A stretch of DNA of 41,408 nucleotides. Source: Hymenobacter sp. (GTDB lineage: Bacteria; Bacteroidota; Bacteroidia; Cytophagales; Hymenobacteraceae). The stretch is from positions 1 through 41,408 of the forward strand of contig JANXOE010000187.1 in assembly GCA_025353745.1 (NCBI GenBank). The letters are read 5' to 3'. The position numbers and the translations under genes were made by a program. Within the stretch, counting starts at the first letter, position 1; every line of letters begins with the position of its first letter. The notes beneath the pieces are model-generated. The model ran no database searches. It worked only from the letters and a program-made list of their open reading frames with translations, and had not been told where the DNA came from. Positions 1 to 41,408 of the stretch are shown piece after piece.

Positions 1-156
1 CGCGGCACCCGCCACCACCCCGGCCAGAACGTGGGCATCGGCAAGGACCACACGCTATTCGCGCTGATTGACGGCACAGTGCAGTTCAACAAAGGCCGCA
101 AGGACCGTTCGTTCGTGACGGTAGTTCCGGCCGTAACCGAAGCCGCACAAGCCTAG
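1..156 (+). CDS. rpmA: 50S ribosomal protein L27, C-terminal part (truncated by window start)
   Basis: Frame 1 reads [51 protein letters not shown], the typical L27 C-terminal region. Confidence 0.93.
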
Positions 157-184
157 CTTTAAAGTGATTCGCCCTCGGGCTTGT

Positions 185-217
185 AAAAGGGCTGCTCCTA
201 TTTGGGGCAGCCCTTTT
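185..217. terminator. Stem-loop terminator after rpmA
   Basis: aaaagggctgctcc-tattt-ggggcagccctttt: A/T-flanked GC-rich dyad just downstream of the rpmA stop. Confidence 0.75.
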
Positions 218-268
218 CTGGGTTCGGCTTCGCGTGATTAGGGCAACTGTATGGCCCTGGCGCGCCGC

Positions 269-682
269 TCACGAGTCGAGGCGCACGTACACCCCTTCGA
301 GGTAGAAGATGTTGTGGGGCTGGGGGTCGTCCTCGCCTTCTTCGTCGGCGGGGTAGGTCACGGACAGCTTCAGGGCCACGCCGGGCAGGGGCACGGGCGG
401 CTCGTCGTCGGAATTAAATTCGAGCAGCGCGGGCCACTCACTGGCGGCCAGCGCGTCGGCCACCGCTTCCTGGAGGGCATCGGCGCGGTCGGCGGCCAGG
501 CGCAGCAACGTGTCGAGGGATTGAAACGGCAGGGCGAGGTGAAAAAAATGCAGCTCGTGGTCGAAATTAGTGGTGGCCCACACGGTCACGTCGTCGGTGT
601 TGTCGAACACGATGGCCACGACGTGCAGCTGCTCCACAAAGAAGTCCACGTCGTCGGCGAGGCTGTCGCTCAGGAGTTTCAT
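269..682 (-). CDS. Conserved-looking hypothetical protein, 137 aa
   Basis: ORF start overlaps the hemW stop by 4 nt (translational coupling); acidic protein MKLLSDSLADDVDFFVEQLHVVAIVFDNTDDV... Confidence 0.7.
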   Translation of the reverse strand: MKLLSDSLADDVDFFVEQLHVVAIVFDNTDDVTVWATTNFDHELHFFHLALPFQSLDTLLRLAADRADALQEAVADALAASEWPALLEFNSDDEPPVPLPGVALKLSVTYPADEEGEDDPQPHNIFYLEGVYVRLDS

Positions 683-1836
683 GCAACCGGGGCGGCGGCT
701 TGGAACAGCTCCAGCGTAATCTGGTCGGCCAGCAGCTTGCCCGCATCGGTCAAAGTAAGCACTTCCTGTTGGATGGTGGCCCAGCCCTGGGCCGTGAGGG
801 CCCCCAGGTAAGCGGGGTGGGCGGCCCGCAGGTCGAGGCCCAGCGCGTCGCGCAGGTGGGCCAGGTCGCAGCCCCGGGCGGTGCGCAAGGTGGTGAGCAG
901 GTACTCGTTGGCCCGGTCGCGGGCCGTGAGCTCCTCCACCGTGGCGGGCACCGTGCCGCGCTCGAGCACGGCGGCCACGTACTGCGGGTTGTTGGCCACC
1001 GTGAACTGGCGGTTCTGGCCGTCGAAGGAATGGGCGCTGGGGCCCACGCCCAGGTAGGGCACGCCGCGCCAGTAGTTGCCGTTGTGGCGCGACTCGCGGC
1101 CCGGCCGGCTGAAGTTGCTGATTTCGTACTGCCCGTAGCCGTGGGCGCGCATCTGGGCCAGCAACAGCTCGAATTGCACGGCCACGAACTCGTCGGGCGG
1201 CGCGGCAAACGTGCCCTTGCCCTGGCGGCGGCCCAGCACGGTGTCGGGCTCGATGGTGAGGGCATAGGCCGAAACGTGGGGCACGTCCAGGGCAAAGGCG
1301 TTGGCCAGGTCGGCTTCCCAGACGTGGTGGCCGGGGGCGGGCACGCCGTAAATCAAGTCGATGGAAATATTTTCGAAGCCCGCGGCCTGGGCACGGCGCA
1401 CGGCCGTGGTCGATTCCTGGGCGTTGTGGGCGCGGTTCATCAGCCGCAGGTGCGGCTCGTAAAAGCTTTGCAGGCCGATGCTGAGGCGGTTGACGGCGGT
1501 GGCGGCCAGCTCGGCCAGCTTGGGGGCCGTCAGGTCGTCGGGGTTGGCTTCGAGGGTGATTTCCGCCCCCGGCGCCACCGCAAAATGCCGGTGGACGGCC
1601 CCAAAAATTGCGTCCAGCTCGGCCGCCGTGAGCAGCGACGGGGTACCGCCGCCGAAATAAATCGTGTCGAGCACCGGGGAGGGCCCCAGGTAGTCCGCCC
1701 GCAGCGCAATTTCCTGCGCAATGGCGTCCACCAAGCGGCTTTTCAGCGCCAGCGAGGTGCTGAAATGGAAGTCGCAGTAGGAGCAGGCCTGCTTGCAGAA
1801 CGGGATGTGGAGGTAGAGGCCGGGCATGGGCGGCAA
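679..1836 (-). CDS. hemW: Radical SAM heme chaperone HemW / coproporphyrinogen III oxidase-like
   Basis: MPGLYLHIPFCKQACSYCDFHF (CxxxCxxC), FGGGTPSLL, GLQSFYEPHLRLMNRAH, GYGQYEISNFSRPGRESRHNGNYWRGVPYLGVGPSAHSF motifs; start could be 1827. Confidence 0.93.
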   Translation of the reverse strand: MPPMPGLYLHIPFCKQACSYCDFHFSTSLALKSRLVDAIAQEIALRADYLGPSPVLDTIYFGGGTPSLLTAAELDAIFGAVHRHFAVAPGAEITLEANPDDLTAPKLAELAATAVNRLSIGLQSFYEPHLRLMNRAHNAQESTTAVRRAQAAGFENISIDLIYGVPAPGHHVWEADLANAFALDVPHVSAYALTIEPDTVLGRRQGKGTFAAPPDEFVAVQFELLLAQMRAHGYGQYEISNFSRPGRESRHNGNYWRGVPYLGVGPSAHSFDGQNRQFTVANNPQYVAAVLERGTVPATVEELTARDRANEYLLTTLRTARGCDLAHLRDALGLDLRAAHPAYLGALTAQGWATIQQEVLTLTDAGKLLADQITLELFQAAAPVA

Positions 1837-1901
1837 AACGGGGGTGGATGCCGTTTTACATTCGGGAAATTAAACGCCGGCTGGCGCGTTATCGTCCCCG
1901 A

Positions 1902-3773
1902 ATGTACGTCCGGTTTTTTCTGCGTTTTGGCTGGGCGCTGGGCCTGGCGCTGCTCCTGGCCCGGGGCCCTGCCCGCGCCCAAACCCCCACCCTCGACCCC
2001 GCCGCGCCCAGCCTGCCGGGGCTGGCCCCGCCGCCGGTGCCGCCGCCCGCCGCGCCGCCCGCCGCGGAGGGCCCCCGGCGCGGGCAGCACCCGCGGGTGC
2101 TGCGCCTCGACGCGCCCCCCGCCGACGGGGCCCGGCTGCGGCGCTACAAGCCCCGGGCCGCAGTGCCCGACTCGCTCGGGGCGCTGCGCGAAATCCGGGA
2201 GCTGGTGCTGGCGCTGCAAGGCGACGCTTATTTAACGGCCTCGGCCGACGAAATCCGCTGGGGACCGGACACGGTGCGGGCGCGCATTTTCGTGGGCGAG
2301 GCCTTCCGGTGGGCCTATTTGCGCAACGGCAACCTCGGCGACGGCCTGCTGACGCGCGCCGGCTACCGCGAGCGGCTCTACCGCCAGGCCCCCTTCCGGC
2401 CCGCCGACTGGGCCCGATTGCAGGAGCGCGTGCTCACGGAAGCCGAAAACCAGGGCTACCCCTTCGCCACGGTGGGCCTCGACTCGGTGCGGCTGGCCGG
2501 CCACACCATTGCCGGGCGCGTGGTGCTGAAGCGCGGCCGGGCGGTGGTGTTCGACTCGCTGCAAATCGTGGGCTCGACCAAAACGCGCAAGCAGTTTCTC
2601 ACCAAGTACTTGCAGATTTTTCCGGGCCAGCCCTACAGCCAGCAGCGGGTGCAGGCCGCCGCCCAGCTCCTGCGCCAGCTGCCCTACGTGAAGCTGCGGG
2701 CCGAGCCGGAAGTGCGCTTCGCCCGGGGCCGGGCGCGGGTGTACCTGCTGCTCGACGACCGGCCCTCGAACCAGTTCGACGCCATCGTGGGCGTGCTGCC
2801 GGGGGCCGGCGCGGGCAAGGGCGTGCAGTTCACCGGCGACGTCACCATCAACCTGCGCAACCTGAAGGGCGGCGGCAAGCAGGTGGGCCTGCAGTTTCGC
2901 AAGCTCGACGCGCTGTCGCAGCTGCTGGATATTCAGTACGTGCACCCCAACTTTTTCGGCACGCCGCTCGAAGTGGCCGGCAGCTTCAACCTCTACAAGC
3001 AAACCGACGCTTTCCTCACCGTTCGGCCGCGCCTGCAGGTCACCTACCCCTCGGCGCGGGCCGGGCGGCTCACGTTTTTTGTGGAGCAGCGCAACTCGCG
3101 GCTGTTCACCGACAGCGCCGCCTCCAGGGCCCTCACGGCGCTGCCCGAAAACATCGATTCGCAGTACACTTCCTACGGCCTGAGCTACGCCTGGAACACG
3201 CTCGACGACCTGTTTTTTCCGCACCGCGGCTACCTGCTCACCGGCCAGGCCGCCGTGGGCACCAAAACCATCACCAAAAACCCCGACCTGAACGACACGC
3301 TCTACCAGCGGCTGCCGCTGCGCTCGACGCAGGTGGCCCTGGCGCTGCGGGCCGAGCGCTACACGGCCGTGGGCCGGGCCGGGGTGCTGCTGCTGCGCGT
3401 GCGCGGCGAAAGCCTGGCCAACCAGCGCCTGTTTCTAAACGAGATGTTTCGGCTGGGAGGGTTGAATTCGCTGCGCGGCTTCAACGAGAACCAGTTCTAC
3501 GCCAGCAGCTACGCCGTGGCCACGGCCGAGTACCGGCAGTTCATCGGGGCCGAGTCGTACGTGTTTTTATTCGCCGACCAGGCGTATTTCCGGCACGAAT
3601 TGGTGAGCGACAAATACCACGACCAGCCCACGGGGCTGGGCGCGGGCATCAGCTTCCGCACGCCGGCGGGGCTGTTTCAGTTCGTGTATTCGGTGGGGCA
3701 GTCGGGCAGCGCCAACCAGCACTTTGCGCTGGGCAATTCCAAGATTCACTTCGGTATTACGAACCGATTTTGA
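1902..3773 (+). CDS. BamA/TamA-like outer-membrane beta-barrel protein
   Basis: POTRA-like region then LGGLNSLRGFNENQFYASSYAVATAEYRQF...GLGAGISFRTPAGLFQFVYSVG and a C-terminal aromatic residue; ORF open from 1848, start chosen at MYVRFFLRFGW. Confidence 0.8.
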   Translation: MYVRFFLRFGWALGLALLLARGPARAQTPTLDPAAPSLPGLAPPPVPPPAAPPAAEGPRRGQHPRVLRLDAPPADGARLRRYKPRAAVPDSLGALREIRELVLALQGDAYLTASADEIRWGPDTVRARIFVGEAFRWAYLRNGNLGDGLLTRAGYRERLYRQAPFRPADWARLQERVLTEAENQGYPFATVGLDSVRLAGHTIAGRVVLKRGRAVVFDSLQIVGSTKTRKQFLTKYLQIFPGQPYSQQRVQAAAQLLRQLPYVKLRAEPEVRFARGRARVYLLLDDRPSNQFDAIVGVLPGAGAGKGVQFTGDVTINLRNLKGGGKQVGLQFRKLDALSQLLDIQYVHPNFFGTPLEVAGSFNLYKQTDAFLTVRPRLQVTYPSARAGRLTFFVEQRNSRLFTDSAASRALTALPENIDSQYTSYGLSYAWNTLDDLFFPHRGYLLTGQAAVGTKTITKNPDLNDTLYQRLPLRSTQVALALRAERYTAVGRAGVLLLRVRGESLANQRLFLNEMFRLGGLNSLRGFNENQFYASSYAVATAEYRQFIGAESYVFLFADQAYFRHELVSDKYHDQPTGLGAGISFRTPAGLFQFVYSVGQSGSANQHFALGNSKIHFGITNRF

Positions 3774-3813
3774 TCCAGAAGGCTGCCATTGTGCAATTTT
3801 TGGGGCCTAATAA

Positions 3814-3870
3814 CCGCCACATTGGCCGAATACCGGTATTAGCAAAGATAATAGGCGGCCAATGTGGCGG
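3814..3870. repeat. Perfect 15-bp inverted repeat with 27-nt loop
   Basis: CCGCCACATTGGCCG (3814-3828) and CGGCCAATGTGGCGG (3856-3870); loop contains ATACCGGTAT. Confidence 0.85.
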
Positions 3871-3956
3871 AAAAGCCCATCCGGCGGCGGGGCCCTGGGC
3901 GTGGTACGGGCTTTGATAAGTGTGGGTGCGGCCGTTCCTAACACCGGCTCCCTGCC

Positions 3957-4340
3957 ATGAAACTCATCACCTCGAAAACCATCCGCGAATTCGCCCCCCA
4001 GCTCGACCTGCTCAACACCATCGGTGGGGGCGTGGCCCAGCCGCAGGTGCGCCTCGACAAGCGCGAAAAAGGCGTGATTCTGCGCGTGGCGCTGCCTTCG
4101 GCTTCGCCCGAAAGCTTCCACGTGGCCCTGCACAACCAGCGCCTGACCGTGTACGGGGCCTACCGCCACCAGCCCGACGACGAGCTGTCGGCCCCGCTTT
4201 TCGTGCGCGTGCTCGACCTGCCCGCCAACCTCGACGCGGCCCGCATCGACGCCGTGCAGGAGGGCCCCGAGCTGCGCGTGCGCATCCCCTACAAACGCCT
4301 CAACGACGGGCCCCGCGAGCTGGACATCCGCCGCGACTGA
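3957..4340 (+). CDS. Hsp20/alpha-crystallin-like protein
   Basis: DKREKGVILRVALPSASPESFHVALHNQRLTVYGAYRH...VRVLDLPANLDAARIDAVQEGPELRVRIPYKR: Hsp20 core layout. Confidence 0.75.
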   Translation: MKLITSKTIREFAPQLDLLNTIGGGVAQPQVRLDKREKGVILRVALPSASPESFHVALHNQRLTVYGAYRHQPDDELSAPLFVRVLDLPANLDAARIDAVQEGPELRVRIPYKRLNDGPRELDIRRD

Positions 4341-4434
4341 GCTCCCTTTTTATACCGCCGGGACCGACCGGCACCGCCGTCCGTTGGATAGGGCCGGGAC
4401 CGACCGGCCAACTTTTTTGTCTTCGACTGCTTTC

Positions 4435-4462
4435 CCACCGCCCGCCAGCGGTGGTTTTTTTT
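4435..4462 (+). terminator. Rho-independent terminator
   Basis: CCACCG-cccgccag-CGGTGG followed by TTTTTTTT. Confidence 0.7.
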
Positions 4463-4465
4463 GCC

Positions 4466-4789
4466 CTAAAACAGCGGAATCAGCAGCACGAAGCTCATGG
4501 CCAGGGCCAGGTAGAACCAGCCCAGCACCTGCCCGCGGTAGCGGCGCGGCAAGCGGTTGCCGAGCACCAGCAGGGCCCCGATTGCCAGGGCCAGGTGCAG
4601 CACCACGAAGGCCATGGTTTTCACCCAGTTGCTCACGATGGTGTTGTCGGCCTGGCGCTGGTTGCTCTCGCCCAGGCCCGACACGGCCCAGCGCAAAACG
4701 AAAAAAGCGGCCGTTTCGAAGGCGACGAACCCGAGCAGGCCGGCCAGCCGCGTTGCGGCGGGGGAGGGTTTTGGGGGCGCGTCGGCCAT
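4466..4789 (-). CDS. Small integral membrane protein, 107 aa
   Basis: Three hydrophobic segments (LAGLLGFVAFETAAFFVLRWAV; TMAFVVLHLALAIGALLVLG; VLGWFYLALAMSFVLLIPLF). Confidence 0.65.
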   Translation of the reverse strand: MADAPPKPSPAATRLAGLLGFVAFETAAFFVLRWAVSGLGESNQRQADNTIVSNWVKTMAFVVLHLALAIGALLVLGNRLPRRYRGQVLGWFYLALAMSFVLLIPLF

Positions 4790-4823
4790 GGCTGTTTTTT
4801 TGTGAAGAAAAAGCGGCCGGAAA

Positions 4824-5093
4824 TTACGGCCGGGGCCGTCCCAGCACTTCGGCCGTGCGCGTCCGCACGTAGAGGTCTTCTACCTTGGCCCGCGCCCAGG
4901 GCGTGCGGCGCAAAAAAACGAGGCTCGACTTGAGGCTGGGATTGTTGGCGAAACAGTTGATGCGCAGGCGCTCATCGAGGCCGGGCCAGCCGTAAGCGGC
5001 CAGCAGGTAGTCGAGGATGACGGCCAGCGTGACGCCGTGCAGCTCGCGGATGAGGTGGCCCGATTCGTCGCGGGCGTCGGCAGGATTGGGCAC
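4824..5093 (-). CDS. VF530 (DUF2132) family DNA-binding protein
   Basis: [60 protein letters not shown] matches the VF530-type consensus from memory. Confidence 0.85.
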
Positions 5094-5202
5094 GGCAGCG
5101 GAAGATAAAAAGAAAAAAGCTGGGACAAAGTTGGCACAAACCGGGTTGCCCTGGTGCGCGGCCCGCCCAAAGAGGCGTTATTTTTGGCCAAGCTCGCGCC
5201 CC

Positions 5203-6054
5203 ATGCCCCGCCTCCGCTCCACTCCCATCGCTCCCCTTGTCCGCCCGAGCCGCTTTTGGCGGCGGCCGGCGGCGCGCTGGCTGGCAGCGGCACTGCTGGT
5301 GGCGTTGCTGGGGGCCGGCGGGTTCTACGCCCGCCATACCGTGCTGCTCAACCGCTACGCGCGCCGGGCCTGGGCCACGCTCACGCGCGGCGGCCTGACG
5401 GGCCGCGAGCGGACGCCGCTGCTGGCCGGCTACTCGGTGCACGGCATCGACGTGTCGGCCTACCAGGGGCGCATCGACTGGCCCGAGGTGGCGCGCCACG
5501 CCGTGCGCTTCGCCTTCATCAAAGCCAGCGAGGGCGTGCGCCTGCAGGACCCGCGCTTTGCCCGCAACTGGCGCGAGGCGCAGGCGGCGGGCATCTGCCG
5601 GGGGGCCTACCATTACTTTTTGCCCAACCGCGACGGGGCCGAGCAGGCCCGCTTGTTCATCCAAACCGTGCCGCTGGGGCCCGGCGACTTGCCGCCGGTG
5701 CTCGACGTGGAAGCCGCCCAGTTCCACGACGTGGCCCTGATGCGCCGCGAAGTAGCCGCTTGGCTGCGCCTGGTGGAGGCGCACTACGGCGTGAAGCCCA
5801 TCCTCTACTCCAACCACGGCTTCTACCGCCGCCACCTCGCCGGCCACTTCGACGACTACCCGCTCTGGCTGGCGCACTACGAGGTGGACCGCCCCGCCCT
5901 GCCGGCCAACAAGTGGATCATCTGGCAGCACTCCGACGAAGCCTACGTGCCCGGCATCCGCGGCACGGTCGATTTTAACGTGTTTCAGGGCAGCTACGCC
6001 GCCTTGCTGGCCCTGCGGGTGCCGGCGCACGCAGCCGGGGCCACGGCGCGCTGA
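5203..6054 (+). CDS. Membrane-anchored GH25 lysozyme
   Basis: N-terminal TM, then HGIDVSAYQGRIDWPEVARHAVRFAFIKASEG...GAYHYFLPN...DVE...PILYSNHGFYRRHL...WIIWQHSDEAYVPGIRGTVDFNVF; start at first Met after a proline-rich lead-in. Confidence 0.9.
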   Translation: MPRLRSTPIAPLVRPSRFWRRPAARWLAAALLVALLGAGGFYARHTVLLNRYARRAWATLTRGGLTGRERTPLLAGYSVHGIDVSAYQGRIDWPEVARHAVRFAFIKASEGVRLQDPRFARNWREAQAAGICRGAYHYFLPNRDGAEQARLFIQTVPLGPGDLPPVLDVEAAQFHDVALMRREVAAWLRLVEAHYGVKPILYSNHGFYRRHLAGHFDDYPLWLAHYEVDRPALPANKWIIWQHSDEAYVPGIRGTVDFNVFQGSYAALLALRVPAHAAGATAR

Positions 6055-6071
6055 AGGGGCCGCCCACCAAA

Positions 6072-6119
6072 AAGCCGCCCGGCAGCGCTTCGGGCGAAGC
6101 AGCAGCCGGGCGGCTTTTC
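6072..6119. terminator. Stem-loop terminator
   Basis: aaagccgcccggc...gccgggcggcttt long GC dyad with A/T flanks between convergent genes. Confidence 0.7.
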
Positions 6120-6143
6120 AAAGGGCCCTGGCGGACCGGGCAA

Positions 6144-6350
6144 CTACATTTTGGGGGCCGGGGCGGGCGTCGCGGCCGGGGCGGCAGTGCTGTCGGCCGC
6201 CGCTTTGGTTTTTACTTTGTCTTTGCGGCCCTTTTCTTTCTTTGCCATTTTAGCTTCTTTCTTGGCCGCTTTGTCGTCGCCTTGGGCCGAAGCGTTGAAA
6301 AACGAAGCGGTAAGGGCAAGAACGGCAGCAAGTTTGAGAGTGGTTTTCAT
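6144..6350 (-). CDS. Small secreted Lys/Ala/Pro-rich protein, 68 aa
   Basis: Signal peptide MKTTLKLAAVLALTASFFNASAQ then a low-complexity K/A/P tail. Confidence 0.6.
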   Translation of the reverse strand: MKTTLKLAAVLALTASFFNASAQGDDKAAKKEAKMAKKEKGRKDKVKTKAAADSTAAPAATPAPAPKM

Positions 6351-6382
6351 GGTAAGCGAGAAAAACAGGTAAGAGAAAAAAA

Positions 6383-6859
6383 ATGAAACTGTTCCGAAAG
6401 ATGGGGGACATCCTTGAATACAAGCCCAAAAGGCCCGCCGATACCCAAATCATGTACGGTTGGGTTTGGGGCCGCCGGGCCGCTGCGGCGGCACTGGCCG
6501 CGGCGGGGCTGCTGGCCGGCGGCTGCGGCAGCAGCCGGCCGGGCTTCACGCAAACCGGCCAGGGCTCGTACTACGCCGACAAGTTCAACGGCCGGCCCAC
6601 GGCCAGCGGGGCCCGCTACCGGCCCGGCTACATGACGGCCGCCCACAACACGCTGCCCTTCGGCACCCGCATCCGGGTGACCAACGTGCGCAACGGCCGC
6701 TCGGTGAAGGTGACCGTGAACGACCGGGGGCCCCACGCGCCGGGGCGCATCGTCGACGTGTCGCGCAAGGCCGCCCGCCGCCTCGACCTGGTGCGGGCCG
6801 GCGTGGTGCCCGTGCGCCTCGAAGTCATCCGGGGGGGCCCGCGGGCGGCGGGGCGCTAG
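6383..6859 (+). CDS. rlpA: RlpA-like septal ring lytic transglycosylase (double-psi beta-barrel)
   Basis: GQGSYYADKFNGRPTASGARYRPGYMTAAHNTLPFGTRIRVTNVRNGRSVKVTVNDRGPHAPGRIVDVSRKAARRLDLVRAGVVPVRLEV. Confidence 0.92.
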   Translation: MKLFRKMGDILEYKPKRPADTQIMYGWVWGRRAAAAALAAAGLLAGGCGSSRPGFTQTGQGSYYADKFNGRPTASGARYRPGYMTAAHNTLPFGTRIRVTNVRNGRSVKVTVNDRGPHAPGRIVDVSRKAARRLDLVRAGVVPVRLEVIRGGPRAAGR

Positions 6860-6860
6860 C

Positions 6861-6868
6861 TATTTTTG
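6861..6868 (+). promoter_or_regulatory. TAnnTTTG -7 box, 4 nt before ATG
   Basis: TATTTTTG-cccc-ATG. Confidence 0.5.
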
Positions 6869-6872
6869 CCCC

Positions 6873-7064
6873 ATGAACATCCGCAAGAAAGTAACCTGGA
6901 CGTGCCCGCCCGGCCTCGGCCGCTTCGCCGCCCTCGACCACTGGGTGCGCGCCGCCGAAGCCCAGGGCTGGACCGAGGCCGAAGTCCAGCTCGTGCTCGA
7001 CGAAGTGGTGGCCGCCGACGACGATGCCGCCGGCCGCGCGGTGCTGGCCTGGTATTCCGCCTGA
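6873..7064 (+). CDS. Small hypothetical protein, 63 aa
   Basis: MNIRKKVTWTCPPGLGRFAALDHWVRAAEAQGWTEAEVQLVLDEVVAADDDAAGRAVLAWYSA preceded by a TAnnTTTG box. Confidence 0.6.
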   Translation: MNIRKKVTWTCPPGLGRFAALDHWVRAAEAQGWTEAEVQLVLDEVVAADDDAAGRAVLAWYSA

Positions 7065-7152
7065 GGCCGGGGGGCCAAAAAACAGGGCCGCCCGGCACCG
7101 GGCCGGACGGCCCCGGGGGCCCAACTGTAGCTGTACGCCAACCGCCCGGCGC

Positions 7153-7659
7153 TTAGCGGCGGGCTTTTTCGCGCTTGGCCTTGGCTTTTTCGGCCGCTTC
7201 GGCGCGCTTCTCCTTGGCCTTTTCCTTCCGCTCGCGCGCCTCCGCCATTTTTTTGCGCTTGCCGGGGTACCTGATGTCGTACTGCTTGATTTTCAACAAG
7301 CTGTCCTGCTCGGCGATGACGGCCCGGGGCGTGACGCGGCCCGTGAGCGAAGCCACATCGCCCTCGGCCATTTGGGTGGTGGTGCCGTCGGGGGCCGTCA
7401 CGAGGCCCGTGGGGCTGACGACGTAGCCGCTGAGCAGTTTTTTGTCCTCCGCGAGCGGGTTGATGAGCCCTTGCTCGGTGAGCATCACGCGGCCGTTCAC
7501 CAGGGCCAGGCCGTCTTTCACGCCCACGCCGGTCGCGGCGGCGGGGCGCGGGCGGGCGGCGGCCCCGGCGCGGCGCGGCGGCAGCTTTATTTGGGCCTGG
7601 GCACCGGCCGCGCCCAGCAGCAACATTCCTAAAATCACAAACCGAAGCGACGGGCTCAT
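7153..7659 (-). CDS. Secreted DUF6799-like protein with a charged helical C-terminal tail
   Basis: Signal peptide; DGLALVNGRVMLTEQG...GYVVSPTGLVTAPDGTTTQMAEGDVASLTG; tail KKMAEARERKEKAKEKRAEAAEKAKAKREKARR. Confidence 0.6.
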   Translation of the reverse strand: MSPSLRFVILGMLLLGAAGAQAQIKLPPRRAGAAARPRPAAATGVGVKDGLALVNGRVMLTEQGLINPLAEDKKLLSGYVVSPTGLVTAPDGTTTQMAEGDVASLTGRVTPRAVIAEQDSLLKIKQYDIRYPGKRKKMAEARERKEKAKEKRAEAAEKAKAKREKARR

Positions 7660-7706
7660 AGTGGTTGAATCGAAGATGAATGAGAGTTGAACAGTTCACT
7701 TGCAAG

Positions 7707-7749
7707 CCAACGCTGCAACGCTTGCTGCACGCAGGCATTGCAGCGTTGG
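7707..7749. repeat. Perfect 12-bp inverted repeat with 19-nt loop
   Basis: CCAACGCTGCAA (7707-7718) / TTGCAGCGTTGG (7738-7749). Confidence 0.85.
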
Positions 7750-7880
7750 CCAAGTTACCAAACTGTTATGCAAAACCGGGGCCAGCCATTTGCGCTGGGG
7801 GTTAGAAACGCGGGCCGGGTTCCTTACGTTGAACAAAAGCCGGGGCCCGGGCCAAGCAACAATTGTCTTTCCTTTCAGTT

Positions 7881-8084
7881 ATGGCCACCAGAATTACTGC
7901 TCGCGGCACGTACCTCGGGATTTACGAAAAAACTGGCCCGACGGCTTTACCTCGAAAGTACCGGATCAAACGGATGACCACCGACGCGGCAAAACGTGGG
8001 CGCCCCGCCCCGCAGCACCCGCCGCTGAACGAGAACCCCGACTTGCTGAACTACCAGAAGGAAGAATGGCGAAAGCGGAAGTAA
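7881..8084 (+). CDS. Small basic hypothetical protein, 67 aa
   Basis: [67 protein letters not shown]; sits just upstream of cbpA; start uncertain. Confidence 0.4.
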
Positions 8085-8130
8085 GAGCGGTTCCTTCCTC
8101 ATTCGTCGTTCGCTTTCTCAACCCAAAACC

Positions 8131-9081
8131 ATGGAATACAAGGATTACTACAAAACGCTGGGCGTGGAAAAAACCGCCACCACCGAGCAAATCAAGAAAG
8201 CGTACCGCAAGCTGGCCCGCCAGCACCACCCCGACGTGAACCCCAACGACCCGGCGGCCGAGCAAAAATTTAAGGAAGTGAACGAGGCCAACGAGGTGCT
8301 GAGCGACGCCGAGAAGCGCAAGAAATACGACCAGCTCGGGGCCGACTGGCAGCGCTACGAGCAGCAGGGCGCCGGCCGGGGCCCGGCGGGCGGGCGCGGC
8401 GGCTTCGGCGGCGGGGGCGGCGGCTTCGACTGGAGCCAGTACACGCAGGGCGGCGGGGGCGGCAGCCCGTTTGGGGAAGAAGGCGGCGATTTTTCGGATT
8501 TTTTTGGCTCCATCTTCGGCAACATGGGCGGCGCGGGCGGGCGCAGCCCCCGCCCCGGGGCCGGGCAAGACTACCAGGCCGAGCTCGAGCTGAGCCTCGA
8601 AGACGCCTACCACGGCGGCCCGCGCACCATCACGGTGAACGGCAAAAACCTGCGCCTGACCGTGAAGCCGGGCGTGGCCGACGGCCAGACCATTCGCCTG
8701 CGCGGCCAGGGCGGCCCCGGCCGCAGCGGCGGCCCCGACGGGGCCCTGCTCATCACCTTCCGCCTGGCCCCCGACCCGCGCTACGCCCGCACCGGCAACG
8801 ACCTCACCCAGGACGTGCCCGTGGCGCTGTACACGGCCCTGCTCGGCGGCGAGCAGACCGTGCCCACGCTGGGCAGCCCGGTGAAAATCAAAATCAAGCC
8901 CGAAACCCAAAGCGGCACCCGCCTGCGGCTGCGCGGCAAGGGTTTCCCGGTGTACGACCAGGCCGGGCAGTTCGGCGACCTCTACCTGCGCCTGACCATT
9001 GCCCTGCCCCAGCACCTCACCGACGAGGAAAAGGGGCTGTTCCAACAGCTGGCGGCCCTGCGCCACGCCGAAGAAGCGTAG
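8131..9081 (+). CDS. cbpA: DnaJ-class curved-DNA-binding co-chaperone CbpA
   Basis: J-domain [37 protein letters not shown]-rich linker, [42 protein letters not shown]. Confidence 0.93.
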
Positions 9082-9123
9082 CGCAGGGCCCCGATTCAGG
9101 TTTTTTCTTATCCGGTTCCGCCC

Positions 9124-9441
9124 ATGTTCGTCCTCACTTTCCAGGAATGCTCCGTCCGCTACGGCCTGAATGCCGAGGAGCTGCGCAGCTTTTTAGCGTT
9201 TGGGCTCTTGCGCCCGGCCCCCACGCCCGACGCGGTGGAGGTCGACGACGAGCCCGACGACCTGCTGCCCCGCCTCGCCCGCCTGCACCACGGCCTGGGC
9301 GTGCCCCCCGAAGCCCTCGACCTGGTGCTGGCCATGCGCCAGCGCCTGCTGGGCCTGCAAGCCGCCCTGGCCCGCGAAACCGCCAAGGCCCGGCAGCTCG
9401 AACAGTTCCTGCACGGCCGGGGCCCGCTGCTGGAGCTGTAA
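9124..9441 (+). CDS. cbpM: Chaperone modulator CbpM-like (MerR-type helix)
   Basis: Directly downstream of cbpA; small protein with HHGLGVPPEALDLVLAMRQRLLGLQAAL. Confidence 0.75.
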   Translation: MFVLTFQECSVRYGLNAEELRSFLAFGLLRPAPTPDAVEVDDEPDDLLPRLARLHHGLGVPPEALDLVLAMRQRLLGLQAALARETAKARQLEQFLHGRGPLLEL

Positions 9442-9556
9442 CCAGGCAGCGGCTGGTATGGCGCGGCGGGCGCGGGGCCCGGCCCCGTGCAGCGAACGGT
9501 TGCTGCTCACCACGCACGACCCATCTTTTGCGTGTAGAGTGATAACTGTTAAACTG

Positions 9557-10300
9557 TTAAATGTTAAATGAGAGCGCCAGGGCTGCTCCGGCGGCGGTGG
9601 CCCCCAGCTTGGCCCAGTTGAGGCGGTGCTCGGGGCTGGTTTCGAACAGGATGGTGGTGGAGACGTGCAGAAAATTGCCGGCCACCAGCCCGAGCAAGGC
9701 GGCGTAGGCCCCCGTGCCGAGCCGCTCGTGCAACACCAGGTAGTTGCTGCTCAAGATGCCCAGCGGGCCGGCCAGCGCAAATAGCAGCAAAGCCGGCCAC
9801 ACCCGCCGCGCCGGCCCCGGCCGCTGGTGCAGCAGCGTGGCCAGCGCAAACGCGGCCGGAATGTGGTGCAGGGCCACCCCGCCCACGATGGCGAAGTAGG
9901 GCGTTCCCACTGCTTCGCCCGCCGACGGCACCAAAATGCTTCCCTCCAGAAACGAGTGCACGGCCAGCGCCGCCAGCAGCAGCAGCGGCACTTGGCCGCC
10001 GTGGGCCGCGTGGGCCCCGGCCGGGTGAACGTGGCCGTGCTCAACGCCCTGCGAGAAAACTTCCAGCAGCACCTGCCCAAAAAAACCTGCCAGCACCCAG
10101 TAGCCCACCCGGGGGCCCTGGCCCGGCACCAGCTGCCACGCCTCGGGCAGCAAGTGCGTGACGGTGAGCGTGAACAAGTACGCGCCGCTGAACGCCAGCA
10201 AGGGCTTCAGCCACGCCTGGCCCAGGGCGGCGGGCACCCGGCCGGCGGCCCATCCGGCGCCCATCACCGTGCCCAGCAGTACAACAATAGCAATCCACAT
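9557..10300 (-). CDS. ZIP family metal transporter
   Basis: Multi-TM; LAALAVHSFLEGSILVP and VALHHIPAAFALATLL (ZIP HSFxEG / HHIP motifs). Confidence 0.9.
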   Translation of the reverse strand: MWIAIVVLLGTVMGAGWAAGRVPAALGQAWLKPLLAFSGAYLFTLTVTHLLPEAWQLVPGQGPRVGYWVLAGFFGQVLLEVFSQGVEHGHVHPAGAHAAHGGQVPLLLLAALAVHSFLEGSILVPSAGEAVGTPYFAIVGGVALHHIPAAFALATLLHQRPGPARRVWPALLLFALAGPLGILSSNYLVLHERLGTGAYAALLGLVAGNFLHVSTTILFETSPEHRLNWAKLGATAAGAALALSFNI

Positions 10301-10416
10301 CCGCGAAAGCGCAAAAACCGGCCGCTGCGCCGCCGGTCACTCACCAATATATAAAGCAGCAGCCCGCCCCGCGCCGATGGGCGGAGCAGGCTGCCGCTGC
10401 AAAGTTACCGGGCAGC

Positions 10417-10785
10417 CTAGCGCCGCTTTTTGCCGGCCGCCGGGGGGGCGGCGGGGGCTGTGCCGTCGGCCGGGCTGGCGTCGTTCATTTTCTCTTTGTC
10501 TTTCAGGCTGGCGGCGTCGGCCGACGAGGTTTCGGCGGCGTCGGGCATGGCGCGCTCATCGAGCTTCGTTTCCGAGTTGATGGGCCGCGCAATGGCGCCG
10601 CCTTTGGCTTGGTTGGGCAGGTCGGCCGAGTCGGTGCCGAAGGTTTCGTCGGCCCGGGTGCCGGGGGCCACCATGTCGAGCGATACTTTTTCGTCGGGGC
10701 GCCAGTCGGAAGGCTCCGTGCTGCAAGCGTTCAGGGCGAGGGCGGCGGCGGCCAGGGCCAGCAGGCGGGGGGTGCAGAATTTCAT
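10417..10785 (-). CDS. Putative lipoprotein, hypothetical
   Basis: MKFCTPRLLALAAAALALNACSTEPSDW lipobox; low-complexity remainder. Confidence 0.6.
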   Translation of the reverse strand: MKFCTPRLLALAAAALALNACSTEPSDWRPDEKVSLDMVAPGTRADETFGTDSADLPNQAKGGAIARPINSETKLDERAMPDAAETSSADAASLKDKEKMNDASPADGTAPAAPPAAGKKRR

Positions 10786-10890
10786 GGGGTAGTGAGTAAG
10801 CAATGGCAATCAGACAAAAAGCGATACGCAGGGCCCGCCGGCGGGGTCGCGCCGGCGGCGCTTTTTTCGGGCGGCGGGCCGGCCGGGGCC

Positions 10891-11493
10891 CTACGCCGGC
10901 AGCAGGCTTTTGCGGCGCAGCAGCGCCTCAAACAGCTTGCGGTCGTTGTCGGAGTTGAAGACGCGCTGGGGCAAATGTAGAAACACCGGCACGTCGAAGG
11001 TGCGGCCCAGCCACAGGCGCCAGGGGGCCGTGCCCTCGGGCGGCACGCCGGGCTTGAGGTAGAGCAGGTAGGCGTCGCCGTCGCGGCGCACCTTGCCGAT
11101 CATGTCCCAGGTGAGCTGCATGGCCTTTTCCTTGCTCACGCGCAGCAGCAGCTGCTTCTGGTCCATCTCGAAGCTCATGCGCTCGAACAAGGGCTTGCTC
11201 TGCTCCATCTGCGTGACGCCCGTGACCTGGGCCGATCGCAGCAGCACGAACGCCAGGGTGAGCAAGGCGCTCACGGCCAGCCACCACCACGAATGCCAGA
11301 CGATGGCCGGCAGCAAGCCGATGGCGAACGGCACGAAGGCGTACACCCAGTCTTTGCGCCACACCTCGGCCATGGCCAGGCGGGTGTAGGCGTTGGTGTC
11401 GAACTGCGTTTTTTTGGTGACGATGGCCAGCGGCGACGGCTGCTGCTGTTGGCGGAAGCCGCCGCCCCCGCCGCGTTGGTTGGGTTGGTTCAT
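10891..11493 (-). CDS. YcxB-like membrane protein
   Basis: Two TM segments then MSFEMDQKQLLLRVSKEKAMQLTWDMIGKVRRDGDAYLLYL...VFLHLPQRVFNSDNDRKLFEALL. Confidence 0.65.
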   Translation of the reverse strand: MNQPNQRGGGGGFRQQQQPSPLAIVTKKTQFDTNAYTRLAMAEVWRKDWVYAFVPFAIGLLPAIVWHSWWWLAVSALLTLAFVLLRSAQVTGVTQMEQSKPLFERMSFEMDQKQLLLRVSKEKAMQLTWDMIGKVRRDGDAYLLYLKPGVPPEGTAPWRLWLGRTFDVPVFLHLPQRVFNSDNDRKLFEALLRRKSLLPA

Positions 11494-11615
11494 GGTTTCG
11501 GGTATGGAGATGTCGGAGAGGTGGCGATGTGAAAAACGTGGCGCGGGTTTTCGCAGGGGATAACAAACTTTATAATTTCCGCATTCTCACCTTTTCACAT
11601 CCAGCACCGTAAAAT

Positions 11616-12479
11616 TTAAAATGCTTTCAGGCTCAGGTCCAGTATTTTGGCCGAGTGCGTGAGGGCCCCCACCGAAATGTAGTCGACGCCGGTGGCGGCC
11701 ACTTCGGCCAGGGTTTGCTCGGTGATGCCGCCGCTGGCTTCGGTTTCGAAGCGGCCGGCCACCAGGGCCACCGCCTCGCGCATCAGGGCGGGCGCCATGT
11801 TGTCGAGCATCAGGCGCTGGAAGCCGCCGGCCGCCAGGGCCTGCTGCACTTCGGCCAGGGTGCGGGTTTCGAGCACGATGGGCAGCCGCCGGCCGGTGCG
11901 GGCCAGGTAGGCGTGCGTGGCGGCCAGGGCCGGGGCCACGCCGCCGGCGTAGTCCACGTGGTTGTCCTTCAGCATGATCATGTCGAAGAGCCCGTAGCGG
12001 TGGTTTACGCCGCCGCCGATCAGCACCGCCCATTTCTCGCAGAGGCGGAAGTTGGGCGTGGTCTTGCGGGTGTCGAGCAGGCGGGCGCGGGTGCCGGCCA
12101 GCAGGCCCGTGAGGTGCGCCGTGTAGGTGGCGATGCCGCTCATGCGCTGCATGCAGTTGAGCACCAGCCGCTCGGCCGTGAGGATGCTGCGCGCGGGGCC
12201 CTCCACCACAAAGGCCACGTCGCCGGGGCGCACGCGGGCGCCGTCGGGCAGGGCGTCGCGCACGCGCAGGGCGGCGTCGACGGCAGCGAAGATGCGCGGG
12301 GCCAGGGCCGCGCCGGCCAGCACGCCGGGGCTCTTGACGAGCAGGCGGGCGCGGTTTTGGGCGTCGGCCGGCACGGCGGCCAGGGCCGAGTGGTCGCCGT
12401 CGCCCACGTCTTCGGCCAGGGCCGTGCGGATGAACGTGGCGAGGGCCTCGTCGGTCAAATAAGCGGGAAGCGGTTGCAC
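11616..12479 (-). CDS. nadC: Nicotinate-nucleotide pyrophosphorylase (carboxylating)
   Basis: AERLVLNCMQRMSGIATYT, LLDTRKTTPNFRLCEKWAVLIGGGVNHRYGLFDMIMLKDNH, SGGITEQTLAEVAATGVDYISVGALTHS; GTG start inferred. Confidence 0.95.
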   Translation of the reverse strand: MQPLPAYLTDEALATFIRTALAEDVGDGDHSALAAVPADAQNRARLLVKSPGVLAGAALAPRIFAAVDAALRVRDALPDGARVRPGDVAFVVEGPARSILTAERLVLNCMQRMSGIATYTAHLTGLLAGTRARLLDTRKTTPNFRLCEKWAVLIGGGVNHRYGLFDMIMLKDNHVDYAGGVAPALAATHAYLARTGRRLPIVLETRTLAEVQQALAAGGFQRLMLDNMAPALMREAVALVAGRFETEASGGITEQTLAEVAATGVDYISVGALTHSAKILDLSLKAF

Positions 12480-12483
12480 CCGG

Positions 12484-12491
12484 CAAAGGTA
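12484..12491 (-). promoter_or_regulatory. TAnnTTTG -7 box, 4 nt before nadC GTG
   Basis: Minus strand TACCTTTG-ccgg-GTG. Confidence 0.5.
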
Positions 12492-12537
12492 CGCCCGGGG
12501 GCCTTTGCCACGAAAGCGCGGCGGGCGGCCAACGCAA

Positions 12538-12571
12538 AGCCCCGCCGCCTGACTAGCAGGCAACGGGGCTT
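12538..12571. terminator. Bidirectional-looking stem-loop between nadC and the DUF4783-like gene
   Basis: agccccgccgcctg-actag-caggcaacggggctt. Confidence 0.6.
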
Positions 12572-12591
12572 CACGAAAAGATAATGCCGGA

Positions 12592-12990
12592 TTATTCTTT
12601 GGTAAAATCCAGGTTGTCGATCATCGGGGGCCCGTGCGAGGGCTTCAGCTTGACGTAGACCCGGTAGGTGCCGCCGTGGCTCGCGTAGCGGCCCACCGCG
12701 TACTGAATGCCTTCGCCGCTGGCGCCCTGGTGAATGAAATCGAAGCCGGTGGGGCCGTTTTTGGCGAAGAAGTCTTTCAGCACCAGCTCGGCCTGGGTGG
12801 CGTTGAAGTTCTGCTTGTCGCCGTCGAAGCTGATTTCGACGGCCGGGGCCAGGTACTGGGCCAGGTCGTGGGCCGAGCCGGTGCGCAGGGCGGCGCGCAG
12901 GGCCCCCAGGTCGGCCTGGGCCTGGGCCGTGAAGGCCAGCAGCACCAGCAGCCAAGCGGCGGCCAACGTCCGTAGAATAGAGGGTTTCAT
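12592..12990 (-). CDS. DUF4783-like secreted protein
   Basis: Signal peptide MKPSILRTLAAAWLLVLLAFTAQAQ; LRTGSAHDLAQYLAPAVEISFDGDKQNFNATQAELVLKDFFAKNGPTGFDFIHQG. Confidence 0.75.
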   Translation of the reverse strand: MKPSILRTLAAAWLLVLLAFTAQAQADLGALRAALRTGSAHDLAQYLAPAVEISFDGDKQNFNATQAELVLKDFFAKNGPTGFDFIHQGASGEGIQYAVGRYASHGGTYRVYVKLKPSHGPPMIDNLDFTKE

Positions 12991-13179
12991 GGTAAAAAGT
13001 AAAGAACGCGTCATCGTGTGGCAACGTGGTAGCGAAAACAGTGCCAGTCGGCCAGCGCCCCCGAACCGGGGCGGGCCCGCACGCAACGGCCAGCGGCGGG
13101 TGGGCCCCGATAGGACAAAATTCTGTTCAAAATTACGGCTGCTTCGGCCCGGGCTGCCAACGCTTGCCCCGGCCCCCCG

Positions 13180-13187
13180 TATCTTTG
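13180..13187 (+). promoter_or_regulatory. TAnnTTTG -7 box, 4 nt before gpmI ATG
   Basis: TATCTTTG-cggc-ATG. Confidence 0.5.
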
Positions 13188-13191
13188 CGGC

Positions 13192-14736
13192 ATGAACAAA
13201 CAGGTATTATTGGTGATTCTGGACGGGTGGGGCCTGACCCAAAACACGGTCAATTCGGCCGTGGACCAGGCGCAGACGCCTTTCTACGACGAAGTGCTGC
13301 AACGCTACCCCCACAGCAAGCTCCAGGCTTCGGGCGAGGCCGTGGGGCTGCCCGAAGGCCAGATGGGCAATTCGGAAGTGGGCCACATGAACATCGGCGC
13401 GGGCCGCGTCGTCGATCAGGAGCTGGTGCGCATCGGCAAGGCCATCCGCGAGCGGAAGCTGGGCCAGATGCCGGCCCTGGTGAAAGCTTTCGAGTACGCC
13501 CGCACCAATAATAAACCCCTGCACCTCATCGGGTTGCTGTCCGACGGCGGCGTGCACTCGCACATCGACCACGTGAAAGCCCTCTGCACCATTGCCTACG
13601 AGGCGGGCGTGCCGCGGGTGTTCGTGCACGCCTTCACCGACGGGCGCGACACCGACCCCAAAAGCAGCGTGCGCTTCATCAACGACCTGGAGGAGCACGT
13701 GGAGCGCACCGGCGCCAAAATTGCCTCCGTGGTGGGCCGCTACTACGCCATGGACCGCGACCAGCGCTGGGAGCGGGTGAAGGTGGCCTACGACCTGCTG
13801 GTGAACGGCGTGGGCACGCCTTCCCAAAACCTGATCCAAACCGTTCAGGAACAGTACAAGGACGGCGTAACCGATGAGTTCCTGAAGCCCATCGTGAAGG
13901 TGGGGGCCGATGAGCAGCCGCTGGCCACCATCCAGGACGGCGACGCGGTGCTGTGCTTCAATTTTCGCACCGACCGGGGCCGCGAAATCACGGAAGTGCT
14001 TACGCAGCAGGACTACCACGCCTTCCAGATGCATCGCCTGAACCTGCATTACCTGACGATGACGAACTACGACGAGAGCTTCGTGGGCGTGACGCCGGTG
14101 TTTGAGAAGGACAACCTGAACCTGACGCTGGGCGAGGTGCTGGCCGCCCACGGCAAAACCCAGATCCGCATTGCCGAAACCGAGAAGTACCCGCACGTGA
14201 CGTTCTTCTTCTCGGGCGGGCGCGAGGCCGCGTTCGCGGGCGAGCGGCGCATCATGCGGCCCTCGCCCAAAGTGGCCACCTACGACCTGCAGCCCGAGAT
14301 GAGCGCCGCCGACCTGCGCGACGCGCTGGTGCCCGAGCTGCAAGCCAACGCGGCCGATTTCGTGGTCCTGAACTTCGCCAACCCCGACATGGTGGGCCAC
14401 ACCGGCGTGTTTGAGGCCGTGGTGAAGGCCGTGGAAACGGCCGACGCCTGCGCCCGCGCCGTGGTGGAAGCCGCCCGCGCCGCCGGCTACGCCAGCATCA
14501 TCATCGCCGACCACGGCAACGCCGAGTTCATGCGCAACGCCGACGGCTCGCCCAACACGGCCCACACCACGGCCCTGGTGCCCTGCATTTTGGTGGACGA
14601 TAACTACCACGGCACCATCGCCGACGGCAAGCTGGCCGACCTCGCCCCCACCATCCTGGCCCTGATGGGCGTGCCCCAGCCGGCCGAAATGACCGGCCAA
14701 AGCCTGCTTCGCCCCGAAAACGCCCCCGGTGCGTAG
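13192..14736 (+). CDS. gpmI: 2,3-bisphosphoglycerate-independent phosphoglycerate mutase
   Basis: LLVILDGWGL, GNSEVGHMNIGAGRVVDQELVRI, DGRDTDPKSSVRFI, VVGRYYAMDRDQRWERV, IADHGNAEFMRN, TAHTTALVPCILVD. Confidence 0.97.
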   Translation: MNKQVLLVILDGWGLTQNTVNSAVDQAQTPFYDEVLQRYPHSKLQASGEAVGLPEGQMGNSEVGHMNIGAGRVVDQELVRIGKAIRERKLGQMPALVKAFEYARTNNKPLHLIGLLSDGGVHSHIDHVKALCTIAYEAGVPRVFVHAFTDGRDTDPKSSVRFINDLEEHVERTGAKIASVVGRYYAMDRDQRWERVKVAYDLLVNGVGTPSQNLIQTVQEQYKDGVTDEFLKPIVKVGADEQPLATIQDGDAVLCFNFRTDRGREITEVLTQQDYHAFQMHRLNLHYLTMTNYDESFVGVTPVFEKDNLNLTLGEVLAAHGKTQIRIAETEKYPHVTFFFSGGREAAFAGERRIMRPSPKVATYDLQPEMSAADLRDALVPELQANAADFVVLNFANPDMVGHTGVFEAVVKAVETADACARAVVEAARAAGYASIIIADHGNAEFMRNADGSPNTAHTTALVPCILVDDNYHGTIADGKLADLAPTILALMGVPQPAEMTGQSLLRPENAPGA

Positions 14737-15307
14737 CCGTTGGAGGGGCTGGGCGTGGGGGCTGCCGCTGCTGCTGGCCGGCTGCGGCGGCCCCGACGCC
14801 GCTGCGCCCCGCGCCGCCGGGGCCCTGTACTTCGACGTGCGCGGGCTGCTCGACGGGCAGATCCGGCGCCTCGACCTCGCCCACGCCGCCACCCTCAAGC
14901 GCGTGAGCGTGCGCGGCGGCCCGCCCGAAACCGTGCGCGTGCCCGCCGTGAAGTGGGCCGACGAGCTGCAGCTGTTTTTTCAGGCCGACATCAACAAAGC
15001 CGCCCTGCGCGGGGCCTACGCTGTCGATTCGGCCCGGCTGCCCGATGGGCGGCTGCGCCGCACCTACACCCGCCTCCCCGGCCGCAGCATCGCCCCGGTG
15101 GCCCGCCTGGAGGTGCTCAGCGCCGGGGCCGCGCCCGAAGAAATCACGGCCGACGTGGAGCAGCAGAACGCGCTGTTCTCGGCCCGCAAGCACCTGCGGC
15201 TCGACCTGCGCCAGGGCCGCCTGGCCGGCTACGCCGTGCAGGGCACCCAGAAGCTGGTGCTGTTCGACACGCTGCGCTACGCGGCCGCCGGGCAGGTGCA
15301 GGAGTGA
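14729..15307 (+). CDS. Hypothetical lipoprotein, 192 aa
   Basis: GTG start overlaps gpmI end by 8 nt; lipobox GLPLLLAGCGG. Confidence 0.65.
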   Translation: MRSRWRGWAWGLPLLLAGCGGPDAAAPRAAGALYFDVRGLLDGQIRRLDLAHAATLKRVSVRGGPPETVRVPAVKWADELQLFFQADINKAALRGAYAVDSARLPDGRLRRTYTRLPGRSIAPVARLEVLSAGAAPEEITADVEQQNALFSARKHLRLDLRQGRLAGYAVQGTQKLVLFDTLRYAAAGQVQE

Positions 15308-15375
15308 AGAACCGGACGCCCGCCGGGCGGGCGGCTTTTCGCTGCCCGCCCGGTAATCGCTGGCCGTGCCGGGGG

Positions 15376-16938
15376 CTACTTGTGCTCGTAGGCGCCCACC
15401 GTGGGGGCCTTGCGCGGTAGGTTGCGCAGGTCGCGGGCTGGCACTGAGCCAATTGCGGGGCCCAGCTTGAGGGCCGGCGACTCGGCTTGCAGACGGTAGT
15501 CGGCTTTGGTGAAGCTGGAGCCGATGCGCACGAACTTCGGATCGGCGAGCAGGTTGCCCAGGGCCGGATCGGCCAGGCCGGGCTTGCCGGGGGCCCCCAG
15601 CACGGGGCCGGCGTAGGCCTTGGTGCGCAGCACCGAGTTGCGCACGAGCAGGGTGTTGCGGTAGGCGTCGTTGTCGTCGAGGTACAGCTCGTCTTCGAGG
15701 GGGCCCCACACGACGCTGTTGCGGATGGCGACCTGGGGCGACGAGAGGGCAGTAACGCCGGCAACCGGCGACTTGTCGGTAAACGTCAGGGCGGCCGTTT
15801 TGCGCTGAAACGAGGGCGTGTAGTTGGCGATGGTGCAGAAGTTAAAATCAAACTCGCCGCCCCCGAAGCCCAGCACGGCGTATTCGCCGCAATTGGTGAT
15901 CAGGCAGTTGGTGGCCGCCACCCGGCCCGACAGGCTGATGATGCCGCCGCCCGTGCCGCCGATGGTCAGGCTCTGGGCCGAGGCGAACGACACGTTGGCC
16001 CCGGAGATGTTCTTAATCGTCGTGTTGTCGAGCTGCACCGCCGGGTGCGGCAGCGCGTTGGCGGGGTTGTACAGCGCCACGCCGAACGCGGCGTTTTTGA
16101 TTTCCGCGTAGCGAATGCGGTTGTCGTGGCTGGTGGCCGTGAGCACGATGCCGCCCCATTGCCCCGGAATATCGGCGTAGAACGGTTCGAGCCGGTCGCC
16201 GGCGAAGTGCACGAGGTTGGCGTTGGTATCCTTCACCGTATCCGCCGGCAGAAAAGCATTGGGCTCCGTTAAGTCGTTCACCAGCAGCTGGCCATCGACT
16301 TGCAGCTGGGCCCCGGCGTGCGAATAGACGCGCGCGCCCCGCGGAATGCGCAGCGTGGCCCCCGCCGCCACCACCACGCCCACGGCGTAGGTTTTGCCCC
16401 CGCTCACGTAGTCGCCGTTGACGATGACGTGGGGCTTGTCGGTCTTCCAGGTCGTGTTTTGGGCGATGACGTCGGCGCGGTGAAAATAGGCGTTCTGGCC
16501 GTAGGCCACCAGCTTCACGTTCTGGGCGTTGCCGTTGGTGAGGAAATTGATTTGGTCCGTCACCAAAAACTGCTTGGCGGCGGTGGCCGTGCCGTTGTCG
16601 CCCACCGTGGCCCGCACCAGCACGAGCAGGCTGTCGTTGCCCCGGACGGTGACGCCGCTGGCCGCGTTGCCCGCGTCGCCGCTGACAACCAGCGCGTACG
16701 GGCTGGCTCCTGCTTCGCCCAGGCTGACATCTGTTTTCAGGGCCCCGCGGTTGCGGTTGTACACCCACAGCCGCTTGGTCACGGTGCGCACCGTGGTGAA
16801 CACGGTATCGAACAGCACCGTGTCCTGCACAAAGCTCAGGCTGCCCGAAGTTTGCACCAAATCTTCCTTGGGCTCGCAGCCCGGCAGCAGCGCCGACAAA
16901 CACCCGAGCAGAACGAAAGCGAGAAAAAAGTGGCGCAT
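15376..16938 (-). CDS. Large lipoprotein with right-handed beta-helix-like repeats
   Basis: MRHFFLAFVLLGCLSALLPGCEPKED lipobox; LTATSHDNRIRYAEIKNAAFGVAL, CLITNCGEYAVLGFGGGEFDFNFCTI parallel beta-helix-type repeats. Confidence 0.75.
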   Translation of the reverse strand: MRHFFLAFVLLGCLSALLPGCEPKEDLVQTSGSLSFVQDTVLFDTVFTTVRTVTKRLWVYNRNRGALKTDVSLGEAGASPYALVVSGDAGNAASGVTVRGNDSLLVLVRATVGDNGTATAAKQFLVTDQINFLTNGNAQNVKLVAYGQNAYFHRADVIAQNTTWKTDKPHVIVNGDYVSGGKTYAVGVVVAAGATLRIPRGARVYSHAGAQLQVDGQLLVNDLTEPNAFLPADTVKDTNANLVHFAGDRLEPFYADIPGQWGGIVLTATSHDNRIRYAEIKNAAFGVALYNPANALPHPAVQLDNTTIKNISGANVSFASAQSLTIGGTGGGIISLSGRVAATNCLITNCGEYAVLGFGGGEFDFNFCTIANYTPSFQRKTAALTFTDKSPVAGVTALSSPQVAIRNSVVWGPLEDELYLDDNDAYRNTLLVRNSVLRTKAYAGPVLGAPGKPGLADPALGNLLADPKFVRIGSSFTKADYRLQAESPALKLGPAIGSVPARDLRNLPRKAPTVGAYEHK

Positions 16939-16991
16939 AGGTAGTTTGAGCATTTTTCTGGGCGGCGTGCTGCCCAAGGCACCATCTTTCC

Positions 16992-18062
16992 CTACGACAC
17001 GCCCACTTTCAGGCGTTCGGCGCTTTCGGCGATGCGCAGGTTTTCCACGAAATCGTCCACGTTGCCGTCCATCACGCTGGTCAGGTTGTGCACAGTGTAG
17101 CCGATGCGGTGGTCGGTGACGCGGCCCTGCGGGTAGTTGTAGGTGCGCACCTTGTCGCTGCGGTCGCCGCTGCCGATCATGCTTTTGCGGATGGCCCCTT
17201 CGGCTTCGTTTTTCTTGGCCAGCTCAATCTCAAAAATGCGCGAGCGCAGCACTTGCAGGGCCTTGTCGAAGTTCTTGAGCTGCGACTTCTGGTCCTGGCA
17301 CTGGGCCACGAGGCCGGTGGGGAGGTGGGTGAGGCGCACGGCCGAATAGGTCGTGTTCACCGACTGCCCGCCGGGGCCGCTCGACATGAACAAGTCCTTG
17401 CGGATGTCGTTCATGTCCAGCTCGATGTCGAACTCTTCGGCTTCGGGCATCACCACCACCGAGGCCACGCTGGTGTGGATGCGGCCCTGGGTTTCGGTGG
17501 CCGGCACGCGCTGCACGCGGTGCACGCCGCTCTCAAACTTGAGCTTGCCGTACACGTCCTCGCCCTTCACGGCCAAAATAATTTCTTTGTAGCCGCCGGC
17601 CGTGCCCTCCATGGCGTCGACCAGCTCCATTTTCCAGCCCTGCTTTTCGGCGAAGCGCAGGTACATGCGCTGCAAGTCGCCGGCAAAAAGGGCCGCTTCG
17701 TCGCCCCCGGCCCCGGCCCGGATTTCCATGATGACGTCCTTCGAGTCGTTGGGGTCTTTGGGCAGCAGCAGGTCTTTGATGGCCCCTTCCAGGCGCTCCT
17801 GCTCGGGCTGCAGCTGGTCGAGCTCGGCCTTGGCCATTTCGCGGAAGTCCTCGTCTTTCTCAGTGGAAATAACCTGGCGGGCATTCTCGATGTTGCTGAG
17901 CACCTGCTGGTAGTTGCGGTATTCGGCCACAATTTTGCCCAAGTCTTTGTACTCTTTGTTCAACGACTTGTAGCGCTTCAGGTCCGACATCACGTCGGGC
18001 TGCATCAGCTCTTCGTTCACGTTGTCGTACCGCAGGCGGATGGCTTCTAATTTGTCCAGCAT
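16992..18062 (-). CDS. prfA: Peptide chain release factor 1
   Basis: [48 protein letters not shown] in [25 protein letters not shown]. Confidence 0.96.
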
Positions 18063-18094
18063 TTTGGTGGTCGAAAAAAATAGTCTGTAGTTTG

Positions 18095-18102
18095 CAAAGA
18101 TA
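18095..18102 (-). promoter_or_regulatory. TAnnTTTG -7 box upstream of prfA
   Basis: Minus strand TATCTTTG, 32 nt before prfA ATG. Confidence 0.4.
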
Positions 18103-18253
18103 CTGGATTCAAACACCGCCGTTTGGGTCGGGCGTTCCTTTTTCCGCAGCGCGGCAAGAGGCGGCGCCCGGCGGGCGCTGTCGGGGCCCGGCGTCGGTCG
18201 CCCTGCCCCTTGCCGGTCCATCCACCCGGCCCCACCCCCAGCCGCTTTTTTAA

Positions 18254-20695
18254 ATGCAAGTGCTCAAATTCGGAGGCACGTCCGTGGCCTCCGCGGAAAA
18301 CATCGAGAAGTCGTGCGCCATCGCGCTCCAGGCGTTGGCCAGGGGCCCCGTGGTGATGGTGGTGTCGGCCCTGGGCGGCACCACCGACGCCCTCATCGGG
18401 GCGAGCCGCGCGGCGGCGGCCGGCGACTACCGCTACCGCGAGGCCCTGGCCCAGCTGCAACAGCGCCACCTGGCCGCAGCCGAGGCCCTGCTGCCGCCGG
18501 CCGGCCAGCCCGACATGGCTGCGCTGCTCACCCGCAGCTTTTCGGAGGTGGTGCAGCTCTGCGACGGCGTGTTTGCCCTGGGCGAGTTGTCGAACCGCAC
18601 CCTCGACCGGCTCATGAGCTTCGGCGAGCTGCTCGCCTCGCACCTGGTGCGGGAGGCCATCGGGGGCCGTACCGCGGCCCTGTGGGCCGACGCCCGGCAG
18701 CTCATCCGCACCAACTCGCGCTTCGGGGCCGCCGAAGTGGACGCGGCCGCCACCCGGCAGCTGGTGCAGGCGTTCCGAGAGCAGCACGCCAACCAGCTGT
18801 GGGTGGTGCCCGGCTTCATCGGGGCCGACGCCCACGGGGCCGTCACCACCCTGGGCCGGGGCGGCTCCGACTACACCGCCGCCCTGCTGGCCGCCGCCCT
18901 CGACGCCGAGGTGCTCGAAATCTGGACCGACGTGAGCGGCATGATGACCGCCGACCCGCGCCTCGTGCCCCGGGCCCGGCCCATTCCCGGCATCTCCTAC
19001 CTGGAGGCCATGGAGCTATCGCACTTCGGGGCCAAGGTGCTGTACTCGCCCACCATTCAGCCGGTGATGGAGCGCGGCATTCCGCTCTGGATCAAGAACA
19101 CCTTCGCCCCGGCCGACTACGGCACCCTGGTGGAAGTGGCCCCGCCGCACAGCCCCGACGTGGTGCGGGGCCTGTCGAGCATCGGCAGCCTGGCGCTGCT
19201 GAACCTGGAAGGCAGCGGCATGGTGGGCATCCCGGGCTTCTCGAAGCGCCTGTTTGCGTCCTTGGCCCGCGAGCGCATCAACGTGGTGCTCATCACCCAA
19301 AGCTCGTCGGAGTACTCGATTTGCGTGGGCGTGGCCGCCGCCGACGTGCCCGCCGCCCAGGCCGCCGTCGACGCCGAGTTCAGGGCCGAAATCAACGGCG
19401 GGCGCATCGCGCCGCTGCGGCCCGAAACCGGGCTGGCCATCGTGGCGCTGGTGGGCGAAAACATGAAGAGCCACCCCGGCGTCAGCGGGCGCATGTTCGG
19501 GGCCCTCGGCCAGAACGGGGTGAACATCCGGGCCATTGCGCAGGGCGCCTCGGAGCGCAACATCTCCACCGTGATCCGGGCCGAAGACGTGCCAAAGGCC
19601 ATCAACGTGCTCCACGAGGCCTTTTTTGAGCCCGCCTACAAGCAGGTGAACCTGTACGTGCTGGGGCCCGGCAACGTGGGCAGCAAGCTGCTCGGGCAGC
19701 TGGCGCGCCAGCAGGCGTACCTGCAAAACCACCTCGGCCTGCAGGTGCGCGTGGTGGCCGTGGCCAACCGCCGCCACTGCGCGGTGCACGAAGACGGCCT
19801 GGACCTGGCCAACTGGCCCGCCGCGCTGGCCGCCGCGGGGCCCTGCACCCTGGCCGAGTTCGCGCAGCTCATCCTGCGCCGCAACCTGCGCAACTCCATT
19901 CTGGTGGACGTGACGGCCGACCCCGAAGCGGCCGACCACTACGCCGCGCTGCTGGAAAAAAGCGTGGCCGTGGTGGCCTGCAACAAGGTGGCCGCCTCGT
20001 CGGGCTTCGCCAACTACGCGCGCCTGAAGGGGCTGGCCCAGGATTTCAACACCCGCTTCCTGTTCGAAACCAACGTGGGCGCGGGCCTGCCCATCATCGG
20101 CACCCTCAACGACCTCACGCGCAGCGGCGACGTGGTGCGCCGCATGGAAGCCGTGCTCTCGGGCACGCTCAACTTCGTGTTCAACCACTACGACGGCCGC
20201 CGGCCCTTCGCCGACGTGGTGCGCCAGGCCCAGGACGAGGGCTACACCGAGCCCGACCCGCGCCTCGACCTGAGCGGCACCGACGTGGCCCGCAAAATCC
20301 TCATCCTGGCCCGCGAAGCCGGCCACCCGCTCGAAATGAGCGACGTGCGGATCGACTCGTTCCTGCCCGCTTCCTGCCTCGACGGCGACGTGGACGCCTT
20401 TTACGCGCAGCTGGCCGTGCACGAAGCCCACTTCCGGGCCCTCTACGACACGGCCACCGCCGACGGCAAGCGCCTCAAGTTCGTGGCCCGCTACGCCGAC
20501 GGCACGGCCGCCGTGGGCCTGCAAGCCGTGGCCCCCGGCCACGACGTGTACGAGCTGCGCGGCAAAGACAACGTGGTGCTCTTCTACACCGACCGCTACG
20601 CCGAGCAGCCGCTGGTGGTGAAGGGCGCCGGGGCCGGGGCCGAGGTCACGGCCGCCGGCGTTTTTGCCGACATCATCCGCGCCGCCCGCCTGTAG
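18254..20695 (+). CDS. thrA: Bifunctional aspartate kinase / homoserine dehydrogenase I
   Basis: MQVLKFGGTSVASAENI N-terminal kinase; ACT-type NISTVIRAEDVPKAINVLHEAF; HDH part VLGPGNVGSKLLGQL, FETNVGAGLPIIGTLNDLTRSGD, GTLNFVFNHYDG. Confidence 0.97.
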   Translation: MQVLKFGGTSVASAENIEKSCAIALQALARGPVVMVVSALGGTTDALIGASRAAAAGDYRYREALAQLQQRHLAAAEALLPPAGQPDMAALLTRSFSEVVQLCDGVFALGELSNRTLDRLMSFGELLASHLVREAIGGRTAALWADARQLIRTNSRFGAAEVDAAATRQLVQAFREQHANQLWVVPGFIGADAHGAVTTLGRGGSDYTAALLAAALDAEVLEIWTDVSGMMTADPRLVPRARPIPGISYLEAMELSHFGAKVLYSPTIQPVMERGIPLWIKNTFAPADYGTLVEVAPPHSPDVVRGLSSIGSLALLNLEGSGMVGIPGFSKRLFASLARERINVVLITQSSSEYSICVGVAAADVPAAQAAVDAEFRAEINGGRIAPLRPETGLAIVALVGENMKSHPGVSGRMFGALGQNGVNIRAIAQGASERNISTVIRAEDVPKAINVLHEAFFEPAYKQVNLYVLGPGNVGSKLLGQLARQQAYLQNHLGLQVRVVAVANRRHCAVHEDGLDLANWPAALAAAGPCTLAEFAQLILRRNLRNSILVDVTADPEAADHYAALLEKSVAVVACNKVAASSGFANYARLKGLAQDFNTRFLFETNVGAGLPIIGTLNDLTRSGDVVRRMEAVLSGTLNFVFNHYDGRRPFADVVRQAQDEGYTEPDPRLDLSGTDVARKILILAREAGHPLEMSDVRIDSFLPASCLDGDVDAFYAQLAVHEAHFRALYDTATADGKRLKFVARYADGTAAVGLQAVAPGHDVYELRGKDNVVLFYTDRYAEQPLVVKGAGAGAEVTAAGVFADIIRAARL

Positions 20696-20751
20696 CCGTT
20701 CGTGCAAAAGCAGAAGAAGCCATTCACATCAATTTTTAGCCCCCGAACGGT

Positions 20752-20950
20752 TGTAATTGCGTTGGTCGAACGGTGGTAGAGACGCGACCCTTCGCGTCTC
20801 AATCGCTGCCCGGATGTAATTGCGTTGGTCGAACGGGTGTAGCGACGCGACCCTTCGCGTCTCAATCGCTGCCCGGCTTTGACTACCCGCAACGATTGCA
20901 ACGATTGAGACGCGAAGGGTCGCGTCTCTACCACCGTTCGACCAACGCAA
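20752..20950. repeat. Three copies of a ~60-bp hairpin-bearing repeat (two direct, one inverted)
   Basis: Copies at 20752-20814, 20815-20876 (period 63) and an inverted copy 20891-20950; core GAGACGCGA-CCCT-TCGCGTCTC with flank TTGCGTTGGTCGAACGG. Confidence 0.9.
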
Positions 20951-20971
20951 GCGGCTCCAAACGCCGGGAAC

Positions 20972-21200
20972 GGCAGGTTTCGCTTGAAAGCTGGCCGTCC
21001 AAACGTTGGGACGGCGGGTTTCGCCCGAAAGATGACCGTCCAAGCATTTGGGACGTCATCTTTCGGGCGAAAGCTCGCCGTCCCAACGCTTGGCCGAGAG
21101 GTTTCGGACGAAAGATGGTCATCCCAGCGTTTGGATGGTCATTTTTCGGGCGAAAGATGGTCATCCCAACGTTTGGACGGCCGGCTTTCGGGCCGGCCGC
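20972..21200. repeat. Tandem array of a 41-42-bp degenerate unit (5 units plus partials)
   Basis: Units begin at 20972, 21014, 21056, 21098, 21139, partial at 21181; each unit has TTTCGssCGAAA and a GTCCcAACGyTTGGgAC-like palindrome; a partial unit may precede from ~20951. Confidence 0.9.
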
Positions 21201-21241
21201 CCCCCGCCTTTTCCTTTTTCACCTTCACCCCATCAGCCCAC

Positions 21242-22171
21242 ATGCCCGACTCCGTCCTCGTCCACGCGCCCGCCACCGTGGCCAATTTAGGTTGTGGATT
21301 TGACGTGCTGGGGCTGGCCCTGGCGGCCCCCTACGACACGCTGCGCCTGCGCCGCACCGACGCGCCGGGCCTCACCATCGCCCACCTCGACGACTACGGC
21401 CTGCCCACCGACCCCGCCCACAACGTGGCCGGGGCCGCCCTGCGGGCGCTGCTGGCCCGGGTGCCCGAGCCGGTGGGCTTCGCCGTGGAAATCAGGAAGG
21501 GCATCCGGCCGGGCAGCGGCGTGGGCAGCAGCGCGGCCAGCGCCGCCGGGGCCGTGGTGGGGGCCAATGCGCTGCTCGGCAACCGGTTCAGCCGGCTGGA
21601 GCTGGCCGACTTTGCGATGGCGGGCGAAGCCGTGGCCTCCGGCGCGCGCCACGCCGACAACATCGCGCCGGCCATTTTCGGGGGCCTCACGCTGGTGCGG
21701 GCCCTGGAGCCGGCGCTCGACATCGTGGCCCTGCCCGCCCCGCCGCTGTGGGTGGCCGTGGTGCACCCCCAGATCGAAATCAACACCCGCGACGCGCGCC
21801 AGGTGCTGCCCGCCGCCGTGCCGCTGGGCCTGGCCGTGCGCCAGTGGGCCAACGTGGCGGGCCTGGTGGCCGGCTTCCTCACCGCCGACTTTGCCCTCGT
21901 CGGCCGGGCCCTGGAAGACCACGTCGTGGAGCCGGCGCGCGCGCCGCTCATCCCCGGGCTGGCCGAAGCCCGGCGCCGGGCCCTGGCCGCCGGGGCCCTG
22001 GGCGGCGGCATCTCGGGCTCGGGGCCCTCGATTTTCATGCTGAACCGCGACGGCGAAACGGCCCACGCCGTGGCCGCCGCGCTGGGCAGCGTGTTTGCCG
22101 AGCTGGGCATTGCCTACCAGCTGCACGTGGGCCGCATCGCCGGCGAAGGGGCCCGCGTGGTGGCCGAATAG
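21242..22171 (+). CDS. thrB: Homoserine kinase
   Basis: VHAPATVANLGCGFDVLGLAL, RKGIRPGSGVGSSAASAAGAVVGAN (GHMP motif), GGGISGSGPSIFML. Confidence 0.96.
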   Translation: MPDSVLVHAPATVANLGCGFDVLGLALAAPYDTLRLRRTDAPGLTIAHLDDYGLPTDPAHNVAGAALRALLARVPEPVGFAVEIRKGIRPGSGVGSSAASAAGAVVGANALLGNRFSRLELADFAMAGEAVASGARHADNIAPAIFGGLTLVRALEPALDIVALPAPPLWVAVVHPQIEINTRDARQVLPAAVPLGLAVRQWANVAGLVAGFLTADFALVGRALEDHVVEPARAPLIPGLAEARRRALAAGALGGGISGSGPSIFMLNRDGETAHAVAAALGSVFAELGIAYQLHVGRIAGEGARVVAE

Positions 22172-22313
22172 CCGCCGCGCGGCGGTTCGCCGGCCGCCGA
22201 TTGCCCGTTGGTTGACCGGCCGCGACTGTGGGGGGTTTGCCCCTATATTCGCTGGCTGCTCAACCTGTTAAAAACCGCCACTTAAGGATTTTTATTGCGC
22301 TAAACTTTACTCG

Positions 22314-23612
22314 TTGATGCAGTACTACAGCCTTCGCCGCCAGGCCCCCGCGGTTGATTTTCGCACGGCTGCCCTCACCGGGCAGGCCCCCGACGGCGGC
22401 CTGTACTTCCCGGATAATATTCCGCGCTTCGGGCCCGATTTCCTGCGCGATTTGCCCGGGCTGGACCGCGCCGACCTGGCCCTGGCGGTGATGCGGCCCT
22501 ACGTGGGCGGCACCATCCCCGACGGGGCCCTGCGCGCGATTTGCGCCGCGGCCGTGGATTTCCCGTTTCCGCTGGTGCCGGTGAGCGCCGGCATCGCGGC
22601 CCTGGAGCTGTTCCACGGCCCCACGCTGGCGTTTAAGGACGTGGGGGCCCGCTTCATGAGCCGCTGCCTGGGCTACTTCGCCGCGCGCGGCGACGCGCCC
22701 CCCGTGACGGTGCTGGTGGCCACCTCCGGCGACACGGGCGGGGCCGTGGCCAGCGGCTTTTTGGGCGTGCCGGGCGTGGAGGTCGTCATCCTCTACCCCC
22801 GGGGCAAGGTGAGCCCGGTGCAGGAATTGCAGCTCACCACGCTGGGGCAGAACATCACGGCCCTGGAAGTCAGCGGCACCTTCGACGACTGCCAGGCCCT
22901 GGTGAAGCAGGCGTTCCGCGACCCCGCGCTGGCGGCGCGCCGCTTCCTCACCTCGGCCAACTCCATCAACGTGGCGCGCTGGCTGCCCCAGCAGCTGTAC
23001 TACTGCTTCGCGGCCCAGCAGTGGCCGGCCGCCGCCCCGCCGGTGGTGAGCGTGCCGAGCGGCAACTTCGGCAACCTGGGGGCCGGGCTGCTGGCGCGGG
23101 CGTCGGGCCTGCCGCTGGGGCCCTTCATCGCCGCCTGCAACGCCAACGACCCCGTGGCGCGCTACCTGCAATCGGGCGCGTACGCGCCCCGGCCGGCCGT
23201 GGCCACCCACTCCAACGCCATGGACGTGGGCGACCCCAGCAACTTCGTGCGCATCCTGGAGCTGTTCGGCCACGACTTCGACGCCCTGCAAGCCGCCTTG
23301 AGCGCCGCCACCGTGAGCGACCCCGATACGGTGGCCACCGTTTTGCAGGTGTGGATGGAGAACGGCTACCTGCTCGACCCGCACGCCGCCGTGGCCTACG
23401 CCGCCCTGCTCCGCTACCAGGCCGGCCACCCCGACGCCGCCGGCTTTCTGCTGGCCACGGCCCACCCCGTCAAGTTCCCCGACGTGCTGGAGCCGCTCAT
23501 CGGCCAGCCCATCGAGCGGCCCGAAGCCGTGCAGCGCTTGCAGGGCCGGGCCAAGCAAAGCATTCCGCTGCCGGCAGAGTTTGCGGCGTTAAAGGAGTTC
23601 TTGCTGCGGTAG
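22314..23612 (+). CDS. thrC: Threonine synthase
   Basis: YYSLRRQAPAVDFRTAALTGQAPDGGLYFPD, ELFHGPTLAFKDVGARFMSR, TSGDTGGAVASGF, VPSGNFGNLGAGLLAR. Confidence 0.96.
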   Translation: MMQYYSLRRQAPAVDFRTAALTGQAPDGGLYFPDNIPRFGPDFLRDLPGLDRADLALAVMRPYVGGTIPDGALRAICAAAVDFPFPLVPVSAGIAALELFHGPTLAFKDVGARFMSRCLGYFAARGDAPPVTVLVATSGDTGGAVASGFLGVPGVEVVILYPRGKVSPVQELQLTTLGQNITALEVSGTFDDCQALVKQAFRDPALAARRFLTSANSINVARWLPQQLYYCFAAQQWPAAAPPVVSVPSGNFGNLGAGLLARASGLPLGPFIAACNANDPVARYLQSGAYAPRPAVATHSNAMDVGDPSNFVRILELFGHDFDALQAALSAATVSDPDTVATVLQVWMENGYLLDPHAAVAYAALLRYQAGHPDAAGFLLATAHPVKFPDVLEPLIGQPIERPEAVQRLQGRAKQSIPLPAEFAALKEFLLR

Positions 23613-23629
23613 GCCCAAAAACGGGCTAA

Positions 23630-23701
23630 TTGTCATTCCGAGCGCAGCGAGGAATCTGGATTAAATCAAACCCAGATTCCTCGCTGCGCTCGGAATGACA
23701 A
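23630..23701. repeat. Perfect 30-bp inverted repeat (12-nt loop), dispersed-repeat-like
   Basis: TTGTCATTCCGAGCGCAGCGAGGAATCTGG (23630-23659) / CCAGATTCCTCGCTGCGCTCGGAATGACAA (23672-23701). Confidence 0.95.
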
Positions 23702-23740
23702 CCGGCGGTCAAAAACCAACCTTGCGGCCGGTTTGCCGGT

Positions 23741-24034
23741 TTATTTCGCCGCCAGAATGTCCACCATCTCGATGGCCGGCGGCGCCGAAAACAATTCCTC
23801 CGCGTGGGCCATGAGGGCGGCGGCCACTTTGCCGCCGAGGTGGGCCTGGCGGCCGGCATCGTCGGGAAAAGTGTCGAAAATCCCGAACGTGGAGGGCCCC
23901 AGCTGGACGCCGTACCAGGTGGCGGTGGCGGGTTCTTCGAGCACGAGGGCCAGCCCGCCGCGCAGGAAATCGGCCACGGCCTGCTCTTTTCCGGGCTTGG
24001 CTTCCAGCCGTACCAGCAATCCTACTTTTACCAT
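23741..24034 (-). CDS. Antibiotic biosynthesis monooxygenase (ABM)-like / quinol monooxygenase
   Basis: MVKVGLLVRLEAKPGKEQAVADFLRGGLALVLEEPATATWYGVQLGPSTFGIFDTFPDDAGRQAHL. Confidence 0.8.
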   Translation of the reverse strand: MVKVGLLVRLEAKPGKEQAVADFLRGGLALVLEEPATATWYGVQLGPSTFGIFDTFPDDAGRQAHLGGKVAAALMAHAEELFSAPPAIEMVDILAAK

Positions 24035-24144
24035 GGGGCGGGGGTTTTGAAGGGATTATTTCGTGACAACGCAGCTACGTAAGCCCGGCCCGGTCCGGAT
24101 TGTTGTTGCGGGTGGCGGCGGGCCGCAAGCGCCCTGGGCCGGCA

Positions 24145-24184
24145 CGCAAAAAGCCGTCCCGAATCAACGGAGCGGCTTTTTGCG
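24145..24184. terminator. Stem-loop terminator downstream of katA
   Basis: CGCAAAAAGCCG ... CGGCTTTTTGCG perfect 12-bp arms. Confidence 0.75.
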
Positions 24185-24204
24185 TTGTTGAAAGCCGTTG
24201 GGCC

Positions 24205-25710
24205 TTACGCCACGGCGGCGCTGTGTTCCACCGGCAGCTCGGCGTCCACGCCGAGGCCTTTGGCGATGGCCATGCCCAGGCGAATGTCGGCCCGGAACCA
24301 GTGGCAGAGCTGGCGCTGGGTGATGAGGTCCTTCTTGGGGCCCTCGATGCCCGACATGGCCCCCACCACGTTGCCGATGAGGTTGCGTTGGGCCTGGGCG
24401 TCCAGCAGGCGGAACAAGTCGCCGGCCTGGGTGTAGTGGTCGTCGTTGCCGGGGCCCTCGTTGCGGTCGTAGCGGGCGGCAAAGCCGTCGAGCGCCTGGG
24501 CGGGCTCGCCCTGGGTTTTGTCCTCCGCGGGGCCGTCGAACGAGTTGGGGAAGTAGTTCGGGCCGGGGCCGCCGTTGTCGCCGAGGGCCATGCGGCCGTC
24601 GCGCTGGTAGTTGCTGAAGCCGAAGGGGCAGGCGTTCACGGGCAGGTGCTCGTAGTTGGCGCCCAGGCGGTAGCGCTGGGCGTCGGGGTAGCTCAGGATG
24701 CGGCCCTGCAGCATTTTATCGGGCGAGTAGCCGACGCCGTCCACCACGTGGGCGGGGGCAAAAGCGGCCTGCTCCACGTGGGCGTGGTAGTTTTCGGGGA
24801 TGGCGTTGAGCTCCATCACGCCCACTTCGTGCAGCGGAAACTCGCCCTGGGGCCACACCTTGGTCAGGTCGAAGGGGTTCCAGCGGAAGTCGCGGGCCTG
24901 CTCCTCGGTCATGGTCTGGATGAACAGCGTCCAGCGCGGGAAGTCGCCCTTGTCGATGGCGTCCACCAGGTCGTGCTGCGCGAAGTCGGCGTCCTGGGAT
25001 TTCATCAGCGTGGCGTCCTCGTTGGAGAAGTTTTTCACGCCCTGCTGGGTGCGGAAGTGGAACTTCACCCACGTGCGCTCGTTGGCGGCGTTGATCAGCG
25101 AGAAGGTGTGCGAGCCGTAGCCGTGCATGTGGCGGTAGCCGTAGGGCGTGCCGCGGTCGCTCATCAGGATCGTGACCTGGTGCAGGCTCTCGGGGTTCAG
25201 GCTCCAGTAGTCCCACATCATCGTGGGGCTCTTGCGGTTGGAGCGCGCCTCGCGCTTCTGGGTGTGGATGAAGTCGGTGAACTTGAGCGGGTCTTTCACG
25301 AAGAACACCGGCGTGTTGTTGCCCACCAGGTCCCAGTTGCCGTCTTCGGTGTAAAACCTCAGGGCGAAGCCGCGGGGGTCGCGCTCGGTGTCGGCCGAGC
25401 CTTTTTCGCCGCCCACGGTGCTGAAGCGGGCAAACATCTTGCACTCGTTGCCCACCCGGGCAAACAGCTTGGCGCGGGTGAGGTGCGTGATGTCGTGGGT
25501 GACGGTGAACTTGCCGTAGGCGCCGCTGCCCTTGGCGTGCACCACGCGCTCGGGGATGCGCTCGCGGTTGAAGTGGGCCGACTTCTCGTGCAGGAAGTAA
25601 TCCTGGAGCATCAGCGGCCCCCGGGGGCCCGCCGACTGCGAGTTTTGGTCGTCAAAAATCGGGCGACCCGAGGCGGTGGTCAGCTTCTTCGGTTGGGTGG
25701 ATTCTTCCAT
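24205..25710 (-). CDS. katA: Monofunctional heme catalase
   Basis: ERIPERVVHAKGSGAYGKFTVTHDIT, FARFSTVGGEKGSADTERDPRGFALRFYTEDGNWDLVGNNTPVFFVKDP, HGYGSHTFSLINA, RILSYPDAQRYRLGANYEHLPVN. Confidence 0.97.
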   Translation of the reverse strand: MEESTQPKKLTTASGRPIFDDQNSQSAGPRGPLMLQDYFLHEKSAHFNRERIPERVVHAKGSGAYGKFTVTHDITHLTRAKLFARVGNECKMFARFSTVGGEKGSADTERDPRGFALRFYTEDGNWDLVGNNTPVFFVKDPLKFTDFIHTQKREARSNRKSPTMMWDYWSLNPESLHQVTILMSDRGTPYGYRHMHGYGSHTFSLINAANERTWVKFHFRTQQGVKNFSNEDATLMKSQDADFAQHDLVDAIDKGDFPRWTLFIQTMTEEQARDFRWNPFDLTKVWPQGEFPLHEVGVMELNAIPENYHAHVEQAAFAPAHVVDGVGYSPDKMLQGRILSYPDAQRYRLGANYEHLPVNACPFGFSNYQRDGRMALGDNGGPGPNYFPNSFDGPAEDKTQGEPAQALDGFAARYDRNEGPGNDDHYTQAGDLFRLLDAQAQRNLIGNVVGAMSGIEGPKKDLITQRQLCHWFRADIRLGMAIAKGLGVDAELPVEHSAAVA

Positions 25711-25783
25711 AAATGGATGGGCGGGGAAAATAAAAGCTACCGGGAACAATGGTTAATGGCCAAATATCCGCCAGCAATGCCCA

Positions 25784-25808
25784 TAATCAAAATCGGATTT
25801 AATGATTA
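25784..25808. promoter_or_regulatory. Candidate operator dyad in the katA-oxyR intergenic region
   Basis: TAATCA-N13-TGATTA with inner AAAT-CGG-ATTT; AT-rich dyad between divergent genes. Confidence 0.5.
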
Positions 25809-25824
25809 CTTTATAACTGTGGCT

Positions 25825-25832
25825 TATATTTG
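25825..25832 (+). promoter_or_regulatory. TAnnTTTG -7 box, 4 nt before oxyR ATG
   Basis: TATATTTG-aaac-ATG. Confidence 0.55.
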
Positions 25833-25836
25833 AAAC

Positions 25837-26766
25837 ATGAACCTGCAACAGCTCAGCTACCTGGTGGCCCTGGACACCCACCGCCAGTTTGGCCTGGCCG
25901 CCGAAAAATGCTTCGTCACCCAACCCGCCCTGAGCGTGCAGCTCCAAAAGCTGGAGGACGAGCTGGGCGTGCTGCTCTTCGACCGCACCCAGCGCGGGGC
26001 CGAGCCCACCGCCGTGGGCGTGAAGGTGATAGCCCAGGCCCGGCAGGTGCTGCGCGAGGCCCAGCAGCTGCGCGAGCTGGTACAGGTGGAGAAAGGCGAG
26101 ATGGTGGGCGAGCTGCGCCTGGGCGTCATCCCCACGCTGGCGCCCTACCTGGTGCCGCGCTTTTTGGTGGGCCTCACCACCGCCTACCCGCAGCTGCAGG
26201 TGCGGGTGGAAGAGCTGCGCTCGGAGGAAATCATGCTCCAGCTAAAAGACCACCGCCTCGACGTGGGCCTGCTCGTGACGCCGCTCGACGAGCGCCAGCT
26301 GCGCGAGCTGCCCGTGCTCGACGAGCCTTTCCTGGCCTACGTGGCCGCCAGCCACCCGCTGGCCGGCCAGGCCTCTGTCACGGCCGCCGACCTCAAGGCT
26401 CCCGGCCTGTGGCTGATGCAGCAGGGCCACTGCTTCCGCCACCAAGTGCTGAACCTGTGCGGGGCCGCCACCGACCCCAATGCCCACGTGACCTACGAAA
26501 GCGGCTCCATCGAAACGCTGATGGAGCTGGTGCGCCGCCACCACGGCTACACGCTGGTGCCCGAGCTGGCCGTGCTCGACGAAGTGGACGTGAGCCCGCT
26601 CGTGAAGCGCTTCGCCGACCCCCAGCCCGTGCGCGAGGTGAGCCTGGTGGTGCACCACGGCTTCGTGCGCCTGCCCCTGCTCGCGGCCCTGCGCCAATTG
26701 ATTCTGGACAGCGTGCCCGAGCGGCTGTGGGCCGGGCAGTCGGGGGCCAAAATCCGGTGGCGGTAG
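25837..26766 (+). CDS. oxyR: LysR-type hydrogen peroxide sensor/activator OxyR
   Basis: LysR HTH MNLQQLSYLVALDTHRQFGLAAEKCFVTQPALSVQLQKLEDELGVLLFDRT; redox Cys pair GHCFRHQVLNLC (cf. E. coli GHCLRDQAMGFC); divergent from katA. Confidence 0.93.
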   Translation: MNLQQLSYLVALDTHRQFGLAAEKCFVTQPALSVQLQKLEDELGVLLFDRTQRGAEPTAVGVKVIAQARQVLREAQQLRELVQVEKGEMVGELRLGVIPTLAPYLVPRFLVGLTTAYPQLQVRVEELRSEEIMLQLKDHRLDVGLLVTPLDERQLRELPVLDEPFLAYVAASHPLAGQASVTAADLKAPGLWLMQQGHCFRHQVLNLCGAATDPNAHVTYESGSIETLMELVRRHHGYTLVPELAVLDEVDVSPLVKRFADPQPVREVSLVVHHGFVRLPLLAALRQLILDSVPERLWAGQSGAKIRWR

Positions 26767-26899
26767 GGCCCCGGAAGCCGCCCGTGGCCGCGCCGCGGCT
26801 GAATAGTTGGGCAAGCCGCGAACATCCGGGAGGGTTATTGGTATTGATGTACGTACCTTTGATGTACATACATTATTATTCATTCTATTCCCTGCATTC

Positions 26900-27493
26900 G
26901 TGAACATTTTGCACATCATTTCCAGCCCGCGCACCGACTCGTACAGCGTCCGGCTGGGCAACGGCATCATCGAAAAGCTCCAGGCGGCCAACCCCGGCAG
27001 CACCGTGCAGGTGCGCAACCTGGCCGAGCACCCCTTCCCGCACTTGGAAGAGGTCGGCATCCAGTCGTTCAACACGCCCGCCGAAAGCCACACGCCCGCC
27101 CAGCAAGCAGCCGTGCGCCACTCCAACGCCGTCATCGCCGAAGTGCGGGCGGCCGACGTGGTCGTCATTGGGGCCCCGCTCTACAACTGGAGCATTCCCT
27201 CGACCCTGAAAGCGTGGATTGACCACCTCGCGCGGGTGGGCGTCACCTTCCGCTACGGCGCCAACGGCCCCGAAGGGCTGGTGCAGGGCAAGAAAGTGTA
27301 CGTGGCGATGGCCAGCGGCGGCGTGTACTCCGCAGGCCCGATGCAGCCCTACGATTTTGCCACGCCCTACCTGAAAACTGTCCTGGGCTTCCTCGGCATG
27401 ACCGACGTGACGGTGGTGCGCGTCGAAGGCGTGGCCTTGCCCGCCCTGCAAGCCGAGGCGCTGCCCAAAGCGCTGGCCAGCGTGAGCGCCTAG
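26900..27493 (+). CDS. FMN-dependent NADH:quinone/azo-oxidoreductase (AzoR-like flavodoxin fold)
   Basis: VNILHIISSPRTDSYSVRLGNGIIEKL, VVIGAPLYNWSIPSTLKAWIDHLARVGVTFRYGANGPEGLVQGKKVYVAMASGGVYS; GTG start inferred. Confidence 0.88.
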   Translation: MNILHIISSPRTDSYSVRLGNGIIEKLQAANPGSTVQVRNLAEHPFPHLEEVGIQSFNTPAESHTPAQQAAVRHSNAVIAEVRAADVVVIGAPLYNWSIPSTLKAWIDHLARVGVTFRYGANGPEGLVQGKKVYVAMASGGVYSAGPMQPYDFATPYLKTVLGFLGMTDVTVVRVEGVALPALQAEALPKALASVSA

Positions 27494-27536
27494 CGCGCCC
27501 GGCGCGCCGCTAAAAACAGCGCGCGGCCAAAAGATG

Positions 27537-27577
27537 AAAAGCACCACGCCGGGCCCCGCGCCGGGCGCGGTGCTTTT
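27537..27577. terminator. Stem-loop terminator
   Basis: aaaagcacc...ggtgctttt with GC-rich inner stem. Confidence 0.7.
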
Positions 27578-27622
27578 CGCTTTTGGGGCCGCTTCGCCCA
27601 CGGCCCACGGCCCCGGGGGCCG

Positions 27623-27630
27623 TAAATTTG
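27623..27630 (+). promoter_or_regulatory. TAnnTTTG -7 box upstream of the glycosyltransferase
   Basis: TAAATTTG, 23 nt before ATG 27654. Confidence 0.45.
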
Positions 27631-27653
27631 CGGCTTACCGTCTTTTTGCCCGC

Positions 27654-29318
27654 ATGTCGTCGTTTGCTTCGTGGTTTCAGCAGCGCCCCTGGGCCCTGAT
27701 GGTTTTGTGCTTGCTGGTGCTGGGCCCGGCGCTGTTCATTCACCTGGGGCTGCTGCCGCTGCAAGTCGACGAGCCCATCCGGGCCCTGGTGGCGCTGGAG
27801 CTGAAAGATTCGGGCAACTACTTCGTCTCGACGCTGCAAGGCGTGTACTACTACAACAAGCCGCCGCTCTACAACTGGCTGCTGCTGGGGCTGTTCAACC
27901 TCACCGGCAGCCAGTCGGAGCTGGTGGTGCGGCTGCCCACGGTGCTCTCGCTGCTCGGCTACGGGGCCACGCTGTTCGGGGTGGTGCGGCGCTACCTGGG
28001 GCCCAAGCTGGGCTTCGTGGCGGCGTTTGCCTTCATCACCTGCGGTCGGATGCTGTTCTACGACGCCTTCCACGGGCTCATCGACACGCTGCACGGCTGG
28101 GTGACCTACCTGGGCTTCGTGGCCGTGTTTTACTTCTTCGAGAAAGGGCAGTGGCGGCGGCTGTTTGCCGTCACCTACGCCCTCACGGCCGTCGGCTTCA
28201 TGCTGAAAGGGCTGCCGTCGATTGCGTTCCAGGGCATCACGCTGGCCGTGTTTTGCTGGTACACCGGGCATTTCAAGAAGCTGTTTTCGGGGGCCCACTT
28301 CCTGGGCCTCGGCGTGTTCGTGGCCATCGTGGGCAGCTATTTTCTGGTGTACAGCCGCTACAACTCGCTCCACGACTACTTCCTCACGCTCTGGGACCAG
28401 TCGAGCCAGCGCACGGTGGCCGAGCAGCCGCTGCGGGCTTCCGTCGTCCACCTGCTCACCTATCCGTTTGATTTTCTGGGCTGGTTTGCGCCCTGGACGC
28501 TGCTGGTGGTGTGCCTGGTGCGCCGGGGCTGGTGGCAGCGCATCCAGGCGCACCCGTTTTTGCGCTTCAACGCCATCGTTTTCGCCGCCAATACGCCGAT
28601 TTTCTGGCTCTCGCCGGCCACCATTCCGCGCTACCTGTTCACGCTCATCCCGTTGCTCATCACGGTGATGATTTATTTCTACGACCACTTCCAGGCCCAG
28701 CGGCCCTGGCAAAACCGGGTGGTCGACGGCGTGCTGCTGGGCGTGCTGGCGGCGGTGGCGCTGGGCACGCTCGCGCCGCCCTTCGTGGCCAAAATCGCCG
28801 ACGTGCCGGGCCTGCTCTGGAAAACGCCGCTCGTGTTCGGGGCCCTCGCCGCGCTGGCCTACCTCTACTACGCCGTGCCGGCGCAGCGGCTCGTGGCGCT
28901 GTGCGCCTACCTGCTGTGCCTGCGGGTGGCGTTCAACTGGTTCGTGCTGCCGGCGCGCTACAAGTCCAACGACATCGTGCCCTACCGGGCGGCCAGCATC
29001 CGGGTGGGCCGGCTCACCAAAGGCCAGCCGCTGTACGTGTACAAAAACTCGCGCCTCGACAACGACGAGGCCTTTTACATCACCCGCGAGCGGGGCAGCA
29101 TCACGCGCGCCGTGCCCGTGCGGCACGACCCGGGGGCCTACTACCTCGCCGAAGACTGCTACCTCGACGGCCGGCGCTACCGGCGGTTTTTCGACTTCGT
29201 GATTGACCGCCACATCCACCTCAACCTGGTCAAGTTCGACGACGCCGAGCCCGACCCCGCCACCGCCGCGCCCGGCTGCCCCCCGGCCGACTACGAGCCC
29301 GGCTACCGCGCCAAATAG
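27654..29318 (+). CDS. GT39/ArnT-like membrane glycosyltransferase
   Basis: Multi-TM; LPLQVDEPIRALVALELKDSGNYFVSTLQGVYYYNKPPLYNWLLLGLFNLTG typical acidic first loop of GT39-like/PMT-family enzymes. Confidence 0.88.
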   Translation: MSSFASWFQQRPWALMVLCLLVLGPALFIHLGLLPLQVDEPIRALVALELKDSGNYFVSTLQGVYYYNKPPLYNWLLLGLFNLTGSQSELVVRLPTVLSLLGYGATLFGVVRRYLGPKLGFVAAFAFITCGRMLFYDAFHGLIDTLHGWVTYLGFVAVFYFFEKGQWRRLFAVTYALTAVGFMLKGLPSIAFQGITLAVFCWYTGHFKKLFSGAHFLGLGVFVAIVGSYFLVYSRYNSLHDYFLTLWDQSSQRTVAEQPLRASVVHLLTYPFDFLGWFAPWTLLVVCLVRRGWWQRIQAHPFLRFNAIVFAANTPIFWLSPATIPRYLFTLIPLLITVMIYFYDHFQAQRPWQNRVVDGVLLGVLAAVALGTLAPPFVAKIADVPGLLWKTPLVFGALAALAYLYYAVPAQRLVALCAYLLCLRVAFNWFVLPARYKSNDIVPYRAASIRVGRLTKGQPLYVYKNSRLDNDEAFYITRERGSITRAVPVRHDPGAYYLAEDCYLDGRRYRRFFDFVIDRHIHLNLVKFDDAEPDPATAAPGCPPADYEPGYRAK

Positions 29319-29441
29319 CGTTTTGCCCCGCCAGCGCACAGTTGTCGGCGGCAAACCCCACGAGCGGCCGCCAAGCTGTTCGCGGAGGGCGAAACCACGC
29401 CCGAGCGGTTTTCAAGCCCGTATCCTGACAGTGGAACTGTT

Positions 29442-30320
29442 TTAAAATACCAAATAGGCCACGGCCTGCACCAGCAGCACGCCGTCGGCCAGCAGGGCGA
29501 AAAAGTAGTCGCCGCGCGCCTCCCGGGCCGTGCCGATGACGGCCGTCGCCAGCAGCCCCGGCAGTAGCACGGCCAGCGGCGGCGCGCCGCGCCCCAGGCC
29601 CAGGGCCATGCTCGCGGCCAGCAGGGCCAGGGCCAGCCGCCGCGCCCCGGGCACGCCCAGCACCCCCGGAAACGTGCGCGTGCCCGCCCGCCGGTCGCGC
29701 CCGTAGTCGCGGATGTCGAACACGATGGCCAGGGCCAGCACCAGCAGAAACCGCTGCCCGAGCAAGCCCAGGGCCCCCGCCCAAGGGCGGTGCAGGGCCA
29801 GCACCGGCAGCCCCACGGTGACGGTGGCCCACACCCCGGCAATCAGAAACACCTTCAGCAGCGGGATTTCGCGCAGGGCCCGGGGCCGTCCGCGCCAGCG
29901 CGCCACCGGCCACGAATAGCCCAGCGCCAACGCCGCCAGTGGCACCAGCAGCGGCAGGTAGCGCCACCAGCCGTCGACCAAAAACAGGTAGCCGCCGCCC
30001 GCCGCCGCCGCCCCGGCCAGCCCGGCCAGGGCCCGGCGGTGGCGCTGCTGCCAGGCCTTGCGGCCCGAGGCCCCGGCCGGCTGGTGGTGCTTGAAGGGCA
30101 GCACGGCGTCGAGGTTGTACACGAGCAGCGTGGCGGCAAACACCAGCACCGCCGCCCGGGGGCCCCGGGGCCCGGCCGGCGGCCACAGGCGCAGGGTGGC
30201 CGCCGTTTGGGCCGCCGCGGCCGCCGCCAGCCACGCGCTGCTGTACAGCACGGCGTCGAGCAGGCGCAGGGGCAGCGGGCGGCGGACCATGGGCACAAAG
30301 AACGGCCCCGCGGCAAGCAA
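29442..30320 (-). CDS. UbiA-family prenyltransferase-like membrane protein
   Basis: Polytopic; YNLDAVLPFKHH and VFDIRDYGRDRRAGTRTFPGVLG (DxxD-type motifs); start could be 30290. Confidence 0.7.
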   Translation of the reverse strand: MLAAGPFFVPMVRRPLPLRLLDAVLYSSAWLAAAAAAQTAATLRLWPPAGPRGPRAAVLVFAATLLVYNLDAVLPFKHHQPAGASGRKAWQQRHRRALAGLAGAAAAGGGYLFLVDGWWRYLPLLVPLAALALGYSWPVARWRGRPRALREIPLLKVFLIAGVWATVTVGLPVLALHRPWAGALGLLGQRFLLVLALAIVFDIRDYGRDRRAGTRTFPGVLGVPGARRLALALLAASMALGLGRGAPPLAVLLPGLLATAVIGTAREARGDYFFALLADGVLLVQAVAYLVF

Positions 30321-30338
30321 ACGCTCGCCACGGGGCCG
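30303..30338. terminator. Stem-loop between ppa and the UbiA-like gene
   Basis: CGGCCCCG ... CGGGGCCG. Confidence 0.45.
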
Positions 30339-30364
30339 GACGTAACGCGGCTGCGCCGCGGGGA

Positions 30365-30916
30365 TTACTTCACCCGGTCGCCGTAGGTGTCCTGGTACAG
30401 CTTGATGCTGTCGTTGATGATGCGGTAGGCATCTTCGCGGCCCATGAAGCGCTCCACGGTCACCTGCTTGTGCTCCAGGGCCTTGTAGTCCTCAAAGAAG
30501 CGCCGCATTTCCAGCAGCGTGTGCGGGGGCAGGTCGGAGATGTCGTTGTAGTGGTTCACGGAGATGTCGTGGGCGGCCACGGCGATGATTTTATCGTCTT
30601 CCTCGTCCTGGTCCACCATCTGCATCACGCCGATCACCTTGGCCTCCACCAGGCACATGGGCACGATGTCGACCGAGCACAGCACCAGGATATCGAGCGG
30701 GTCTTTGTCGTCGCAATACGTTTGCGGAATGAACCCATAGGCGGCCGGGTAGTGCACGGCCGAGAACAGCACCCGGTCGAGCTTCAGCAGGCCGCTGTCC
30801 TTGTCGAGCTCGTACTTGCCTTTGCTGCCTTTGGGAATCTCGATGATGGACTGCACCGTTTGGGGTACGTTTTCGCCGCGCGACACGTCGTGCCAAGGAT
30901 TGAAATGAGGAATCAT
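30365..30916 (-). CDS. ppa: Inorganic pyrophosphatase
   Basis: [56 protein letters not shown]...[12 protein letters not shown]. Confidence 0.96.
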
Positions 30917-31044
30917 TCAGGGGGGTTGAGAAATGAAAAAAACGGGGCAAAAAGAGCGCGGGCGCCCTGCGTAAAAACAAAAAACTCTGCCGCCGGGTGC
31001 TGCCCTAAACGCAGAAACGCGGGCCGGGTTAGCCCGGGGGCCGG

Positions 31045-32769
31045 CTACCGCCCCAGCACTTCGCGCAGCGGCGTGCCGCTGCACCCGCTGGGCTCCTGGA
31101 TGTGCAGCCACTGGGCCACGGTGGGCGCGATGTCCACGATTTTCACCGGCGCGGCCGACTCGCCGTGCTTCACGCCCCAGCCCCAGAACAGCAGCGGCAC
31201 GTGGGTGTCGTAGGCCCAGGAGGCGCCGTGGGTGGTGCCCTTCACCACGGGGTAGCCGTAGGCTTCGAGCCAGCCGGGCTCGAGCACGGCCAGTACGTCG
31301 CCCGAGCGGAGGGCGTAAAAACCGTTTTCCTGGTACATACCGGGGCCCTCGCCGGGGTGGCCGTGCGCCAGGGCCGTGGCGGTGGTGGTTTGGGCCACGT
31401 GGGGCATGCGCAGCAGCAGCTCGGCCACCTCGTCCTGGGTTTTGGCCAGGTCGAGGCCCTTCTGGGCCAGCAGCGGGCGGTTGAGGTACACCTGCTGGTT
31501 TTCGTAGTCGAGCACCCACGCCCCGGGGCCGTGGCGGCGCACCAGGGCGCGCTGCAACGAGTCGCGCATGGCCCCGGGGCCCACGCCGCCGCCGGGCAGG
31601 CGGTGGGCTTGCAGGAAGCCGGGGGCCTGGTCGGCGGCGTGGTCGGCGGTGAGGAACACCAGCACCTGGCCCTGGCCCACGGCCTGGTCGAGGTAGGCGA
31701 GCAGGCGGGCCAGGTCCTGGTCGAGGCGCAGGTACGTGTCTTCGGTTTCGATGGCCGTGGTGCCGAACTGGTGGCCCACGTAGTCGGTGCAGCTGAAGCT
31801 CAGGGCCAGGAAATCGGTGGGGCCGCGCCGGCCCAATTGCTCGGCCCGGATGGTTTCGAGGGCAAAATCGGCCGTGAGCGAGTTGCCAAACGGCGTGGAG
31901 CGAATCAAATCCAGGTTTTGGGCCGTGGCCTTGGGCGGGGTTTCGCCAGTGGCCTTCAGCGTCGCGCTCACCGGAGCGGGCAGCCCGGCGCTCAGCCGGG
32001 GCAGGTCGTGCGGAAACACGGGCCGGTCTTCGCCCTTAAAGGCCCCCTCCCAGGGCACGTCGTCGGGGGTGCTTTCGGTGTACTGCGCGATGGGCAGCAG
32101 CGTGTTCCAGGGCTTGCTCAGGTACTGGGCGGCGTGGCCGGCGGCGTTGAACTTGTTCACCCAATCGGGCAGCGCCTGGGTATAAAAGGTGCTGCTGATG
32201 AAGGCCCCGTTGGTGCCGTCGTACCAGTACGCGGCGCTGGCCGCGTGCCCGGCCGGCAGGATGCTGCCCCGGTCCTTGATGCACACGCCGATGGTTTTGC
32301 TTTGGAAGTTGGTCGCCAGCCGCAGCTCGTCGGTGATGGTGGTGGTGAGCAGGTTGCGCGGGCTTTGCTGGCCGGCCGCCGCCGAGCCGCCCACCGCCTG
32401 CACCGTGTTGTCTTCGGTGACGTAGGTGGACTTGCCGGTTTCGCGCACGAACCAGTTGTTGCCCACGATGCCGTGGGTGGCCGGCGTGGCGCCCGTGTAC
32501 ACGCTGCTGTGGCCGGGGCCGGTGTAGGTGGGCACGTAGTTGTAGTGGCAGCTGGCGTAGCTGAAGCCCTGCCCCAGCAAGCGCCGAAACCCGCCGCTGC
32601 CGTATTTGTCCCAGTAACGGTAGAGGTAATCGTAGCGCATCTGGTCGACGACGATGCCCACCACCAGCTTGGGGCGGGCCACCGGGGCCGGGCCGGCCTG
32701 CGGGCGGGCGGCCACGGGGCCCGCCAACAGCGCGGCCAGCGGCAAAACGAAAGCAAATAGCTTTTTCAA
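31045..32769 (-). CDS. pafA: PafA-like alkaline phosphatase (nucleotide pyrophosphatase/sulfatase fold)
   Basis: PKLVVGIVVDQMRYDYLYRYWDKYGSGGFRRLLGQGFSYASCHYNYVPTYTGPGHSSVYTGATPATHGIVGNNWF; LSFSCTDYVGHQFG; FLTADHAADQAP; TTHGASWAYDTHVPLLFWGWGVK; TTG start inferred. Confidence 0.92.
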   Translation of the reverse strand: MKKLFAFVLPLAALLAGPVAARPQAGPAPVARPKLVVGIVVDQMRYDYLYRYWDKYGSGGFRRLLGQGFSYASCHYNYVPTYTGPGHSSVYTGATPATHGIVGNNWFVRETGKSTYVTEDNTVQAVGGSAAAGQQSPRNLLTTTITDELRLATNFQSKTIGVCIKDRGSILPAGHAASAAYWYDGTNGAFISSTFYTQALPDWVNKFNAAGHAAQYLSKPWNTLLPIAQYTESTPDDVPWEGAFKGEDRPVFPHDLPRLSAGLPAPVSATLKATGETPPKATAQNLDLIRSTPFGNSLTADFALETIRAEQLGRRGPTDFLALSFSCTDYVGHQFGTTAIETEDTYLRLDQDLARLLAYLDQAVGQGQVLVFLTADHAADQAPGFLQAHRLPGGGVGPGAMRDSLQRALVRRHGPGAWVLDYENQQVYLNRPLLAQKGLDLAKTQDEVAELLLRMPHVAQTTTATALAHGHPGEGPGMYQENGFYALRSGDVLAVLEPGWLEAYGYPVVKGTTHGASWAYDTHVPLLFWGWGVKHGESAAPVKIVDIAPTVAQWLHIQEPSGCSGTPLREVLGR

Positions 32770-32802
32770 AGGCAAAAGCGGGGCGCTTGGGGCCCCAGGG
32801 GC

Positions 32803-32810
32803 CAAAGATA
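32803..32810 (-). promoter_or_regulatory. TAnnTTTG -7 box upstream of pafA
   Basis: Minus strand TATCTTTG, 33 nt before the inferred TTG start. Confidence 0.45.
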
Positions 32811-32902
32811 CGCCCCGCCCCGCGGCCCCGGCCAGCCACTTCCGGCCGGGCTGCGTAGTCTTTTTGTCACCATTTGATGGATAATTTTTAAGCTTTTTTC
32901 GC

Positions 32903-33589
32903 ATGAAGCCAGCCCTCATCTTCGACATGGACGGCGTTATCGTCGACAACACCGCTTACCAGGCCCGGGCCTTCCAGCTGCTGTTCCGCGACTTGGGCCT
33001 GCGCACCAACGCCCGCCAGCTGCTGAAGCGCCTGAACGGCATGCCCGCCACCGACATCCTCCAGTCGGTTTTTCGGCACCCCGTGCCCGCCAAACAGCTC
33101 AAGGAATACGCCGCCCAGCGCGAGTTTCTGTACCGCACCCTCTACTGGGCCAAGCGCCGCGAAATGCCCGGCCTGAGCGATTTCCTGCGCGCCGCCCGCG
33201 CCGCCGGCCACCCCGTGGGCCTGGGCACCGGCTCGGGCGGCCCCACCCTGGGCTACATCCTCGACCACCTGCACCTGCGCCCGCTGTTCGACGTGGTGGT
33301 GGGCGAAGACGACGTGGCCCGCGGCAAGCCCCACCCCGACACGTACACCGCCGTGGCCCACAAGCTGGGCGTGCCCCCCGCCGAGTGCATCGTGTTCGAA
33401 GACGCGGTGCTGGGCGAGCAGGCCGCCTACCGCGCCGGCATGCGCTGCGTGGCCGTGGCCTCGACGCTGCGCCCCGCCGATTTCCAGGCCCCGCTGCTGG
33501 TCATCCGCGACTTCACGGCCCTGACCCCGGGCCACCTCCTCGCCCATTTGGCCGCGCAGCCCGTTGCGCCGCGGCCCCGGCCGCGGTAA
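32903..33589 (+). CDS. HAD-superfamily phosphatase, beta-phosphoglucomutase-like
   Basis: MKPALIFDMDGVIVDNTAYQARAF; GLGTGSGGPTLGYILDHL; DVVVGEDDVARGKPHPDTYTAVAHKLGVPPAECIVFEDAVLGEQAAYRAGMRCVAV. Confidence 0.93.
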   Translation: MKPALIFDMDGVIVDNTAYQARAFQLLFRDLGLRTNARQLLKRLNGMPATDILQSVFRHPVPAKQLKEYAAQREFLYRTLYWAKRREMPGLSDFLRAARAAGHPVGLGTGSGGPTLGYILDHLHLRPLFDVVVGEDDVARGKPHPDTYTAVAHKLGVPPAECIVFEDAVLGEQAAYRAGMRCVAVASTLRPADFQAPLLVIRDFTALTPGHLLAHLAAQPVAPRPRPR

Positions 33590-33605
33590 ATCCAACTCCT
33601 GCTGG

Positions 33606-34184
33606 CTAAGCCTGCGCCACGCCCTGCGCCGCCAGGCCCCGCATTCCCGCCGGGCCCGACGGACGCGCGGGCAGCGGCAGCAGGTGCAGCCAAAAGCGGC
33701 CCGTGGCCGACGCCACCGCGGTGAACACGTACACCGGGTTCTGCCGCAGGTTGACGCGCACCTCGGCGTGGGCGTCCACCAGCCACACGGCCGTGGCCGA
33801 AAAGTTGCTGAGCGCATCGGCCCACAGCGCGTAGCGGCCCGGCGCCAGGCCGGCCACGCTCAGCGCCACCGTGGTTGGGGCCGTAAGCTGCGAAAGGGGC
33901 AATGTGTACACGGCCGCCCCGGCCGCCCGGCCCTGGTGAGCCAACAGCCGCACGGGGGCCCCCAAGGCTTCGGCCTCGGCTTCGAAACGGAGAACGGAGC
34001 CAACTGCCAGGCCATCGGGGCCGTGCAGGACCAGGTGCAGCTGGGGGCGGAAATCATCGGAGTCGGGGCGCATCTCAGCCGCCGAACCGCCCGAGGGGAA
34101 ACGGGAGAAATGCGCGTGGGGGCCCGCCGAGGCTTCGAAATGCTGGTTTTGCATCAATTCTAGTTTGTTTAGCCCGGGCCCCAT
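33606..34184 (-). pseudogene. Possible remnant of a large T9SS-type surface/secreted protein; no signal peptide or CTD seen
   Basis: DSDDFRPQLHLVLHGPDGLAVGSVLRFEAEAEALGAPVRLLAHQGRAAGAAVYTLPLSQL...GRYALWADALSNFSATAVWLVDAHAEVRVNLRQNPVYVFTAVASATGRFWLHL resembles C-terminal-proximal domains of Bacteroidota surface proteins; could also be an intact hypothetical CDS. Confidence 0.35.
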
Positions 34185-34534
34185 CGGGCACGGTAAAAGA
34201 AGAGCAGCCGCCGCACCGTGGCAAAATCAAACGCATACGCGTCTGACTCCAAAAAACAAGGATTTCCTCCAGATTAAAGCGGAAATTTACTGGATCAAGG
34301 CAAAAATTTGAGCCAAAATACATAATTTTTAGCACTTTACCCCACAGTATAACAAAAATAAAATATAAGCCCGGCCATTGCTTCCGCAAATCGTTTCCGC
34401 AGCAGCAGACCATAAATGGCCCACAGGCCCTGGAATCCGCTTTTATAATAAAACCCACGCAACGAACGCCCTTGATCAAGAGCCTACCCAAAAAAATTTG
34501 GCTGCTCCATACTGAGCTTCTCGAAGCAGCTCTT

Positions 34535-34599
34535 CCACTGCCATTAAGCCCGGTTGCGCCGCGCCGCGGCTACGCCGCACCTAGGCTTAATGACAGCGG
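34535..34599. repeat. Imperfect ~27-bp inverted repeat, REP-like
   Basis: CCACTGCCATTAAGCCCGGTTGCGCCGC versus reverse complement CCGCTGTCATTAAGCCTAGGTGCGGCG. Confidence 0.8.
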
Positions 34600-34778
34600 T
34601 TTTCGGCTAAGCTATACTGTGCGCGCTGGCCCGTGCCGACGCAACGGCTGGCCGCGCCACGCCCGGGCGCCGACCCGAAACCGCTGGGGCGTTCGTTCAC
34701 AATAAGTTCACTAAATAACAGTCCGGTAATGCAGCCGGCATATTGCGGCAACAGCGCGTCCGGAGCTTTGCACCCATT

Positions 34779-37628
34779 ATGCAGGAAACGCTTACCCGAA
34801 TTCTTTTTGCCACTTTTCTTTGTCTTGCAACGCTCGCCACGGCGGCGGCCCAGGGCACGGGCAGCATCAAAGGCACGTTCAAAGACGCCAAAACCCAGGA
34901 AGCCATCGTGGGCGGCACGGTGCGGCTGGAGCACACGGCCATTGCCGGGCCCACCGACGTGGAGGGCCGCTACGCGCTGGAAAAAGTGCCGGCCGGCGAG
35001 TATACTTTAATCGTATCGTCGGTTTCGTACAAGAACACCACCGTCCAGAAAGTCGTCGTGGCCGCGGGCAAGGCCACGGTGGTCGACGGCAAGCTGGCCT
35101 CCGACAACCAGCAGCTCAACGAGGTGGTGGTGAACGGGGTGCGGCGCACCAACACGGAGGTGTCCGTCATCTCGGAGATTCGGCGGGCCAACGTGGTGGT
35201 GAGCGGCGTCTCGTCGGAGCAAATCGTTAAAACCCAGGACCGCGACGCGGCCGAAGTGGTGCGGCGGATTCCGGGCGTGACGATCGTCGACAACCGCTTT
35301 ATTCAGATCCGGGGCCTGAGTGACCGCTACAACACGGTGTGGCTCAACGACGTGACGGCCCCCAGCTCGGAGACGGACCGCAAGTCGTTCTCGTTCGACA
35401 TCGTGCCCAGCTCCTTGATCGACCGCGTGCTGGTGTTCAAAGATCCGTCGCCGGAGCTGCCCGGCGACTTCGCCGGGGGCCTGGTAAAGGTGTACCTGCG
35501 CAAGCCCGTCTTCAACGAGCGCCAGCTGACGGTGAACTACTCGGCGGGCTACCGCGACGGCACGACGGGCAAGGACTTTTACTCCGACAAAACCCAGGCC
35601 GGCGACGCGTTCGGCTTCGGGGCCGTGAAGCGCGACCTGCCCAACGGCTTCCCGCAGCTCGGCACGGCGTACCAGCAGGCGGAGCGGGATTTTTACGCCA
35701 AGCAGCTCGACAACACCTTTGCGGTGTACCAGAACAAGGCCATGCCCGACGTGCGCTTCAACGCGGCGTACCTGGACCAGCTCAAGGTGGGGGCCCTGGC
35801 CATCGGCAGCGTCAGCTCGCTCAACTACACCAATACGTACACGCACTTCAACATCGGCCGCAACCTGTTCGACGGGGCGGGGCAGCGCACGGACCAGTTC
35901 CGCGACGACCAGTCGACGAACAACGTGCGCCTGGGGGCCCTCCAAAACTTCAGCCTCGTGCTCGCCGACGGCGGCCGGCTGGAGTTCCGCAACCTGTTCA
36001 GCCAGCAGGCGCGCAACCAGCAGGTGACGCGCCTGGGCCTGGACGACAACGACAACCTCACGCGCCGCAGCTACCTGGCCGGCTACCAGGGCCGCACCAC
36101 CTACACGGGCCAGCTGGCCGGCTCGCACCACTTCGACCACGACAAAACGCACTTCGACTGGGTGGGCGGCTACGGCTATTCGAGCCGCAACGAGCCGGAT
36201 TTGCGCCGCCTCTCGTACCAGGTGACGCCCGCCGCCGCCGGCACCCCGGAAGGGCAAACGGTGCTCACGCCGGCCGCCGGCCAGGTGGACGTGAACAACG
36301 CCGGCCGCCTCTACCAGCGCCTCAACGAGCGCATCTACACCCTCAACGCCAACCTGCGCCGCACCGCCGACGTGGCCGGGCGCAAGGTAGAAATCGGGGC
36401 CGGCACCTACCTCGAGTACCGCAAGCGCGACTTCCGCGCCCGGGCCCTCGGCTACTCGCTGAACGCCGGGGCCGCCGACGGGCTGCGCAACGAGGACGTG
36501 GGCAACATTTTCGCGCCGCAGAACATCGGCCCGAACGGGTTCCGGGTGGACGAAGACCTGAACTCGACGTACCAATACGCGGCGCATAACGAGCTGGAAG
36601 CTGCCTACTTGTCGGCCACCATTCCGTTCACCGAGCAGCTCAAGCTCGTGACCGGGGCCCGCTTCGAGCGCAACGTGCAGTCCATCGCCACGGGCCTCAA
36701 CGGCAAGCCGGTGCGGCAGGACGTGACCACGAATTTCGTGCTGCCCTCGGCCAACCTGAGCTACAATTTCAGCGAGAAAAGCCTGGTGCGCGCCGGCTAT
36801 GGCCGCAGCCTCAACCGCCCCGAGTTCCGCGAGGCCGCCCCGTTTTTCTACTACGATTTTGACTTCAACGTGCTGAACTACGGCTCGCTGTACATCAACC
36901 CGGACCGCCCGCTGAAGGTGGCCACCATCGACAACTTCGACGTGCGCTACGAGTGGTACCCCAGCGCCGGCGAGCTGGTGCACGTGGGGGCCTTCTACAA
37001 GAATTTTCAGAACCCCATCGAGAACGTGGTGGTGCTGACCTCGAACCTGGCCTACACCTTCGCCAACGCGCCCAGCGCCTACGCCTACGGCGTGGAGCTG
37101 GACCTGAAAAAGAGCCTGAATTTCCTCGACGATGCCTTCAACACCTCGGGGCTGAAAAACCTGTCGGCGGTGTTCAACGCCTCGCTCATCAAAAGCCGGG
37201 TGACGCTAAGCGACGACTACGTGGCCTGGAACACGACGCGCGCCCTGCAAGGCCAGTCGCCCTACGTGTTCAACGGCGGCTTGTATTACCAGACGCCCAA
37301 CAACAGCTGGCAGGCGACGGCCCTCTACAACGTGTTCGGGCCCCGCATCCTGTTCGCGGGCAGCGACCAGTACCCCGACGTGGTGGAGCTGCCGCGCCAC
37401 ACCGTGGACCTGTCGCTGACCAAGTCGGTGTCGCCGCGCGTTTCGCTGAACGCCGGCGTGCAGGACCTGCTCAACCAGCGGGTGAACCTGGTGCAGGACT
37501 TCAACCGCGACCAGAAGTACGAGGCCAGCGACCCTTCGCTGACCAGCTACCGCCGGGGCACCTACTACACGCTGGGGCTGCGCCTCAGCCTGGAGCCCCG
37601 CGCCACCCCTGCCACGCCGCTTCCCTGA
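34779..37628 (+). CDS. TonB-dependent receptor with carboxypeptidase-like regulatory N-domain
   Basis: Signal peptide; GSIKGTFKDAKTQEAIVGGTVRLEHTAIAGPTDVEGRYALEKVPAGEYTLIVSSVSY; plug DRDAAEVVRRIPGVTIVDNRFIQIRGLSDRYNTVWLNDVTAPSSE; C-terminal barrel. Confidence 0.95.
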   Translation: MQETLTRILFATFLCLATLATAAAQGTGSIKGTFKDAKTQEAIVGGTVRLEHTAIAGPTDVEGRYALEKVPAGEYTLIVSSVSYKNTTVQKVVVAAGKATVVDGKLASDNQQLNEVVVNGVRRTNTEVSVISEIRRANVVVSGVSSEQIVKTQDRDAAEVVRRIPGVTIVDNRFIQIRGLSDRYNTVWLNDVTAPSSETDRKSFSFDIVPSSLIDRVLVFKDPSPELPGDFAGGLVKVYLRKPVFNERQLTVNYSAGYRDGTTGKDFYSDKTQAGDAFGFGAVKRDLPNGFPQLGTAYQQAERDFYAKQLDNTFAVYQNKAMPDVRFNAAYLDQLKVGALAIGSVSSLNYTNTYTHFNIGRNLFDGAGQRTDQFRDDQSTNNVRLGALQNFSLVLADGGRLEFRNLFSQQARNQQVTRLGLDDNDNLTRRSYLAGYQGRTTYTGQLAGSHHFDHDKTHFDWVGGYGYSSRNEPDLRRLSYQVTPAAAGTPEGQTVLTPAAGQVDVNNAGRLYQRLNERIYTLNANLRRTADVAGRKVEIGAGTYLEYRKRDFRARALGYSLNAGAADGLRNEDVGNIFAPQNIGPNGFRVDEDLNSTYQYAAHNELEAAYLSATIPFTEQLKLVTGARFERNVQSIATGLNGKPVRQDVTTNFVLPSANLSYNFSEKSLVRAGYGRSLNRPEFREAAPFFYYDFDFNVLNYGSLYINPDRPLKVATIDNFDVRYEWYPSAGELVHVGAFYKNFQNPIENVVVLTSNLAYTFANAPSAYAYGVELDLKKSLNFLDDAFNTSGLKNLSAVFNASLIKSRVTLSDDYVAWNTTRALQGQSPYVFNGGLYYQTPNNSWQATALYNVFGPRILFAGSDQYPDVVELPRHTVDLSLTKSVSPRVSLNAGVQDLLNQRVNLVQDFNRDQKYEASDPSLTSYRRGTYYTLGLRLSLEPRATPATPLP

Positions 37629-37685
37629 TTTTTCCTTTTTCTCATTTTCACCCCCGAACACCGCTCCGTTTCACTTCACCCCTGC

Positions 37686-39206
37686 ATGAAAAAAAACCAA
37701 CTCTCCCTGGCACTCGCCGCGGCCCTGATGCTGGGCCTGGCTTCCTGCGACAAGAAGGACACCACCCCCGCCCCGGCACCCACGCCGACGCCCACCCCGA
37801 CGCCGACCCCGACGCCCACCCCCGGGCAGAACATCACGGTGGACGCGCCCATCACGGCCAACACGACCTGGTCGGCGGCCAACAAGTACTTGCTGAAAGG
37901 CTACGTGTACGTGCGCTCCGGGGCCACGCTGACCATTGAGGCCGGCACCGTCATCAAGGGCGACAAGGACACCAAGGGGGCCCTGATCGTGGAGCCGGGC
38001 GCGAAGCTCATCGCCATCGGCACGGTGGCCAAGCCGATTGTTTTCACCTCAAACCAGCCCAAGGGCGCGCGCAACTACGGCGACTGGGGCGGCGTTATCC
38101 TGGCCGGCAACGCGCCGGTGAACGCGCTGACTGGCACCACGAAGCCCCAGGTTGAGGGCGGCCCCACCACCACCTACGGCGGCGGCGACGCGGCCGATAA
38201 CTCGGGCACGATGCAGTACGTGCGCATTGAGTTCGGCGGCGTGGCGTTCTCGCCCAACAACGAAGTGAACGGCCTCACGCTGTGCGGCGTGGGCAACGGC
38301 ACCACGCTCGACCACATCCAGGTGTCGTACTCCGGCGACGACTCGTTCGAGTGGTTCGGCGGCACGGTGAACGCCAAGTACCTGGTGGCGCACCGCGGCT
38401 TCGACGACGACTTCGACACCGACAACGGCTTCTCGGGCAAGGTGCAGTTCGCCGTGTCATTGCGCGACCCGCAGCAGGCCGACCAGTCGGGCTCCAAGGC
38501 GTTTGAGTCGGACAACGACAAGGACGCCTCGACCAAAACGCCCCAGACCCAGGCCGTGTTCTCCAACGTCACCGCGGTGGGGCCCATCCTGAACCCGTCG
38601 GCCCCCAGCTACAGCCCCCAGTACACGGCCGGGGCCCACATCCGCCGCAACTCGGCCCAGAGCATCATGAACTCCGTGATCATGGGCTTCCCAACGGGCG
38701 TGCTCGTCGACGGCGGCCTGACGGCGGCCAGCATCGGCGCGGGCAACACCCACTTCAAAAACAACATCGTGGCCGGCTCCCTCACGGGCTCCAACTCCGT
38801 GGGCGGGCAGCGCAGCGTCATCTACTTCGGCCCCGCCAACGGCCCCGGCAGCCTGACGCCGAACAGCGCGATGGGCACCGACTCCTCGGACTGGGGCGCC
38901 GCCGTCGGCCCGCTGACCTGGCTGAAGGCCAACGCCAACAAGCGCCTCGCCACCTCCGACAACGTACAGCTGCTGAACCCTTTCAGCCTGACCGCGCCCA
39001 GCTTCATTCCGCGCAGCGCGTCGCCCATCGTGACCGTGGCCCCGGCAACGGCCCCGGTGACGCCGGCCGATTTCACGGACTCCAAGCTGACCGATGCCTT
39101 CTTCACGAAGGTGAACTACATCGGGGCCTTCTCCGGCTCGGGCGCTTCGGCCGACAACTGGCTGGCCGGCTGGACCAACTTCGACCCCCAGAACACCGAT
39201 TACTAA
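37686..39206 (+). CDS. Lipoprotein with PT-repeat linker and beta-helix-like domain, paired with the TonB receptor
   Basis: Lipobox MLGLASCDKKD; PAPAPTPTPTPTPTPTPTPG linker; LLKGYVYVRSGATLTIEAGTVIKGDKDTKGALIVEPGAKLIAIGTVAKPIVFTSNQPKGARNYGDWGGVILAGNAP. Confidence 0.88.
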   Translation: MKKNQLSLALAAALMLGLASCDKKDTTPAPAPTPTPTPTPTPTPTPGQNITVDAPITANTTWSAANKYLLKGYVYVRSGATLTIEAGTVIKGDKDTKGALIVEPGAKLIAIGTVAKPIVFTSNQPKGARNYGDWGGVILAGNAPVNALTGTTKPQVEGGPTTTYGGGDAADNSGTMQYVRIEFGGVAFSPNNEVNGLTLCGVGNGTTLDHIQVSYSGDDSFEWFGGTVNAKYLVAHRGFDDDFDTDNGFSGKVQFAVSLRDPQQADQSGSKAFESDNDKDASTKTPQTQAVFSNVTAVGPILNPSAPSYSPQYTAGAHIRRNSAQSIMNSVIMGFPTGVLVDGGLTAASIGAGNTHFKNNIVAGSLTGSNSVGGQRSVIYFGPANGPGSLTPNSAMGTDSSDWGAAVGPLTWLKANANKRLATSDNVQLLNPFSLTAPSFIPRSASPIVTVAPATAPVTPADFTDSKLTDAFFTKVNYIGAFSGSGASADNWLAGWTNFDPQNTDY

Positions 39207-39244
39207 CCGGCCGTATTTGATTTAACAGCGTGATGCCGTCAGAG

Positions 39245-39280
39245 ACCAGGGCTGTTTTACAGTCCTGGTTTTCTGTTTTA
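39245..39280 (+). terminator. Stem-loop terminator downstream of the TonB receptor/lipoprotein pair
   Basis: ACCAGGgCTGT-ttt-ACAGtCCTGGT followed by TTTCTGTTTT. Confidence 0.75.
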
Positions 39281-39326
39281 GTCCGGGCCCGGGGCCCTCT
39301 CCTTCGCCACCAATCCTTCGCTTTCC

Positions 39327-40340
39327 TTGCCTGCTGTTCCACATTCCGAGCCGGTGGCCCTGCTGGAGCGGGTGCGCCAGCGCATCCAGCGCACGCTGGC
39401 CACCCGCGTCACCGCGTACCCGATAGCGGCGGCTTCGGCGGGCGGCGAGGCGCAGGTCTGGCGCATCGGCCCGACCGTTCGTTTCACGACCATCGCGCCG
39501 GCCCGGGCCCCCTCGGGCGACGCGCCGGCCCCGCTGCCGGGCGGCCGGGCGGAGGTGGAGGGCCCCGTGGTGACCGTGTACGACTACGTGCCGGCCGAGC
39601 TGGGCGAGCGGCTGCGGGCGCAAGGCATTTGCTACGCCGACGCGGCGGGCAACGCGTGGGTGCGGCACCCCGAGCTGCTCATCGCCGTGCAGGGCTGCGC
39701 CCGGCCCAGGCCCGCGCCGGCCCAGCCCCGGCCCCGCCTGCCGGTCGAGCACCTGCAACTGCTGTTTCACGTGCTCGCGGCCCCCGCCATCGCCGCCTAT
39801 CCGGTGCCCGCCCTGGCCGCGCACACCGGCTTGCCGCCGGCGGTGGTCGTGGCCGTGCAGCAGAGCCTGGCCGCGCAGGGCCTTTGGCTGCCGGACCCCG
39901 CCGCCCGGCTGTCCGACCTGGCCGGGCACTGGCTGCGCCACTACCCCCGGCAGCTGCGCAACCGCCTCAACGCCCAGCGCTACCGCTGGGCCGACCCCGC
40001 GGCCCCGGGCAATTGGTTCGACCGGGCCCTGCCCGCCGACTGCCTCTGGAGCGGCGAAGCGGCGGCGCACCGGCTGCTGGCCAAGGCGGAGGCCCCGGCC
40101 GCGTTCACCCTCTACAGCCGCATCCCGCGCGCCAAGCTTTTGCAGCGCCTGGGGCTGGTGCCGCACCGGCAGGGCAACGTGGAAGTACTGAACACCTTCT
40201 TTTTAGCCACCGAATTTGCCGCTTCCAAGCCGGGGTGCGTGCCGCCTTTGCTCGTGTACGCCGACCTACTGGCCAGCCCCGCGCCCCGCTGCGAAGCGCT
40301 GGCGCGGGAGCTGCGCGCCCAGTACCTGGCCGACTGCTGA
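39327..40340 (+). CDS. AbiEi-family antitoxin-like protein (type IV TA-related), apparently orphan
   Basis: VTVYDYVPAELGERLRAQGICYADAAGNAWVRHPELLIAVQG, winged-helix-like LLFHVLAAPAIAAYPVPALAAHTGLPPAVVVAVQQSLAAQGLW, GNVEVLNTFFLATEFAASKPGCVPPLLVYADLLASPAPRCEALARELRAQYL. Confidence 0.72.
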   Translation: MPAVPHSEPVALLERVRQRIQRTLATRVTAYPIAAASAGGEAQVWRIGPTVRFTTIAPARAPSGDAPAPLPGGRAEVEGPVVTVYDYVPAELGERLRAQGICYADAAGNAWVRHPELLIAVQGCARPRPAPAQPRPRLPVEHLQLLFHVLAAPAIAAYPVPALAAHTGLPPAVVVAVQQSLAAQGLWLPDPAARLSDLAGHWLRHYPRQLRNRLNAQRYRWADPAAPGNWFDRALPADCLWSGEAAAHRLLAKAEAPAAFTLYSRIPRAKLLQRLGLVPHRQGNVEVLNTFFLATEFAASKPGCVPPLLVYADLLASPAPRCEALARELRAQYLADC

Positions 40341-40375
40341 AGGCAAAAAGCCGCCGCACCGGGGCCCGCCCCGGC

Positions 40376-40834
40376 TCAGGCCCCTTCCACCACGATGCGG
40401 TTTTGCTCGATGCCGAGCACCCGCACGGCGCGGCCCGCGTCCACGAACTCGCCCCGCGTCACGGCTTCGCGCCGCTCTTCGCCGAAGAGAACCGTGCCCG
40501 CCGGCCGCAGCGCCGACAGCGTGCGGCCCACCGTGCCGGCGGGCACGTCGGGGCGGCGCGCGTCGTGCATCGGGCCGGCGCTCACGGCGTGCAGGGCGGC
40601 GCGGGCCAGGTTTTTGGGGCGCAGGCCCAGGTAGAGCACCACGCCGGCGAGGGCCCCCGCGCCCGCCAGCGTGTAATGCCCGGCGGGCGTGCCCAGGTCG
40701 CGGTAGCCCAGCCACACGCCCACGGCCAGCAGCACAAACCCCGCGAAGCCCACCACCGTGGTCCCGGGGATGAACACCACCTCGGCCGCCAAAAACAGCA
40801 AGCCAAACAGCAAAAGCAGGGCAACGGTGAGCAT
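40376..40834 (-). CDS. NfeD-like membrane protein
   Basis: TM segments then C-terminal OB-like GTVGRTLSALRPAGTVLFGEERREAVTRGEFVDAGRAVRVLGIEQNRIVVE. Confidence 0.85.
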   Translation of the reverse strand: MLTVALLLLFGLLFLAAEVVFIPGTTVVGFAGFVLLAVGVWLGYRDLGTPAGHYTLAGAGALAGVVLYLGLRPKNLARAALHAVSAGPMHDARRPDVPAGTVGRTLSALRPAGTVLFGEERREAVTRGEFVDAGRAVRVLGIEQNRIVVEGA

Positions 40835-40901
40835 GGCAGGCGAAACGGACGTTAAGCGTTGGACGAGGAAAAGATACGCGCCGGCCGCCAGACGGCCGCC
40901 G

Positions 40902-41396
40902 CTACTGCCCCGCCCGGGGCCCCACCGCCGGGGCCGGCAGGTGCGGGGGCCGCGCGGGCCGGGGCCGCACCACGAAGGCGTTGAGCCGGCCCGCCGAGCT
41001 TTTCACGCCCACGATGTCGAGCAGGTCTTCGTAGTATTCGGCCACCTCAATCCGGTCGTCGGGGGCGCGGGTGAGGGGCGTGAGCTGCGCCAGGCTGTAA
41101 TCCAGGGCCTGAAAATACGCTTCCTCGGTGGGCAGGCCGGTGGCGATTTGCACGAAATCATCGGCCGACTCCGCCAAAATAAGGGCCACCTGCGGGCGGG
41201 TTTTGAAGGCCCGCAGCTCGTGGGTGAGCAGGGCGATGGTGCGCTTCATTTTCTCCAGCTTGCGCACGGCATCGGCGCGCGTCGGCAGCGGGGTGAAGGC
41301 CGGCACGGCCGTTGCCGCCGCCACGAGCAGCGCGGGGGGCCCGGCGTCGGGCCCGGCCGCTTGGGCAAAGCCGGCCAGGGGCCCCAGCAGCAACAC
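40902..41396 (-). CDS. Hypothetical secreted protein; start probably beyond the window edge
   Basis: Hydrophobic LLLGPLAGFAQA then ADAVRKLEKMKRTIALLTHELRAFKTRPQVALILAESADDFVQIATGLPTEEAYFQALDYSLAQL; frame open to window end. Confidence 0.55.
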   Translation of the reverse strand: MLLLGPLAGFAQAAGPDAGPPALLVAAATAVPAFTPLPTRADAVRKLEKMKRTIALLTHELRAFKTRPQVALILAESADDFVQIATGLPTEEAYFQALDYSLAQLTPLTRAPDDRIEVAEYYEDLLDIVGVKSSAGRLNAFVVRPRPARPPHLPAPAVGPRAGQ

Positions 41397-41408
41397 GCAG
41401 AAAAGTTG

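Follow-up and report, generated by a model that had tools for sequence, protein, structure and literature searches.

Arrays of alternating palindromes in Hymenobacter genomes keep a period of 41 to 43 bp while their sequence is free, and they are tied, both physically and at the genome level, to one uncharacterized protein family whose subfamilies co-diverge with the palindromes. They represent a kind of element that has had no name so far, with rows of palindromes fixed in spacing beside the genes of a family that probably binds them. The array described here lies in the window, that is, the whole stretch of 41,408 nucleotides that was analyzed (contig C185; the draft genome measures 3.77 Mb). 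With moderate confidence, we interpret it as an orphan, gene-less member of this array-plus-protein element, whose cognate protein would bind as phased dimers.

The array occupies the final 240 bp of the 546-bp spacer between thrA and thrB. The features of this region are as follows.

18254..20695, + strand: thrA, bifunctional aspartokinase/homoserine dehydrogenase, upstream of the array (Pfam)
20748..20950, no strand: separate repeat outside the array, a 53–63-bp element with the core TAGAGACGCGACCCTTCGCGTCTC in two direct copies and an inverted one (TRF)
about 20956..21193, no strand: 41/42-bp tandem array of alternating palindromes, 5–6 units, with 21-bp half-units alternating in orientation (TRF; unit path; lag and dyad test)
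20978..20989, no strand: short palindrome of unit 1, TTTCGCTTGAAA, degenerate (sequence)
20997..21012, no strand: longer palindrome 1, GTCCAAACGTTGGGAC (sequence; dyad test)
21019..21030, no strand: short palindrome of unit 2, TTTCGCCCGAAA (sequence)
21038..21054, no strand: longer palindrome 2, GTCCAAGCATTTGGGAC, imperfect (sequence)
21061..21072, no strand: short palindrome of unit 3, TTTCGGGCGAAA (sequence)
21080..21095, no strand: longer palindrome 3, GTCCCAACGCTTGGCC, imperfect (sequence)
21102..21113, no strand: short palindrome of unit 4, TTTCGGACGAAA (sequence)
21121..21136, no strand: longer palindrome 4, ATCCCAGCGTTTGGAT (sequence; dyad test)
21144..21155, no strand: short palindrome of unit 5, TTTCGGGCGAAA (sequence)
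21163..21178, no strand: longer palindrome 5, ATCCCAACGTTTGGAC (sequence; dyad test)
21186..21197, no strand: sixth short palindrome, partial, within the GGCCGGCTTTCGGGCCGGCC hairpin (sequence)
21242..22171, + strand: thrB, homoserine kinase (GHMP kinase), downstream, with its start 48 bp past the array (Pfam)

TRF gave a period of 42 over positions 20956–21190 of the window, and the best-lag identity was 0.54 at lag 42, compared with a maximum of 0.42 in 1000 Markov-1 resamples. The original prediction had described a 42-bp tandem array of two alternating palindromes with a single 41-bp spacing; TRF and the lag test bear out the array, but the unit path gave spacings of 42, 41, 42, 41, and 42, so that two are 41 bp. 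A degenerate unit lies ahead of the array at about 20952. The short palindromes are of the TTTCGnnCGAAA type (starts at 20978, 21019, 21061, 21102, and 21144), and the longer ones are of the GTCCcAACGyTTGGgAC type, centered at 21004.5, about 21046, 21087.5, 21128.5, and 21170.5; the centers of the two types are ~21 bp apart within each unit. An Rfam search of the array gave no family at gathering score; all that it returned were chance matches to long-hairpin microRNAs. Arrays of this kind were not found described in the literature searched, and the earlier statement that the array matches no nameable feature class still applies, as no named class fits it.

Much of the remaining thrA–thrB spacer is taken up by the separate 53–63-bp element. 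Among the related Hymenobacter with a readable thrA–thrB spacer, which is mostly about 50–170 bp, none had a window-type array, so the window array arrived or expanded in its own lineage. Many species have an inverted repeat of different, unrelated sequence in this spacer (L112–L140), and a hairpin seems recurrent at the junction irrespective of sequence. The genome of the window contains a second array, which retains TTTCGCCCGAAA with a different longer palindrome and is split across the ends of contigs C269 and C234 with an 11-base overlap (GTTCCAAAGCC). The assembly break there is probably due to the palindromic structure. A perfect 60-bp palindrome opens C234.

In 120 Hymenobacter genomes, searches with the window array and then with the arrays found as queries gave 25 loci, nearly all of which were arrays of 41- or 42-bp units, the lengths often being mixed within one array; a few were single hairpins. 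A covariance model detected further arrays. In all, the 120 genomes yielded about 60 arrays of this kind with almost no shared sequence, at about 1–5 per genome. The possibility raised with the original prediction that the array is unique to one assembly applies to the thrA–thrB site among the species compared, not to the array family, which is widespread. Not one of the 33 arrays that have a gene on either side falls within a predicted gene, and most arrays lie between co-directional genes. A coding repeat was considered, since 42 is divisible by 3 and a few arrays read open, but was rejected because intermixed 41-bp units break the frame.

When 85,462 genomes were scanned for the pattern at a fixed spacing of 41–42 bp, true arrays of several copies also appeared in Odoribacteraceae, Prevotellaceae, Dysgonomonadaceae, and Carboxylicivirga, and none of the inspected matches outside Bacteroidota was an array. 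In a phylum-wide sample with a free gap of 14–44, only coding or chance-like matches occurred (4/396 genomes); AACGTT-core arrays are therefore rare outside Hymenobacter. MAGs of Bacteroidales and other Bacteroidota contain arrays of about 41–42 bp with TTTCCCAACGTTGGGAAA plus a weaker second dyad (L079, L080, L081, L086, L097, L100–L102, L104, and L105, the last being irregular), with no recognizable partner gene in the fetched DNA. In a Proteiniphilum MAG, many contig ends carry one set of irregularly spaced ATCCCAACGTTGGGAT palindromes (L083, L085, L088, L089, L092, L093, and L107), which look like a dispersed repeat of that MAG.

The geometry of the arrays is far more constant than their sequence. 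Of 61 arrays, 40 had their best lag at 42, 19 at 41, and one each at 43 and 40. The orphan arrays among them (those without an adjacent family gene, as in the window) were found with a 41/42-bp model and lean to these values, yet the gene-adjacent arrays of other subfamilies, which were found without it, have the same period. Across the family, dyad centers are exactly 21 bp apart: in an alignment of 42 two-unit pieces, complementarity was 59–64% at the centers 20|21, 41|42, and 62|63 and about 25% elsewhere. The arrays are thus built from 21-bp half-units that alternate in orientation. With 10.5 bp per helical turn, 21 bp corresponds to two turns and 42 bp to four, which puts all dyad centers on a single helix face. 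Such a constraint is to be expected for a protein on DNA, whereas RNA hairpins do not require it. In the gene sense of gene-adjacent arrays, dyad mismatches comprised 34 G-U (G-T) and 44 A-C (p = 0.31); with no G-U excess, the mismatches give no hint that an RNA stem has been selected on that strand. The symmetry is at the DNA level. Covariation of the two dyads in 25 arrays was 0.281 and 0.266 versus 0.175 and 0.165 when shuffled (0/500 each), and it is used just as support because related units can inflate the score. The original prediction had suggested that dyad symmetry is what is preserved, and dyads and the 41–43-bp spacing are indeed kept across about 60 arrays of fully changed sequence. 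It had left the choice between structure and protein binding, of which the mismatches favor the latter and disfavor RNA structure. The compensatory arm changes expected from it are seen as coupling across units of the 25 arrays, whereas some arms of the window array, such as GTCCCAACGCTTGGCC, are uncompensated.

When flanking genes were compared, nine arrays, each from a different species, turned out to lie directly 5′ of members of one gene family encoding ~231 amino acids. A profile of the nine proteins found relatives in only 26 of the 120 genomes, often several per genome, with lengths of about 230–260 amino acids. The distant relatives, which were found via protein similarity rather than via arrays, mostly adjoin 41–43-bp arrays of wholly different sequence, such as GGGACGTACGTCCC, GTAACCCGGGTTAC, TTCCGGAGCTCCGGAA, TTGCAACCGGTTGCAA, and GGCCCGGCAGAGCTCTGCCGGGCC. 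When each lag from 30 to 59 was scored in the flanks of the 41 testable family genes and of 89 control genes from the same loci, the best lag was 41–43 for 36/41 family genes and 11/89 controls. At an identity of at least 0.57, the numbers were 35/41 and 1/89 (Fisher p = 2.5e-24). The five exceptions include one lag-40 array, gene fragments, and one gene with its array about 700 bp off. The family protein had no match in Pfam, NCBIfam, PHROG, or PADLOC, and no credible homologs in plasmids, phages, or viral contigs. One 416-amino-acid member has an additional C-terminal region and adjoins a 42-bp array (L255, G067 C13). Several family genes are frameshifted, truncated, or interrupted by stops (L257 in G014, L277 in G032, L278 in G040, L267 in G051, and L210 in G099), some of them at the usual clade-1 locus, which points to repeated loss of the protein. 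The subfamily-4 gene and its array lie antisense within the spc ribosomal-protein operon (L243, L247, L262, L263, and L268; also C276 and L240), between rpsN (S14)-like and rpsH (S8)-like genes, accompanied in some species by a signal-peptidase-like gene. Hopping of modules between loci was considered and is unsupported; members of a subfamily mostly have flanking genes in common.

Each protein subfamily has its own, entirely different palindromes. The tree of 41 proteins separates the subfamilies, and the side of the array follows this tree, being 5′ of the gene in subfamilies 1–3 and 3′ in the 4-5-6 group. Orthologs often have palindrome types in common and sometimes show paired changes (GTAGGACGTCCTAC versus GTTGGACGTCCAAC). 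At the genome level, arrays were associated with any family gene (13/16 versus 13/104, p = 5e-8, a value inflated by genome relatedness), and window-type orphan arrays occurred in 8/9 genomes with an intact clade-1 gene versus 5/111 without (p = 1e-8, likewise inflated by relatedness). Orphan arrays were closer to the gene-adjacent array of their own genome than to those of other genomes (permutation p = 0.0016, kinship ignored). Several orphan sites are common to two to five related species and have therefore been inherited for some time. The sole family gene found in the genome of the window belongs to subfamily 4, whose arrays are not those that resemble the window array, and it is truncated where contig C276 ends. 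A gene of clade 1, the matching subfamily, was not found in this assembly; it is lost, unassembled, or was never present.

Here, we propose how the element may work. The family protein would bind the palindromes as a dimer, and with dyads every 21 bp the sites would lie on one helix face, so that neighboring dimers could make contact and form an ordered protein–DNA assembly. An array at its own gene may regulate or mark the module, whereas orphan arrays would offer additional platforms for binding in trans, at which the complex may act as a roadblock or local organizer between genes. At thrA–thrB, the presence of the protein would lower the transcription of thrB or uncouple it from thrA. Because the assembly contains no matching-subfamily gene, the window array may be a relic or may be served by an unassembled gene. 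Against the binding interpretation stand the lack of a recognized DNA-binding domain in the family protein, its pI, which varies from 5.8 to 9.8 across subfamilies and is not uniformly basic, the low confidence of the clade-1 structure prediction (pLDDT 41, too poor for a fold search), and the imperfection of some window palindromes. At the window itself, the cut-off subfamily-4 gene of the host also argues against it, as it is not of the matching subfamily. A broader generalization is put forward only tentatively: Hymenobacter, and possibly Bacteroidota more widely, may possess an element class of fast-diverging proteins with cognate arrays locked to two and four helical turns, in which specificity is reinvented, arrays spread in trans to operon spacers, and ordered complexes organize or regulate the chromosome.

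The arrays might instead be a selfish dispersed repeat, that is, non-autonomous mobile DNA copied to intergenic sites, with the family protein mobilizing it or recruiting a mobilizer in the manner of REP/RAYT. The lack of the array in the other thrA–thrB spacers, the likeness of arrays within a genome, and the patchy distribution of the family genes with broken or fragmentary copies would fit this explanation. However, the tyrosine transposase of RAYT (PF01797; HUH, Y1) was not found in the genome of the window, with positive controls, and the protein has no evident catalytic motif. The low number of arrays per genome, the inheritance of several orphan sites by related species, and the mostly common locus of one-subfamily modules also make such mobility unlikely. 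The protein could alternatively belong to an RNA module like type III toxin–antitoxin systems, in which array transcripts are cut into repeat units that bind it. In several subfamilies, tandem repeats of similar length and number do lie directly 5′ of a small gene, and their length is conserved while the sequence diverges, as in ToxIN (PMC5086642). The array region folds as RNA into one long hairpin far better than shuffles (z −13.9), but the opposite strand does so as well (z −11.2), because highly palindromic DNA folds well on either strand. The 3′ position of the array in subfamilies 4–6, the missing G-U bias of the sense strand, the gene-less orphan arrays, and the lack of a toxin-family match (Pfam, NCBIfam, and PADLOC, leaving room for remote fold similarity) render this explanation less probable still.

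Bidirectional terminators or mRNA 3′-end stabilizers, tandemly amplified and with no protein partner, would account for the intergenic position of all arrays, for the perfect hairpins between AAA and TTT formed by some terminal units, and for the slight enrichment of convergent over divergent sites (10:4 versus 23:31, p = 0.07). This is quite improbable, as it leaves the 41–43-bp period and the tie to one protein family unexplained; moreover, most arrays separate co-directional genes, and a terminator scan of the window region gave no terminator-like site. Neutral origin by slippage and hairpin-templated (quasi-palindrome) mutation is the least credible, although perfect inversion points (such as C234:1–60) and the mixed unit types within an array resemble template switching. 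It does not explain why unrelated sequences have the same period or why arrays are linked to the gene family relative to controls, and the control test largely refutes it.

If binding by the family protein is confirmed, the arrays and their genes would constitute a natural series of protein/DNA-site variant pairs with constant geometry and freely varying specificity, and would provide a route to testing the co-divergence of such pairs and the influence of phased protein arrays on the bacterial chromosome. The association is, in addition, a first clue to a protein family without an assigned function, perhaps to DUF6261 too, and explains a recurrent unannotated repeat of Hymenobacter genomes.

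Centromere-like and iteron arrays of plasmids (parC/ParR, parS/ParB, and iterons) consist of evenly spaced binding sites beside the gene of the binder, with specificity diverging among relatives. The Hymenobacter arrays differ in being chromosomal, in their four-turn period, in the lack of homology to known binders, and in that no ParA/ParM or Rep neighbor was noticed beside them. CRISPR was rejected, as the whole 42-bp unit is repeated and there is no spacer. REP/BIME elements with RAYT (REPtrons) are likewise palindromic, alternating in orientation, intergenic, dispersed, and tied to a partner gene family flanked by repeats; unlike these single or paired elements, the present ones form long phased arrays of constant period in few copies, and their partner protein is from another family. 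REPs are defined as short palindromes ending in GTAG (or CGTC) (PMC3733652), and such a constant tag is absent from the unit alignment (A1) and from the other subfamilies. Thus, the array element shares the dispersed intergenic palindromes and fails two tested REP/RAYT features. The type III toxin–antitoxin systems (ToxIN, CptIN, and TenpIN) are similar in that a small gene is accompanied by short tandem repeats whose length is conserved while their sequence varies freely, and in that repeat and protein co-diverge. However, ToxIN repeats are 34–36 nt in contrast to the 41–43 bp of Hymenobacter, where about half of the subfamilies have their array 3′ of the gene, the dyads are symmetric on both strands, and orphan arrays occur; the family protein had no match to a ToxN/CptN/TenpN-type endoribonuclease in Pfam, NCBIfam, or PADLOC. 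The fit is superficial for the 5′ subfamilies and poor with respect to the position in subfamilies 4–6, strand symmetry, and orphans. In Carboxylicivirga, a DUF6261 (PF19775) gene (E 4e-35) has a 41-bp palindrome array directly 5′ of it (L095, one case). The Hymenobacter family proteins did not match PF19775 in Pfam, and hhalign between the two gave E 0.045, no better than decoys, but DUF6261 is similar in length and in its all-helical, low-confidence prediction (pLDDT 44). The DUF6261 array hints that the range of the element is wider than Hymenobacter.
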